DNA from: Enterobacteriaceae bacterium RIT693
Lineage (GTDB): Bacteria; Pseudomonadota; Gammaproteobacteria; Enterobacterales; Enterobacteriaceae
Direction: 5' to 3'
DNA: 64,000 nucleotides
Assembly: GCA_009668225.1 (NCBI GenBank)
Contig: WJYK01000002.1
Location: forward strand, 186,001 to 250,000
Position 1 is the stretch's first letter, and every line of letters begins with the position of its first letter. Below are positions 1 through 64,000 of this stretch, one piece after another. Below the pieces are notes generated by a model. It was not told where the DNA came from, ran no database searches, and saw only the letters and a list, made by a program, of their open reading frames with translations. Made by a program: the position numbers and the translations under genes.

Positions 1-1682
1 AGCGGCACGCCGGTCCAGTCGGCAATCACGTTGGCGACAGTGCGGGTATCGACATCAACCGAAAGCAGCGGGTTTGCATGCTGCACGCCATTCAGCTGCT
101 GTTGCAGCGAGTGAGTATCGCTCTGGCGCGAGATATCCTGGCGGCTTTCCAGCAGCTGTTCTGTCAGCGCCAGCTCCTGGTCGTACTGCGTTTCCAGTTC
201 ATCGAGGGCAACGGTCAGGCTCGTTTCTTCCTGTGCGATACTCTCCAGGCGTTCACCGTGTGCATGATTGCCGACCGCGATATCTTCCAGCAGCGCCTGC
301 TTCTCCATTTCAAGCGCCGTGATTTGCGCCCGGATACGGGTCAGCTGTTCCGGCACGGTGTCCATGCTCATGCGTACGCGCGCTGCGGCGGTATCCAGCA
401 GGTCAACCGCTTTGTCCGGCAGCTGGCGTCCTGTTAAATAACGGCGGGAAAGCGTGACAGCGGCACGGACCGCATCGTCGGTGATGTGGACGTTGTGGTG
501 TTCGGCATAGCGGGATTTCAGGCCACGCAGCATCAGGCACGCGGTGTCATCATCCGGCTCGTCGACTTTCACCATCTGGAAGCGGCGCTCCAGCGCGGCA
601 TCGCGCTCGAAGTACTGTTTGTACTCGCTCCAGGTGGTTGCGGCGATAGTGCGCAGTTCGCCGCGCGCCAGAGCGGGTTTCAGCAGGTTCGCGGCGTCTG
701 CGCCACCGGCCTGATTACCGGCTCCGATAATGGTGTGGGCTTCGTCGATAAACAGCAAAATCGGCGTCGGTGACTGTTGCACCGCGTCGATGACGTTTTT
801 CAGGCGCTGCTCGAACTCGCCTTTCACGCCCGCCCCCGCCTGCAGCAAACCAAGGTCAAGGGTGCGCAGGCTAACCGGCTTGAGCGATTCCGGCACGTTG
901 CCCTCGGCAATACGCAGCGCCAGACCTTCAACCAACGCGGTTTTACCGACACCCGGTTCACCGACCAGGATCGGGTTGTTCTTACGACGGCGGGAAAGAA
1001 TGTCGACCATCTGGCGAATTTCGGTATCACGACCGAACACCGGGTCGATTTTGCCCTCTTTGGCCTTGGCGGTGACATCGAGCGTGAATTTATCCAGCGC
1101 GTTCTGCAGCGCCGGGTTGAGCTCACCTTCTTTTAGTCCTTCCCCAACAGGGCGGCCAACAAACGCCACTTCTCCACCGTGGCTCTGCGCAAGTTCGGCT
1201 TCGTGCTGCACGTCCGGGCGCTCGTCTGACTGTGCGTCCAGCAGGGGGCGCAGGCGATCCAGCTGACTCTGACCGAGGGTCAGCAGTGGCCACAGACCAT
1301 CGCAGCGCGCCAGTTTAGGTTTATCAACCAGTGCCATCAGCAGATGCACGCTGCGGATTTGCTCTTCACCATTGAGGGAAGCCAGCATCCAGGCATCCTG
1401 CATCAGTTTCTGGATATCGGCGGATAACTGCGGACGACTGCGTACCGAGCGCGGTTGATTATCCAGCCAGCCGAGCAAATCCTGCCACAGTGCATCCATA
1501 TCCCACTCGTAGCGGCGCGCCAGTACGGTGAGGTCGCCTTCCCCCTGTTCGAGCAGCTTCAGCAGCCAGTGCTCCGGCAAAATTTCCGCATGGGCACGGG
1601 TCTGGCAGAGCGAAGCCGCCCCTTCCATCGCACGGGCACAGTAAGGGTTCAGACGTCGCAACAGGATGGCTGGATTTTCCAT
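1..1682 (-). CDS. clpV: T6SS ATPase ClpV (TssH), 3' end outside window
   Basis: ClpV is the AAA+ ATPase that disassembles contracted TssB/TssC sheath after a T6SS firing event in the cytoplasm. The frame was translated by hand from the ATG at 1682 and stays open to the window edge (about 560 residues; full ClpV is usually 850-900). An N-terminal sheath-binding region (about 1-160) is followed by the first AAA+ module, with Walker A GEPGVGKT near residue 241 and Walker [11 protein letters not shown] about 65 residues later. A coiled middle domain (rich in [20 protein letters not shown]-like heptads) is cut near the start of the second AAA+ module, where the sequence reads VIADWTGVP. It is the last visible gene of the T6SS cluster, 182 bp after orf103. 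Identity is secure; the C-terminus cannot be seen. Confidence 0.95.
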
Positions 1683-1828
1683 GAATCTCTCTCTTTGTCG
1701 GTTCCTGGACACGCTACCGCCCCTCGCTGTTTCCCGTTCAGGAGACCAAAGCGCATATGGTTGGGCAGGCAGAGGGTGAATTTCTTTGCTGAAGACCCGT
1801 GAAGACAGGCACTTAACGAAGAAATCCA

Positions 1829-1853
1829 TTCAGGTCCGCGTGACGGACCTGAA
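1829..1853. other. Perfect hairpin between orf103 and clpV
   Basis: Two 10-bp arms, TTCAGGTCCG and CGGACCTGAA, are separated by a 5-nt loop. It lies 12 bp downstream of the orf103 stop codon and about 147 bp before the clpV start, inside the presumed T6SS transcript. No T-run follows on the minus strand, so a simple intrinsic terminator is unlikely. An mRNA processing, stabilising or attenuating element that separates hcp levels from clpV levels is an inference. Confidence 0.5.
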
Positions 1854-1864
1854 CAGGGGGCAAA

Positions 1865-2176
1865 TTAAAAACTGTGCCCCAGATATTCACGTTTATTGAT
1901 TTCGATAGGTCTGGTCACACTATTATCCAGAATGACATGCCAGCAGGAGCTGTTGGCATTCGGCTGTAATGTCATATGCCACCGTGCATCACCACCGCCG
2001 TTCGGCCCGGCTTTACGATGCGGCCCGGCAATCACCTTGAGAGTTCCGCTGCAATAAGCATTGTTTAACTGACTATTCAGCCCACAAGCTTTTTCAATAA
2101 GACGTGCCGTATAGTTTTTGCTGAAGCGCTGGTCTTTCTGCCAGTTAGTCGCCCAGTTCGCGAGTGAAACAGACAT
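1865..2176 (-). CDS. Uncharacterised 103-residue protein encoded between hcp and clpV
   Basis: I do not recognise this family. The start was set at the ATG at 2176 because an AGGAGAG ribosome-binding site lies just upstream; a longer reading exists but has no such site. The product is 103 residues, with no signal peptide or membrane segment. It has three cysteines (31, 42, 79), a Trp/Gln/Lys-rich N-terminus (NWATNWQKDQRFSKNY) and a glycine-rich centre (GPNGGGDARWH). It follows hcp by 62 bp and precedes clpV, so it is probably co-transcribed with the Hcp tube gene. By context it may be a small T6SS cargo, an Hcp adaptor or an immunity-like factor. No toxin motif could be identified, and function remains unknown. 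Confidence 0.75.
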   Translation of the reverse strand: MSVSLANWATNWQKDQRFSKNYTARLIEKACGLNSQLNNAYCSGTLKVIAGPHRKAGPNGGGDARWHMTLQPNANSSCWHVILDNSVTRPIEINKREYLGHSF

Positions 2177-2238
2177 AGCTCTCTCCTGTAATCGCATTGC
2201 GATACACAAAGGGATCGCAATGCGGTGCAAACATGTTC

Positions 2239-2730
2239 TTACGCGGTAGCGCGTTCGTTCCAGCTATCGGAATGAATGATGTTGCCGTCTTTGTAAGTCC
2301 AGGTGATTTTCTCGTAGCGCAGCTCTACGCGCTCAAGGTGGTTGTGTTTCTCTTTCGACGGGTCTTTCACGTCGTACATTTCAGGGTTTACCTTCACCAC
2401 TTTTACGTTTTCCAGTTTGGTGTTGAAGTACTCCACTTCCTGGCCCGCATCGTTGATCCTGTACCACTTGAATTCCGCAGATTTGAGAGTCTGGCCAGTC
2501 GTTACCGCTTTGTAGAGGTACGGGCTGGAGGAGTCGATTTCCTTGGTGAACAGGAACGGCGTGTGGATACGGGTGCCGGTCAGCTTGCCGGTATTGTTGT
2601 CGGTCGGGATGTACAGGTTATGCTCCTGCGCCACCACTTCGATGCTGCCTTCACGGTCCTGAACGTCAACGGAGCCTTTGATGTCCGCGCCGCCATCGTC
2701 TTTCAGCCAAAGATAAACAGGTATTGCCAT
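2239..2730 (-). CDS. hcp: T6SS tube protein Hcp (TssD)
   Basis: Hcp forms the stacked hexameric rings of the inner T6SS tube, and is secreted and can carry effectors. The product is 163 residues, the usual size. It begins MAIPVYLWLKDDGGADIKGS and contains the typical HTPFLFTKEIDSSSPYLYKA segment and a C-terminal beta strand region (ELRYEKITWTYKDGNIIHSD). The ATG at 2730 is chosen because GGAGAA lies 7 nt upstream; an upstream ATG at 2757 would add nine non-conserved residues. It sits after the OmpA-like gene, with a 146-bp spacer carrying a strong hairpin, which suggests separate control of this highly expressed gene. Confidence 0.96.
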   Translation of the reverse strand: MAIPVYLWLKDDGGADIKGSVDVQDREGSIEVVAQEHNLYIPTDNNTGKLTGTRIHTPFLFTKEIDSSSPYLYKAVTTGQTLKSAEFKWYRINDAGQEVEYFNTKLENVKVVKVNPEMYDVKDPSKEKHNHLERVELRYEKITWTYKDGNIIHSDSWNERATA

Positions 2731-2793
2731 GATAATTTCTCCATTTATACACTTCATCCTTCAGACTGCCTCTTTGTTGGCTGCCTTCATTCG

Positions 2794-2825
2794 CCCCGGT
2801 CACAGAGCAGTCTCTGCTCCCGGGG
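2794..2825. other. Bulged GC-rich hairpin upstream of hcp
   Basis: Outer arms CCCCGG and CCGGGG enclose inner arms GAGCAG and CTGCTC around a 3-nt loop, with a short bulge (TCACA) on one side. It lies in the 146-bp gap between the OmpA-like gene and hcp, 64 bp before the hcp start. There is no T-run, so it is more likely an RNA processing or stability element than a terminator. That role is inferred from position only. Confidence 0.5.
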
Positions 2826-2876
2826 ACTCACTCCGTTGCCGCCGCGATCCAGCCCGAATGATTTTGTGTATCCTTT

Positions 2877-4574
2877 TTACGAAGCGTCATCATCCTGCGA
2901 TGACGCTGAGGGTTTGCCCGGTATCTGACAGGCGTTAGCCTGCGGTACCAGACTGATTTCGACACGACGGTTGAGCGCGCGCCCATCCGGGGTGTCATTC
3001 GTTGCGATCGGGCGGCTTTGGCCATAGCCCTGCACCGCAAAACAGCTTTCAGGTACATCGCCGGTGTCACGCATCCAGTCGCGCACCGCTTCGGCGCGTT
3101 TCCGGGAGAGCGTCTGGTTGAGCCCAGGGTTGCCGGTGTTATCGGTATGCCCTGCGACCACAATCAGCCAGCCCGGCTTCGCTTTAATGCCCACCAGCGA
3201 ATTAACCAACAGTTTGGTGGTGCCCGATTTCAGCGCTGATTTTCCTGAATCGAACAGCGACATACTGTCGAGGCGAACTATTTTCGGTACCGGTTTTGGC
3301 TTCGGTTGAGGTTTGGGCGGCGGCGGCGGCGGGATATACGAGCGAATGACGTCCAGCACCTTAAAGTGCAGACGCTCGCCCTGATACAGGCCAAGACTCA
3401 TCCGGAGCGGCACGCCGTTACGCGTCCAGGTATCCAGCTGCGCGGCATCCTCCCGCAGAACCGCAACGGCATCGGCTTTCGGGCCGTAATCATCCATCGG
3501 GATACGGTCGTAACGGGCGATATCAAAGCTTACGCGGTGCAGCAACTGGCGATTGTTCCAGCCGCTGCTGAGCAGCGCGGCAATGGCGGCCAGGGTAAAG
3601 ATCCAGAGCGCGTAGCGTAAGGTCCGGCCGCGTAGGGTTAATCCCTGACCTTCCGGCAACAGCGGCAAGACGAAATCCGGAAGCAGCGAGGTCACCGTGC
3701 TATCGGTGCCCACAGGTTGCCAGCCGGCCACATGCTGCATGGCGGTGTGACGGGACAGCCACGTCGTCCAGGCCGAAGACGCCAGGCTCCCGGCAAGAAT
3801 GGGGCCGATCCCCCACAGCACCACAGTGGGAGCAATGGCCGGCATATCGGGATGCTGATCCATAAATACCGCTTTGACGTGCTGATGGAACCAGCTCATC
3901 AGGCTGTTCATCAGCACCTGTTGCTGCATCGCAGGCGTTCCGCCGCTGGTGACCCATGAAGCAATTGAGGCCGGTGCTGAAGACTCACGCCAGACCCTCC
4001 CCCCTTCCCCCGGGAAAGCAGCCTGCCAGAGCATGTCATTTGTCATCGCACTGCCGACCTGACCATTCAGGACCAGCGGCACGGAATGGCCGGTTTCCTT
4101 ACGCAGCTGGCAGATTTGCCAGCGCAGGGCCAGCAGACGACTGGTAAGCCGCTCGCCGTCGGCATGCTTTTGCGGACAGACGCTCACCATGACCGACAGC
4201 TGGCGTCCCCAGTCCGGGCGCTGCCGCAGTACCTGGCGGGCCACAAGCTCAAGATCCTGAAAATCCTCCACGCGGATCCAGCACCCCTGCGTAACGATCA
4301 GCACCGATGACTGTTGTGGCCAGGCCAGCGGTAAATCGCCGCAGACCAGCACCACGGGCTGGCGGTAGGTCGCTTCCGGGAGGTCATCCAGGCACAGAGG
4401 AACATCGTGCTCAGCCCGGCGTCGGGCGACAGACCATAAGGCGGCGCTCACCCCCAACGCAGCCAAAAGAATGAGCACAGAAACCAGCCGCGACACCGGC
4501 AGAAAACCCAGGCAGATCGCTACGCTCAGCAGCGCGGCCCAAAGCGCAAGCCCGCGTTGTTGTGCAGGACTCAT
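2877..4574 (-). CDS. T6SS-associated OmpA-family protein (TagL-like peptidoglycan anchor)
   Basis: This 565-residue protein probably anchors the T6SS membrane complex to peptidoglycan. Two hydrophobic segments lie at the N-terminus (about 9-50) and a third in the middle (LRYALWIFTLAAIAALLSSG). A proline/lysine linker (PPPPPPKPQPKPKPVPK, about 415-431) leads to an OmpA C-terminal domain (about 432-545). That domain carries the peptidoglycan-binding signature: Asp in GHTDNTG near 478 and Arg in NRRVEI near 537. The ATG overlaps the tssL stop by 4 bp, so the two are translationally coupled. In E. coli Sci-1 the equivalent anchor is TagL; here the N-terminal two thirds are longer and different, so no gene symbol is given. 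Confidence 0.88.
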   Translation of the reverse strand: MSPAQQRGLALWAALLSVAICLGFLPVSRLVSVLILLAALGVSAALWSVARRRAEHDVPLCLDDLPEATYRQPVVLVCGDLPLAWPQQSSVLIVTQGCWIRVEDFQDLELVARQVLRQRPDWGRQLSVMVSVCPQKHADGERLTSRLLALRWQICQLRKETGHSVPLVLNGQVGSAMTNDMLWQAAFPGEGGRVWRESSAPASIASWVTSGGTPAMQQQVLMNSLMSWFHQHVKAVFMDQHPDMPAIAPTVVLWGIGPILAGSLASSAWTTWLSRHTAMQHVAGWQPVGTDSTVTSLLPDFVLPLLPEGQGLTLRGRTLRYALWIFTLAAIAALLSSGWNNRQLLHRVSFDIARYDRIPMDDYGPKADAVAVLREDAAQLDTWTRNGVPLRMSLGLYQGERLHFKVLDVIRSYIPPPPPPKPQPKPKPVPKIVRLDSMSLFDSGKSALKSGTTKLLVNSLVGIKAKPGWLIVVAGHTDNTGNPGLNQTLSRKRAEAVRDWMRDTGDVPESCFAVQGYGQSRPIATNDTPDGRALNRRVEISLVPQANACQIPGKPSASSQDDDAS

Positions 4575-5260
4575 TGCACGGCTCCCGGCAGCAGAGTCAG
4601 TAGCGTTCTATCGAGCCAGTGATCCAGTCCCCACCACAGGGCAGCAAGGACAATCACACTCAACCCAATACGCACCGGCCACGACGCCAGCCAGCCGCCT
4701 ATGCTCCGTCCGGCATAACTTTCTGCCAGTACCGGATGGGTCTGCGGATAACTGAAAGACGTAACATGTTCACTGAGGGCTTTCACGAGCGTTTGACGCG
4801 CCGGATCGTTCAGGGAACGGAAACTTCCGAGAAATCCCAGCATCATCACCCGCTGGAAACAGGTCACGACGGCATTATCCGGTGCGGGGTTGCGCAGCAC
4901 ATCACGCATCCGATCACACAGGGTGTCCCCGGCATCCATGGTGCCAAGAAAGTGCCCCTGCAGAGGAATGTCATACCACTGCACGCAGGCATCGTCCTCT
5001 ACCCCGCGGCCTTTTACCGCTTCATCAAGCAGCGCACACTGCGCGGTGAGGATATGCAGACAGCTGGCTTCATCGAGGTCACTTGCTTTCAGTTCACGCT
5101 GCACGCGTTCCACATCGGCGATACAGCGTTCCCACAGTTTTCGGCCTTCCCCTTCCAGGAACCGCGGGCCGTGACGCAGGCTGATGACCTGTAGCCAGGT
5201 GTCCTGCAACAGCGCATCAATATCAATGGACGCGGCGGTGCCGCGTTTACGCTCACTCAT
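4571..5260 (-). CDS. tssL: T6SS membrane-complex protein TssL (DotU family)
   Basis: TssL is a C-tail-anchored inner-membrane protein that, with TssM and TssJ, forms the trans-envelope T6SS complex. The 229-residue product has the cytoplasmic DotU domain (about 15-185) with the family features LLDEAVKG and a WYDIPLQGHFLGTMDAGDT stretch. A single C-terminal membrane helix follows at about 194-211. It lacks its own peptidoglycan-binding extension; that function is carried by the next gene. The ATG overlaps the tssK stop by 4 bp and its own stop overlaps the OmpA-like gene by 4 bp, forming a tight tssK-tssL-ompA unit. Confidence 0.94.
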   Translation of the reverse strand: MSERKRGTAASIDIDALLQDTWLQVISLRHGPRFLEGEGRKLWERCIADVERVQRELKASDLDEASCLHILTAQCALLDEAVKGRGVEDDACVQWYDIPLQGHFLGTMDAGDTLCDRMRDVLRNPAPDNAVVTCFQRVMMLGFLGSFRSLNDPARQTLVKALSEHVTSFSYPQTHPVLAESYAGRSIGGWLASWPVRIGLSVIVLAALWWGLDHWLDRTLLTLLPGAVQ

Positions 5261-6597
5261 GTTCTCAGGACCGCAAAGAGTTCAAGTTCAGGCTCGCCGA
5301 GCATCCCCGGGACGTAAAACATACAGGTGCCGCTCTGGAGCATTTCTGTCGCCAGAGGGTGCGAGACATCGAGACTGAAATACTGGTTTTCCAGACGCAG
5401 CGGAATAGCCGCAGGCACATGGCGCAGTGGCGTCAGCGGCACGCCCACGCGGGAAGAGTTGACGATCCCCCGCACATGGTCCGGGCTGCCCACTTTGCAC
5501 TGGCGTGGGAACTGCTCCTGCAGCTGCGCCACCGGCATCGGTGAACGCACTGAGAGGTAGTAATCCGCCCCTTCGCGCAGCCGCGGGTCATGCAGGCGGG
5601 CCTGCCAGAAGTGAAGACGAGGATCATATTCAAGCTCAAGCGACACCACTCGCGATGGCAGGCTGGCTTCCAGCAGGTCACCCAACAGGTCAAACAGCGG
5701 GGGGAACACGGCGTTCAGTTGCTCATGCTGCCAGGCCGGAATAGCGCTGACCTGGTGCTCCAGCGAGAACGTCAGCAGGCTGCCGGCCAGGCGGGCAAGC
5801 TCCGGATACAGCCGCTCCGGGGGGCTTTGCGGGTTACGCTGAAACTGCCCGAGAACCGGCTCTGCGCTGTTCAGGGCATTCAGCAACCAGAACAGGGAAA
5901 CGTCGGCCACCGCAAAATCTGCCATGCGTTCGTTACTCTCGCGGCGCATTGCCATCAGACGGCTCAGGCGGGCACGCAGCTGAGTCATAAGCTGTTCCAG
6001 CTGGGTCACCAGCCAGCGGCTGCCCTGCATCGTCAGCAGCGGAGGAAGAAAAGTATCGTCAATCAGCCAGCCCCCCTGCGAGTCCTGCTGCAAACGGGCC
6101 ACAGGGCAGGTCAGGTAATCACTGTTGTTTTGATGAGCAAAGCGCAGGGTTAGCTCTGGCTGCATCACCGCAATCTGGCGGGTGTCTTCCCCGAAGGTAT
6201 TGCGGACATCCCGCCAGCGCTGGCGAAAACGCACCGGACGCTCTGCCACCTCATCGGGTTTCAGGCAATTACCGCCGTTCGCCCGCAGCAGCGGGAGTGC
6301 CAGAACCACCACCGCGTGATGAGATTCACCCTCGGGCGACAGCGCCGGTGGCAGAGCATCAGCATTGTCGGTGTCGATGAGCGTACCATCCGAAAAACGA
6401 ACACGCAGATGACGGGCCTGCAGGCGGCCCAGCTTTAGCGCATCAGGTTCGAAGGTGGCATTCATCACTCCCCAGGGCTGGGCGAGTCCCAGTTGGGCAA
6501 TGCATTCCGCAGACCAGGCCGCATACGCGGCCTGTTGCTGGAAGTGCTGGGGAGAGACCATCTGGCCCCTGCCCCATAACGGTTGTTCCGTTTTCAT
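5257..6597 (-). CDS. tssK: T6SS baseplate protein TssK
   Basis: TssK is the trimeric baseplate connector that links the T6SS wedge to the TssL/TssM membrane complex. Length (446 residues) and the N-terminal segment (LWGRGQMVSPQHFQQQAAYA) match the family, as do the DYYLSVRSPMPVAQLQ region and the ending FYVPGMLGEPELELFAVLRT. The start ATG is preceded by AGGAAG. The gene begins 17 bp after tssC stops and overlaps tssL by 4 bp. Confidence 0.95.
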   Translation of the reverse strand: MKTEQPLWGRGQMVSPQHFQQQAAYAAWSAECIAQLGLAQPWGVMNATFEPDALKLGRLQARHLRVRFSDGTLIDTDNADALPPALSPEGESHHAVVVLALPLLRANGGNCLKPDEVAERPVRFRQRWRDVRNTFGEDTRQIAVMQPELTLRFAHQNNSDYLTCPVARLQQDSQGGWLIDDTFLPPLLTMQGSRWLVTQLEQLMTQLRARLSRLMAMRRESNERMADFAVADVSLFWLLNALNSAEPVLGQFQRNPQSPPERLYPELARLAGSLLTFSLEHQVSAIPAWQHEQLNAVFPPLFDLLGDLLEASLPSRVVSLELEYDPRLHFWQARLHDPRLREGADYYLSVRSPMPVAQLQEQFPRQCKVGSPDHVRGIVNSSRVGVPLTPLRHVPAAIPLRLENQYFSLDVSHPLATEMLQSGTCMFYVPGMLGEPELELFAVLRT

Positions 6598-6614
6598 CGG
6601 CTTCCTGCCTTACG

Positions 6615-8156
6615 TTACGATTTCGCCTTCGGCATCTGGGAAACCAGCGACAGGTTGACGTCCATGCCTTCCACCTGGAAGTGCGGTACCGCATACAATT
6701 TGACGCGGAAGAAGCCCGGATTGTCCTCGATATCTTCTACCGTTACCTTCGCATCACGCAGCGGGTGTGAAGCCTGCAGTTCGTCGCCCGGATCGGTCAT
6801 TTCAGTGACCAGACTACGTACCCACGTGTTGAGCTCCAGCTCCAGCAGGCGGCGGTCTTTAGTGGTCCCAATATTTTCGCGCTGAATAAGCTTCAGGTAG
6901 TGAGCGATACGTGACAGCAGGAAGATGTAAGGCAGGCGCGCGTTGATGCGGCTGTTTGCTGTGGCATCAGCCGTGTCGTACAGCGCAGGTTTCTGCGTGG
7001 AGTTCGCCGAGAAGAAGCATGCATAATCGCGATTCTTGTAATAAGAAAGAGGAATAAAGCCCAGGTTGGCGAATTCGAATTCGCGGGTTTCCGGGATCAT
7101 CACTTCAGACGGAATTTTCACCTGGTTGCCGGTACCCAGATCGTAAAGGTGAATCGGCAGATCCTGAACCGCCCCGCCCGCCTGTGGGCCACGAATTTGC
7201 ACACACCAGCCGTTATTGATAAAGCTGCGCACCATGTTTGCAGCAAAGGCAAAGGAAGCGTTAGTCCACAGGTATTTATCGTGATCCGGGCCTTTAACTT
7301 CTTCAACATAGTTAAAACTGCGTACCGGTACGGTATCCGGGCCATAAGGCAAGCGGCCCAGCACGCGCGGCATGACAAGACCGATATAGCGAGAATCATC
7401 TGTATCGCGGAAGGATTTCCACTTGATGTATTCCGCACGGTCAAAGTAGTTGCCAATGTCTTTGATTGCGGCCATCTCTTCCATCGACTCTTTCAGGAAG
7501 AATTTCGGACCAGCAGCACCGATAAACGGCATATGCGCCGCGGCAGACACTTTCGAAATATTACGCAGCAGCGCAACATCCTGGGCGGAGGCGTCAAACT
7601 CATAAGCAGAGATCAACGCACCAATAGGCTCCCCGCCAGGGGTATCGTATTCAGCCACATAAGTTTGCAGATAGAGACCGCTCTGGACAATTTCCGGGCT
7701 GTCCTCAAAGTCCTGACGCAGATCGTCTTTAGACAAGTCCAGCAGCTCAATTTTGACGTTCTGGCGGAAGTCAGTTTTATCCACCAGCGATTTCACGCCG
7801 CTCCAAAGGGACTCAACGGCCTGGAACTCCTCGTGATGCATAACCGCATCCAGCTGACGGCTGATTTGATAATCCAGTTCGGCGATATGGTGGTCAATCA
7901 GCGACTTATCGAGTTTCTCAACTTTTGAGCCAGCTTTACTGAGGCATTCAAGAAACACCCGCATGCCCGCAGTCAGTCGCTCATCGGCGGTAGCATCGGA
8001 CATCGCTTGATTGTCCTGCCAAATATCCAGCGCGCTTAATTCTGAAACCGGGCTGAGATTGATTTTTTCAAACAGAGAAGCATAAACGCTACCTGCGTCA
8101 TGGCGTTCAAGCACGACGCTTTCGCTACCGGCAGTATTTTCGTTTTGTACAGACAT
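6615..8156 (-). CDS. tssC: T6SS sheath large subunit TssC (VipB)
   Basis: TssC pairs with TssB to make the contractile sheath. The product is 513 residues from the ATG at 8156, within the family range. Typical segments are visible: a DYQISRQLDAVMHHEEFQAV stretch, LWSGVKSLVDKTDF, and a C-terminal region with NPGFFRVKLYAVPHFQVEGM. The ATG at 8156 has AGGA six bases upstream, whereas the ATG at 8162 sits directly against it, so 8156 is preferred. The gene lies 38 bp downstream of tssB. Confidence 0.96.
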   Translation of the reverse strand: MSVQNENTAGSESVVLERHDAGSVYASLFEKINLSPVSELSALDIWQDNQAMSDATADERLTAGMRVFLECLSKAGSKVEKLDKSLIDHHIAELDYQISRQLDAVMHHEEFQAVESLWSGVKSLVDKTDFRQNVKIELLDLSKDDLRQDFEDSPEIVQSGLYLQTYVAEYDTPGGEPIGALISAYEFDASAQDVALLRNISKVSAAAHMPFIGAAGPKFFLKESMEEMAAIKDIGNYFDRAEYIKWKSFRDTDDSRYIGLVMPRVLGRLPYGPDTVPVRSFNYVEEVKGPDHDKYLWTNASFAFAANMVRSFINNGWCVQIRGPQAGGAVQDLPIHLYDLGTGNQVKIPSEVMIPETREFEFANLGFIPLSYYKNRDYACFFSANSTQKPALYDTADATANSRINARLPYIFLLSRIAHYLKLIQRENIGTTKDRRLLELELNTWVRSLVTEMTDPGDELQASHPLRDAKVTVEDIEDNPGFFRVKLYAVPHFQVEGMDVNLSLVSQMPKAKS

Positions 8157-8194
8157 CAGCATTCCTCATTTAATCCGTTAAATATCGTGACGAC

Positions 8195-8692
8195 TTATGC
8201 CTGTTTGGGCGCCAGGGCAGACAATTCAGCGCGAAGTTCAGCGCTCAGTGCCGGGTCAATCAGAATCTTTTCCAGTTCTTTTCGGAAAGCCTGGTTATCG
8301 AGAAGATTGGCTTTAAGATCGCGAAGCAAATTACGCATCGCCAGCATGGCTTTCAGCTGGGGTATTTGGCGCGCCACCTCTTCCGGAGTAAAATCTTTCA
8401 TGTCACGGAAGGTGAGACGGATATTCTCTTCGCTATCCTCTGCGGCCAGCGTATTCGCCACGGTAATGTTAATTTTTGGGGAATATTCAGAAAGAACACT
8501 GTTGAAATTATTTTTATTGATGTTTTCCTTTACTCGTTCAGATAAAGGTGCCGTTTCACCACCATGACTAAAATCACCGGCAACCAATAGCTTTAACGGT
8601 AATTCTGTTTTCTTCTGCGCCCCACCCGTGTGTAAATCCAGCTTTAAATTGATTCGTGCTTTGGGCACCTCACCCTGGAAACTATCAGCCAT
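8195..8692 (-). CDS. tssB: T6SS sheath small subunit TssB (VipA)
   Basis: TssB is the small sheath subunit that intertwines with TssC. The 165-residue product shows the expected N-terminus (QGEVPKARINLKLDLHTGGA), the PLKLLVAGDFS segment and a C-terminal helical part (LKAMLAMRNLLRDLKANLLD). It is the first gene of the visible T6SS cluster. The AT-rich gap upstream (8693-9291) must hold the promoter. tssA, tssE, tssF, tssG, tssJ, tssM and vgrG are not in this window and are expected beyond its left edge. Confidence 0.96.
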   Translation of the reverse strand: MADSFQGEVPKARINLKLDLHTGGAQKKTELPLKLLVAGDFSHGGETAPLSERVKENINKNNFNSVLSEYSPKINITVANTLAAEDSEENIRLTFRDMKDFTPEEVARQIPQLKAMLAMRNLLRDLKANLLDNQAFRKELEKILIDPALSAELRAELSALAPKQA

Positions 8693-9291
8693 CTTCTCAT
8701 CCCTCCGTTATCACTGCATGGTATTTTTGGCACTACGTTACACCGCGCAAAATAATAGAACAATGAACAAAGTTGGATCAATTTTTTACAGTGCTAAAAA
8801 TCTCAATAATACTTATAAGAATATTCATGATATAGAATGAACATTGAGGATTAGTCTTATAAGGATGATATTACAAACTTATATACAGGCCAGGAACGAG
8901 ATTTAAATTTATTTTTACAGCAAAAAGCAGAACACAAGGAAAAATAAAGTAAAAAATTGACTCAAATCAATACAGAAGCCAAAATCAACCTAACAATATG
9001 AAAAATATAACTTTCAGCAAAAAAAACCTTCAACCTCTAAATGTAACCAAGAATAATCTTAAATTTACTAAAACAGCCCATCTCGGTCGCCATTCGTCGC
9101 AGAAGAAAGGGTAAGAAATACATAAAATAATAACAGAGAGATATTATCACTTGATAAAACACCGCTATACAAGAATCATCCTGGACGGAAAATAGGCGAC
9201 AACATGCTCGTCAGAGTACAAATAAAAATAAAGTTATCACATGTACCCACTGTACTGACGGCAGTACAGCTAACCTGCACTGCCGTTCTTT
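8693..9291. promoter_or_regulatory. AT-rich 600-bp intergenic region upstream of tssB
   Basis: About 600 bp separate the first T6SS gene from the next gene, which ends at 9292 on the same strand. The stretch is visibly AT-rich (runs such as TTTTTTACAG, AATAATACTTATAAG, AAAAAAACC) against a GC-rich background. I find no convincing gene in it. It must contain the T6SS promoter. AT-rich leaders of enterobacterial T6SS clusters are commonly silenced by H-NS; that is known for such clusters and inferred here. Exact promoter boxes could not be assigned. Confidence 0.6.
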
Positions 9292-10941
9292 TTAGCGATG
9301 GATATTTTTGATATCTACAGGCTGTCCGAACAGGAACCCCTGAATCTCAGTGCAGCCTTCCTCTTCGAGAATACGCAACTGCTCGTTTGTCTCGACGCCT
9401 TCAGCAATCAGCGGCGTATTGATGGAGTTGCCGAGAGAAATAATGGCACGTACAAAAGAACGAGCCTGGAAATTACTCTCAACATTAGTGAGGAAGCTGC
9501 GATCCAGCTTGATGACATCAAAATGGAACTCACGCAGCGTGCTCAGCGATGAGTACCCGGTGCCAAAGTCATCCAGCGCAATGCTGATCCCCATTTTCTG
9601 GAACTGATGCAGGATGTTAAACGTCAGCTTTTTGTTAATGATAAAAGCCGTTTCCGTCACCTCAAATTCCAGCAGCGTTATCGGCCACGCTGTGCGCATT
9701 AAGATTTCGCGAACATTGTCGATAAAACTGAGGTTACGCAGCTGCACCGGGGAAATATTGATTGAGATTTTTTTATCGAGCTTGTTTGCCAGCGACTCTT
9801 TGCAAACCGTTTCAATCACCCAGTAGCCCAGCGGAACAATTGCGCCACTTTCCTCCGCGATGGGGATAAATTCATCCGGGGGAATAAGACCCTGTTCCGG
9901 GTGATTCCAGCGCAGCAGGGCTTCATAGCCGGTAATGGCTTTATCCTTGAGCGAGCGTTTTTCCTGGTAGTGAATGAAGAATTGCCCTTCTTTGAGCCCA
10001 CGGCGAATATCGGCGGCCATCAGGTTTCGCAGGCGCGTTTTTTCATCCATGTCTTTTTCATACCAGCAAATCTTGTTATCCAGATTGGCTTTGGCGCGGT
10101 ACATGGCCAAATCGGAATTGCTGATAAGCGTATTGATATCTGTGGCGTCATCAGGGTATATCGCCACCCCGATACTGGCACCCACGGTAATTTCGCTATG
10201 GGCGAAAATCTGTTTACCCACAAAGCAGCCGTGTAGGCGTTCGGTAAAATTGCGCAGTTCATCATCGTGGTTATAGGGCTTGGCGGCGACAAACTCATCG
10301 CCGCCAAAACGGGCAACGATCTCATCTTTTTCGATGGTTTTCAGCACCGAGGCCGACACGCGCTGCAAAAGCTGGTCGCCTATCAGATGTCCCTCGGTAT
10401 CATTAATCTCTTTGAACTTATCCAGATCAACGGTGCAGATGGCAATACGGTTATAGTCAGTCTCGGTAAAGAGTTTTTCCACAAAACTGAAAAACTCGAC
10501 GCGGTTAGGTAGCCCGGTTAGCGCGTCGTAACGAGCAAGCCACGAGATTTTATCAATCACCACTTTTTGCTCGCTGATGTCACGGGTAATTTTCGCAAAC
10601 CCCAGCAGTGCCTGCATTTCATCATAGATGGCGTCAATCACGACATGTGCCCAAAAGCGGCTGCCGTCTTTTCGGTAACGCCACCCTTCCCCCTCAAACT
10701 TGCCGTTTTTCAGGGCAATATTCAGGTTACGCTCAGGTAAACCGCTCCTTTGCTCGGCTTCGCTATAGAAAATACCAAAGTATTGCCCCACAACCTCTTC
10801 GCGCAGATACCCCTTTGCCCGCCGCGCGCCTTCGTTCCAGGTGGCGACCGTGCCATCAATATTCAGCATGTAGATAGCGTAGTCTTTTACACTTTCCACA
10901 AAATGACGATAGGCGATATCAGTTAAGCTTTCAGTACGCAT
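9292..10941 (-). CDS. PAS-GGDEF-EAL c-di-GMP signalling protein
   Basis: This is a soluble 549-residue protein with a PAS sensor (about 10-125), a GGDEF domain (about 135-295, motif GGDEF at 213-217) and an EAL domain (about 310-545, EAL at 340-342). The phosphodiesterase motifs look intact: EALLRW, NISPVQL, FEVTET, DDFGTGYSS, IKLDRSF, AEGVET and QGFLFG. The GGDEF half also looks catalytically competent. The RxxD inhibitory site normally just upstream of GGDEF is missing (IEKD at that place). No membrane segments are visible. The start ATG has AAGGGCAAG upstream. It lies beside the T6SS promoter region, transcribed in the same direction. Net activity cannot be told from sequence. Confidence 0.93.
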   Translation of the reverse strand: MRTESLTDIAYRHFVESVKDYAIYMLNIDGTVATWNEGARRAKGYLREEVVGQYFGIFYSEAEQRSGLPERNLNIALKNGKFEGEGWRYRKDGSRFWAHVVIDAIYDEMQALLGFAKITRDISEQKVVIDKISWLARYDALTGLPNRVEFFSFVEKLFTETDYNRIAICTVDLDKFKEINDTEGHLIGDQLLQRVSASVLKTIEKDEIVARFGGDEFVAAKPYNHDDELRNFTERLHGCFVGKQIFAHSEITVGASIGVAIYPDDATDINTLISNSDLAMYRAKANLDNKICWYEKDMDEKTRLRNLMAADIRRGLKEGQFFIHYQEKRSLKDKAITGYEALLRWNHPEQGLIPPDEFIPIAEESGAIVPLGYWVIETVCKESLANKLDKKISINISPVQLRNLSFIDNVREILMRTAWPITLLEFEVTETAFIINKKLTFNILHQFQKMGISIALDDFGTGYSSLSTLREFHFDVIKLDRSFLTNVESNFQARSFVRAIISLGNSINTPLIAEGVETNEQLRILEEEGCTEIQGFLFGQPVDIKNIHR

Positions 10942-11046
10942 CTTGCCCTTGAATTAATTGTGGTTTTTCATTAATAAAAAGAGTAATTTACCGCATTATC
11001 GGCACCGTCGCTATGAAGCTTTAAGCACGCGACCGGGTTCATAAGA

Positions 11047-11298
11047 TCACTTTTTCCGCTTGATCCGCAACAGGTAGTTTTCCAGCTGCTGAGTCACTTC
11101 CCGGCTGAGGGCGTACTGATCGTCGCCAACATGATAAACATAGTTGCTAAGTCGCCTGAGATCCCGGTAAATCGTGCGCTCGCTGACGCCAAATTTACTG
11201 GCCAATTGATGACGAGACACGCGCTCGCAGCTCAGCATTTCACAAAAAATACCGGCTATCCGGTCTGCCAGCAGCGTGCTCTTTTCGGGGGGGGTCAT
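11047..11298 (-). CDS. Small HTH transcriptional regulator (DeoR/HTH_11-like)
   Basis: The 83-residue protein is almost entirely a winged helix-turn-helix. It carries the sequence SRHQLASKFGVSERTIYRDL, typical of the N-terminal DNA-binding domain of DeoR or WYL-type regulators. No effector-binding domain follows, which is unusual, as relatives normally have about 150-200 further residues. AGGAGA lies 7 nt before the ATG. It may act as a stand-alone DNA-binding protein or be a remnant of a larger regulator. The divergent orf at 11520 is the nearest candidate target. Confidence 0.8.
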   Translation of the reverse strand: MTPPEKSTLLADRIAGIFCEMLSCERVSRHQLASKFGVSERTIYRDLRRLSNYVYHVGDDQYALSREVTQQLENYLLRIKRKK

Positions 11299-11519
11299 GA
11301 GTGTTTCTCCTGCAAGTAAGTGTCAGGAATGTTAGCGCGATTAGATGACAGGTCATGTCAGCCACCCGCACAATATATCTTGCTACAGCAATGTCATTAT
11401 TACGCAACGTTATGACAAGACTAGATTTTTTTGCACAAAAATTAGCGCCTGCGGAGATCGGACGACATGCCAATGACTTTGCGGGTTATAATCGCGCCTT
11501 ACAATTAAGTTGACAGACT

Positions 11520-11741
11520 ATGACCGTGAGCAAACATCGGGTAACAAGACCAGATGAAATAGAGATGAAGCGCCGGGCCTGGTATCAGGCACGACGGGCC
11601 ATCCTGAGCGGCAGGCCGGACGTCGCGCCACTTACGCCTCCGGCGACGCTATACGAAGAGCTGGCGATCGGCTATCACATCCGCCAGTTAACCCGGCTAC
11701 AAAAGTGGTTTATCGACCAGGATCTCCCGCTTCCCGAGTAG
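11520..11741 (+). CDS. Hypothetical 73-residue protein
   Basis: I do not recognise this protein. It is 73 residues long, basic at its N-terminus, and contains a central ALSGRP-like loop and C-terminal helix (YEELAIGYHIRQLTRLQKWF). No signal peptide or membrane segment is visible. A TTGACA hexamer lies only a few bases before the ATG, and no good ribosome-binding site is seen. Its last 45 bp overlap the 3' end of the convergent GNAT gene. Its reading frame and composition look like coding sequence, but confidence is moderate. Confidence 0.6.
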   Translation: MTVSKHRVTRPDEIEMKRRAWYQARRAILSGRPDVAPLTPPATLYEELAIGYHIRQLTRLQKWFIDQDLPLPE

Positions 11742-12245
11742 ATAGCGCATGGCACAACGGGGTAAAACCATAAGCCCGGCAGCGCGTTGGTGCGCTAAGC
11801 AGCGAGTGAGCTCCGGCGTTAGCCGCTCAGTTTCTATGACGCTAAAACCGTGGCGCTGATACCATGGAGCATTCCACGCCACATCCCTGTAGGTCGTGAG
11901 GGTTATTTCTTTCACGCCCAGCGCCTGTGCTTTTGCAAACACCGCTGCCAACAATGCCGCCCCCACCCCCTGGCGTTGAAAATCTGGGTGAGTGGAGATT
12001 TCTGCAAGATACAGTCCTTCATTACCGTGCTGACAATAACAGAACCCTTTTATCCTGCCGTCGCGTCCTTCCACTTTCCATGCCAGTTCGTCTTCAATCG
12101 CTGCCGCATGCGTTGCGTAATCCGTCACCGCAGCCGCCGCTAAAAATGCAAGCGCTGGAACAGAAAGAAAACGGCGTGCAGCCACCGCCTCAAGGTGCTG
12201 TAGCTCTACAATATCGCCCACACAACTGGCACGCACGATCATCAT
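11697..12245 (-). CDS. GNAT-family N-acetyltransferase
   Basis: The 182-residue protein has the GCN5-related acetyltransferase fold. The acetyl-CoA-binding motif A is visible as LYLAEISTHPDFQRQGVGAA (the Q/R-x-x-G-x-G/A signature). A later APWYQRHGF segment corresponds to motif B. The substrate is unknown. AGGAAAGAG precedes two adjacent ATG codons (12245 and 12242). The C-terminal coding end overlaps the convergent small orf at 11520-11741. Confidence 0.9.
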   Translation of the reverse strand: MMIVRASCVGDIVELQHLEAVAARRFLSVPALAFLAAAAVTDYATHAAAIEDELAWKVEGRDGRIKGFCYCQHGNEGLYLAEISTHPDFQRQGVGAALLAAVFAKAQALGVKEITLTTYRDVAWNAPWYQRHGFSVIETERLTPELTRCLAHQRAAGLMVLPRCAMRYLLGKREILVDKPLL

Positions 12246-12427
12246 CTCTTTCCTTTATTGAGAGTGTTGCGCTGAAGTCTAACAGGGTATTCCACAAAGT
12301 CCTGGCCGTTTCGTTGAGCGCAGATTGACGTTAGCACTTCCACAAATGTTAATCAGGAGTAAACTAAAGGTAAGCAACTCATCTGTGTTATTGCGCAACA
12401 TCCACCATAACAAGTGACACCTGCCAT

Positions 12428-14725
12428 ATGAAATTCAAACCGGCTATTAAGCCTTACCAGGCCGCTGCAGGCGGCTGGGGTTCTCTGGAAGCGACGACCC
12501 GCTTCGTTATCGACAGCAAACATGCTCTGAAAAACCTGCGCAATTTGTTGCGCATGAACAAAGCCAAAGGCTTTGATTGCCCCGGCTGCGCCTGGGGGGA
12601 CGATAACAAAAGCACCTTTAGTTTTTGTGAAAATGGGGCCAAGGCCGTTACCTGGGAAGCCACTCGACGCTTTATCGACAGCGAGTTTTTTGCTCAACAC
12701 AGCGTCAGCAAACTGTATCAGCAAAGCGATTACTTCCTCGAATATCAGGGTCGCCTGACCGAGCCGCTCAGCTATAACCCACAAACCGATCGCTACGAAC
12801 CCATCAGTTGGGCCAACGCGCTAAGCCTGATTGCGCAACATATCCAGGCGATGGATAATCCCGACCAGATTGAGCTTTACACGTCCGGTCGCGCCAGCAA
12901 TGAAGCTTCTTATCTTTATCAGCTTTTTGGCCGCATGCTGGGCACCAATAATTTCCCGGATTGCTCCAACATGTGCCACGAAGCCAGCGGCAGCGGGCTA
13001 AAACGCAGCATCGGCGTCGGGAAAGGCACCATTCGGCTGGATGATTTCGACAAAGCCGACGCCATTTTTGTGTTTGGCCAGAATCCCGGCACCAACCACC
13101 CTCGAATGCTGCACAGCCTGCGCCATGCGGCAGAAAACGGGGCACAAATAGTCACCTTCAATACGCTGCGTGAGCGTGGCCTGGAACGCTTCGCCGATCC
13201 GCAAAAACCGCTGGAAGTGATCACCCCGCTGGCGGGCACCATCAGCACTAATTATTACCAACCGAATCTGGGCGGCGACATGGCCGCGGTTCGCGGTATG
13301 GCAAAAGCGCTGCTGGAAACCCATCGCCGCCTGATGACTGAAGGTGAAGACGGCGTGTTTGATCTGGCGTTTATCGACGCTCATACCCACGGCGCTGAAG
13401 CCTGGTTCACCGCCATCGATGAAACCAGTTGGGAGAAAATCACCCAGCAGTCCGGTCTGAGCGAACTGCAGCTCCGCGATGCCGCAGCCATCTGGCAGCA
13501 TTCAAAGCGGGTGATTTTTACCTGGGCGATGGGCATCACCCAGCATAAACACTCGCTGAACACCGTGCGCGAAATCGTCAACCTGCAGCTGCTCGGGGGG
13601 CATTTAGGGCGGCCGGGGGCGGGACTTTGTCCGGTGCGCGGCCACAGCAACGTGCAGGGCAACCGTACGATGGGGATTGATGAAAAGCCGCCGGCAAGCC
13701 TGCTCGACAATCTGGCCAAACAGTTTGATTTTGAGCCTCCGCGCGCGAACGGCCACAATACCGTTGAGGCCCTGGCCGCCATGCTGCGCGACGAAATTAA
13801 AGTGCTGATTGCGCTGGGCGGAAACCTCGCCGCTGCGGCACCAGACAGCCCACGCACGGAAGAAGCCATCAGCCGCTGTGGCCTGACCGTGTTCATCAGC
13901 ACCAAGCTGAACCGCAGCCACCTCGTGCCGGGCAAAGCCTCGCTGCTCCTGCCGACGCTGGGCCGTACCGAAGAGGACATGCAGGTTACCGGACGTCAGT
14001 TTGTCACCGTCGAAGACTCCTTCAGCATGGTGCACGCCTCCGAAGGCATCGGCAAGCCGATTGCGGATACGCAACGTTCTGAAACCGCGATTGTTGCCGG
14101 CATAGCGGATGCGGTTCTGGGCAGAAGCAAACTGGACTGGCTGGCGCTGGCCGACGACTACAATCTAATTCGCGATCATATTTCCGCCACCTTGCCCGGC
14201 TTTAAAGATTTCAATCAACGCTGCGAAGAGCCGGGAGGATTCTACCTGGGCAACGCGGCGGCCGAACTGCGCTTTAATACGCCAAGCGGCAAAGCTGAGT
14301 TCAGCGATGCCCCGCTGCCGGATTCGCTGTGGCAAGGTGTGGAAGCCCCGTTTACGCTGCAAACGCTGCGCTCACACGATCAGTACAACACCACGATTTA
14401 TGGCCTGGACGATCGCTATCGCGGCGTTTACGGCCAGCGTGAAGTCCTGTTTATTCATCCTGATGATATGGGGGAGCTGGGTCTGAACGACGGTGATAAA
14501 GTCGATATTGAAACCGTCTGGCACGACGGGATTACCCGTAAAGTCAGCGGTTTTAAGCTGGTCGCGTATGACATTCCGCGCGGCAACCTCGCGGCCTATT
14601 ACCCGGAAACCAACCCTCTGGTGCCGCTTGGTAGCGTCGGGGACGGCACGGGCACGCCGACGTCGAAATCCGTGCCGGTGAAAATCTCCCGCAGCGAAGC
14701 GGAGAATACGCAGCGAATTGCCTGA
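12428..14725 (+). CDS. ydeP: YdeP-type molybdopterin oxidoreductase
   Basis: The 765-residue protein belongs to the FdhF/YdeP family of bis-MGD molybdoenzymes. E. coli YdeP is linked to acid resistance, but its substrate is not established. The N-terminus (YQAAAGGWGSLEA, then FDCPGCAWGD and CENGAKA) and the ending (SHDQYNTTIYGLDDRYRGVYG) match YdeP closely as recalled. No twin-arginine signal is present, so it should be cytoplasmic. The ATG at 12428 aligns with the E. coli start, although no strong ribosome-binding site is visible. It is a single-gene unit; a REP-like hairpin follows the stop codon. Confidence 0.9.
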   Translation: MKFKPAIKPYQAAAGGWGSLEATTRFVIDSKHALKNLRNLLRMNKAKGFDCPGCAWGDDNKSTFSFCENGAKAVTWEATRRFIDSEFFAQHSVSKLYQQSDYFLEYQGRLTEPLSYNPQTDRYEPISWANALSLIAQHIQAMDNPDQIELYTSGRASNEASYLYQLFGRMLGTNNFPDCSNMCHEASGSGLKRSIGVGKGTIRLDDFDKADAIFVFGQNPGTNHPRMLHSLRHAAENGAQIVTFNTLRERGLERFADPQKPLEVITPLAGTISTNYYQPNLGGDMAAVRGMAKALLETHRRLMTEGEDGVFDLAFIDAHTHGAEAWFTAIDETSWEKITQQSGLSELQLRDAAAIWQHSKRVIFTWAMGITQHKHSLNTVREIVNLQLLGGHLGRPGAGLCPVRGHSNVQGNRTMGIDEKPPASLLDNLAKQFDFEPPRANGHNTVEALAAMLRDEIKVLIALGGNLAAAAPDSPRTEEAISRCGLTVFISTKLNRSHLVPGKASLLLPTLGRTEEDMQVTGRQFVTVEDSFSMVHASEGIGKPIADTQRSETAIVAGIADAVLGRSKLDWLALADDYNLIRDHISATLPGFKDFNQRCEEPGGFYLGNAAAELRFNTPSGKAEFSDAPLPDSLWQGVEAPFTLQTLRSHDQYNTTIYGLDDRYRGVYGQREVLFIHPDDMGELGLNDGDKVDIETVWHDGITRKVSGFKLVAYDIPRGNLAAYYPETNPLVPLGSVGDGTGTPTSKSVPVKISRSEAENTQRIA

Positions 14726-14737
14726 TCGGGAATCACA

Positions 14738-14762
14738 TTCCCTCTCCCGCAAGGGAGGAGAT
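14738..14762. repeat. REP-like GC hairpin after ydeP
   Basis: The sequence reads TTCCCTCTCCCGCAAGGGAG followed by GAGA. CTCCC and GGGAG arms surround a GCAA loop. It resembles the short palindromic repeats common between enterobacterial genes and may serve as the ydeP terminator. It lies 39 bp before the 575-bp repeat element, mirroring the arrangement at 48026. Confidence 0.6.
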
Positions 14763-14800
14763 ATTGCTCACAGATATTCTCCATGATGGCTCAGCTTAAG

Positions 14801-15375
14801 TTCCGTTCACTTTCAGCCCTGTTTTATCTGTAACCACCGCACCAGTGAACGTCTCAGGGGAATCACCGTCATTCCCCCGAGACCCCGGACTCCCGGCCAA
14901 ATAAATCGACCGCTGAAGCGGCAGACCTCCGTTTTATCTCCCAGTCCTGGGTCGGCTGAGATGCGTTCCCGACGCTCTCAGCCTCCGGCAGTTCCCGACG
15001 CCCGGACCCTGGCCAGTCGGAGAGAAAACGGAGGCGATTTAAGCCGGAACCGTGCCGCGCTTTAAACCCGCAGCCATGCTGAACATCACAATCGCTTCCG
15101 GTTCAACAGCCACGCCCTTGTCCCCGGCTCTCAGCGCCCCCGGTTATGACCCAACTCAGGCGGGGTTGAGCTGTCGGGAACGGCGAAAGAGAGCGATCGT
15201 CGGGAACGAATCGCGAACGACCCCGAATGTTTGGGTGATTGCCGGTGGGTTTACCGCTTCAGCGGCGATGAGCTCGCCGGGCGCGGGGGGTTGTCAGGGG
15301 GAATGGCGTAATTCCCCATGACACGTTCACTGTTTGCTTAGCTTGCAAGGAAAACGGCTCTAAAGGTGAACGGAA
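14801..15375 (+). repeat. 575-bp dispersed repeat with terminal inverted repeats, copy 1
   Basis: The element begins TTCCGTTCAC and ends with its exact reverse complement GTGAACGGAA. A second, inverted copy lies at 48096-48667. Inside are two strong hairpins: 14851-14883, arms GTCTCAGGGGAAT and ATTCCCCCGAGAC, and 15292-15323, arms TGTCAGGGGGAAT and ATTCCCCATGACA. Palindromic CCGCTGAAGCGG boxes and GTTCCCGACG boxes are also present. The landmarks occur in the same order and at nearly the same distance from each end, so the element is two related modules facing each other. The flanking trinucleotide AAG occurs on both sides, a possible but weak target duplication. No protein-coding constraint is evident. 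Confidence 0.85.
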
Positions 15376-15410
15376 AAGTCGCGTTGCTTACATACGGGAT
15401 ACTACGAAAC

Positions 15411-20129
<4,719 letters not shown>

Positions 20130-20151
20130 GATTTTTTCCTGGAGTGACTGA

Positions 20152-20252
20152 CCCTCACCCTAACCCTCTCCCTGGAAGGGAGAGGGGATAAACAATATTC
20201 TCCAAACCTGTTTTCCCCCTCGCCCCTTTGGGGAGAGGGCCGGGGTGAGGGG
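20152..20252. repeat. BIME-like pair of REP hairpins between azoR and paaY
   Basis: Two inverted units face each other. The first has CCCTCACCC, then CCCTCTCCC and GGGAGAGGGG; the second has GGGGAGAGGG followed by GGGGTGAGGG. The outer CCCTCACCC/GGGTGAGGG arms and the inner CCCTCTCCC/GGGAGAGGG arms form nested palindromes. The block sits between convergent genes and can serve as terminator for both. The same CCCTCACC/CCCTCTCCC signature recurs at 48026-48059. Confidence 0.8.
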
Positions 20253-20254
20253 AA

Positions 20255-20851
20255 TTAACCGCTTTTCTTAGGCTGGTGCAAATCCTCAAACACCAGACGT
20301 TTACGCCCCGCCTCTACCTCTCGCAGCGGCTCAACCTGATGCATCGTTCGCTGGCAGCGGATCACCAAATCCTGGTACTCTTTCGTCCCCTGTTTTTTCC
20401 AGGCAAGTTCCTCCGGTCTTAATTCACGTATCGCTTTCGCCGGGCTGCCGATAATCATCGTATTGGCCGGAAACTCGGCTTTACCTTTCACAAAGGCCGC
20501 CGCACCGACAATCGAGTTCTCACCAATCTGCGCACCGTCCAGGATCACCGCGTTCATGCCGACCAGCGCATTTTTACCGATGCGGCAACCGTGTAAAATA
20601 GCCCCGTGGCCGATATGGCCGTCCTGCTCAACAACGGTATCCTGCTCGGGGAAACCATGCATTACGCAGTTGTCCTGCACGTTAGCACCATCTTCAACGA
20701 TAATGCGCCCAAAATCCCCGCGCAGGCTGGCATTGGGGCCGATGTAGACGCGGTGACCAAGAATAACGTCGCCGATCAGCACCGCTGTCGGGTGAACATA
20801 GCTGTCTTCCGGGACGACCGGCGTCAGGCCATCAATCTGATAAACGGACAT
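20255..20851 (-). CDS. paaY: Phenylacetate-pathway hexapeptide-repeat protein PaaY
   Basis: PaaY is a left-handed beta-helix thioesterase related to gamma carbonic anhydrase; it protects cells from toxic CoA intermediates in phenylacetate degradation. The 198-residue product shows the hexapeptide repeats ([20 protein letters not shown]), and metal-binding histidines in VMHG and [12 protein letters not shown]. It follows paaX by 14 bp on the same strand, the normal paaXY order. The paaABCDE-Z catabolic genes are not next to it, so its usual role is doubtful here. Confidence 0.94.
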
Positions 20852-20865
20852 ACGGGCTCCTTAAC

Positions 20866-21792
20866 TTATGGGTTGAGTCCACCGAATCGCTTTTGGTAGC
20901 CGCTCACCGGGGCAGGCAAATCGCCGACCGAGGTTTCGCCCAGTTCACTGACGTATGCAAGCGCCCCGGCGGCAACCCGCTGATAGATATTAATGCACAG
21001 CTGGCGGGCGCTCTGCCCCAGCCAGTGCGGCGGCAGAAGTTCGTCCGGCAACAGCGGATCTTTGAGCACCACGCGACGGTAGAAATGGATCAGTAACAGC
21101 TGAATATGAAAACAGCGCTGCGGCGTAAGCTCGTCGCCACCCGCCTCGCGCAGCAGCGGCAGCAGCGGCCGGAAGGAGTGAATAAATTCGGCGTAACGTT
21201 CATTTTTATCGGTCAGCAGCCAGCACTCTTCCACGCGGGATTTCAGCGCCGCGCGTGACGTTTGCAGAGGAGATTCGGCCTCAAAACAGATAACCTGTTC
21301 AGCAACGCCCGCCTCATGCAACAGACTTTGAATGTCCGCCAGATTTTGCGAAGGAGAAGCCATCAGGTTTGGCGCAAGCGCACCAAACCCCTGCCAGACA
21401 AGCTGTTTTTTCACCTGCTGCAGCGTGGTTTTTTCCAGGCCTTCTGAAAGCAATAGCAGCCATTTTCCGTCCCAGGCGGGCTGCCCGGCGCAATAAATTT
21501 TCGACTCAGCGCGGCGCGACATCCTCTGGCCCATTTCCGTCAGGCGGTAAAAACTGCGTCTCCCCACCCGCTCCACGTCGAGCCAGCCCTCTTTATTAAG
21601 ACGAAAAAGCGACGTTCGCACAAAACGATCACCAAAGCCCAACGGCTCCAGCATCGCCGCCAGGCTACCCAGCCAGATTTCACCGCCGCGATGGGCCAGC
21701 GCGTCGCCGTACAAAGACACAATTAGCGAGGTGCCGCTGATGGGCACCGCGCTAACGGCCTGCTGAATAAAGTGATCGAGTTTGCTGCTCAT
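20866..21792 (-). CDS. paaX: Phenylacetate operon repressor PaaX
   Basis: PaaX is a repressor that releases DNA on binding phenylacetyl-CoA. The 308-residue product is close to the E. coli length. It has an N-terminal winged helix (LEPLGFGDRFVRTSLFRLNKEG) and the family C-terminal domain with HIQLLLIHFYRRVVLKDPLLP. It appears intact. In E. coli paaX follows paaK; here the next gene upstream is a cellulase, and no paa structural gene is in the window. Candidate targets are therefore elsewhere in the genome, or the gene is a relic. Confidence 0.94.
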   Translation of the reverse strand: MSSKLDHFIQQAVSAVPISGTSLIVSLYGDALAHRGGEIWLGSLAAMLEPLGFGDRFVRTSLFRLNKEGWLDVERVGRRSFYRLTEMGQRMSRRAESKIYCAGQPAWDGKWLLLLSEGLEKTTLQQVKKQLVWQGFGALAPNLMASPSQNLADIQSLLHEAGVAEQVICFEAESPLQTSRAALKSRVEECWLLTDKNERYAEFIHSFRPLLPLLREAGGDELTPQRCFHIQLLLIHFYRRVVLKDPLLPDELLPPHWLGQSARQLCINIYQRVAAGALAYVSELGETSVGDLPAPVSGYQKRFGGLNP

Positions 21793-21918
21793 CCTGCCTC
21801 ATTGCCGCTATAGGAATTCCTGTGAAAAAACATAGCATAATAAAGCCGGTTAAAATCACCGAATTAGCAGATACGATTCAAAATAATCATCAAAAACCTC
21901 TAATGCGTAACACTTATT

Positions 21919-23106
21919 TCAGCGTATTGACTGCGCCAGGCGACGGCTTATCGGCTCAAACTCAGGCGTTGCATGGCGCGGTAAATTATCCGGCTTATGC
22001 TCATCAATCGCTTTCCAGTACGCCCAGGGCACTTTGCTTTTTCCCAGCTCGTAGTCCATCCCATCCCAGGCATCCTCCCGGAAGCTGTAAAATGCCCAGT
22101 GAGCCTGCGTTTTATCCAGCGCACTGAGAACATCCTCAAGATATTGACGGCAGCCGGCCAGCTGGCGCATACAGCCGAATTCACCGGCCACCATACGATT
22201 CTCTGCAATCCCACGCTGCTTAGCCCACCAGAACGGCTGCTGGAGATACCCGGCAACGCGGCTGCCATTCCACTCCTCTTGCTTACCGCCAAACGGTACG
22301 ACGCCGGGATATGCGTACGGTTTGAGACGTTTGAAGTTTGGTGCGCTGGTCGCATCGTAGGGTTCGTACATGTGGAAACTGTAGAGTACGCGGCCGTCGC
22401 TTAAAGCGGTGGGCCAGTAGCTGAAGCTGTCGGCGGCGGCATACCAGCCGCTATCTACCATGACAGGCGTAGTCTTATCCACTTCACGTATCGCTTTGAT
22501 CACGGTTTGATAAAATGCCGGCAGATCGCGCGCGGTACCCTGATGCGCTTTATACCAGGTCTTCATCTCCTCGAGCGAAGCATGTTCCGGCAACCCTCCC
22601 CGCTTCTCGGGTGCAGGCTCGTTAACCAGGTTATATGCTGCAATGGCCGGGTTATCTTTTAATTGCTCAGCCAGGTCGCGCCAGAACTGCGCACTTTGCT
22701 GCCAGTAGCGTTTGTCCTGCCACAGTCGGTCATCAAACTGACCATTATTGTTCTGCGCCCAGCGCATGCCGGGCAGCGAAAGCGGCGTAATCACGACTTT
22801 GAGCCCGGCGGCATGGGCCCGCTCCAGAGTCTCTTTTAGCGTTTTAAGATCCTGTTTCATCAGCCCCTGATAGCTGTCGGCGTTCCCTATCAAAAAATCA
22901 CGCTGCGCCGGTTGCCATTTATCCCAGGACAACCTTACCCAGGTCGCACCGTAACCCTTAAGGGCAGAAAAATAGGCCTGGTCAGGCGGCAGACGGTTAA
23001 AGCTGTTACCGCCGTGCTGCGGAGAGTTCCAGAAAGCGATGCTGTCAACGGCAAACGATGAGGTGGAAATCAAAACCAGCCCCGCCAAAAGTGCTTTAAG
23101 TTTCAT
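21919..23106 (-). CDS. Secreted glycoside hydrolase family 5 (endoglucanase-like)
   Basis: The 395-residue protein begins with a signal peptide (MKLKALLAGLVLISTSSFA). It has the GH5 TIM-barrel motifs: general acid/base Glu in NLVNEP (residue 163) and nucleophile Glu in AGEFG (residue 309), with HMYEPY between them. Substrate is probably a beta-1,4-glucan or related polymer; GH5 is too diverse to be exact. It lies 89 bp after the DUF2861-like gene on the same strand and may belong to the two-component operon. A GAGG site lies 9 nt before the ATG. Confidence 0.88.
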   Translation of the reverse strand: MKLKALLAGLVLISTSSFAVDSIAFWNSPQHGGNSFNRLPPDQAYFSALKGYGATWVRLSWDKWQPAQRDFLIGNADSYQGLMKQDLKTLKETLERAHAAGLKVVITPLSLPGMRWAQNNNGQFDDRLWQDKRYWQQSAQFWRDLAEQLKDNPAIAAYNLVNEPAPEKRGGLPEHASLEEMKTWYKAHQGTARDLPAFYQTVIKAIREVDKTTPVMVDSGWYAAADSFSYWPTALSDGRVLYSFHMYEPYDATSAPNFKRLKPYAYPGVVPFGGKQEEWNGSRVAGYLQQPFWWAKQRGIAENRMVAGEFGCMRQLAGCRQYLEDVLSALDKTQAHWAFYSFREDAWDGMDYELGKSKVPWAYWKAIDEHKPDNLPRHATPEFEPISRRLAQSIR

Positions 23107-23195
23107 GGCAAATGCCTCAGTAACGGAAGAGACAGCATTATTGTCGGTTAGCGGAAGGCATTTGTCAGAGGAATGTCAGGATAGTCCCGCGGCCG

Positions 23196-24014
23196 TTACT
23201 TTTGCAGAGTGGACAATGGTCCGGCAAGGCGATGTTCAGTACGTACGGCTACGCTTCCACGATTCTCCGCGCTCACCACCGCAACCGTTGCCCAGACGTT
23301 GTCGGCAGGCTGCGCGGGCCAGGGGGTCAGCAGCATCTTGTCGCTTCGCGACCACCAAATCTGGTTATAGTCGACGCGGGTAAGCAACGACTGCTCAAGC
23401 CACGGCTCCGGGCACGCTGCCGCAACGTGCGGTGCCTTAAGGATAATCGTGCGGCCATGCAGCTGGATTTGTCCCAGCCCGCTGATACCCTGTAAGGCCA
23501 AAGGTTGCTGCCATTGTTGGCCGTCGCTTGAGACGGTTAGCAAATAGACGCCCGGACTCAGCGGCTGGTTAAACTCCTCACTCTCGACGCGAAATTCACT
23601 TTCTGGTTCGTACTGTACCGGTATTGCGGAAAGCACCTCGTTACCGCCCGGTAGTTGCAGCGAAACCTTGAGGTCATGGCGGTAACTTTTGCCGCTCAGG
23701 GTAAGACGATAAATCCGGCTGAGCGGCATATCTCGCTGCATCAACGTTAACGTTATGCCATCAAGCCACGCAGGCGCCGCCGGCGGAAGGTCTTTGCCGC
23801 ATTGCTTGCTGACCACGGCATTGAGCGCCTCCTTCCACGCCTGGCGCTGTGCCTGGCTATTCAGCCGCGGCCAGACGTCAATCAACTGGCCGATGGCAAG
23901 ATCATCGCGCTGGTTAAACAGCTGATGATAAACCGGCTCCAGCGGCGTTTGTGGTAGCGCGGCGTCAAGGTTTAGCGGCGCGATGATGAAAGCGGCTAAC
24001 AGGCATCGTTTCAT
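23196..24014 (-). CDS. Exported DUF2861-like protein in two-component operon
   Basis: The 272-residue protein has a short signal peptide (MKRCLLAAFIIAPLNLDAAL) and no further membrane segment, so it is probably periplasmic. I believe it corresponds to the DUF2861 family, whose Vibrio member VxrC is encoded with the VxrAB two-component system; this is from memory and unverified. Its ATG overlaps the stop of the response regulator by 4 bp (ATGA), so translation is coupled. The N-terminal part resembles a tetratricopeptide-like helical region (HQLFNQRDDLAIGQLIDVWP) and the C-terminal part looks beta-rich. Function is unknown; context suggests a role in envelope sensing or response. Confidence 0.8.
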   Translation of the reverse strand: MKRCLLAAFIIAPLNLDAALPQTPLEPVYHQLFNQRDDLAIGQLIDVWPRLNSQAQRQAWKEALNAVVSKQCGKDLPPAAPAWLDGITLTLMQRDMPLSRIYRLTLSGKSYRHDLKVSLQLPGGNEVLSAIPVQYEPESEFRVESEEFNQPLSPGVYLLTVSSDGQQWQQPLALQGISGLGQIQLHGRTIILKAPHVAAACPEPWLEQSLLTRVDYNQIWWSRSDKMLLTPWPAQPADNVWATVAVVSAENRGSVAVRTEHRLAGPLSTLQK

Positions 24015-24670
24015 TGCGGCAGATCCAACCGGTAGCCAATACCACGCACGCTCGCGATTGGCAAACCAGGCAGCTTCTGTCGTAACTGCAAAATATGCGT
24101 ATCCACCGTTCGGGTTGACGGAAAATGCTGGTACCCCCAGACCTGATTTAACAACTCATCGCGTGTGAACACGCGTCCGGCCATCTGCATCAGCATCGCC
24201 AGCAGCGCAAACTCCGTTGCCGTAAGCGACACCTCCTTTTGCTGCCACAATGCAATCTGCCGCGCCGGGAGCAAACTGAGTTCACCACAAACCAGAACCC
24301 CTTCCCCTAACGGGCGAAGCTGAGCCCGGATGCGTGCCAGCAACTCGACGTGAGCGAAAGGTTTGCTGAGGTAGTCCCGCGCGCCGGCCTCAAGCCCGGC
24401 AACCCGCTCTTCGACGCTCACTTTTGCCGTCAGTACAATCACCGGCAGGGCTTTTTTCGCAAGCCATTGCGGCAGTAATCGCAGGCTGTCTCCCTCGGGA
24501 AGCTGACGATCGAGGATAGCCAAATCCGCCTGATACCAATAATCAAGCACATGTTCGCCGGTACGGAGCCAGCGGCAGGTGAACCCTTCCTGCTGTAAAA
24601 ACGCCGCCAGCCCTTCCCCCAGCACCCGATCGTCTTCAATAAGTAGCAGCGAATAAGCATTAACCGGCAT
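24011..24670 (-). CDS. OmpR-family response regulator (VxrB-like)
   Basis: The 219-residue protein has a receiver domain with acidic pocket (LIEDD), phospho-acceptor Asp in LAILDRQLP (about residue 54) and Lys in YLSKPF. An OmpR-type winged helix follows, ending SVRGIGYRL. The ATG at 24670 overlaps the kinase stop codon; a GTG just upstream at 24673 is the alternative start. It is the partner of the kinase at 24660-26078. Together with the DUF2861-like gene the order matches vxrA-vxrB-vxrC of Vibrio, where VxrB activates T6SS, cell-wall and biofilm genes. Equivalence here is inference. Confidence 0.92.
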   Translation of the reverse strand: MPVNAYSLLLIEDDRVLGEGLAAFLQQEGFTCRWLRTGEHVLDYWYQADLAILDRQLPEGDSLRLLPQWLAKKALPVIVLTAKVSVEERVAGLEAGARDYLSKPFAHVELLARIRAQLRPLGEGVLVCGELSLLPARQIALWQQKEVSLTATEFALLAMLMQMAGRVFTRDELLNQVWGYQHFPSTRTVDTHILQLRQKLPGLPIASVRGIGYRLDLPQ

Positions 24671-26078
24671 CACAGGGAAGCTCCAGTGTAAAGGTGGTTG
24701 GTGAAGGGCTGAACGTTAACCGGCCGTTCAGGCGGTGGGAGACCCGCTGAACGATGGTTAGCCCCAACCCAAGACTGCTGTCTGACCAGCGCAAGCGGCG
24801 TGCGTTTAGCAGCGGATTTTTGCTCATCGTACCGCCATCGCTCACCTGGAAAAGCAGTTGAGTTTTGCTTTTTCGTACCGTCAAACGCACGGGAGGAACG
24901 CCGTGGCGGAACGCATTATCCAATAAATTCGTCAGGCAAAGGCTGCTCCAGTAAAGCGCGACGCCAACGGTCATATCCTCTGCCAGGCAATAGGTCAGGC
25001 CGTCCCGGTCAGCACAAAGATGATCGAGCCATTCGCTGAGCAGTACCTGGGTTGGCGTTTCCAGCGCCTCGCGCTGATGCTCTGCTATCAGATAGTGCTT
25101 GCTGGTTTCGGCCATCTGGCGCATGCGCTGAAGCGTGTTGGCCAGCGCGACAAAATTAAGCTGTGCCCCTTCGGGAAGCCGATCAAAGTCGCGGCGAAAA
25201 TGCTCAACGACATTGCTCAGTTGAGCGATAGGCGTGCGCAGTTCATGCGTCAGCATTTGCGTAATAAAACGCTGCCGTTCGCGTAAGCGGCGGCGCTGCC
25301 AGCCCATCCACGCAAGCCCCACCGCGGCAAAAACCGTCAACAGAGCAAACAGCCAGCGCCAGAGGTCGCGGTAGCCCTCACTGGCATTAGCGCACAGCGC
25401 CCCCAGCCGTAGATCGCAGCGCCCCCCGGCATTCACCAGCTTGATCCCGGCCTGATTTGCCAGGGGCTGCCAGACCTGAGCGTCATAACGCTGCCATTGC
25501 TGGCGGCTGAGGTGCCACAGCTCACCCTTTTGCAGCAGCCATTGCTGGCCGCCGAGCAGCGCGTCCAGATTGTTATCGGACAACGTCCCCACGCCGCCCA
25601 GATCGTCAGGCCTCTCCCGCACGTGAAGCGAGCTTCTTAACGCTGCGGTCGCGTCAGGGTGGCGTAATATATAGTGCCACGCGCTGCTTCCGCCTAAAGG
25701 GTAGATGGGATTAGCCCTGAACCAGGCGGCAGACGGTCTCTCTTGCTGGCATAGCGCCCGGACAAAGGGCAGCACGGACGCTGGCAATGAGGCATTATTC
25801 ACGCAGCGTTTATCAAGCTGATACAGCACCGTCAGGTCAGCCAGTGACCAGGACTGAAATTGAGGGTACATCGACTCAGGCTTCAGCAAGGCCACATCCA
25901 GCTGCTGCAGGGTTTGCAACGGCACCTGCGCTGCCGGAACGGCATGGCTTAACGCCGTGCTGAACTGCTCAAGGGCCGCGGTGAGTTGCGCCGCGCGCGC
26001 CGCGCTTTGAGGCAGCCATAATCCCAGGCATAAACAGAGCAGTAATGAACGGAGGATCGGGACAAGGCGCTGAGCCAC
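24660..26078 (-). CDS. Sensor histidine kinase with DUF3404-like periplasmic domain (VxrA-like)
   Basis: The 472-residue kinase has a signal/membrane segment (about 8-30), a large periplasmic domain (31-238) and a second membrane helix (about 239-260). The cytoplasmic kinase has H-box MLTHELRTP (His278), N-box TNLLDNAFRHG and G2-box SLGLGLTIV. The sensor domain carries two likely disulfides (Cys92/Cys110 and Cys221/Cys229) and motifs such as WSLADLTVLYQLDKRC. I associate this domain with DUF3404, the sensor of Vibrio VxrA (WigK), but could not verify it. First gene of the operon kinase-regulator-DUF2861-cellulase. Confidence 0.88.
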   Translation of the reverse strand: MAQRLVPILRSLLLCLCLGLWLPQSAARAAQLTAALEQFSTALSHAVPAAQVPLQTLQQLDVALLKPESMYPQFQSWSLADLTVLYQLDKRCVNNASLPASVLPFVRALCQQERPSAAWFRANPIYPLGGSSAWHYILRHPDATAALRSSLHVRERPDDLGGVGTLSDNNLDALLGGQQWLLQKGELWHLSRQQWQRYDAQVWQPLANQAGIKLVNAGGRCDLRLGALCANASEGYRDLWRWLFALLTVFAAVGLAWMGWQRRRLRERQRFITQMLTHELRTPIAQLSNVVEHFRRDFDRLPEGAQLNFVALANTLQRMRQMAETSKHYLIAEHQREALETPTQVLLSEWLDHLCADRDGLTYCLAEDMTVGVALYWSSLCLTNLLDNAFRHGVPPVRLTVRKSKTQLLFQVSDGGTMSKNPLLNARRLRWSDSSLGLGLTIVQRVSHRLNGRLTFSPSPTTFTLELPCDAG

Positions 26079-26213
26079 GAGAAGAGCCTTAATCGGTAAA
26101 GGATGGCAAGGTTGTAACGTTGCGCTGGGACGTTGTCAAAGTATTGCGAAGAAAGAAGGCGCCTTCAATCCTTGCAATACGACACGGCAGGTTTCCCGAT
26201 AAACCAGCCGCTA

Positions 26214-26924
26214 TCAGTAATACTCCACCGTATTTTTAATGGTGTAGTGCGTAACGGTTGGCGGCGTGGCTGAGTCATCCGTCATTTCCAGGTCGCAGGA
26301 CAGCGGGTTAAAATGGCGGTCGTAATCACAGGTTTGCTTAACCGCGCCGACGGTTTTACCGTTCAGGGTGGTGGCCGCGCTGTAATCCAGCTTTTTCTTT
26401 TTATCGACGCCGGCTTTTGCCACGATGGCAAGCTCGCTGTCTTTCGACTTAGTGATTTTCCCCAGCGGATAGCCTTCGCTGTCGTACCGATAGGTTACCA
26501 GGACATCTTTGCCCTTCGCGGTCGTCACGAAATCATTGTCATCGGTGTCGTAGCTGATACCCGCGGCAGGCAGCTCCGCTAGCTGGCATTTACCCTGCAG
26601 CCTTACGCGCTTTTCACGACTGATAGCATCAACATAGTAGTTAGCGTCGAGCGCTAAGGCTGCACCGCTGTTGTTCTCAAGATCGTGGAATTCCAGGCTG
26701 TCAAAGCAGCCCTCCTCTGACAATACGCCGCTGACTCTTTTCAGGACCTGGCCCTGCGCATTCATCAAGGTCTGGCTAAAGTCTTTGACCGGGCCGCGCA
26801 TAGGATCGAAATCGAACTCGTTAGAAAAACTGGCCATTTCCGGCGAGTACGCCTGCGGCGACTGTGAGTTGTCACACCCGGCCAGCCCTAAAGCCAGCGT
26901 TCCGAGGATAATGATTTTCTTCAC
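26214..26924 (-). CDS. ynfC: YnfC family lipoprotein
   Basis: This is an outer- or inner-membrane lipoprotein of unknown function. The signal peptide (VKKIIILGTLALGLAGC) ends in a lipobox with the lipidated Cys. The mature part matches E. coli YnfC closely as recalled (EMASFSNEFDFDPMRGPVKD). A GTG start at 26924 is chosen: AGAGAG lies 9 nt upstream and the length becomes 236 residues, the E. coli length. The ATG at 26948 would put eight polar residues before the signal sequence. Adjacent, divergent ynfD confirms synteny. Confidence 0.9.
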   Translation of the reverse strand: MKKIIILGTLALGLAGCDNSQSPQAYSPEMASFSNEFDFDPMRGPVKDFSQTLMNAQGQVLKRVSGVLSEEGCFDSLEFHDLENNSGAALALDANYYVDAISREKRVRLQGKCQLAELPAAGISYDTDDNDFVTTAKGKDVLVTYRYDSEGYPLGKITKSKDSELAIVAKAGVDKKKKLDYSAATTLNGKTVGAVKQTCDYDRHFNPLSCDLEMTDDSATPPTVTHYTIKNTVEYY

Positions 26925-27163
26925 GTTTTGGCGCTCTCTTGTTTTCATGTCACAACATGATATAAGCAAATACAACACTTTACACTAAAAGCGCTATTCT
27001 TATAGAAAGGGTAACGGCAATGTTCATTGTTTCTTTAAGTCCGGCTTATGGTCTAATAAAAACAATGAATAATGTTTTCTGGTTTGCCCCAAACGGCCGA
27101 AAACCCCGTTTTTCGGCCGTTTGACATCAAGCTTATCGTTCACCTCAACATAAGGAAGAGATG

Positions 27164-27436
27164 ATGAAACGTACCGTTTGGTTAAGCACGATACTGCTGA
27201 TCGCAGCTGCCCCGGCGTTGTCCGCACAGGGCAGTTGCGAAAAGGTAAAAGCTGACATTCAGCAGAAAATTATCAATAACGGCGTGCCGGAGTCCGGTTT
27301 CTCACTCACCATCGTTCCGAACGATCAGGCGGACAAAGCCGGCGGTCAGGTCGTTGGTCACTGCGCTAACGATACGCAAAAAATTGTCTATACCCGCATT
27401 GCTGGCGGCGCCGCGCCGGAAAACGAACCGCAATAA
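27164..27436 (+). CDS. ynfD: YnfD-like DUF1161 periplasmic protein
   Basis: The 90-residue exported protein has a signal peptide (MKRTVWLSTILLIAAAPALSA). The mature part has two cysteines (in GSCEKVK and VGHCAN) and the family pattern QQKIINNGVPESGFSL. It is the positional and sequence match of E. coli ynfD; function is unknown. Two ATGs are adjacent (27161 and 27164); the second has the better spacing from AGGA. Confidence 0.85.
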   Translation: MKRTVWLSTILLIAAAPALSAQGSCEKVKADIQQKIINNGVPESGFSLTIVPNDQADKAGGQVVGHCANDTQKIVYTRIAGGAAPENEPQ

Positions 27437-27506
27437 ACGTTGGCAGGGTGCCTGGCGCCCTGCTTCCCCCTGGATACCTGCCTATTTGCCTTCAACAGCC
27501 GCAACT

Positions 27507-27520
27507 TTGATTGGCGTTAA
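27507..27520 (+). promoter_or_regulatory. Possible FNR half-site-type box before ynfE
   Basis: The sequence TTGATTGGCGTTAA contains a perfect TTGAT half, a 4-bp spacer and a degenerate second half (GTTAA against the ATCAA consensus). It lies about 134 bp before the ynfE start. The E. coli ynfE operon is activated by FNR, which supports the idea, but the match is weak. Confidence 0.35.
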
Positions 27521-27653
27521 TAACGTCTACGCCTAAATAAGTAACACTCTCCTCCTGGCTGGCTCGCCCGCGAAGGGACAGCCTTAGCAATCACCAAAAC
27601 TCAAAACACAAATAATAACGTCTTCCACACGACAAAAAGTCATGGAGAGCGCG

Positions 27654-30095
27654 ATGTCGAACCTCAATCATCCAGGCGGGATTAGCCGCCGTAGCCTGGT
27701 AAAATCTTCTGCAATTGGCGGCCTGGCGCTCGCCGCTGGCGGCATTTCACTGCCTTTTGGCATGCGTAACGCGGCAGCCGCGGTCGCTGACGCCCTGTCG
27801 CCGGAAATCAAAGACAACGTTGTCTGGGGGGCCTGTTCGGTTAACTGCGGCAGCCGCTGCGCCCTGCGGCTGCACGTTCGCGACGAAGAGGTCTACTGGG
27901 TTGAAACGGACAATACCGGGTTGGATACCTATGGCGATCATCAGGTGCGTGCGTGCCTTCGCGGGCGCTCCATCCGCCGCCGAATCAACCATCCCGAACG
28001 CCTGAATTACCCGATGAAGCGCGTAGGCGCCCGAGGCGAAGGCAAGTTTGAACGCATCAGTTGGGACGAAGCGCTGGACATCGTCAGCGCCAGCCTGAAA
28101 CAAACCGTCGAAAAACATGGCAACGAGGCGGTTTACATTAACTACTCTTCCGGCGTAGTCGGCGGGAACATTACCCGCTCGTCCCCTTACGCCTCATTGG
28201 TGGCTCGCCTGATGAACTGCTACGGCGGTTTTCTGAGCCATTACGGCACCTACAGCACCGCTCAAATCGCCTGCGCGATGCCGTATACCTACGGCAGCAA
28301 TGACGGCAACAGCACGTCGGATATCGAAAACAGCAAACTGGTCGTTCTGTTCGGTAATAACCCTGCGGAAACCCGCATGAGCGGCGGCGGCATCACGTAT
28401 TACCTTGAGCAAGCCCGCGAGCGCTCAAATGCCCGAATGATCGTTATCGACCCGCGCTACACCGACACGGCCGCAGGCCGTGAAGATGAATGGATCCCCA
28501 TTCGTCCCGGCACCGACGCGGCGCTTGTGGCGGGTCTCGCCCACGTAATGATTAGCGAAAATCTGGTCGATCGGCCCTTCCTGGATAAGTACTGTGTCGG
28601 CTACGACGAGAAAACCCTGCCGGCCGATGCCCCCCGTAATGGCCACTATAAGGCTTATATTCTCGGTGAAGGCGACGACGGCATTGAGAAAACCCCGCGG
28701 TGGGCCTCCGCCATTACCGGCATTCCGGCCGACAGAATCATCAAACTGGCGCGTGAGATTGCCAGCGCCAAACCCGCGTACATTTCCCAGGGCTGGGGCC
28801 CTCAGCGCCAGGCTAACGGCGAGCTGACCTCACGCGCCATCGCTATGCTGCCGATCCTGACCGGTAACGTAGGGATTAACGGCGGTAACAGCGGCGCGCG
28901 TGAATCTACCTATACCATCACCATCGAACGTATGCCGGTGCTGGAAAACCCGGTAAAAACGCAGATCTCCTGCTTTAGCTGGACGAACGCCATCACCCGT
29001 GGCCCGGAAATGACCGCCAGGCGCGACGGCGTGCGGGGAAAAGAGAAGCTGGACGTCCCGATCAAGTTCATCTGGAACTATGCCGGCAATACCCTCATCA
29101 ATCAGCATTCCGACATCAATAAGACCCACGCCATTCTGCAGGATGACAAGCAGTGCGAGATGATTGTGGTGATCGAGAACTTTATGACCTCTTCGGCAAA
29201 GTACGCCGACATTCTGCTGCCGGACCTGATGACCGTCGAGCAGGAGGACATCATTCCTAACGATTACGCGGGCAATATGGGCTACCTGATATTCATCCAG
29301 CCCGCGACCGCGCCTAAGTTTGAGCGCAAGCCTATCTACTGGATGATGAGTGAGGTTGCAAAACGGCTGGGCGCCGATGTGCATCAGGCTTTTACGGAAG
29401 GGCGAACCCAGTGCGAGTGGCTACAGTATCTGTACGCTAAAATGCTGGCCAAAGACCCGGCGCTTCCGGCCTATGAAGCCCTGCGTAAAATGGGCATTTA
29501 TAAGCGTAAAGATCCGGCGGGCCATTTTGTGGCTTACAAAAAATTCCGTGAAGATCCTCAGGCTAACCCAATCAAAACGCCGTCCGGGAAAATTGAAATC
29601 TATTCCAGCAAACTGGCCGATATCGCCGCCACTTGGGAGCTCGAAAAAGACGAAACTATCAGTCCGCTGCCGGTGTATGCTTCGACGTTTGAAGGCTGGG
29701 ACTCTCCGCAGCGCAGCGAGTTTCCGCTCCAGCTGTTTGGCTTCCACTACAAATCCAGAACACACTCAACCTACGGCAACATTGACGTGTTGCAGGCTGC
29801 CGCGCGCCAGGAGGTCTGGATTAACCCGCTCGACGCCAAACGGCGCGGCATCACCAACGGCGACAAGGTCAGCGTGTTTAACGGACGCGGAGAGATTCAT
29901 ATTGAAGCAAAAGTCACGCCGCGTATCATGCCTGGCGTGGCCGCAATGGGCCAGGGCGCCTGGCACGACGCCGATATGAGCGGCGACCGAATCGATCGCG
30001 GCGCCTGCATCAATACGCTGACCACGCATCGCCCGTCGCCGCTGGCAAAGGGCAACCCGCAGCACACCAATCTCGTTGAGATTAAAAAGATCTAA
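27654..30095 (+). CDS. ynfE: YnfE/DmsA-family molybdopterin oxidoreductase catalytic subunit
   Basis: The 813-residue protein is the catalytic subunit of a DMSO- or selenate-reductase-like enzyme. A twin-arginine signal (ISRRSLVKSSAIGGLALAAG) directs it to the periplasm. An N-terminal 4Fe-4S motif reads WGACSVNCGSRCAL with a fourth Cys in VRACLRGRS. The rest matches E. coli YnfE/YnfF very closely as recalled, including the ending GNPQHTNLVEIKKI. The ATG at 27654 follows GGAGAG; an ATG at 27642 is less likely. Only one catalytic gene is present (E. coli has ynfE and ynfF), and ynfG and ynfH are absent; dmsD follows by 13 bp. Confidence 0.94.
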   Translation: MSNLNHPGGISRRSLVKSSAIGGLALAAGGISLPFGMRNAAAAVADALSPEIKDNVVWGACSVNCGSRCALRLHVRDEEVYWVETDNTGLDTYGDHQVRACLRGRSIRRRINHPERLNYPMKRVGARGEGKFERISWDEALDIVSASLKQTVEKHGNEAVYINYSSGVVGGNITRSSPYASLVARLMNCYGGFLSHYGTYSTAQIACAMPYTYGSNDGNSTSDIENSKLVVLFGNNPAETRMSGGGITYYLEQARERSNARMIVIDPRYTDTAAGREDEWIPIRPGTDAALVAGLAHVMISENLVDRPFLDKYCVGYDEKTLPADAPRNGHYKAYILGEGDDGIEKTPRWASAITGIPADRIIKLAREIASAKPAYISQGWGPQRQANGELTSRAIAMLPILTGNVGINGGNSGARESTYTITIERMPVLENPVKTQISCFSWTNAITRGPEMTARRDGVRGKEKLDVPIKFIWNYAGNTLINQHSDINKTHAILQDDKQCEMIVVIENFMTSSAKYADILLPDLMTVEQEDIIPNDYAGNMGYLIFIQPATAPKFERKPIYWMMSEVAKRLGADVHQAFTEGRTQCEWLQYLYAKMLAKDPALPAYEALRKMGIYKRKDPAGHFVAYKKFREDPQANPIKTPSGKIEIYSSKLADIAATWELEKDETISPLPVYASTFEGWDSPQRSEFPLQLFGFHYKSRTHSTYGNIDVLQAAARQEVWINPLDAKRRGITNGDKVSVFNGRGEIHIEAKVTPRIMPGVAAMGQGAWHDADMSGDRIDRGACINTLTTHRPSPLAKGNPQHTNLVEIKKI

Positions 30096-30108
30096 GAAGG
30101 AATCAGTC

Positions 30109-30735
30109 ATGACCTCTGAACAACAACGCCTGTCGGCGGTAGCCCTTAGCGGTCGGGTGCTCGGAGCCCTGTTTTATCATACCCCTGACCATCCGGACAG
30201 TGCCTCGCTTCTCGGGATGCTCTCAGCCCCTGAGTGGGTAAAAGAATGGCCGGTACAGGCTCCCGAACTTGCGGAAATAGCCTCGATGATGGCCACAGGC
30301 CTGGCGGACAGCGACACGCCGGTAGGCGAAGAATATCAGCGCCTGTTTATTGGCCCGTACGCGCTGCCCGCGCCGCCCTGGGGTTCTGTCTATCTGGATA
30401 AAGAAAACGTGCTGTTTGGCGACTCGATGCTTGAGCTTCGCCAGTGGATGCGCGCGCAGGGCTTTGCCCCACAAACGGAGCAAAACGAGCCTGAAGATCA
30501 TTTTGGGCTAATGCTGATGCTGGCGGCCTGGCTTGCCGAACAGGGGCAACAGCGGCAGCTCGATGAACTGCTTGCGTGGCACCTGCTTCCCTGGGCTACG
30601 CGTTATCTGAATTTACTAACCGAAAACGCCGCTAATGATTTCTATCGCGGACTTGCCGAGCTTACCCGCCTCACCCTTTCAGGCTGGCAACACGGCATGC
30701 TGACGCCCGTCGCCAGCAAAGAACTGTTCTTCTAA
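30109..30735 (+). CDS. dmsD: Twin-arginine signal-binding chaperone DmsD
   Basis: DmsD binds the twin-arginine leader of DmsA/YnfE and proofreads folding and cofactor loading before export. The 208-residue all-helical product has the TorD/DmsD family motif EYQRLFIGPYALPAPPWGSVYLD and the conserved EDHFGLML. The ATG at 30109 has GAAGGA upstream. It is 13 bp from ynfE and clearly in the same operon. No other molybdoenzyme of this class is nearby. Confidence 0.95.
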   Translation: MTSEQQRLSAVALSGRVLGALFYHTPDHPDSASLLGMLSAPEWVKEWPVQAPELAEIASMMATGLADSDTPVGEEYQRLFIGPYALPAPPWGSVYLDKENVLFGDSMLELRQWMRAQGFAPQTEQNEPEDHFGLMLMLAAWLAEQGQQRQLDELLAWHLLPWATRYLNLLTENAANDFYRGLAELTRLTLSGWQHGMLTPVASKELFF

Positions 30736-31048
30736 GAATCCTGGGCTCTCAGGAAGCCGGGTAGCGCCGGTTTTCTGAAAAAACGCCGGTTTATCCCCCC
30801 CACCAAATGTGACAACGTCACTTCACGTTAACATTTTTAAGACAAATCTTTACTTTTCTCCCTCAGACCAGAAGCCATAAGGCCTGGGCATTACTTTATC
30901 CGCTAAACCATTAGCCACTTAATTGTCGCCAAAGCTGGAATCCTTCCCGCTGCGTTGCTATAGCTCCAGACACCCTGCCGACACATGGCATAACAACAGG
31001 CTGCCCCTCCGGCGGCGATAACGCGTGCACCCAGGGAGACACACTGCA
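30736..31048. other. Intergenic region dmsD-osmY with hairpin
   Basis: This 313-bp gap contains no gene that I can support. Near its start, at 30749-30778, a hairpin forms from TCAGGAAGCCGG and CCGGTTTTCTGA around GTAGCG (10 Watson-Crick pairs plus two G-U pairs as RNA). It may end the ynfE-dmsD transcript, although no T-run follows. The remainder must carry the osmYXWV promoter. I could not assign its boxes with confidence. Confidence 0.5.
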
Positions 31049-31765
31049 ATGCAAAACGCATCCTTCGCAACACGGTTCCTGCTCGGACTGCTTGCGCTTA
31101 TTTTAGTGCTCGGTCTACTGGTTTGGGGCATTGGCCTCGATACCCTTAAAGCCCGCCAGGTCGATTTACTCTACCTCGGGCAACAACACTTAATTCTGGT
31201 CTTCAGCTCTATGGCACTCGCCCTGCTGGTTGGTATTCCCAGCGGGATTTTGCTGAGCAGACCTGCGGCTCGCCGCTGGGCTGAGTACGTGATGCAAATT
31301 TTCAACATCGGCAACACGCTGCCGCCGCTTGCGGTGCTGGCGCTGGCGATGGTGATCATCGGCATCGGCGACAAACCGGCCATTATAGCCCTGTTCCTCG
31401 CCTCGTTGCTTCCCATCGTACGTAATACCTATGCCGGACTTTGCAGCGTCCCCGCATCGCTTATTGAGGCCGCCAACGGTATTGGCATGACCAAAATGCA
31501 GCGGCTACGCCAGGTTGAAATCCCCAACGCCTGGCCGGTGATGCTTTCCGGCGTACGTATTGCCACCGCAATCAACGTCGGTACCGCGCCGCTGGCCTTT
31601 CTTATCGGCGCGAGCAGCTACGGCGAGCTTATCTTCCCGGGAATTTACCTGAACGACTTCCCGACGCTGATCCTCGGGGCCGTGGCGACGGCACTGTTCG
31701 CCCTGATCCTTGACCTGGCGCTCGCCAGCCTGGGCCGGGCGCTGAGCCCCCATACCGCTAAATAA
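31049..31765 (+). CDS. osmY: OsmU osmoprotectant ABC transporter permease OsmY
   Basis: This is one of two permeases of the OsmU importer, which takes up glycine betaine and related osmoprotectants in Salmonella. The 238-residue protein has about six membrane helices and the binding-protein-dependent permease signature (EAANGIGMTKMQRLRQVEIPNAWPVM). The ATG at 31049 gives a hydrophobic N-terminus typical of the family; an upstream start would add eight polar residues. Gene order permease-binding protein-permease-ATPase and position next to dmsD and clcB match Salmonella STM1494-STM1491 as recalled. Confidence 0.88.
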   Translation: MQNASFATRFLLGLLALILVLGLLVWGIGLDTLKARQVDLLYLGQQHLILVFSSMALALLVGIPSGILLSRPAARRWAEYVMQIFNIGNTLPPLAVLALAMVIIGIGDKPAIIALFLASLLPIVRNTYAGLCSVPASLIEAANGIGMTKMQRLRQVEIPNAWPVMLSGVRIATAINVGTAPLAFLIGASSYGELIFPGIYLNDFPTLILGAVATALFALILDLALASLGRALSPHTAK

Positions 31766-31783
31766 CAACAATAAGGAGCGTTT

Positions 31784-32689
31784 ATGAGACTGCTTTCACG
31801 CGTGCTGACGGCGGCGTTTGCCGCGGCATCACTTATTGCCTCACAGGCCCAGGCCGCGCCGCTGATTCTCGCCACCAAAAGCTTTACCGAGCAGCATATT
31901 TTGTCGGCCATCACCACGCAGTATCTGGCTAAAAAAGGCTTTCAGGTTACGCCCCAGACCAACATCGCGACGGTGATTTCCCGTAATGCGATGATCAACA
32001 AACAGATTGATATGACCTGGGAGTACACCGGAACCTCGCTGATTATCTTCAACCATATTAATAAGCGCATGACGCCGGAAGAGTCGTACAACACGGTCAA
32101 AAAGCTGGATGCAAAGCTGGGCCTCGTCTGGCTGAAACCGGCCGAGATGAACAATACCTACGCCTTCGCCATGAAGCGTGAGCGGGCAGAAAAAGAAGGC
32201 ATCACCACGATGTCACAGCTGGTGGAGCGCATCGAACATATTCGCCAGACCGATCCGAAACATAACTGGATGCTGGGCCTGGATCTCGAATTTGCCGGAC
32301 GCAGCGATGGCCTGAAGCCTCTGCAGCAGGTTTACAACATGCCGCTGGACCGCCCGCAGATCCGCCAGATGGACCCCGGGCTGGTCTATAACGCCATCCG
32401 CGACGGTTTTGTCGATGCCGGGCTGATCTACACCACCGACGGACGGATGAAGGGCTTTGACCTGAAAGCGCTGGTGGACGATAAGGGCTTCTTCCCAAGT
32501 TACGCTGTCACGCCCGTCGTGCGTAAAGACGTGCTGGACTCGCATCCGGGGCTTGAGGAGGCGCTGAACACCCTTTCGTCCGAGCTGAATAATGAGGTGA
32601 TAACAACCCTGAATGCCAAAGTTGATATCGACCATGAAACCCCGCAGCAGGTCGCTCGTGAATTCCTGCAGCAGAAAGGCTTGCTCTAA
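31784..32689 (+). CDS. osmX: OsmU periplasmic binding protein OsmX
   Basis: The 301-residue protein has a cleavable signal peptide (residues 1-25, ending ASQAQA) and the OpuAC-type substrate-binding fold. Its mature start, [15 protein letters not shown], matches the family pattern. It delivers osmoprotectant to the OsmY/OsmW permeases in the periplasm. AAGGAG precedes the ATG. It is 18 bp downstream of osmY. Alternative naming as OsmF/YehZ is possible because the systems are related. Confidence 0.9.
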
Positions 32690-32698
32690 GGAGGTATC

Positions 32699-33337
32699 GT
32701 GGAAACGTTACATTATATGATTGATAATGCTGGGTATATTGGCTCTCTTACCCTGCACCACCTTTGGTTAGTCCTGATTGCCGTCGGCCTGGCCATCATC
32801 ATCGGCGTGCCGCTGGGCATTCTTATCGTGCGCCATAAATGGCTTGCTACGCCGATTCTGGGCTTTGCCACGATTTTGCTGACCATTCCGTCCGTGGCGC
32901 TGTTTGGCCTGATGATCCCCCTGTTTTCGCTGATCGGTCAGGGTATTGGCGTGGTGCCTGCCGTCACGGCGGTGTTCCTCTACTCCCTGTTGCCGATTGT
33001 GCGCAACACCCACACCGCGCTGGACAGCCTTCCACCGGGGCTGCGTGAAGCCGGACGCGGCATCGGCATGACATTCTGGCAACGCTTGCGCTGGGTGGAA
33101 ATTCCCATGGCGCTGCCGGTGATTTTTGGCGGCATCCGCACCGCCGTAGTCATGAACATTGGCGTCATGGCGATTGCCGCCGTCATCGGCGCAGGCGGCC
33201 TGGGTCTGCTGCTGCTCAACGGCATCGGCGGGAGCGACATCCGCATGCTGATTGCCGGCGCGGTGATGATCTGCCTGTTAGCCATCGTGCTCGACTGGCT
33301 GCTGCATCGCCTGCAGCTGCATTTCACGAAGTGGTAA
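32699..33337 (+). CDS. osmW: OsmU osmoprotectant ABC transporter permease OsmW
   Basis: The second permease is 212 residues with about five or six membrane helices. The EAA-loop reads LREAGRGIGMTFWQRLRWVE. The start is a GTG at 32699 directly after a near-perfect Shine-Dalgarno sequence (AAGGAGGT), 9 bp after osmX. It pairs with OsmY to form the membrane channel. Confidence 0.9.
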   Translation: METLHYMIDNAGYIGSLTLHHLWLVLIAVGLAIIIGVPLGILIVRHKWLATPILGFATILLTIPSVALFGLMIPLFSLIGQGIGVVPAVTAVFLYSLLPIVRNTHTALDSLPPGLREAGRGIGMTFWQRLRWVEIPMALPVIFGGIRTAVVMNIGVMAIAAVIGAGGLGLLLLNGIGGSDIRMLIAGAVMICLLAIVLDWLLHRLQLHFTKW

Positions 33338-33373
33338 CCACGCCGTGAAGCCGTATTCAAAGGAGAGTTAATA

Positions 33374-34519
33374 ATGATAAAACTTGAAAACCTCACACGA
33401 CAATTTGTACAGAAAAACGGTCAGACCTTTAACGCCGTCGACAACGTCAGCCTGAACGTGCCCGAAGGGGAAATGTGCGTGCTGCTCGGCCCCTCCGGCT
33501 GCGGCAAGACCACCACCCTGAAGATGATTAACCGCCTGATAAAACCGACCGGCGGCAATATTCTAATCAATGGCCAGAACACTAACGACCTGGATACCGT
33601 CACCCTGCGCCGTAATATCGGCTACGTTATCCAGCAAATCGGCCTGTTCCCGAACATGACGATCGAAGAAAACATTACCGTCGTGCCGCGTATGCTGGGC
33701 TGGGACAAAGCCCGCTGTAAAGAGCGCGCCAGCGAGCTAATGAGCATGGTGGCGCTCGACCCCAACCGTTTTCTTAACCGCTACCCGCGCGAAATGTCCG
33801 GCGGCCAGCAGCAGCGAATTGGCGTGATCCGCGCCCTGGCGGCCGATCCTCCGGTGCTGCTGATGGATGAACCGTTTGGCGCGGTTGACCCGATTAACCG
33901 CGAAACCATCCAGAACGAGTTTCTGGATATGCAGCGTCAGCTGAAAAAAACGGTGATGCTGGTCAGCCACGATATTGATGAGGCGCTGAAGCTGGGTGAC
34001 CGTATTGCGGTATTCCGCCAGGGTAAAATCATCCAGTGCGCCAGCCCGGATGAACTGCTGGCAAAACCGGCCAATGAGTTTGTGGGATCGTTCGTCGGCC
34101 AGGACCGCACCCTTAAGCGCCTGCTTTTGGTGCAGGCAGGTGACGTTACCGACCAGCAGCCGACCATTACCGCACGTGAATCCACGCCGCTGGCAGAAGC
34201 CTTTGCCACCATGGATGATAACGACATGCGCTCAATTACGGTGGTTGACGGCGAGGGTAAACCGCTGGGCTTCGTTAAGCGTCGTGAAGCGCGTGGCGCA
34301 ACCGGAACCTGCTCCGATCTGATTCACCCGTTCCGCGTAACCGGGCGAGCGGAAGAAAACCTGCGTATCGTGCTGTCGAAGCTCTACGAGCACAATATGG
34401 TCTGGATGCCGATCACCGATGAAGATGGCCGCTACAGCGGGGAAATTTCTCAGGATTATATTGCGGATTACCTCAGCTCAGGCCGAACGCGTCGGGCGCT
34501 GAATATTCAGCAGAGTTAA
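33374..34519 (+). CDS. osmV: OsmU ABC transporter ATPase OsmV
   Basis: The 381-residue ATPase has Walker A GPSGCGKTT, signature SGGQQQR, Walker B VLLMDEPFGAVD and the switch His in LVSHDIDEA. C-terminal CBS domains (about 250-370) are typical of osmotically gated betaine importers, where they sense ionic strength. AAAGGAG precedes the ATG. It is the last gene of the operon; a strong terminator follows 8 bp after the stop codon. Confidence 0.93.
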   Translation: MIKLENLTRQFVQKNGQTFNAVDNVSLNVPEGEMCVLLGPSGCGKTTTLKMINRLIKPTGGNILINGQNTNDLDTVTLRRNIGYVIQQIGLFPNMTIEENITVVPRMLGWDKARCKERASELMSMVALDPNRFLNRYPREMSGGQQQRIGVIRALAADPPVLLMDEPFGAVDPINRETIQNEFLDMQRQLKKTVMLVSHDIDEALKLGDRIAVFRQGKIIQCASPDELLAKPANEFVGSFVGQDRTLKRLLLVQAGDVTDQQPTITARESTPLAEAFATMDDNDMRSITVVDGEGKPLGFVKRREARGATGTCSDLIHPFRVTGRAEENLRIVLSKLYEHNMVWMPITDEDGRYSGEISQDYIADYLSSGRTRRALNIQQS

Positions 34520-34527
34520 TCAACTTA

Positions 34528-34560
34528 ATGCGCTGCCAACGGGTGGCGCATTTTCCTTTT
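34528..34560 (+). terminator. Rho-independent terminator of the osmU operon
   Basis: A 10-bp stem forms from ATGCGCTGCC and GGTGGCGCAT around an AACG loop, with two G-U pairs as RNA. The sequence TTTCCTTTT follows. It lies 8 bp after the osmV stop. Confidence 0.85.
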
Positions 34561-34652
34561 GAGCTTATTCGTTTTCTCCCACACAATAGCGCCATTCCCC
34601 CGCTACTTTATGCGCTATGCACCGTTTACACGCCTTTCCTGACATCAGAGAA

Positions 34653-35909
34653 ATGCTTCGCCGCCTGGTGATTGCGGTCTTCATTGGCCTGGCCTCCGCG
34701 CTGGTTGTCTGGCTATTTCGTCAGGCTATGTATCTGCTTGAAAACGCCTTCCTTGGCGATAGCGGCGGCAGCCTTGTCGCGGCAGCGGCGGCGCTTGCCC
34801 CCTGGCGGCGCGTACTCACACCTGCGGCAGGCGGCCTGCTGGCCGGGCTTCTGCTTTGGGGCTGGCAGCGAGCAACCCGTCAGCGCCCTTCTGCGCCAAC
34901 CGACTATATGGAAGCCATTGAAACCGGCGACGGCCGGCTGGACGTTCCTTCCAGCCTGGTTAAGTCCGCCGCTTCTCTGATCGTCGTGGCAAGCGGCAGC
35001 GCAATCGGCCGTGAAGGGGCGATGATCCTGCTGGCAACGGTGTTTGCCTCCGTGTTTGCCCAGCGCTTTACCCCGGGCAAAGAGTGGAAGCTATGGGTCG
35101 CGTGCGGAGCCGCAGCCGGAATGGCCAGCGCCTACCACGCGCCGCTGGCGGGAAGCCTGTTTATCGCGGAAATCTTATTTGGCTCGCTGATGCTTGCCTC
35201 GCTGGGGCCGGTGGTGATTGCCGCCGTCAGCGCCCTGCTGATGACCCACTTGCTGAACGGCGGACAGACGCCGCTTTACATCGTCACCCTGCTCGACCCG
35301 CCTTTGCCTTCCCACTACGGGCTGATGGCGCTGCTCGGGTTAACGGCGGGCGTCATTGGCCCGCTAATGCTGTGGCTACTGGCCAGGAGCAGTACGCTGT
35401 TTCGCGGACTTAAGCTGTCTCCTCCGTTACAGCTGGCGCTCGGCGGGCTGATTGTCGGCCTGCTTTCGCTGGTGACGCCAACCGCCTGGGGCAACGGGTA
35501 CAGCGTGGTGCAGTCGTTTCTGACCAGCCCACCCGCGCTGCTGTTTGTGGCTGGCGTATTGCTGTGCAAACTGCTGGCGGTGATGGCAAGCAGCGGCTCC
35601 GGGGCACCGGGCGGCGTGTTTACGCCAACGCTGTTTATGGGTGCGGCGCTGGGCATGCTGTTTGGGCAGATTTGTGGGCTATGGGGAGGGGGCGAACCGC
35701 TGATTATCCTGCTGGGGCTGGCGGGAATGGCGTCTTTGCTGGCGGCAACAACGCACGCGCCGATTATGGCGACGCTGATGATCTGTGAAATGACCGGGGA
35801 ATTTACGCTACTCCCCGGCCTGTTGCTGACCTGCGTTATTGCCTCAACGCTGTCACGCTGGCTACGCCCGCAGTCTGTCTACCGCCAAAGCGTTGCGCAA
35901 TCGGGATAA
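34653..35909 (+). CDS. clcB: ClC-family chloride channel/transporter ClcB
   Basis: ClcB exchanges chloride for protons and supports extreme acid resistance in E. coli. From the ATG at 34653 it has 418 residues, the E. coli length; an ATG at 34617 would add 12 residues. The ClC signatures GSAIGREGA (with the gating Glu) and [11 protein letters not shown] are visible, along with about ten hydrophobic helices. The 3' end overlaps the convergent bioD2 gene by 48 bp. Synteny with mlc and bioD2 is as in E. coli. Confidence 0.92.
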
Positions 35910-36557
35910 ATCAATATATGCCCCCAGCTCACGCTGTTCAGCGCGCGGCAAGTACGGCAGTTCACCGACCAGCGGCCCCGGTAATTTTTTACTGAGCACG
36001 TCGATAATTTCAGCGTAGTGCGCAAGGCCCGGGTTGATGCGGTTAGCTACCCAGCCGATAAACGGCAGGCCGTCACTGGCAATGGCCTGGGCGGTCAGTA
36101 AGGCGTGATTGATGCATCCTTCCTGTATCCCCACCACCAGCAGCACCGGTAACTGTTCCTGAACAACCCAGTCAGACAGCGGACGTAGATCGTTCATTAG
36201 GCTACGCCAGCCGCCGGTGCCTTCCACCACGACGTGGTCCATTTGGTCGGAAAGCCTTTGCAGCCCGCTCGACAGCAGCGAATAGTTAATCGGCCCGTGA
36301 TGGCTGATGCTGCTCTCTTCTTCGCTGAGTGCAATGGGGTTAATGGCTTCGTAAGGCAGTTTGATCGTCGAGACGCTTTGCAGTACCAACGCATCCCTGT
36401 TGCGCAGCCCCTCTGGCGTCTCTTTACTGCCCTTCGCGACCGGTTTATAGCCGACAACGCTTTTACCGCTGGCCGACAACGCCTGCAGCAAGGCTCGTGA
36501 AACCACCGTCTTCCCTACGGCAGTATCGGTACCTGTTATAAAGAAACGCTTAAGCAT
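35862..36557 (-). CDS. bioD2: Dethiobiotin synthetase paralogue BioD2 (YnfK)
   Basis: BioD-type enzymes close the ureido ring of dethiobiotin with ATP and CO2. The 231-residue product has the P-loop [12 protein letters not shown] and the VVEGTGGWR motif. The ATG at 36557 follows GGGAGAC. This is the chromosomal second copy next to mlc rather than the biotin-operon bioD; its role in E. coli is less clear. It overlaps clcB tail to tail. Confidence 0.92.
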
Positions 36558-36682
36558 GACTGTCTCCCGAGGTAATGCTAGCAAGAAAAAAATAAAGAGA
36601 AAAATTAACCCGGGAAAGTCTAAAAGAATGGCGCTGTAGCCAGATTGAGATAGCGCAATATTTGGTGAATCAGGGTGTAAGA

Positions 36683-37900
36683 TCAGCCCTGCAGTAGGCG
36701 AATTAGTAAAGAGCCGTTATACATTGCGTCTTTTACCAGCGCCGCTCCGGCCATGGTTCCGCGGTTATTAAACTGCGTCCCCTCCACAATGGTGTGGCTG
36801 CTATAGGCAGGTAACGCCTGCTGACGTATACAGTCAGTGATAGCCGGGTGAAGGATAGAGGCTGCGCGGTTAAGCGGCGAACCGATAAGGATTTTTTGCG
36901 GATTAAACAGGTTGACCATAATAGCCAGAATGCGCCCCACGTTTTGCCCAACGCCGATAATAATGTCTTTCGCCAGCAGATCGCCGCTCAGCGCGGCATC
37001 GCACAGTGATTCCACGTTCAGCGGCTGGCCGTGCAGCATCGAGCCCATAGACTGGCTCATACGCTGCTGCGCCAGTTCCAGCACGCTTTCCACGCTGGCG
37101 ATAGTTTCCAGGCAGCCGTGGTTGCCGCAGTAACAGCGTTTGCCATACGGGTCGACCTGCGTATGGCCAATTTCCACCAGGCTGCTGCTGCCGGCGTGAA
37201 GCAGGCGGCCATCGGTGATCACCCCCGCACCCACGTTATGATCAATCACTACCTGAATGACGTCTCTGGCTCCCTGAGAGGCGCCAAAAAGCCCTTCTGC
37301 CATGGTCCACGCGCTGATGTCGTGCTGGATAAATACCGGCACACCCGTGTGGTTTTCGAGCGCTTCGCCGAGCGGCATGTCGCAGATATCGTAAAACGGC
37401 ATACGGTTAATGATGCCGCGCACGGTATCAATAATTCCGGGTAGCGTAATGGCGATGGCGGTAAGGCGTTCGAGTTTTTGCTGATGGCGAATAAAGAATT
37501 GGTCGACCTGGAAAACAATACGTTCCAGCAGCGGTTGCGGGTCGGTAATCGGCAGTTCCACGACATCTTCTACCACCAGCTTGCTGCTAAGATCGCGCAA
37601 GCCAAGAGAGATTTCACCGCGGCTCAGGCGTATTGAAAGGTAATGCCAGGCTTCCGTCTCAAGCATCAGGCCCACCGCGGGGCGCCCCCGGCTGCCGGGA
37701 TCCTGAATTTCCGTTTCCTGTACCAGATGCGCTTCAAGCATTTCCCGTACAATCTTGGTGATACTGGCCGGAGCCAGCTGCGCCAGGCGGGAAAGATCGA
37801 TTCGCGACACCGGACCGTGGGTATCAATCAAGCGATAAACAACGCCAGCGTTGGTTTGCTTAATCTGATCGATATGGCCCGGTTGACTATCAGCAACCAC
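36683..37900 (-). CDS. mlc: Global sugar repressor Mlc (DgsA)
   Basis: Mlc represses ptsG, manXYZ, malT and its own gene, and is titrated to the membrane by dephosphorylated EIICB-Glc. The 405-residue ROK-family protein has an N-terminal winged helix (RIDLSRLAQLAPASITKIVR), the zinc motif HTQVDPYGKRCYCGNHGCLE and ROK domain. The start is GTG, preceded by AAGGGAG, as in E. coli. A putative operator overlaps the leader (37912-37935). Confidence 0.97.
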   Translation of the reverse strand: MVADSQPGHIDQIKQTNAGVVYRLIDTHGPVSRIDLSRLAQLAPASITKIVREMLEAHLVQETEIQDPGSRGRPAVGLMLETEAWHYLSIRLSRGEISLGLRDLSSKLVVEDVVELPITDPQPLLERIVFQVDQFFIRHQQKLERLTAIAITLPGIIDTVRGIINRMPFYDICDMPLGEALENHTGVPVFIQHDISAWTMAEGLFGASQGARDVIQVVIDHNVGAGVITDGRLLHAGSSSLVEIGHTQVDPYGKRCYCGNHGCLETIASVESVLELAQQRMSQSMGSMLHGQPLNVESLCDAALSGDLLAKDIIIGVGQNVGRILAIMVNLFNPQKILIGSPLNRAASILHPAITDCIRQQALPAYSSHTIVEGTQFNNRGTMAGAALVKDAMYNGSLLIRLLQG

Positions 37901-37911
37901 GTGGTACTCCC

Positions 37912-37935
37912 TTTATTTTCGCGCTTCGAAATAAA
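37912..37935. promoter_or_regulatory. Putative Mlc autoregulatory operator
   Basis: TTTATTT and AAATAAA arms lie 10 bp apart, 12-35 bp upstream of the mlc start. Mlc and NagC operators are AT-rich inverted repeats of this type, and E. coli mlc is autoregulated. Assignment is by resemblance only. Confidence 0.45.
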
Positions 37936-38025
37936 CTTTTAGGCTATGGTTAAACACTTCAAGTGGGGTCGTCAAATATTTACGTAGGGTTGTGATTTAC
38001 CGCACATAATCCCGCCACATTCGCC

Positions 38026-38928
38026 CTATTTTAGCCCTGAAGACGCCTCGGTTAACAGCGCCGAGATACGCTTTGCCGCCGCCGATAATTCCCGGTGCTT
38101 CGGCCACACCAGCCACAGCTCAGACTCCGCTTCCTGCTCGTCAATCGGCAACCATACAACATCACTCAGGCGAATGCGGTGAAACGAAGCAGGGAGAATT
38201 GACACGCCAAGCCCGGCAGACACTAACCCAATGATAGTCATCGCCTCACCAACCTCCTGAGTGATGTACGGCACGATATGATGACGTCGGAGTAAGCCGA
38301 TAATGTCGTCGTACAGCCCGGTACCAACGTGCGGATCAAAGAAAACAAACGGCTCCTGCGCAAGCTGCTTAAGCGATACCGAGCGGCTGCTGGCCAGCGG
38401 ATGGTCGCGATGAACCATCGCCAGCAGCGGTTCACGCAAAATCAGCGTCCAGTTCAGGGTATCCGGCAGGCGCGTATTACGCATTAGCCCCAACTCAAGC
38501 TCGCCCTCATTCAAAGGGGCAATTTGCTCGCGGGTATTCACCTCACGCATCTGGAGATGCACGTCAGGGTAACGCTTGCGAAAGCGGGACAGGCTGTCTG
38601 AAACTGCTTTAATAAACGGCGCGGAGGACGTAAAACCGATACGCAGCTCGCCGGTTTCCCCCTGATGCAGGCGTGCGGCCCGTGCGGCAGAGGCATCAAC
38701 CTGACTAAGAATTTGCCGGGCATCGCTGAGAAACTGCTGCCCCGCCGCGGTCAGGTTAACGCTACGATTGGTGCGCGCCAGCAGTCGGGCGCCGATTTGC
38801 TCTTCAAGGATTTGAATTTGCTGGCTAAGCGGCGGCTGGGAGATCCGCAGCCGGGCGGCCGCCCGGCCAAAATGCAGCTCTTCGGCGACGGCGACAAAAT
38901 AGCGAAGATGGCGCAGCTCAATATTCAT
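38026..38928 (-). CDS. ynfL: LysR-family regulator YnfL
   Basis: The 300-residue protein has the LysR winged helix (FGRAAARLRISQPPLSQQIQ) and a periplasmic-binding-like effector domain. It is the positional equivalent of E. coli ynfL, divergent from the ynfM transporter gene, which is the probable target. The 99-bp intergenic region is AT-rich. The inducer is unknown. Confidence 0.92.
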   Translation of the reverse strand: MNIELRHLRYFVAVAEELHFGRAAARLRISQPPLSQQIQILEEQIGARLLARTNRSVNLTAAGQQFLSDARQILSQVDASAARAARLHQGETGELRIGFTSSAPFIKAVSDSLSRFRKRYPDVHLQMREVNTREQIAPLNEGELELGLMRNTRLPDTLNWTLILREPLLAMVHRDHPLASSRSVSLKQLAQEPFVFFDPHVGTGLYDDIIGLLRRHHIVPYITQEVGEAMTIIGLVSAGLGVSILPASFHRIRLSDVVWLPIDEQEAESELWLVWPKHRELSAAAKRISALLTEASSGLK

Positions 38929-39027
38929 ATGTTTAAAGTATCATTTGAGATTATTAATATATTAGACAGAACATTTACACTTTTCTACTCTGTAAAGAAT
39001 AAGTTAACACCCGCGTAAGGATTCATC

Positions 39028-40278
39028 TTGAGCCGTACAACTACCGTCAGCACTCCCCCGACAGAGGATGCCGACGAACGCCCTTCTTCCCAGTCTGTCA
39101 GCTATATCAAACGAGGTACACCCCAGTTTATGCGCGTGACGCTGGCGCTGTTTTCCGCCGGCCTTGCCACCTTTGCCCTGCTTTATTGCGTCCAGCCTAT
39201 TTTGCCGGTGCTATCCCATGAGTTTGGCGTCAGCCCGGCGAGCAGCAGTATCTCGCTCTCGGTCTCTACCGCCATGCTGGCCATTGGCCTGCTGTTTACC
39301 GGCCCACTTTCGGACGCCATTGGCCGTAAACAGGTGATGGTGACCGCGCTGCTGTTGGCCTCATGCTGTACCCTGCTGTCGACGCTGATGACCAGCTGGC
39401 ACGGCATTCTTATTATGCGCGCCCTTATCGGCCTCTCTTTAAGCGGCGTTGCGGCAGTCGGCATGACCTACCTCAGCGAGGAGATGCACCCCAGCGTGGT
39501 GGCCTTCTCGATGGGCTTATACATTAGCGGGAACTCCATCGGCGGTATGAGCGGCCGGCTTATTACCGGCGTACTGACCGACTTCTTTACCTGGCGCGTG
39601 GCGGTGGCGGCTATCGGCTGTTTTGCCCTCGCCTCGGCGCTGATGTTCTGGAAAATATTGCCCCAGTCCCGGCATTTCCGCGCCTCCAGCCTGCGGCCAA
39701 AAACGCTGTTTATTAACTTCCGCCTGCACTGGCGTGATGAAGGGCTGCCGCTGCTGTTTGCCGAGGGCTTCCTGCTGATGGGGGCGTTTGTCACGCTGTT
39801 TAACTACATTGGCTACCGGATGATGGAAGCGCCGTGGTTCCTCAGCCAGGCCATTGTGGGCCTGCTCTCCGTGGCCTACCTCACCGGCACCTGGAGCTCG
39901 CCAAAAGCGGGCGCCATGACCGCTAAATATGGCCGTGGGCCGGTGCTGATTGGCTTCACGGCCATTATGTTCCTTGGCCTGACGCTGACCGTTTTCTCCT
40001 CGCTTATCGTGATTTTTGCCGGGATGCTGCTATTTTCCGCAGGTTTTTTCGCCGCCCACTCGGTTGCCAGCAGCTGGATTGGCCCACGCGCACGCCGCGC
40101 AAAAGGCCAGGCCTCCTCGCTGTATCTGTTTAGCTATTACCTTGGCTCCAGTCTCGCAGGCACCCTCGGCGGCGTGTTCTGGCACCAGTTCGGCTGGAAC
40201 GGCGTTGCGGCGTTTATCGGCTCGCTACTGCTGGTCGCTCTGCTTGTCGCCTCGCGTTTACACCACAAAGCACACTAA
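39028..40278 (+). CDS. ynfM: MFS transporter YnfM
   Basis: The 416-residue MFS protein has 12 predicted helices and motif A (GPLSDAIGRK). A polar N-terminal tail precedes TM1 (YIKRGTPQFMRVTLALFS). The start is TTG at 39028, preceded by AAGG, and gives the N-terminus MSRTTTV as in E. coli. It is divergent from ynfL. It is a probable drug or arabinose-type exporter; the substrate is not established. Confidence 0.92.
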   Translation: MSRTTTVSTPPTEDADERPSSQSVSYIKRGTPQFMRVTLALFSAGLATFALLYCVQPILPVLSHEFGVSPASSSISLSVSTAMLAIGLLFTGPLSDAIGRKQVMVTALLLASCCTLLSTLMTSWHGILIMRALIGLSLSGVAAVGMTYLSEEMHPSVVAFSMGLYISGNSIGGMSGRLITGVLTDFFTWRVAVAAIGCFALASALMFWKILPQSRHFRASSLRPKTLFINFRLHWRDEGLPLLFAEGFLLMGAFVTLFNYIGYRMMEAPWFLSQAIVGLLSVAYLTGTWSSPKAGAMTAKYGRGPVLIGFTAIMFLGLTLTVFSSLIVIFAGMLLFSAGFFAAHSVASSWIGPRARRAKGQASSLYLFSYYLGSSLAGTLGGVFWHQFGWNGVAAFIGSLLLVALLVASRLHHKAH

Positions 40279-40352
40279 CCTGCTGCCGCTCTCGTGTTCA
40301 GGTAAGCTTAATGCTATTTTCTTTGGCGTTAACAACCTGTTCACGAGGCCAT

Positions 40353-41837
40353 ATGGAAAAGCAAAACTATAATCACCTGACCCGAACCTTCCAGCGTCTG
40401 TCCCGTTTTGATCACCTGTCTGCCATTGCAGGCTGGGATATGTCCACCATGATGCCGGCTAACGGCAGTCAGGCTCGCGGCGAGGCCCTCGCTGAACTTA
40501 GCGTGCTTAAGCACCAGATCCTGACCGACAAAAAAATCGCTACTCTGCTGCAGGCCGCCGCTCAGGAAGATCTTAATGACGTTGAGCGCGCTAACCTGCG
40601 CGAAATGACCCGCCATTATCAGGAAGCCGTGTTGCTGCCGGACGCGCTGGTTGAAGAAAAATCGCTGGTGGGCACCCGCTGTGAACACGGCTGGCGCACC
40701 CAGCGCCCGGCCAACGACTGGCAGGGTTTTTCCACGAACCTAAAAGAGGTCGTTCGCGTCAGCCGCGAGGAAGCCCGTCTGCGGGCGGAGGCAAAAGGCA
40801 TTTCCCGCTACGACGCGCTGCTGGATATCTACGAGCCAGGTATGACCAGCGCCAAGCTCGACGTGCTGTTTGGCGACCTGCGTGACTGGCTACCGAACCT
40901 GCTGCAGAACGTGGTCGACAAGCAGGCCAAAGAGAAAACGCTTGTTCCACAAGGCCCCTTTGCTACGGATACGCAACGCCAGCTGGGCCTTGATACCATG
41001 GCGCTACTGGGCTTCGACTTTAACGGTGGCCGCCTTGACGTCAGCGCACACCCGTTCTGTGGCGGCGTGCCTGAGGACGTGCGGATCACCACGCGCTATA
41101 ACGAAGAAGAGCTGTTCAGCTCGTTGTTCGGCGTGATCCATGAAACCGGCCACGCTCGCTACGAACAGAACCTGCCGCGTGAATGGCTTGGCCAGCCCGT
41201 TTCCCTGGCCCGCTCTACCGCTATCCACGAATCGCAAAGCCTGTTCTTTGAAATGCAGCTTGGCCGCAGCGCACCTTTCCTGAAGCTATTGCTGCCGAAG
41301 GTGATTGAGCGTTTTGGCCCGCAGCCGGCGTTCGAATTAAACAACTTTATCAACGTTAACCAGCAGGTTGAGCGCGGCTTTATTCGCGTTGATGCTGATG
41401 AGGTGAGCTATCCGGCGCACGTTGTTCTGCGCTATGAGATTGAACGGGCGCTTATCGACGGCGATATCGAAGTCGACGACATCCCGTCGCTGTGGAATGA
41501 GAAAATGCAGTCCTGGCTTGGCCTGTCCACCGAGGGTAACTATCGCAACGGCTGTATGCAGGATATTCACTGGACCGACGGCGCGTTCGGCTACTTCCCG
41601 TCCTACACGCTCGGTGCCATGTATGCGGCACAGTTGTTTAGCGCCGCCTCTCGCGCCTTGCCAAACCTGGAGCAGGAGATTGCCGGTGGCGATTTCAGGG
41701 CGCTGTTTGACTGGTTAAAACAAAATATCTGGCAGCACGGCAGCCGTTTCACCACCTCACAGCTGATAACAAATGCGACGGGCGAAGATCTCAACCCATT
41801 GTATTTCCGCAAGCATTTAGAATCACGTTACCTGTAA
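40353..41837 (+). CDS. M32-family metallocarboxypeptidase (Taq type)
   Basis: The 494-residue cytoplasmic enzyme belongs to peptidase family M32. The zinc motif HETGH is at 263-267 and the third ligand Glu lies in IHESQS (residue 293). Family segments GWDMSTMMPANG and YNEEELFSSLFGVIHETG are present. It removes C-terminal residues from peptides. The ATG at 40353 has GAGG upstream; an upstream start would add 14 residues. E. coli K-12 lacks this gene between ynfM and asr. Confidence 0.92.
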   Translation: MEKQNYNHLTRTFQRLSRFDHLSAIAGWDMSTMMPANGSQARGEALAELSVLKHQILTDKKIATLLQAAAQEDLNDVERANLREMTRHYQEAVLLPDALVEEKSLVGTRCEHGWRTQRPANDWQGFSTNLKEVVRVSREEARLRAEAKGISRYDALLDIYEPGMTSAKLDVLFGDLRDWLPNLLQNVVDKQAKEKTLVPQGPFATDTQRQLGLDTMALLGFDFNGGRLDVSAHPFCGGVPEDVRITTRYNEEELFSSLFGVIHETGHARYEQNLPREWLGQPVSLARSTAIHESQSLFFEMQLGRSAPFLKLLLPKVIERFGPQPAFELNNFINVNQQVERGFIRVDADEVSYPAHVVLRYEIERALIDGDIEVDDIPSLWNEKMQSWLGLSTEGNYRNGCMQDIHWTDGAFGYFPSYTLGAMYAAQLFSAASRALPNLEQEIAGGDFRALFDWLKQNIWQHGSRFTTSQLITNATGEDLNPLYFRKHLESRYL

Positions 41838-41988
41838 ACACCTCACGCCGGGTCGTCTGTACCCGGCGTTGTACATTACGTTACACGCCGATACCAATCA
41901 CTCACTGAAGACTTAGTCTCCCCAGCCTATAGTTCATTTCAACGGCCCCGCAGTGGGGTTACATATAAACAAATTCGAGGATGTCGAA

Positions 41989-42414
41989 ATGAAAAAAGTA
42001 TTAGCTCTGGTTGTTGCCGCTGCTATGGGTCTGTCTTCTGCTGCTTTCGCTGCTGACACTACCGCTACCGCGCCAGCTGCTGCTCCAGCAACCACCGCTG
42101 CTGCACCTGCTGCTAAAGCACCAGCTGCAAAAGTAACTCACCATAAAAAACACAAAAAAGCTGCCGCTCAGAAAGCGCAGGCTGCTAAAAAGAAACACAA
42201 AAAAGCCGCTAAACCAGCGACAGAGCAGAAAGCTCAGGCTGCCAAAAAGCACCACAAAAAAGCAGTAAAACCAGCTGCACAGAAAGCTCAGGCTGCTAAA
42301 AAACACCACAAAAAATCAGTAAAACCAGCTGCACAGAAAGCTCAGGCTGCTAAAAAACACGTGAAAAAACATCACAAAGCCGCTGCTAAACCAGCTGCAC
42401 AGCCAGCAGCATAA
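41989..42414 (+). CDS. asr: Acid shock protein Asr
   Basis: Asr is a periplasmic, lysine- and alanine-rich protein induced by low pH. The 141-residue product has a signal peptide ([21 protein letters not shown]) and an Ala/Thr/Pro region. A basic repeat region follows, with His-Lys clusters. The unit [18 protein letters not shown] occurs at residues 87-104 and again at 105-122 with one change. GAGG precedes the ATG. In E. coli the promoter is controlled by RstAB; no site was assigned here. Confidence 0.95.
42247..42354 (+). repeat. 54-bp tandem repeat within asr
   Basis: Two adjacent 54-bp units (42247-42300 and 42301-42354) are nearly identical, differing at AAG/AAA and GCA/TCA codons. Each encodes an 18-residue Lys/Ala/His unit. 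Near-identical tandem units make repeat-number change by slippage likely. Confidence 0.9.
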
Positions 42415-42467
42415 GCCTGACGGGGTAACCCGTTAGCTTAAAGCGTTTACCTTAAAACGTTTACAAA

Positions 42468-42494
42468 GACACCCGGCTTGCCGGGTGTTTTCTT
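42468..42494 (+). terminator. Rho-independent terminator after asr
   Basis: Stem arms CACCCGG and CCGGGTG with a CTTG loop are followed by TTTTCTT. It lies about 55 bp after the asr stop and before ydgU. Confidence 0.88.
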
Positions 42495-42543
42495 AGGAAT
42501 AAGGCACAGCCTTTAGCACGTACTTATTTCTGGAGTGCGGATA

Positions 42544-42624
42544 ATGTTGCGACGCTACAGTTTCGAGTTAATCCTCGCCCTGCTGATCATCTGCGGTATT
42601 ATTACGCTGAGCTTCTGGCTCTGA
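42544..42624 (+). CDS. ydgU: Small membrane protein YdgU
   Basis: A 26-residue ORF, too short for common gene callers, encodes one hydrophobic helix. It starts MLRRYSFELILALLIICG and ends in FWL. It resembles the 27-residue E. coli YdgU as recalled and lies at the same place, between asr and ydgD. GGAG precedes the ATG at a distance of about 8 nt. It probably arises from read-through of the asr terminator or from its own promoter. Confidence 0.8.
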   Translation: MLRRYSFELILALLIICGIITLSFWL

Positions 42625-42722
42625 TAGCGTAGTCTGCTGTTTTTACTCCCACTTTCGGTCCGTTCCGACTATAGTTACTTCATCTATAAAAACCATAATT
42701 ATTAGCCCCTTCAGAGAAAGCT

Positions 42723-43529
42723 ATGCGCAAAAGTGTTGTGTTGTTTTTAGGAGCTTTGATCCTTTTACCTCAACTCGGTCATGCGGATGATGACGATAGC
42801 CCGGCTAACGTTAAAACGCTGTTCTTCGGTAAAGATGACCGTATTCGCGTCACCAATCCTCAGGATGCCCCCTGGGATGCCATCGGCCAGCTGGAAACCG
42901 CCAGCGGCAATCTATGCACCGCCACACTCATTTCCCCGCATCTGGCTTTAACCGCCGGACATTGCCTGCTGCAGCCGCCGCGCGGTAAAGCGGATAAAGC
43001 GATTGCACTGCGCTTTATTTCCCACAAAGGGCAATGGCGCTATGAAATTCATGATATTGAAGGCCGGGTGGATAAATCACTGGGTCGCCGCCTTAAGCCG
43101 GACGGAGACGGCTGGATAGTACCGTCGAGCGCCGCACCCTATGACTTTGGCCTGATTATTATCCGCAATCCGCCGTCAGGCATCACGCCGCTGCCGCTGT
43201 TTACCGGCGACAAGGACGCCCTGACCGAAGCGTTAAAAACGCAGGATCGCAAAGTCACGCAATCCGGCTATCCGCTGGATCATCTGGACGACCTGTATAC
43301 CCATAACAATTGCCTGATAACCGGCTGGGCACAAGCGTCCGTGCTGTCGCACCAGTGCGATACCCTGCCCGGCGACAGCGGTTCACCCTTGCTGTTGAAT
43401 ACCGCCGAGGGCTGGCAGCTGATTGCAGTGCAAAGCTCTGCACCGGCGGCGAAAGACCGCTACCGTGCGGATAACCGGGCTATTTCTGTCACCGGCTTCC
43501 GCGACCGGCTGGAAGCGCTGGCACAGTAA
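42723..43529 (+). CDS. ydgD: Trypsin-like serine protease YdgD
   Basis: The 268-residue protein has a signal peptide (residues 1-21) and the chymotrypsin triad: His80 in TAGHC, Asp141 in YDFGL and Ser219 in GDSGSP. It is expected in the periplasm. It corresponds to E. coli ydgD downstream of asr and ydgU. Substrates are unknown; proteolysis of Asr has been considered because the genes are linked, but that is inference. Confidence 0.92.
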
Positions 43530-43532
43530 GCA

Positions 43533-45701
43533 CTATGCCTGATGCCGCTGGCGCAGCAATAAGACTGCGTCCAGCGGCACCGGCTGGCTGAAGAAGTACC
43601 CCTGCAGCCGGTCACAACCCGCAAGGCATAGCAGCTTTAGCTGATAGTCGTTTTCCACCCCTTCCGCCGTTACCGCCATTCCCAGGGCGCTGGCAATCCG
43701 CACCGTGCCGCTGACCAGGGCCAGCGCTTGCTCATCGCTGTCCACCAGCCCGGCCAGGGATTTGTCTATTTTGATGGTGTCGAAATTAAAGCGGCGCAGA
43801 TAGCCAATGCTCGAATAGCCGTTGCCGAAGTCGTCGAGCGCCACCGCCATCCCCTGAGATTTAAGATTACGGATGGCCGCCAGCGCACGTTCCGGGTTTT
43901 CCAGCACGTAGCTTTCGGTAACCTCAAGCTCCAGCCGCTGCGCCGAAAACTGCGTGTCCTGCAATACCCTGGCGACCTTATCTTCAAACTCAGGGTCACG
44001 GAACTGCGCCGGGGAAATATTCACCGACAACCGTAAATCCTCAAAGGGCTGTAAATCGCGGCACGCGCGGCGAAGTACAAACTGCCCCAGGGCGTAAATC
44101 AGACCGCTGGTTTCGGCCACGGTGATAAACGCATCCGGTAACAGCTCTCCCCCTGGACGACGTGGCCAACGTACCAACGCTTCAACGCCGGTCATCACCT
44201 GACTACGCGCATCAATAATAGGTTGATACCAGACCTCAAACTCATCCCGCGCCAGGCCTGCGCGAATATCATTTTCGATAATTAACCGACGCTCACGAAC
44301 GTTGTTTAGCGCCGCATCATAATAAGTGGTGCGCCCTTTACCGGTAATTTTGGAATGGTACATGGCGATATCCGCACGGCGGAAAAGCTCAGAGCTGCTG
44401 CAATCGACCAGCGAACCGCAGGCAATGCCGATACTGGCGCTGATGTGGATAGTGCTTTCCCCCACGGGAATCGGCTGGCTCAGGAAATCCAGCACCGAGC
44501 CTGCAAAGGCAGAAGAGTGTTCCCCGGCGTGCTCGCCGCCGAGCATCATGGCAAACTCATCTCCGCCCATTCTGACCAGCATGCCGTTTTCCGGCACCCT
44601 GTCGCGCAGCTCGTGAGCAATGGTGACGATCAGCTTGTCACCAATGTCGTGCCCGTAAATATCGTTCACGTCCTTAAAGCCGTCGAGATCGATAAACACC
44701 ACGCTTTTCTCATCGGTATCGCCGCGCTTGCTGATGGTTTCCAGCCGCTCGATCAATGCCCGGCGGTTAGGCAAATGGCTTAGCCAGTCGGTCAGCGCGA
44801 TAGTTCTGGCCTGCTTTTCACCACGCGCCAGCTTGTACAACCCCAGGCTACTGATGGCGATAAACACCAGAATCAGCACCGCGGCAAGCACCGCAATGCG
44901 CATAATGTCGGCCGATGCCGCATGTGCCGCCTCCGCGCCCGGCAGCCTTGGCCGCCAGCTCAGGTAGCCCAGCGTCTCACCTGACGTACTGTCTAACGGT
45001 ACGCTGGACGAAACCGACGGGCTGGACGTTAAGCGCAGGTTTTCAATCTGAAACGTGTTACCCAGCTCTTTAAGCATGCCGCTATTAATCTGTCGGCCAA
45101 TCACCAGATAGCGGCGCGTGGCGTCGCGCACCTGAAGCCGCCCCAGCATCGGACGAATCAGGCCAATGCCGATAAACGACACGCCATATTCAGTTTGGGT
45201 GATACCGGCGAAAATCTTTTTATCGTCCCTCAGCGTTTGGGCATTCTGATGAACCAGAGCTTCAAATCCCTTACCCAGCAGGCTGATATCCCGCCCCGCC
45301 ACTCGCTGGCCGCGAAAAGAGCCCCAGAGGATATTGAACCCTTCATCCAGCACGTAAACGCCGTCATAAAGGTTATTGATTTTGTAGCCCGCGCCCCAGG
45401 TGTTATACAGCCAGTTCACGTCCAGTACCGGGCGATAAACCTGATTCACGGCGTCATCCCACACGGCATTGTCAATGACCAGCGCCCACACGCGGTTGAC
45501 CGAGGTCTGAATAGCCCCCTGCACCGACATCGCGCTTCGATGCTCATCTATCTCGTTGGTTTTACTACTGATAAGGTGAAGGGACAGGTACAGCAACGCG
45601 ATAATAGAAACGATCAGCCCGATCCCTGCCATAAAGACCATGGCAAACAGGGTTCCGGCAACGGGCGTACTTTTCCAGCTAATGGGATTACGCAATTTCA
45701 T
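43533..45701 (-). CDS. Membrane CHASE4-like GGDEF-EAL c-di-GMP protein
   Basis: The 722-residue protein has two membrane segments (about 16-45 and 268-288) that enclose a periplasmic sensor resembling CHASE4 (WDDAVNQVY, WLYNTWG). Cytoplasmic GGDEF (379-383, in VRMGGDEF) and EAL (507-509) domains follow. The phosphodiesterase motifs VEALVRW, NISPAQF, LEVTES, DDFGNGYSS, KIDKSL and AEGVEN look intact, and so does the GGDEF loop, so it may be bifunctional. It is convergent with ydgD (3-bp gap). E. coli K-12 has mdtIJ directly after ydgD, so this gene is an insertion relative to K-12. Confidence 0.92.
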   Translation of the reverse strand: MKLRNPISWKSTPVAGTLFAMVFMAGIGLIVSIIALLYLSLHLISSKTNEIDEHRSAMSVQGAIQTSVNRVWALVIDNAVWDDAVNQVYRPVLDVNWLYNTWGAGYKINNLYDGVYVLDEGFNILWGSFRGQRVAGRDISLLGKGFEALVHQNAQTLRDDKKIFAGITQTEYGVSFIGIGLIRPMLGRLQVRDATRRYLVIGRQINSGMLKELGNTFQIENLRLTSSPSVSSSVPLDSTSGETLGYLSWRPRLPGAEAAHAASADIMRIAVLAAVLILVFIAISSLGLYKLARGEKQARTIALTDWLSHLPNRRALIERLETISKRGDTDEKSVVFIDLDGFKDVNDIYGHDIGDKLIVTIAHELRDRVPENGMLVRMGGDEFAMMLGGEHAGEHSSAFAGSVLDFLSQPIPVGESTIHISASIGIACGSLVDCSSSELFRRADIAMYHSKITGKGRTTYYDAALNNVRERRLIIENDIRAGLARDEFEVWYQPIIDARSQVMTGVEALVRWPRRPGGELLPDAFITVAETSGLIYALGQFVLRRACRDLQPFEDLRLSVNISPAQFRDPEFEDKVARVLQDTQFSAQRLELEVTESYVLENPERALAAIRNLKSQGMAVALDDFGNGYSSIGYLRRFNFDTIKIDKSLAGLVDSDEQALALVSGTVRIASALGMAVTAEGVENDYQLKLLCLAGCDRLQGYFFSQPVPLDAVLLLRQRHQA

Positions 45702-45829
45702 CTCTCTTTTAAGTGAAATAACGTTGAGATAACCGGCTATTAATTAAGAGAAGGCTCTTTTACCGTAAAATAAGCGTAATACACCTGGAGGAAAGCGCTG
45801 CCCGAATAATTAGCGGGCAGCGTGATAGA

Positions 45830-46159
45830 TCAGGCAATTTTGATAATAATCATCCCGACCAGCAGTAAACCGAGGCCTATCCAACCTTTGCGGTTGAGTC
45901 GCTGGCCGAAGAGGATCCAGCCCGCGGCGACGGTCGCGGCAATACCAAACCCGCCCCACAGCGCATAAGCGACGGACAGTTCGATACCCTTAACCGCCTG
46001 CGCCAGAGCGCTGAATGCCGCCAGAACCGCCAGCAGGGACAGCACGCCGTACAGCGGGCGACGGAAACCATCCGACTGTTTTAATAATATATTGGCGGCG
46101 ATTTCCAGAACGATAGCCAGCAGCAGCCACAGAGCGTGAACCCACTCAAACGACGGCAT
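45830..46159 (-). CDS. mdtI: Spermidine exporter subunit MdtI
   Basis: The 109-residue SMR-family protein has four membrane helices and matches E. coli MdtI closely as recalled ([20 protein letters not shown]). With MdtJ it forms a heteromeric spermidine exporter. The start overlaps the mdtJ coding end by 14 bp, a typical coupled pair. Confidence 0.94.
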
Positions 46160-46520
46160 GATGCTCCCCCTTCTCTGGCGTCACCGGGCGCGCTTTTTTC
46201 GCTCGCGTACCGGATTTAATCAGCGCAATACCGACAACCAGCGTGGTCAATCCAAGTATTTTTAATGGCGAAATGGATTCATCGAACAGCAGGACGCTGA
46301 AGAGGGTAATAAACAGAATGCCAATCCCTTCCCACATGGCATAGGCCACGCCGAGGGCAATCTTTTTCACCGAAAACGACAGTAAAATATAAGAAAGCGC
46401 GATCATCACCAGCATGAAAATATAACCTGCGTTATTTTCGCTGACGCTTGACCATTTCATAGATAAAGTGCCGGTAATTTCGGCAGCGATAGCCAGTCCC
46501 AGTAAAATCCAGTAAATCAT
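46146..46520 (-). CDS. mdtJ: Spermidine exporter subunit MdtJ
   Basis: The 124-residue SMR protein has four helices and the signature [13 protein letters not shown] and [15 protein letters not shown]. The ATG at 46520 follows AGGAGAG; a longer frame to 46565 is unsupported. Its basic cytoplasmic tail ([16 protein letters not shown]) is slightly longer than in E. coli. It is first in the mdtJI operon and divergent from tqsA. Confidence 0.94.
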
Positions 46521-46981
46521 GATTTCTCTCCTGACAGAGAAAATAGTGCTGCAAAAAGCCTGCAAGACACGTCAAGACGACGAGCAAGAGCAAATTAAAA
46601 AACCAAAAAAATTGTCAGAAGAAAGGGACTATAGCGCGTTGCGCCAGTGCTGCTCACCGGAGAGTGAAGATGTGGAGATAACAAAAACGAATTGATGATT
46701 TAAAGAAGTGCTGAACATATTGTCCATAATTTTTCCAACTTATCCGCGGTGTTGCTTCTCGTCAGTTGCGGATAGAAAATTGTCCTCGGTAGTTAAACAC
46801 GCTAATTTTATAGCATAATTTGGTAAATCGGCGCCTGATATTTACACTCCTTTACGCTACACAGCAGCCTGACAGTAATGTATTAAACTGCTTTCAACGT
46901 TTAAAATAGCGTAATTAATGGATGAATGTTTTAACAGTGGTGTATTATTTTTCGACCCGCCGAACTGGAGAATCAGCAACG
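46521..46981. promoter_or_regulatory. Divergent promoter region mdtJ / tqsA
   Basis: This 461-bp AT-rich gap separates divergent mdtJ and tqsA. It contains A-tracts (AATTAAAAAACC, AAAAAAATTG) but no convincing gene. In E. coli mdtJI is H-NS-repressed and the AT-richness agrees with that. Specific promoter boxes were not assigned. Confidence 0.5.
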
Positions 46982-48016
46982 ATGGCTAAATCGATTATTA
47001 CTCTGAAAGCGTTAAAAGCCGTGATTATGCTGGGTATGTTGGTCATTATTCTGGTGGGCATTAAAGCCGCGGCAGATATCATTGTGCCTTTTATTCTTGC
47101 CCTGTTTATTGCCGTTATTCTTAACCCGCTGATTCACCGCCTTGAACGGGTGCGGGTGCCGCGCGTGCTGGCGATTATCCTGGTGGTGGTTGTCATTATT
47201 CTGAGTATGGTGCTGTTGCTTGCCTACCTCGGCACTTCGCTTAACGAGCTGGCGCGCACTCTGCCACAGTACCGCTCTTCGCTGGTCGTACCGTTAAAGA
47301 CGATTGAGCCCTGGCTGCAGCGAGCAGGGATCTCGGTTTCTGTCGACGAATTAATAAAGTACGTTGATCCTAACGCGCTGATGACGCTGGTGACCAGCCT
47401 ACTCACTCAGCTTTCTAACGCGATGACCTCCATCTTCCTGCTGCTGCTCACCGTGGTGTTTATGCTGATTGAAGTCCCGCAGCTGCCGCGCAAACTGCAG
47501 CAACTGATGTCCCGTCCGGAAGAAGGCATGGGAGCCATTCAGCGCGCGCTGGATAGCGTCAGCCATTATTTGGTCCTTAAAACGGCAATTAGCATCGTCA
47601 CGGGGCTGGTGGTCTGGGGCATGCTCGCCGCACTCGACGTCCGGTTTGCCTTTATCTGGGGCCTGCTGGCCTTCGCGCTCAACTACATTCCAAACATTGG
47701 GTCCGTGCTGGCGGCGATTCCGCCTGTTGTACAGGTTCTGGTGTTCAACGGGTTATATGACGCGCTGATCGTCGTGGCGGGCTACCTGCTGATTAACCTG
47801 GTGTTCGGCAACATCCTCGAACCACGAATAATGGGCCGCGGGCTTGGGCTGTCGACGCTGGTGGTGTTTCTGTCGTTAATCTTCTGGGGTTGGCTGCTTG
47901 GCCCGGTAGGCATGCTGCTTTCTGTTCCGCTGACCATTGCGGTAAAAATTGCGCTTGAACAAACGGAGGGTGGCAAGAGTATTGCCGTGCTGTTGAGTGA
48001 TATGAGTAAGTCTTGA
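46982..48016 (+). CDS. tqsA: AI-2 exporter TqsA
   Basis: TqsA is a membrane protein of the AI-2E/UPF0118 family that exports the quorum signal autoinducer-2 and affects biofilm formation. The 344-residue product, from the ATG at 46982, matches E. coli over its length ([39 protein letters not shown]). An in-frame extension to 46922 is not conserved. In E. coli pntAB comes next; here a REP block and the 572-bp repeat follow. Confidence 0.94.
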
Positions 48017-48025
48017 AGCTTGTGA

Positions 48026-48059
48026 CCCTCACCCCGGCCCTCTCCCAGAGGGAGAGGGG
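48026..48059. repeat. REP-like hairpin after tqsA
   Basis: CCCTCACCCC precedes a palindrome of CCCTCTCCC and GGGAGAGGGG with a short AGA loop. It is the same family as the unit at 20152-20252 and lies 9 bp after the tqsA stop and 36 bp before the 572-bp element. It probably terminates tqsA. Confidence 0.75.
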
Positions 48060-48095
48060 ATCCAAACCACGATGGGATTCTGTTACTTTGCGGAG

Positions 48096-48667
48096 TTCCG
48101 TTCACCCATAGATCTGTTTTCCCTGCACGTTCCCGGCACGGTGAACGTGCCAGGGAGATTACGCCATCTCCCTGGCAACCCCGGCGCCCGGCAAGCTCAT
48201 CGCCGCTGAAGCGGTAAACCCACCGGCTATCACCCAAACAGTCGGGGTCGTTCGCGATTCGTTCCCGACGATCGCTCTCTTTCGCTGCTCCCGGCAGCTC
48301 AACCCCGCCTGAGTTGGGTCATAACCGGGGGCGATGAGAGCCGGGAACAAGGTCGTAGCTGTGGGACTTGCAGCGACTTTTATGTTCAGCGTGGCTATAA
48401 GCTTGAAGCGAGGCTCGGTTCCGGCTTAAATCGCCTCCGTTTTCTCTCCGACTGGCCAGGGTCCGGACGTCGGGAACGGCCGGAGGCTGAGAGCGTCGGG
48501 AACGCATCTCAGCCGACCCAGGACTGGGAGATAAAACAGAGGTCTGCCGCTTCAGCGGTCGATTTATTTGGCCGGGAGTCCGGGGTCTCGGGGGAATGAC
48601 GATGATTCTCCCGAGACGTTCACCGGTTCGGTGACTGCATATAAAACAGGGCTGGAAGTGAACGGAA
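48096..48667 (-). repeat. 572-bp dispersed repeat with terminal inverted repeats, copy 2
   Basis: This copy is inverted relative to 14801-15375 and has the same ends, TTCCGTTCAC and GTGAACGGAA. Long stretches are nearly identical (for example the segments around GATTTATTTGGCCGGGAGTC and GATCGCTCTC), with a diverged centre (about 48350-48425). Hairpins lie at 48148-48177 (arms TGCCAGGGAGAT and ATCTCCCTGGCA, perfect) and 48585-48617. No target-site duplication is evident at this copy. With the REP hairpin it fills the 721-bp gap between tqsA and the esterase gene. Confidence 0.85.
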
Positions 48668-48737
48668 ATTTAACCGGCCCTGCATAGCCGAGGATATTTG
48701 TGATTTAGAGGCAGCCGCTGAGGGATGAAGGGAAAAA

Positions 48738-49352
48738 CTACTCTGGATCTAACTCAAAACGCTCCGCAATATACCCCAGCGCCTGCGACACCCCATCCGC
48801 ACTGATGGTATGCACCACGCCCGGCTCAAACAGCGTTTCGACTTCTGCGCCCGCCTCCGTCAGCGCCGCGGCTGCCGCTTCACTTTCAGACCACGGAATC
48901 ACCTGGTCGGCCATACCATGAATCAGCAGCGCCGACGCATCTGCCGCAACGTGGTACGGTTTTGGTGAAGCAAGACGCCCGGAAAACGCGACCACTCCGG
49001 CCAATGGGAAACGCGAAGTGGCCAGCACATCCAGGGCCATAATCGAACCTTGCGAAAAGCCCAGCAGAATGACCCTATCTTTACCCGGCGTGACATCATG
49101 CTGCTCAAAAATCGCCTGCAGCTTTGCGTCAAACGCGCTACGGGCGCTAATCACACGCTGCGGCCGATTTTGCTCGGTAACGCCCGCAAGGCTGAACCAC
49201 TGCCAGGCATCGCCGCCGCCGTCAAACGGCTCGGTGCCGTTCGGCGAAGCAAATAACACTTCCGGCATCACCTGCTGAACGAAGAGTCCCAGTCCTTCCA
49301 GATCCGCCCCTGAACTTCCTACGCCGTGTAACATAACGATCAGTTTTTTCAT
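48738..49352 (-). CDS. Alpha/beta-hydrolase (YpfH-like esterase)
   Basis: The 204-residue cytoplasmic protein is a carboxylesterase/phospholipase of the alpha/beta-hydrolase fold. The nucleophile elbow GFSQGS is seen after VILL, the oxyanion region is LHGVGSSG, and the Asp and His are likely in MADQVIPW and GVVHTIS. E. coli YpfH is the closest type I recall, but genome context differs, so no symbol is given. Substrate is unknown. Confidence 0.88.
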   Translation of the reverse strand: MKKLIVMLHGVGSSGADLEGLGLFVQQVMPEVLFASPNGTEPFDGGGDAWQWFSLAGVTEQNRPQRVISARSAFDAKLQAIFEQHDVTPGKDRVILLGFSQGSIMALDVLATSRFPLAGVVAFSGRLASPKPYHVAADASALLIHGMADQVIPWSESEAAAAALTEAGAEVETLFEPGVVHTISADGVSQALGYIAERFELDPE

Positions 49353-49468
49353 TTCCCTGCCTTCTGCTGAAACCGGTATTTACTGCTACTCAGGCGCTTA
49401 CCTTATCCTGGTCACGCCCCCTACAACAAGTAAACCACCGCGAAACAGACGCACGAGCCACGCTTGTA

Positions 49469-49515
49469 TTTGAGCGGTTGCTCAAGTATATTTCACGCTT
49501 GAGCAACCGCTCAAA
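49469..49515. promoter_or_regulatory. Double palindromic operator before the MFS exporter
   Basis: Two 18-bp arms are exact inverse copies: TTTGAGCGGTTGCTCAAG at 49469-49486 and CTTGAGCAACCGCTCAAA at 49498-49515, with an 11-bp AT-rich spacer. Each arm is itself a palindrome (TTGAGC, 4 bp, GCTCAA), with centres 29 bp apart. It lies 26 bp upstream of the exporter ATG. This is the form expected for two TetR-dimer sites flanking or covering a promoter. The regulator at 51088 is the likely ligand. Confidence 0.75.
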
Positions 49516-49540
49516 TTTGTTCTTTTTAGAGGCATTCATC

Positions 49541-51046
49541 ATGCGCTTCACTCATCGCTGGCTGATTCTGGCGATCCTGACCAGCACCCTGTTTCTGATC
49601 ATTATTGATATGACGGTGCTCTATACCGCGCTGCCGCGGCTCACCCAGGCTTTAAACGCAACGGCGTCAGAAAAGCTGTGGATCATCAACGCCTACCCGC
49701 TCGTGGCGGCAGGCCTTCTGCCCGGCGCGGGTATGCTGAGCGATCGTCTTGGCCACAAACTGATGTTTATGTCCGGGCTACCGGTTTTCGGTATAGCTTC
49801 GCTTTGTGCGGCTTATTCGCCCACGGCTGAACTGCTGATCGCTTCGCGCGTATTACTGGCCATTGGCGCAACGATGATGATGCCCGCAACGCTTGCCATC
49901 GTGCGTCAGGTCTTTATCAACGAACGCGAGCGCGCGTTGGCTATCGGTATCTGGTCTGCCGTCGCCTCTGCTGCGGCCGCGCTTGGCCCTGTTATCGGCG
50001 GCGTATTGCTTGAATACTTCTGGTGGGGCTCGGTCTTCCTTATTAATGTGCCGGTCGTGTTGCTGGTCATTGTCTTTGCCTGGTTCCTGATCCCGCGAGA
50101 TGCAGGAAACGCGAGTCGCCCATGCGACTTCACCGCATCGCTGCTGATTATGTTGGGTCTGGTGGGCGTTATTTATGCCCTGAAGGAACTGAGCAAAATG
50201 GACGCATCGCTGCTTATCGTTGTGGGCTCCCTGCTGGCTGGCGTGGTATTTTTAACGCTGTTTGTCCGCCGCCAGCAGCGTTCGGCACAGCCGATGATCG
50301 ACTTCTCTTTGTTCCGTAACCGCATGTTTGCCAGCGGCATTAGCGTGGCAATCATCACCATGATCGCGTTGACCGGCATTGAGCTGGTGTTGACCCAGCG
50401 TCTACAGCTGGTACTGGGCCTGACGCCGCTATTAGCGGGACTGTCAATTTTACCCATCCCGATTGGCTCCGCCCTTGCCTCACCGCTGGCGGGCGTCATG
50501 CTGCCGCGCTGGGGAGGTGCAAAATTAATGGTCTTTGGCCTGCTGGTCACGACGATTGGCATGAGCGGCATGGCTTTGCTGGCCGATTACAGCCTGACGC
50601 CGCAGCTCGGCGCGCTATTTGTCATCGGACTGGGGCTAGGCGTAGCGTTTACCGCGGCTTCGACCTCAATCATGCTTAACGCCCCGGAAGAGAAAGCCGG
50701 GATGGTCGCGGCGATAGAGGACGTTTCCTGGGAAATGGGCGGCGTGCTCGGTGTCACCTTGCTGGGTGGGCTGATGACTGCCGTCTACAGCGCAAGCCTG
50801 GTACTGCCGAATGGGTTAGTCACCGGAAATACGGCCTATGACAGCCTGGACGAGGCGCTGCATCTTGCTGGCACTATGAGTAAGGCAAGCGCTGAGATGC
50901 TGACGGACCTGGCGCGTACCGCCTTCAGCCAGGCCTATCTGACCGTGGTGATCTGCGCTGCCGCGCTGGTCGCCGTCAGTACTGCGGTATTGAAATATGT
51001 GCTGCGCCAACCACAAAACCGATCCAGCCAGATAGTTAAAAACTGA
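49541..51046 (+). CDS. smvA: 14-helix MFS efflux pump (SmvA/QacA type)
   Basis: The 501-residue DHA2-family transporter shows motif A (GMLSDRLGHK) and motif C-like GPVIGGVLLEYFWWGSVFLINVP. TM1 motif TVLYTALPRL fits SmvA/QacA exporters of quaternary ammonium compounds. The ATG at 49541 has AGAGG upstream; a longer frame starting at 49478 runs through the operator and is rejected. It is followed 41 bp later by a TetR gene on the same strand, unlike the divergent smvA-smvR arrangement I recall from Klebsiella. The symbol is tentative. Confidence 0.85.
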   Translation: MRFTHRWLILAILTSTLFLIIIDMTVLYTALPRLTQALNATASEKLWIINAYPLVAAGLLPGAGMLSDRLGHKLMFMSGLPVFGIASLCAAYSPTAELLIASRVLLAIGATMMMPATLAIVRQVFINERERALAIGIWSAVASAAAALGPVIGGVLLEYFWWGSVFLINVPVVLLVIVFAWFLIPRDAGNASRPCDFTASLLIMLGLVGVIYALKELSKMDASLLIVVGSLLAGVVFLTLFVRRQQRSAQPMIDFSLFRNRMFASGISVAIITMIALTGIELVLTQRLQLVLGLTPLLAGLSILPIPIGSALASPLAGVMLPRWGGAKLMVFGLLVTTIGMSGMALLADYSLTPQLGALFVIGLGLGVAFTAASTSIMLNAPEEKAGMVAAIEDVSWEMGGVLGVTLLGGLMTAVYSASLVLPNGLVTGNTAYDSLDEALHLAGTMSKASAEMLTDLARTAFSQAYLTVVICAAALVAVSTAVLKYVLRQPQNRSSQIVKN

Positions 51047-51087
51047 TAAGATGCCGCATTAGCGTTTTAGATAACTGTGGATACATC

Positions 51088-51669
51088 ATGAAAGAAGCAC
51101 CGGACACGCTGAGAAGCAAAATCCTGAGCGGGGCCATTGAGCTGTTCATTGAGAAAGGCGTCGAGAAAGTCACCACCCGCGAGCTAACCGAGCGGGTGGG
51201 CATTTCGCGTAGCCACATTTATCACTACTTTCGCGACTGGCAAACGCTGTGCATTGAGGCCATGACCGAGTTTTTAATGGCCGACCTGCACAGGTTTACC
51301 GACGAAACGCTTGCTCTTTCTCCGGAAAATAAGCTTCAACGCCTGATCCATATTTACCTTCCCCACGCGCCGGACGCGGTCTGGCAGCTTTACGGCGCGC
51401 TCTGGCACCAGGCGGCACACAGTAGCCTCTGGGCCGAGCTGGCGCTGGTGATGACGCAGAAATGGGAAAAGGTGCTGGCCGATATTGTCGATGATGGCAT
51501 TAAGGCCGGCGTGTTTAGGGCGGTAGATGCAGCCAGAACCACTCGCCAGTTCAGCGCCCTGTTGAATGGCTACGCCGACAAACTGCTCGTCGCCTCAGCC
51601 CCCGCCGACAGGCAGCTGGCGCTGGACGACATCGACGGTTTTATCGGCCTGGTTCTGCGCGCTGGCTAA
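51088..51669 (+). CDS. TetR-family regulator of the adjacent MFS pump
   Basis: The 193-residue protein has a TetR helix-turn-helix (KVTTRELTERVGISRSHIYHYFRDW) and a helical ligand-binding domain. It lies 41 bp after the exporter gene and is probably co-transcribed. The operator at 49469-49515 is the likely binding site, making an autoregulated efflux operon. The last 4 bp overlap the convergent kup-like gene. Confidence 0.9.
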   Translation: MKEAPDTLRSKILSGAIELFIEKGVEKVTTRELTERVGISRSHIYHYFRDWQTLCIEAMTEFLMADLHRFTDETLALSPENKLQRLIHIYLPHAPDAVWQLYGALWHQAAHSSLWAELALVMTQKWEKVLADIVDDGIKAGVFRAVDAARTTRQFSALLNGYADKLLVASAPADRQLALDDIDGFIGLVLRAG

Positions 51670-53558
51670 ATCGCTATCCTGCGGCTTATCTCGACAACCC
51701 GGTCGCTCGGCAAGCGGTAATAATGCGTCACATGCGTGGCGTTTCTCACCATAAAGGCGAAACACTTGCGCTGCCAACCGGGCAGACCGTTGCCGTCCTC
51801 CCGGGCAACAATGGTTTCATGGCCAAGGTAATACGTCACGTCCTCAACGCTAAAGGCGCACGCCATTTCCCCTAACCTCGCCATCAGCTCAGGAATATGT
51901 GGCCGCTCCATAAAACCGTACTGGGCAATACCGCGCCAGTAGCCTGGGGCCTGCTCCACGATAATCAGCCTTTCACCGGCCGGCACGCGCGGCACGTTCA
52001 TGATTGAAATCGTCAGCGACAGTACCTGCTGCTGCAGGGCGTGGTTGCGGGCCACGTGCCAGCGCATCACCGGCGGGATGCCGTTGCGGGTTTTGGTCAG
52101 GAACACCGCCGAACCCTGCACGCGCGGCACTTCTCGCTCTTTCAGGGCGGCAAAAAACGTGTTTACGTCGATAACCTTTTCGTTCACCGCACGAGACGCC
52201 GCCGTCGCGCCACGGTGCCAGACCAGCATCGTGGTGCAGACTACCGCCGCCAGCAGCAGCGGAATATACCCGCCTTCCAGCACCTTAATCAGGTTGGCTA
52301 TAAGGAAGCAGGTATCGACAATTAAAAAGCCCCCCGCCACCAGCGCGCTGGTCAGCCGCCGCCACTGCCAGATGTGGCGCATTGCCACGTACAGTAGCCC
52401 GGACGTCATCAGCATGGTGAGGGAAACGGCTATCCCGTAAGCCGCCGCGAGATTTTCAGACGACTTAAAGAACACCGTCAGGAACAGCGTAACGCCCATC
52501 AACAGCCAGTTGATTGTGCCGATATAAATTTGCCCGTAGCTCTCCGCTGCCGTCTGGCGAATACGCAGGCGCGGCAGCCAGCCCAGCTGTATTGCCTGTC
52601 GGGTCATCGAAAACGCCCCGGTGATAATCGCCTGGCTGGCGATAATTGTGGCGAGCGTGGCAAGGATCACCAGCGGGATCAGCAGCGCAGGTGGGCAAAG
52701 GCGGAAGAAGATATTCTGGGTGATATCGGCCCCGGAAAGGATCAGCGCCGACTGCCCGGCATAGTTGAGCAGCAGGCTCGGAAACACCACGCCATACCAC
52801 GCCAGCCAGATAGGCTTTTTGCCGAAATGCCCCATGTCGGCATACAGCGCTTCCGCCCCGGTAACGCACAGAAACACGCCGCCCAGCACCATAAAGCTGA
52901 CAAAACCATTGGACACAAGGAACTGCAGGCCGTACCACGGATTGATAGCCAGCAGCACGGCAGGATGCTGGGCAATGCCCCAAATCCCCAGCCCGGCGAT
53001 AGAAATAAACCACAGCGCCATAATCGGCCCGAAAACTTTGCCGATCTTCGCCGTACCAAATGGCTGAACGGCAAACAGCAGCACCAGAATGGTCACCGCA
53101 ATCGGCAACACCCAGGTTTCTGCCTCCGGCAGGATCATGTTCAGCCCTTCAATGGCGGAGAGCACCGAAATAGCGGGCGTAATCGCCCCGTCGCCATAAA
53201 TCAGCGCTGCGCCCAATAAGGCCGCCAGCACCACCCAGCGCGAGCCTTTGTCCCGAGCCACCAGCAGCGACATCAGCGCCATAATCCCGCCCTCACCGTG
53301 GTTGTCGATGCGCATGGCGAACATCGCATACTTTACCGAGGTAATAAGGATAAGCGTCCAGATAATCAGCGACAGCAGCCCCAATATCACCGACGGGGTT
53401 GGGTTGTTCCCGGAAAGCAACAGTACCGTTTTCAGGGTATAAAGCGGGCTGGTGCCGATATCGCCGAACACCACGCCGAGCGCGCTCCCGGCGAGAATAA
53501 ACTTATGCGGCGAGGTCCCGGAGGCTTCCGCACCGTCCGTCTGCGGCTGGTTTGTCAT
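51666..53558 (-). CDS. kup: Kup-family potassium:proton symporter (paralogue)
   Basis: The 630-residue protein has about 12 membrane helices and the Kup family signature (ALGVVFGDIGTSPLYTLKTV; IYGDGAITPAISVLSAIEGL). A cytoplasmic C-terminal domain of about 170 residues follows. Kup takes up potassium under acidic or high-osmolarity conditions. The usual enterobacterial kup lies near rbsD, so this is probably a second copy. The ATG at 53558 has AAAGGA upstream; an upstream start would add 14 residues. Confidence 0.93.
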   Translation of the reverse strand: MTNQPQTDGAEASGTSPHKFILAGSALGVVFGDIGTSPLYTLKTVLLLSGNNPTPSVILGLLSLIIWTLILITSVKYAMFAMRIDNHGEGGIMALMSLLVARDKGSRWVVLAALLGAALIYGDGAITPAISVLSAIEGLNMILPEAETWVLPIAVTILVLLFAVQPFGTAKIGKVFGPIMALWFISIAGLGIWGIAQHPAVLLAINPWYGLQFLVSNGFVSFMVLGGVFLCVTGAEALYADMGHFGKKPIWLAWYGVVFPSLLLNYAGQSALILSGADITQNIFFRLCPPALLIPLVILATLATIIASQAIITGAFSMTRQAIQLGWLPRLRIRQTAAESYGQIYIGTINWLLMGVTLFLTVFFKSSENLAAAYGIAVSLTMLMTSGLLYVAMRHIWQWRRLTSALVAGGFLIVDTCFLIANLIKVLEGGYIPLLLAAVVCTTMLVWHRGATAASRAVNEKVIDVNTFFAALKEREVPRVQGSAVFLTKTRNGIPPVMRWHVARNHALQQQVLSLTISIMNVPRVPAGERLIIVEQAPGYWRGIAQYGFMERPHIPELMARLGEMACAFSVEDVTYYLGHETIVAREDGNGLPGWQRKCFAFMVRNATHVTHYYRLPSDRVVEISRRIAI

Positions 53559-53642
53559 GAACAGTCCTTTCTGTGATTTTTCTGGTAGTTGCCATGACAA
53601 AGTATAGAGGTGGATGAAAAACTTCAGATAAACAGCGGCAAA

Positions 53643-53673
53643 TAAAAAAGGCCCAACGGTTCCCCGTCAGGCC
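53643..53673 (-). terminator. Rho-independent terminator of the bud operon
   Basis: On the minus strand a 10-bp stem (GGCCTGACGG and CCGTTGGGCC, two G-U pairs) with a GGAA loop is followed by TTTTTTA. It begins about 30 bp after the budC stop. Confidence 0.88.
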
Positions 53674-53702
53674 AAAAGGTACTCCACAGTAAAACTGTCG
53701 TC

Positions 53703-54488
<786 letters not shown>

Positions 54489-54492
54489 TCAT

Positions 54493-56172
54493 TTAAAGAA
54501 TTTGGCTGAGATGCAGCTGACTCATCAGCAGAGGGTTGTCGCTGTAATCAACCGGAATCGCTACCACCGCCGGACCGTTGACGTCCATTGCGGCACGTAA
54601 AGTCGGCTCCAGCGCCTCAGCGCTTTCTACCGCAAAGCCCCGTGCGCCGAAGGCGTCCGCGTAAGCCTTGAAATCCACCGGCCCAAAGTTAACGCCGGAC
54701 AGGCGCTGGTATTTTTTCTCTTCCTGGATCGCCACCATGTTGTAGGCGTTATCCACCCAGATGATGTGCAGTACGTTAGCGCCGAGGCGCACCGCCGTTT
54801 CAAGCTCCATGCTCGACTGCAGGAAACCGCCGTCGCCGGACACCGAAACCACCTTGCGGCCCGGATTAACCAGCCAGGCGCCAATCGCCCACGGCAGCGC
54901 CACGCCCATAGTTTGCTGGCCGTTCGAGATCATCAACTGACGTGCGCGGAAGCTGTAAAGGTAACGTGCAATCCAGATATGGAAGCTGCCCATATCAACG
55001 GTTAAGGTCACGTCGTCATTCACGATGTCCTGCATCGCACGAACGATACGCAGCGGGTGGAGAGCAAACTGATTAAGCTGCGCGCCACGGCGGCTCAGCA
55101 GTTCGCGCTGATGCTGCCTGTCGACAAGAATTTCGGAAGCGCGCGGGCTAAGTACCAGCGGTTTTTCAATACGAGACGTCAGTTTTTCCAGCGTCCCCGC
55201 GATGTCGCCGACCAGTTCAACGTCCGGAACATAGTTACGCTCTTCATAGGCTGGCAGCACATCAATATGCACCAGCGTGGCATCGCCGGTATTCCACATG
55301 GCGGGCTCGTATTCCACCGGGCTGTAACCGATGCAAACGATCAGATCCGCCAGCTGTAACAGGCGGTCGCCAGCCTGGTTATTAAACAGACCGATACGCC
55401 CGGCAAAGCGGGAAAAATGCTGCTGATTAACCGCCCCGGCCGCCTGATAGGTGCTGGTGACCGGAATATGACTTTTCTCAAGCAGATGGCGCAGCGCGGC
55501 GCTGTTTTCATCCTGACTTGCCATCAGGCCAAGGAGGAAGATCGGGTTTTTAGCGCCCGCGATAAGCTTCGCAACTTCCTCAATGGCAGCATCCGGCGCG
55601 GCACCGGCTTTAATGGATCCGCTGGCAGGCAGAATATTGCCGGTCGCCGGACCGTCGCATATGTCCTGCGGAAGGCTCACAAAGGCGCTGCCCGGACGGC
55701 CATGCTCAGCGGCACGGAACGCATTGGAAACCACTTCGGCAATCGCATCGGAAGAAGAGACCTCGACAGAATATTTGGTGACCGGGCTGAACATCGCCAC
55801 AGTATCCATGCTCTGGTGTACCTGTTTGGCTTTGTCCGCGCGTTTTACCGCTCCGCCCAGCGCCACAACCGGGTCGCCTTCGCTATTCGCCGTGGCCATG
55901 CCGGTTATCAGGTTCGAACACCCCGGGCCGGAAGTGACCAGCGCAACGCCCGCTTTCCCGGTAATACGCCCGACCGCCGCAGCCATAAAAGCCGCATTGG
56001 CCTCGTGACGTACCGGGATAAGCTCGATCGGCGAGTCATTAAGGGAATCAAAAACCTTGTCAATTTTCGCGCCGGGGATGCCAAAAACGTGCTTCACGCC
56101 CTGAGCTTCTAACTGCCCAACAACCATGTCAGCACCATGCGCCCACTGACGCTGAGGTTTTTTATTATTCAT
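54493..56172 (-). CDS. budB: Catabolic acetolactate synthase BudB
   Basis: BudB condenses two pyruvates to alpha-acetolactate with thiamine pyrophosphate and no FAD need. The 559-residue protein shows the TPP glutamate region ([14 protein letters not shown]) and the metal/TPP motif [30 protein letters not shown]-type (GDG...N). It is the middle gene of budABC. It helps avoid acidification during fermentation. Confidence 0.96.
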
Positions 56173-56196
56173 TGCTCATCTCTCCTTCAGGGAACG

Positions 56197-56976
56197 CTAG
56201 TTTTCGACCGCACGAATAGCGGCATCGAGGTTTTCGGGGTGCAGGTTGGCGTTAAGAAACGCACTGTCTGCCGGGAGGTCGATCATCAGCTTGTGGATCT
56301 CGCCGAAGGTCAGCACCCCCTGCTCAAGCTGATAGTCGAGCAGATGCCCACCACCCTGACGGTCGTCAGTAATAAAGTGCTCGTGATACCCCGCCACGTT
56401 AATGCCCTGCATATGCTGTGGGGTGCGGAACCCCACCAGCACACCGGCGCGGGCGTTAAAGCGGAACACCGGCTGGTCGTCCAGCACGTCGGTCATCGCG
56501 CGGTAAGGCGGTTTCTGGCGAGGCACGGTGCGGGTATGGGCATGGCGGAAATGGCCGTCGATACGCAACGCGCAGAACAGGTTATCGGAAGGGATTTTGG
56601 CGTCGATAATCTCATGTAGCTTCTGACGGCTGGTAAGGCTATCGAGGGTCAAGCGGTATTGCGGCCGGAACCAGGTCATCACGGCAAACGGCGTTTTCTG
56701 TTTCGGATCGGCGGCTCTGGCGCTGCCGTCCGAGCGCAGCTGGTAGACTTTGCTATTAAAGGCGATCATCTCGCCATCAAGTTCATTAAAGGTGCCCAGA
56801 CCAAAGTCGCCCTGCTTCAACAGGTCAGCCATGGTGGTTTCCCCTTCATAGACTCCGCTCAGCAGCGCGCTCATCAACGAGGTCTGATATATCATGTTTT
56901 CTTTATTTCTTGCGGCGAAGGTCTCAACCATTTCTAGCAGACTTTTCTCGCAGGAACATAGTGTTAGGTCGCTCAT
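56197..56976 (-). CDS. budA: Alpha-acetolactate decarboxylase BudA
   Basis: BudA converts acetolactate to acetoin. The 259-residue product has the conserved metal-binding residues in IDGHFRHAHTRTVPRQ and GYHEHFITDDRQGGGH. Length equals Klebsiella BudA. It is first in the operon, and divergent from the LysR gene budR across a 107-bp region that should hold the regulated promoter. Confidence 0.96.
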   Translation of the reverse strand: MSDLTLCSCEKSLLEMVETFAARNKENMIYQTSLMSALLSGVYEGETTMADLLKQGDFGLGTFNELDGEMIAFNSKVYQLRSDGSARAADPKQKTPFAVMTWFRPQYRLTLDSLTSRQKLHEIIDAKIPSDNLFCALRIDGHFRHAHTRTVPRQKPPYRAMTDVLDDQPVFRFNARAGVLVGFRTPQHMQGINVAGYHEHFITDDRQGGGHLLDYQLEQGVLTFGEIHKLMIDLPADSAFLNANLHPENLDAAIRAVEN

Positions 56977-57083
56977 CGCGTCTGTCCTCGCACTGGGAAG
57001 GTTAAGAAACGTTAATAAGATGTTGACTCGATCCAGCTCACAGTTCCAATATAAATATCCCCCAGGTTTGAGACGTTTTTGAT

Positions 57084-57956
57084 ATGGAACTTCGCTATCT
57101 CCGCTATTTCGTCGCCGTCGCCCAGACGCGGCACTTCACCCGCGCAGCAGAATTACTGGGTATCTCCCAGCCCCCCCTCAGCCAGCAAATCCAGCGCCTG
57201 GAGCGCGAAGTGGGTACCCCACTGCTGCACCGCTTGACGCGTGGCGTGGAGTTAACCGATGCAGGGGAAGCGTTCTACCAGGATGCCTGCCAGATTCTGG
57301 CGCACAGCGACGCCGCGCTTGAGAAGGCCCGCGGCATAGCCCGTGGGGTTAACGGCAAGCTGTCTCTGGGCATCGCCAGCTCTAACGCCTTTAATCCGAA
57401 GATCTTTTCTCTGCTGCGCCAGTTTCAGGAGCACTACCCCGCCATTGAGCTCTGCCAGCGAGAGACCAATATGGCCGGGTTGATGCAGGAACTGGATGAA
57501 GGAGTGCTGGATGTGGCGTTTGTTCGTCTGCCGTGTGAAAGCAGCAAGCGGTTTAACCTCAAGCTGATTGACGAGGAGCCGATGGTGATAGCCCTGCATC
57601 AGGATCATCCGCTTTCCGATGAGAGCGAACTGGCGCTGCAGGCGCTGGTCGATGTTCCGCCGGTGCTTTTCCCTCAGGAAGTGGCACCGGGACTCTATGA
57701 ATTGATGTACAACGCCTGTCTGCGGGCAGGTATTGAACTGAAAGGGGCGCGACAGGCCTCGCAAATCTCGTCCTCGCTAAGCATGGTTAGCGCCGGGTTC
57801 GGCTTTGCTCTGGTACCACAATCCATGGCCTGCATCGCCTGCCCAAACGTCACATTTCATGCGCTACGCGGTGACCAGGTGAAAACGGACGTCGCCCTCG
57901 CCTGGCGGCAGTTTGAGCGATCGTCCTCGGTGAAGCGTTTTTTACAGCTGTTTTAA
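57084..57956 (+). CDS. budR: LysR-family activator of the bud operon
   Basis: The 290-residue protein has the LysR winged helix (FTRAAELLGISQPPLSQQIQ) and an effector domain that in BudR/AlsR responds to acetate. Its position, divergent from budA, matches budR of Klebsiella and Enterobacter. The start ATG has only a weak ribosome-binding site. It should activate budABC under acid and low-oxygen conditions; that is known for the family and inferred here. Confidence 0.9.
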   Translation: MELRYLRYFVAVAQTRHFTRAAELLGISQPPLSQQIQRLEREVGTPLLHRLTRGVELTDAGEAFYQDACQILAHSDAALEKARGIARGVNGKLSLGIASSNAFNPKIFSLLRQFQEHYPAIELCQRETNMAGLMQELDEGVLDVAFVRLPCESSKRFNLKLIDEEPMVIALHQDHPLSDESELALQALVDVPPVLFPQEVAPGLYELMYNACLRAGIELKGARQASQISSSLSMVSAGFGFALVPQSMACIACPNVTFHALRGDQVKTDVALAWRQFERSSSVKRFLQLF

Positions 57957-57988
57957 TAGCGGTACCCTCAGGCACCGTCGACGATGGT

Positions 57989-59047
<1,059 letters not shown>

Positions 59048-59078
59048 TTAATAATTGACGGACTGCTGAGTGAAATTC

Positions 59079-59966
59079 ATGAATAAGATACCGGATCTCA
59101 ATGTGCTGGCTGCCTTTGCGGCAGTCGCGCGCCACCAAAGCTTCCGTAAGGCGGCTGAAGAGCGCGGCGTCAGCGCCTCCGCGCTTAGCCATACGGTACG
59201 TGGGCTCGAAGAGCAGATGAACCAACGTCTGCTGAACCGCACGACCCGCAGCGTGACGCTGACGGCCGCCGGGGAGCAGCTTTTTGCCCAGATAGTACCG
59301 TCGATCGCCGCCATACATCAGGCGGTCAACGACCTGGAGAACAGCGGACGGGCCGTGTACGGCACGCTCCGGCTCAATATGCCGCACAGCGCGGCGCAGC
59401 TGCTTATCGCCCCTATCCTGAGCGACTATCATCGGCTTTACCCGGCGGTCAGACTGGAGATCATCGCCGATGACCGCCTGACCGATATTGTCCGCCAGGG
59501 GTGCGATGCCGGGATCCGATTCGGACAAAGTCTGCAGCCTGAGATGATCGCCGTTGCGGTGGGCAACGCGCAGCAGTTTTCCGTCGTTGCCTCCGCCGAT
59601 TACCTCCGCCGCTACGGGGAGCCAGAGGTGCCGGAGGCGCTGCTGTCCCATCGCTGTATCGGCCGGGTTTTTCCCTCGGGGAAATGCTACCAATGGGAAT
59701 TCCTGCGCGACGGCAGAGTGTTTACTGTCGCAGTACCCGGGCACCTGGCGCTGAGCCATGAAAGTATGATCCGCAGCCAGGTGCTGGAAGGAAACGGTAT
59801 CGCCTATGTTTACCGCTCCCTTATTGAAGATGAGATAAATTCAGGCACCCTGCAGGAAATCCTCACGGCGTGGCTCCCTCCTCCCGAGCAGTTTTACCTG
59901 TACTACTACGGCCGCCGCCAGGTGCCAGCGGCGCTGAAAAAGCTGATTGAACTGCTCCGCGCCTGA
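59079..59966 (+). CDS. LysR-family regulator
   Basis: The 295-residue protein has the LysR winged helix (FRKAAEERGVSASALSHTVRGLE) and effector domain. The ATG at 59079 is chosen over a GTG at 59070. It is divergent from the aldo/keto reductase gene across 91 bp and probably controls it, as is common for this subfamily (YafC/DmlR-like). Confidence 0.88.
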   Translation: MNKIPDLNVLAAFAAVARHQSFRKAAEERGVSASALSHTVRGLEEQMNQRLLNRTTRSVTLTAAGEQLFAQIVPSIAAIHQAVNDLENSGRAVYGTLRLNMPHSAAQLLIAPILSDYHRLYPAVRLEIIADDRLTDIVRQGCDAGIRFGQSLQPEMIAVAVGNAQQFSVVASADYLRRYGEPEVPEALLSHRCIGRVFPSGKCYQWEFLRDGRVFTVAVPGHLALSHESMIRSQVLEGNGIAYVYRSLIEDEINSGTLQEILTAWLPPPEQFYLYYYGRRQVPAALKKLIELLRA

Positions 59967-59980
59967 CCACTTTCAAATCA

Positions 59981-59993
59981 TGAACGACGTTCA
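59981..59993. promoter_or_regulatory. MetR-type box upstream of mesX
   Basis: TGAACGACGTTCA matches the MetR consensus TGAA-N5-TTCA exactly, within a wider near-palindrome ATGAACGACGTTCAT. It lies 183 bp before the mesX start in the 209-bp region following the LysR gene. MetR activates metE in Enterobacteria, so control of an alternative methionine synthase is plausible. Confidence 0.6.
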
Positions 59994-60175
59994 TGTTCTA
60001 ATGAAATTAAATCACTTTTACTAAAACTGTGACTCAGGCATAAAAGATGCAATATTGTTAACGACATGCAATGTGAAGATTACTGACAGGTAAAACCACA
60101 GATAACCGAAGGTTATCCGTGAGAAATCAAGCAGTAGATACAGGCCAAAAAACAGAATTAAGGTGCCGGATTACC

Positions 60176-61153
60176 ATGACTAAAGCGTTTACTTTTACTC
60201 TTAAGAGCATTGTTTTTGATGAGAATTACAACCCATCAGGGAATACGCGCATCACAACCAATTTTGCTAACCTGGCCCGCGGCGAGAAGCGTCAGGAGAA
60301 CCTGCGTAACGCTTTGATCATGATTGATAACCGCTTCAACTCCCTGGCGAACTGGGACAACCCGACCTCCGACCGCTATGGCGTTGAACTTGAAATTATT
60401 TCCGTTGAGCTGGATGTCGAAGGCAAGGGCAACACCTTCCCGGCGATTGAGATCTTAAAAACCCACGTGCTGGATAAGAAAACCGGCCAGCGCATCGAAG
60501 GCATCGTCGGCAACAACTTCTCCTCCTACGTTCGCGACTACGATTTCAGCGTCCTGCTGCCAGAGTACAACCAGGATCGTGAAAAATTCACCATTCCGGA
60601 AAACTACGGCGATCTGCACGGGAACTTGTTCAGACACTTTATTGGGTCAGATACCTACAAAGAAAACTTTAACAAAGCCCCGGTGATTTGCCTGAGCGTA
60701 TCCAGCAAAAACGTTTACCGCCAGACCGGCAACCGCCACCCGGTGCTCGGCATCGAATATGAACAAGATTCATCTTCCCTGACCGATCTCTATTTCAACA
60801 AAATGGGGCTGAAGGCTCGCTACTTCATGCCGCCAAACAGCGTGGCGCCTTTTGCCTTCTACCACACGGGCGATCTGGTGAATGACTACTCGAACCTCGA
60901 GCTTATCAGCACCATCAGCACCATGGAGACGTTCCAGAAGATCTATCGCCCGGAGATTTACAATGCGAATTCTCCGGCCGGGCTGTGCTTCCAGCCAAGC
61001 CTGAACCACCAGGATCATTCATTTACTCAAATTGTTTACGATCGCGAAGAACGCAGCCGTTTGGCCATCGAACAAGGGAAGTTTACTGAACAGCACTTCA
61101 TCAAACCGTACCAAACAATTTTAGAGCAGTGGTCTGCCAACTACCCTCTTTGA
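60176..61153 (+). CDS. mesX: DUF1852 protein MesX, partner of methionine synthase MesD
   Basis: The 325-residue protein belongs to the DUF1852 family. In other bacteria this gene lies next to a MetE-core methionine synthase (MesD), and MesX is needed for an oxygen-dependent, folate-independent route to methionine; this is from the literature as recalled. Typical segments are ITTNFANLARGEKRQENLRN and GNNFSSYVRDYDFSVLLPE. The ATG at 60176 is preferred because a longer frame (from 60119) has poor initiation. It is 25 bp upstream of mesD. Confidence 0.88.
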   Translation: MTKAFTFTLKSIVFDENYNPSGNTRITTNFANLARGEKRQENLRNALIMIDNRFNSLANWDNPTSDRYGVELEIISVELDVEGKGNTFPAIEILKTHVLDKKTGQRIEGIVGNNFSSYVRDYDFSVLLPEYNQDREKFTIPENYGDLHGNLFRHFIGSDTYKENFNKAPVICLSVSSKNVYRQTGNRHPVLGIEYEQDSSSLTDLYFNKMGLKARYFMPPNSVAPFAFYHTGDLVNDYSNLELISTISTMETFQKIYRPEIYNANSPAGLCFQPSLNHQDHSFTQIVYDREERSRLAIEQGKFTEQHFIKPYQTILEQWSANYPL

Positions 61154-61178
61154 GACACCAAATACAAGGTTATTCGAC

Positions 61179-62210
61179 ATGAAAAGATTATTGCCTACGT
61201 CCACTGCCGGCAGCCTGCCTAAACCGTCCTGGCTGGCCCAGCCTGAAACGCTGTGGTCGCCGTGGAAGCTGCAGGATCAGGAACTCATTGAGGGTAAACA
61301 GGATGCCCTGCGCCTGTCGCTGCACGAACAACAGCTGGCGGATATCGACATCGTCAGCGACGGCGAGCAGACTCGTCAGCACTTCGTGACCACCTTTATC
61401 GAACACCTGGATGGCGTGGATTTCGAGAAACGCGAAACCGTGCGCATCCGTAACCGCTACGACGCCAGCGTCCCGACCGTAGTTGGCGCTGTGGCTCGTC
61501 AAAAACCGGTGTTTGTGGAAGACGCTAAGTTCCTTCGCAAACAGACCGACAGGCCAATCAAATGGGCGCTGCCTGGCCCGATGACCATGATCGACACGCT
61601 GTACGACAACCACTACAAAAGCCGCGAAAAACTGGCCTGGGAATTTGCCAAAATCCTGAACCAGGAAGCGAAAGAACTGGAAGCCGCCGGCGTGGACATC
61701 ATTCAGTTTGATGAGCCAGCCTTCAACGTGTTCTTCGATGAAGTGAACGAATGGGGCATCGCCACGCTGGAACGCGCCATCGAAGGCCTGAAGTGCGAAA
61801 CCGCCGTGCACATCTGTTACGGCTACGGCATCAAAGCCAACACCGACTGGAAGAAAACGCTGGGCTCCGAATGGCGCCAGTACGAAGAGGCGTTTCCAAA
61901 ACTGCAGACCTCGAACATCGACATCATCTCGCTGGAGTGCCACAACTCCCACGTACCGATGGACCTGCTCGAGCTGATTCGCGGCAAGAAAGTGATGGTG
62001 GGTGCCATCGACGTAGCCAACCACGCCATTGAAACCCCGGAAGAAGTGGCCAACACGCTACGTAAAGCGCTGCAGTTTGTTGATGCCGAAAATCTCTACC
62101 CTTCCACCAACTGCGGCATGGCACCGCTGCCGCGCCATGTGGCGAGAGGCAAACTGCACGCGTTAAGCGCAGGGGCCGAGATCGTGCGCAGAGAGATTCT
62201 GGGTAAATAA
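61179..62210 (+). CDS. mesD: MetE-core methionine synthase MesD
   Basis: The 343-residue protein corresponds to the C-terminal catalytic half of MetE, without the N-terminal folate-binding-related half. Zinc ligands are visible: His-x-Cys in AVHICYGYG and Cys in STNCGMAPLP. An early substrate motif reads SDGEQTRQHF. Pairing with mesX identifies it as MesD rather than MetE. AAGG precedes the ATG. The methyl donor in this system is not 5-methyltetrahydrofolate-polyglutamate and remains uncertain. Confidence 0.9.
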   Translation: MKRLLPTSTAGSLPKPSWLAQPETLWSPWKLQDQELIEGKQDALRLSLHEQQLADIDIVSDGEQTRQHFVTTFIEHLDGVDFEKRETVRIRNRYDASVPTVVGAVARQKPVFVEDAKFLRKQTDRPIKWALPGPMTMIDTLYDNHYKSREKLAWEFAKILNQEAKELEAAGVDIIQFDEPAFNVFFDEVNEWGIATLERAIEGLKCETAVHICYGYGIKANTDWKKTLGSEWRQYEEAFPKLQTSNIDIISLECHNSHVPMDLLELIRGKKVMVGAIDVANHAIETPEEVANTLRKALQFVDAENLYPSTNCGMAPLPRHVARGKLHALSAGAEIVRREILGK

Positions 62211-62289
62211 CCGGAAGTTAATGTTGCCAGCCTGGCGGTTGAGAGATCGCCAGGTTTTATGACTCGCTCAGTTCTTCGCTTAAGCACTC

Positions 62290-62772
62290 TCAGATTTCAA
62301 GAGCAGCAACGACCGCAGCTTCCATTTTCTCCGGGGTAGTGAGCGGTGCAAAACGCTTGAGCGGCTTCCCGTCCCGTCCAATCATGAACTTTGTGAAGTT
62401 CCACTTGATACGTCCCCCCAGCACGCCTGGCAATTCATTTTTCAGATAACGAAACACAGGATGCGCGGCGGTGCCGTTGACCTCGACTTTTGCGAACATC
62501 GGGAAGCTCACGCCGTAGTTAATGTGGCAGGTCCGCGCGATTTCATCGGCATCGCCGGGTTCCTGCTTACCAAACTGGTTGCAGGGGAAACCAAGCACCA
62601 CCAGCCCCTGCGCGGCGTACTTCTTATACAGCGCTTCAAGGCCCGCGTACTGCGGCGTAAAGCCACACTGACTGGCGGTATTCACCACCAGAACCAGCTT
62701 GCCGGCGTAATCAGACATAGAAATCTGTTGGCCAGTCAGGCTGGTGGCGGTGAGTTGATGAAAGGGGTTCAT
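62290..62772 (-). CDS. Glutathione/thiol peroxidase family protein
   Basis: The 160-residue protein has the glutathione peroxidase fold. The peroxidatic Cys is in NTASQCGFTPQY, followed by GFPCNQFGKQEPG and the WNFTKF segment. AAGGACT precedes the ATG at 62772; a longer frame to 62805 is unsupported. It is shorter than E. coli BtuE and differs around the ending, so I do not give a symbol. It reduces peroxides using glutathione or thioredoxin. Confidence 0.92.
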   Translation of the reverse strand: MNPFHQLTATSLTGQQISMSDYAGKLVLVVNTASQCGFTPQYAGLEALYKKYAAQGLVVLGFPCNQFGKQEPGDADEIARTCHINYGVSFPMFAKVEVNGTAAHPVFRYLKNELPGVLGGRIKWNFTKFMIGRDGKPLKRFAPLTTPEKMEAAVVAALEI

Positions 62773-62874
62773 GTTGGAGTCCTTAGAGCTTGTCGACATT
62801 GCCACACCGTATATAGGATCTTTTCATTCAGGCCAAACGTTATGAACAGAACATCATAGGTGACGTGAATAACC

Positions 62875-63777
62875 TTAGATGAATGTCCCTGTTTGCGTAT
62901 TTATTTCGGCCAGCAGCCAATGTTCAAAATCTCTTAATGCGGAGTCGTTGATTCCCGTTTCTGCCGGTTTAACAAAACAGAATTTTTTATTCAACGAGTC
63001 CGATTCCGGCCAGGGCGCGACCAGCCTTCCGTTGTCGAGTTCTTGTGCAACGTACATGCGCGGCACCAGGGCAACGCCCTGCCCGGCCAATGCGGCAGCA
63101 ATGGCCATCTCATGAAGATCGTACCGGGCGCCCTGCGCCAGATTATCAAGGCTTATTCCCGTTTCCCGGGCATAGTGATGCCATGCGTCCGGGTTCAATC
63201 GTCGGTGAATTCTTGGCAAATCATTCAACTGTCCCTTTCCCTCATGGCCTGTTAACAAAGCCGGGTGGCAGACGGGAACCAGTTTTTCCTCAAAGAGGAA
63301 TTGCACGCGCATCCCGGCCCACGCGGCATGCTCAAAATGCACGACGGCATCAAAACCGCTTCCGCTCAAAACGAAAGGATCGGTTCTGGCGGCAATATTT
63401 AGCGTGATGTCCGGATGTAAGGCGGTAAAACGGCTCAGCCGGGGGATAAGCCATCGGCTCGAAAATGTCGGCAGCGCGGCAATATCCAGGCTCCTGCTGT
63501 CCCTGGGCATACCCATTATGTATTGAGTATCTCTTTCAATTCGCTCAAGCGTTTCGCGAACATGAGAGGCATAACGCGCCCCGACAGGGTTGAGTTTTAC
63601 GCGGCTCCCTGCCCGGTCAAATAATCGACAGCCCAGTAAAGATTCAAGGCGTGCAATCTGGCGGCTAATAGCCCCTTCTGTCAGCGAAAGCTCCTCGGCG
63701 GCTCGGGCAAAATTACCGTGACGGGCAGCCGCCTCAAAAGCCTGCAGGGATGTACTGCTGGGAATTTTTCTACGCAT
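62875..63777 (-). CDS. LysR-family regulator (GcvA-like)
   Basis: The 300-residue protein starts with a LysR winged helix (FARAAEELSLTEGAISRQIARLE) and has a GcvA-type effector domain. GGAGG lies just before the ATG at 63777; a TTG start at 63813 is possible but less likely. It is divergent from the metallo-beta-lactamase-fold gene at 63901 and probably controls it. Confidence 0.88.
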   Translation of the reverse strand: MRRKIPSSTSLQAFEAAARHGNFARAAEELSLTEGAISRQIARLESLLGCRLFDRAGSRVKLNPVGARYASHVRETLERIERDTQYIMGMPRDSRSLDIAALPTFSSRWLIPRLSRFTALHPDITLNIAARTDPFVLSGSGFDAVVHFEHAAWAGMRVQFLFEEKLVPVCHPALLTGHEGKGQLNDLPRIHRRLNPDAWHHYARETGISLDNLAQGARYDLHEMAIAAALAGQGVALVPRMYVAQELDNGRLVAPWPESDSLNKKFCFVKPAETGINDSALRDFEHWLLAEINTQTGTFI

Positions 63778-63900
63778 ACGCCTCCAGGAACCGGACGGGC
63801 AATGAACGCTCAATGACTAAATATCACTGAGCGATGAAATAATATCGATTCATTCGCGAAAATACAGCCGGTAGCATGATAAAAAATCACTGAGGTCTGT

Positions 63901-64000
63901 ATGAAACATTTATATTTTCCATCCTGCCAGATTGGCGATTTTCTGGTTACCGCCCTAAGTGATGGCGCTATGCCAGCGAGCCTGGATTTACTTTCTGGCA
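63901..64000 (+). CDS. Metallo-beta-lactamase-fold hydrolase, 3' end outside window
   Basis: Only the first 33 residues are visible (MKHLYFPSCQIGDFLVTALS and on). The pattern QIGDFLVTALSDGAMPASLDLL is typical of the N-terminus of MBL-fold hydrolases found beside LysR regulators. GAGG precedes the ATG. The catalytic HxHxDH motif would lie beyond the edge. Confidence 0.6.
   Translation, partial: MKHLYFPSCQIGDFLVTALSDGAMPASLDLLSG

Follow-up and report, generated by a model that had tools for sequence, protein, structure and literature searches.

Dispersed inverted dimers of a TRIP1-type repeat unit in an Enterobacteriaceae genome, with signs of mobility in Enterobacter

The closest described system is the TRIP1 repeat of E. 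coli, which is credited to Rudd 1999 by Li et al. 2024 (PMC10888264). In the latter account, five TRIP1 types of 146–273 bp (TRIP1a, c, d and e: 264–273 bp) were described as GC-rich, with a predicted 'double-Y' RNA fold and rearrangements between copies, and TRIP1a was placed at 915016–915281 in K-12. All five E. coli loci lie 38–96 bp downstream of a stop codon, and the role of the repeat was termed unclear; in the parts of this account that were at hand, other genera, terminal inverted repeats (TIRs), target duplications and dimers go unmentioned (PMC10888264). A second relative is the TwoAYGGAY RNA (Rfam RF01731; Weinberg et al. 2010, PMC2864571), a motif to which no function is assigned in the portions of literature that were found. 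Among the papers listed, an open-access literature search returned no title or abstract in which TRIP1 is linked with another genus, with TwoAYGGAY or with the ends of transposons, and yielded chance string matches only for the end motif of the element described here. The analysis below joins TRIP1, TwoAYGGAY and high-copy repeats of Cedecea, Buttiauxella, Lelliottia and Enterobacter, which stand separately in the literature found.

The window, i.e. the whole stretch of 64,000 nucleotides that was analysed (Enterobacteriaceae bacterium RIT693, contig WJYK01000002.1, positions 186,001–250,000), holds two copies of a dimeric element: copy 1 at 14801–15375 (+, 575 bp) and copy 2 at 48096–48667 (inverted, 572 bp). 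Positions, lengths and the identical 10-bp ends (TTCCGTTCAC / GTGAACGGAA) had been given in an earlier note made from the letters of the window, and all were found again. The copies share 89% identity over their full length (copy 2 being place C12:234096-234667 of the genome), and copy 1 contains a single ORF of ≥60 aa (89 aa, without Pfam match), hence no coding capacity. Each copy is a dimer in which two homologous units of ~250 nt are joined in inverted (5'-to-5') orientation. In copy 1, the left unit occupies 14801–15047 (structured strand minus; alignment, and profile match 1–249 at L001 1747–1501 with E 1.2e-17) and the right unit 15124–15375 (structured strand plus; alignment), and the junction of both units, including a variable central spacer, lies at 15048–15123. 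In copy 2, the homologue of the left unit was placed at 48421–48667 (+) and that of the right unit at 48096–48344 (−; profile match at L011 1715–1501, E 8.3e-19), the inner limits of both being approximate. Because two homologous units are joined 5' to 5', the element is an imperfect palindrome, with 66% self-complementarity when the whole element is compared with its own reverse complement.

The 10-bp ends had been read as terminal inverted repeats; they are instead the ends of the structured units, GTGAACGGAA being the 3' end of the left unit of copy 1, at the outer edge on the minus structured strand. Transposon ends, where visible, lie ~50–100 bp further out, and weaker conservation extends ~50–60 bp past the 10-bp ends. 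On the left of copy 1, an outer-flank remnant (14764–14800) resembles the flanks of other copies by eye; the outer flank of copy 2 (48668–48714) carries a Tn5/IS50-like end at 48695–48714, with 2 mismatches to CTGTCTCTTANTCACAAATA. A REP-type palindrome adjoins copy 2 at 48026–48058 and was found also at the empty site L204.

A search of the source genome for many intergenic copies had been suggested in the note, which counted the repeat as present twice in the window; about forty places were found in the genome, not two. In the RIT693 genome (5.04 Mb, 51 contigs; host genus presumably Cedecea), the element was scored at no fewer than 40 distinct places, 36 of them near full length, and this count is a lower bound for which 40 of 73 first-look candidates were scored; three further unit-bearing places were seen beyond the scored 40. 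The end motif was present in 78 arms (43 + 35), and the reversed control pattern in 0, so that the repeat stands far above chance. All seven other genomes of the host genus that were searched gave matches to the element. For 30 aligned RIT693 copies, the mean pairwise difference was 0.7–1.3% in the end boxes, 3% in two multistem domains, 12–16% in the hairpins, 21% in the central spacer and 25–32% in two long loops, rising to 47–59% in the 50 bp outside each end. The near-identical blocks and diverged centre first noticed in the two window copies are thus reproduced block by block. At L012, L016 and L029, left-type loop sequence was found at the right end, which represents an exchange between the two inverted units. 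At L179 (RIT693, C12:347300-349500), a REP-type palindrome apparently stands in place of the central spacer; REPs thus also enter the element.

By profile comparison, the ~250-nt unit is assigned to the TRIP1 repeat family. Searches of E. coli and of plasmids with a RIT693 copy as query gave no match, and the link emerged only when units from Enterobacter and E. coli served as intermediates. A profile of 14 alignment rows (one an E. coli unit) that left out Cedecea and Buttiauxella gave E values of 3.8e-22 to 1.2e-17 for its best 14 RIT693 matches, with both halves of the element matched in L020 and L030, and none of 29 properly shuffled loci fell below E 1; the remaining control, S020, comes from a truncated locus and kept its element unshuffled. 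The Cedecea profile recovered E. coli units at 2e-13 and, weakly, K-12 TRIP1a at 1.3e-3; the profiles tested against one another are row subsets of one joint alignment. The K-12 match (915039–915223; L167 2540–2724) lies between aqpZ and lysO, inside the published TRIP1a interval (915016–915281). A unit match was present in 5375 of 5426 complete E. coli genomes, at a median of 3 places each. Shared with TRIP1 are the homologous unit, the GC-richness, the stable predicted fold and the position downstream of stop codons; the unit here measures 242–252 nt up to the closing stem (TRIP1 types: ~265 bp), with the common fold kept. The two differ in that TRIP1 occurs in E. coli as single repeats in few copies, whereas in RIT693 inverted dimers occupy about 40 places, with other loop sequences and Tn5-like outer ends. 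The earlier note had allowed for the copies being fragments of a described mobile element: TRIP1 has indeed been described, in the available parts of its account as a single unit and not as a mobile element.

Grouping of profile matches at 107 loci (two loci without match), drawn from a scan of named contigs that used the end motif as its anchor and lists a minimum of genera, gave the layout of units by genus. Outward ('-+') pairs were found in Buttiauxella (11, plus 2 triples), Lelliottia (3), Cy-643 (2), Cedecea (1, plus 2 arrays), Leclercia (1) and Yokenella (1). Single units occur in Enterobacter, Escherichia, Pluralibacter and Superficieibacter. The 24 Enterobacter groups comprised 23 single units and one '--' pair, with no outward pair; Leclercia and Silvania had one '--' pair each, Escherichia one '++' group, and Superficieibacter, Phytobacter and Pluralibacter single units only. 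A further 27 groups at loci without a genus label were 21 single units, 3 '-+', 2 '--' and 1 '+-'. Outward joining is the common joined layout, and others exist too. In Cedecea davisae (among L071, L083, L092 and L101), alternating arrays, one +-+- and one +-+, were seen beside single dimers.

When 295 genomes were drawn evenly from the order, 7 carried the end motif in its exact form. All 7 belong to the host family, of which 23 genomes were drawn (RIT693 included), and the 272 genomes outside the family had none; the reversed control gave 0 throughout. So strict a motif passes over diverged members, K-12 TRIP1a among them, and the count therefore understates the family. The Enterobacter unit gave no match to phages and matched 22 PLSDB records (5 at 80–90% identity, 17 at 60–80%); among the 20 records listed, 4 were longer than 4 Mb. 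Two further BLAST matches, in genomes G011 and G033 of other genera, were weak (E about 4e-4) and were judged to be chance.

The unit comprises a closing stem, a pair of hairpins with GGGA loops, the hairpin termed A and a terminal hairpin. In the left unit of copy 1, the terminal hairpin (14801–14851, minus strand) has a nearly invariant 7-bp stem (CGTTCAC/GTGAACG) enclosing a variable loop of ~33 nt, and hairpin A (14852–14882, minus strand) shows compensatory changes in its stem, counted over 104 arms with left and right pooled. For the fold, 24 rows from nine named genera (23 picked at ≤ about 88% similarity, one Pluralibacter row by hand) were aligned at a mean column identity of 70% and subjected to RNAalifold, which returned 45 pairs, 20 of them with changes on both sides. 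In this fold 95.6% of cells were paired, a percentage favoured by deriving the structure from the same alignment, and the terminal stem reached 99.4%. The covariation score was 0.297, vs. 0.108 in shuffles, which ignore relatedness, and ≤0.053 with partners slid; helix 2 covaries between sides ~150 columns apart. A measure of further pair types (35 vs. 32.4 in the control, with 67 of 500 shuffles as high) was not above control. Across 171 units, G-U exceeded A-C cells in the raw count (155 vs. 58), to a lesser degree by cluster (44 vs. 31), and barely after one closing pair was left out (34 vs. 30). On this alignment, one covarying fold is kept by the unit across the nine named genera, which is not claimed as proof that the unit acts as RNA.

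Mobility was most legible in Enterobacter. In E. hormaechei DSM 14563, the unit lies within a MITE of ~428 bp with the inverted ends CTGAGGG(T/A)TCCCC, which resemble the IS10 end. Of the 38 TIR motifs in this genome, 34 formed 17 pairs spaced 425–429 bp apart and 4 were unpaired (reversed control: 0); no wider-spaced TIR pair able to hold a transposase gene was found with up to 3 mismatches. The E. mori genome, the second one searched, had 12 end motifs: two pairs spaced 427 bp apart, one pair 146 bp apart, and 6 motifs without a partner. Both ends were seen in 20 distinct arms of 128 examined in the named loci, all from Enterobacter and 12 of them from E. hormaechei DSM 14563. Exact 9-bp direct duplications bordered 16 of these 20, vs. 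3.8 by permutation (p = 5e-5), the register of some rows having been set by hand; a rerun that started from the loci and let each side shift by one base, in the permutations as well as the data, again gave 16 of 20 and a mean of 3.8. Those without an exact duplication were L069, L074 and L121 (6 of 9 bases each) and L086 (8 of 9). The duplications are of the CCCnnnGGG type, which is the loop of the REP palindrome, and REPs flank many copies, with one next to copy 2; 14 Enterobacter loci were read for flanks, one of them (L144) from E. cloacae and the rest from E. hormaechei. Judged from these sequences, the unit has evidently transposed in Enterobacter with a 9-bp target duplication, and TRIP1-type repeats would thereby gain a mobility mechanism, namely target duplication in REP loops. 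In Enterobacter, the inverted ends and the 9-bp duplication are those of MITEs with IS10/IS50 (IS4-family) ends. Unlike such MITEs, the element carries as cargo a long-conserved structured unit common to two unrelated end sets, and an autonomous partner was not found.

In the host genus, CTGTCTCTTAGTCACAAATA-like sequence, which resembles the Tn5 mosaic end, was found at 19 sites in the outer flanks of RIT693 copies with ≤3 mismatches (reversed control: 0 + 3); many flanks lack a clear transposon end, the ends being Tn5-like and decayed, and inspection by eye of the 37 copies that have both ends revealed no convincing 9-bp duplication. The Tn5 DNA-binding domain (PF14706) had 0 matches in the RIT693 genome, DDE_Tnp_1 was represented there by only two fragments, one broken by stops, and no autonomous partner or helper transposase was found in this genome. 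At L039 (genome G034), an ORF downstream of the element reads like the start of a putative IS110-family transposase.

Copy 2 is absent at the corresponding site in all seven other species of the genus; the empty sites are convergent gaps of 52–175 bp, five of them with clear REP palindromes (by eye). A single insertion of copy 2 is a probable account, simpler than seven losses. The site of copy 1 had no match in six of the seven other species, and in G006 the element stands beside an extra gene. At four of these seven sites that were read (L195, L197, L200 and L201), this extra gene, an O-methyltransferase-like ORF (named by eye), stands in the gap, and it is missing in RIT693 (window 14726–15410), possibly through an element-associated deletion. 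Transposition in the host genus would likewise have proceeded with a 9-bp duplication. The earlier description as a 'MITE-like or structural-RNA repeat' gains support on both counts, from the Enterobacter duplications and host-genus empty sites and from the covarying fold; that the element is a dimer of the known TRIP1 unit had been missed.

The placement of copies was compared with that of other gaps ≥30 bp in the named loci, using the same simple ORF picker throughout. Between convergent genes lay 23 of 30 RIT693 copies (those fetched as loci, of at least 40) and 35 of 56 named units (those of the 107 loci that had ≥1.5 kb and a called gene to either side), vs. 71 of the 335 background gaps (p = 1.3e-9 and 1.6e-9, respectively, by Fisher's test); the counts include non-independent orthologous copies and two B. 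agrestis assemblies, and a second gene-context count gave 22 of 30 for RIT693. In tandem settings, the unit was nearer to the 3' end of the upstream gene in 10 of 16 named and 4 of 7 RIT693 cases. A location between convergent genes is thus a strong placement rule. A promoter scan returned no promoter-like site in either window copy, and terminator-like sites numbered 1 (vs. 1.1 expected) and 3 (vs. 1.1 expected) in the two.

The explanation favoured here, and considered somewhat probable, is a non-autonomous mobile element of Enterobacteriaceae with a conserved structured TRIP1 cargo, spread in trans and kept at the 3' ends of genes. Two units, commonly joined 5' to 5' in the host genus, Buttiauxella and Lelliottia, would be moved by cut-and-paste. 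The putative agents are helper transposases, probably of the DDE (IS4-type) class, that would work in trans on the outer ends; these are IS10-like in Enterobacter and, in the host genus, probably Tn5/IS50-like. Copies would persist where they are least harmful or somewhat useful, i.e. downstream of stop codons and mostly in convergent gaps. Since joining 5' to 5' makes the structured strands face outward, read-through from either neighbour gene would transcribe one unit in sense, and the unit is in this way presumed to be transcribed. The folded transcript, or the extruded DNA, might then give the 3' ends of converging mRNAs passive protection or form a passive barrier there, a putative function at the 3' end.

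The same data could be produced by a purely selfish MITE family, the interior of which would be conserved by recent amplification and gene conversion and the stems by quasipalindrome correction (template switch), with no selected function; this is regarded as rather unlikely, yet it accounts well for copies that are mosaics of stem variants, for the exchange of arms between the two units in L012, L016 and L029, for the near-identity of the Enterobacter copies in the flanks and units read, and for an RNA strand preference that is not clear from G-U vs. A-C cells. It fits poorly with the about tenfold gap in divergence, within the same 30 copies, between multistem domains (3%) and loops (25–32%), with compensatory changes in helix 2 that are ~150 columns apart and not readily explained by local template switching, and with a fold retained over nine named genera (mean column identity 70%). 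Neutral accounts (purging of insertions elsewhere, quasipalindrome correction) may hold for some of the data.

A further reading, also regarded as rather unlikely, is that one fold has travelled on at least two unrelated end sets (IS10-like in Enterobacter, Tn5-like in Cedecea), was dimerised outward and is kept between convergent genes for the work it does there, for instance by preventing collisions through read-through or by stabilising the 3' ends of mRNAs. The unit would then be a passenger of use to its host, outliving its vehicles and switching from one transposon to another as a means of dispersal. The function of the unit could be tested in a laboratory strain, because nearly all complete E. 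coli genomes (5375/5426) carry a unit match.

A chromosome-architecture or supercoil element between convergent genes, acting as a cruciform or as a putative site for gyrase or a nucleoid protein, appears improbable. A role of this kind has been proposed for BIMEs, and the convergent bias, the palindromy of the whole element (66% self-complementary) and the REP neighbours agree with it; against it, a convergent bias is also expected from purging of insertions in promoters and operons. With REP/BIME/REPIN sequences the element shares the character of an intergenic palindrome, and REPs flank copies and serve as insertion target in Enterobacter. Their palindromic unit is 20–40 bp long, whereas the unit here is about ten times longer and has other ends, and REPs stand apart as neighbours or target; identity with REP/BIME was ruled out by size and anatomy, as the earlier note had judged. 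ERIC, the remnant of a group II intron and a cos site of a phage were also considered and provisionally set aside.

The relation to TwoAYGGAY was assessed with Rfam models. The Pluralibacter unit scored 45.3 bits (cut-off 43), and at E up to 0.001 matches were obtained in 21 of 149 family genomes, 12 of them over the cut-off, vs. 0 of 14 control genomes; the RIT693 genome gave 0 matches. In genome G034, three sub-cut-off matches (38.8–40.2 bits) each lay 39 bp from one of its three element arms. Both have two neighbouring hairpins whose loops, read on the structured strand, are of GGA type, but the RIT693 loops read UCGGGAA, not AYGGAY; K-12 has AUGGAU in one loop. The TRIP1-type unit overlaps TwoAYGGAY in part. 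A reading in which the unit works in trans as a structured RNA, or serves through its ~33-nt variable loop as an RNA guide, with the transposon ends as its vehicle, is quite improbable: a variable loop clamped by a nearly invariant stem and TwoAYGGAY matches over the cut-off in 12 of 149 family genomes would suit it, but both window copies lack a promoter-like site, a partner protein was not identified, and the loops are nearly alike in seven E. hormaechei copies, unlike those of a diversified guide.

A permissive Rfam search of copy 1 (E up to 10) gave chance-level matches only, TwoAYGGAY not among them, and a search of the whole window at gathering thresholds returned nothing at the element; its sole match over threshold was an opuB ncRNA motif (RF04314) at 30919–31056 (+), with 115 bits. 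Within TRIP1-type units, an extra hairpin-rich module of ~75–80 nt, apparently a nested small repeat, was noticed by eye at L093 (Buttiauxella), L109 (Leclercia), L110 (Escherichia whittamii) and L149 (Cedecea sulfonylureivorans), positioned after the GCCGC..GCGG hairpin in L109 and L110 and within a loop hairpin in L093 and L149.
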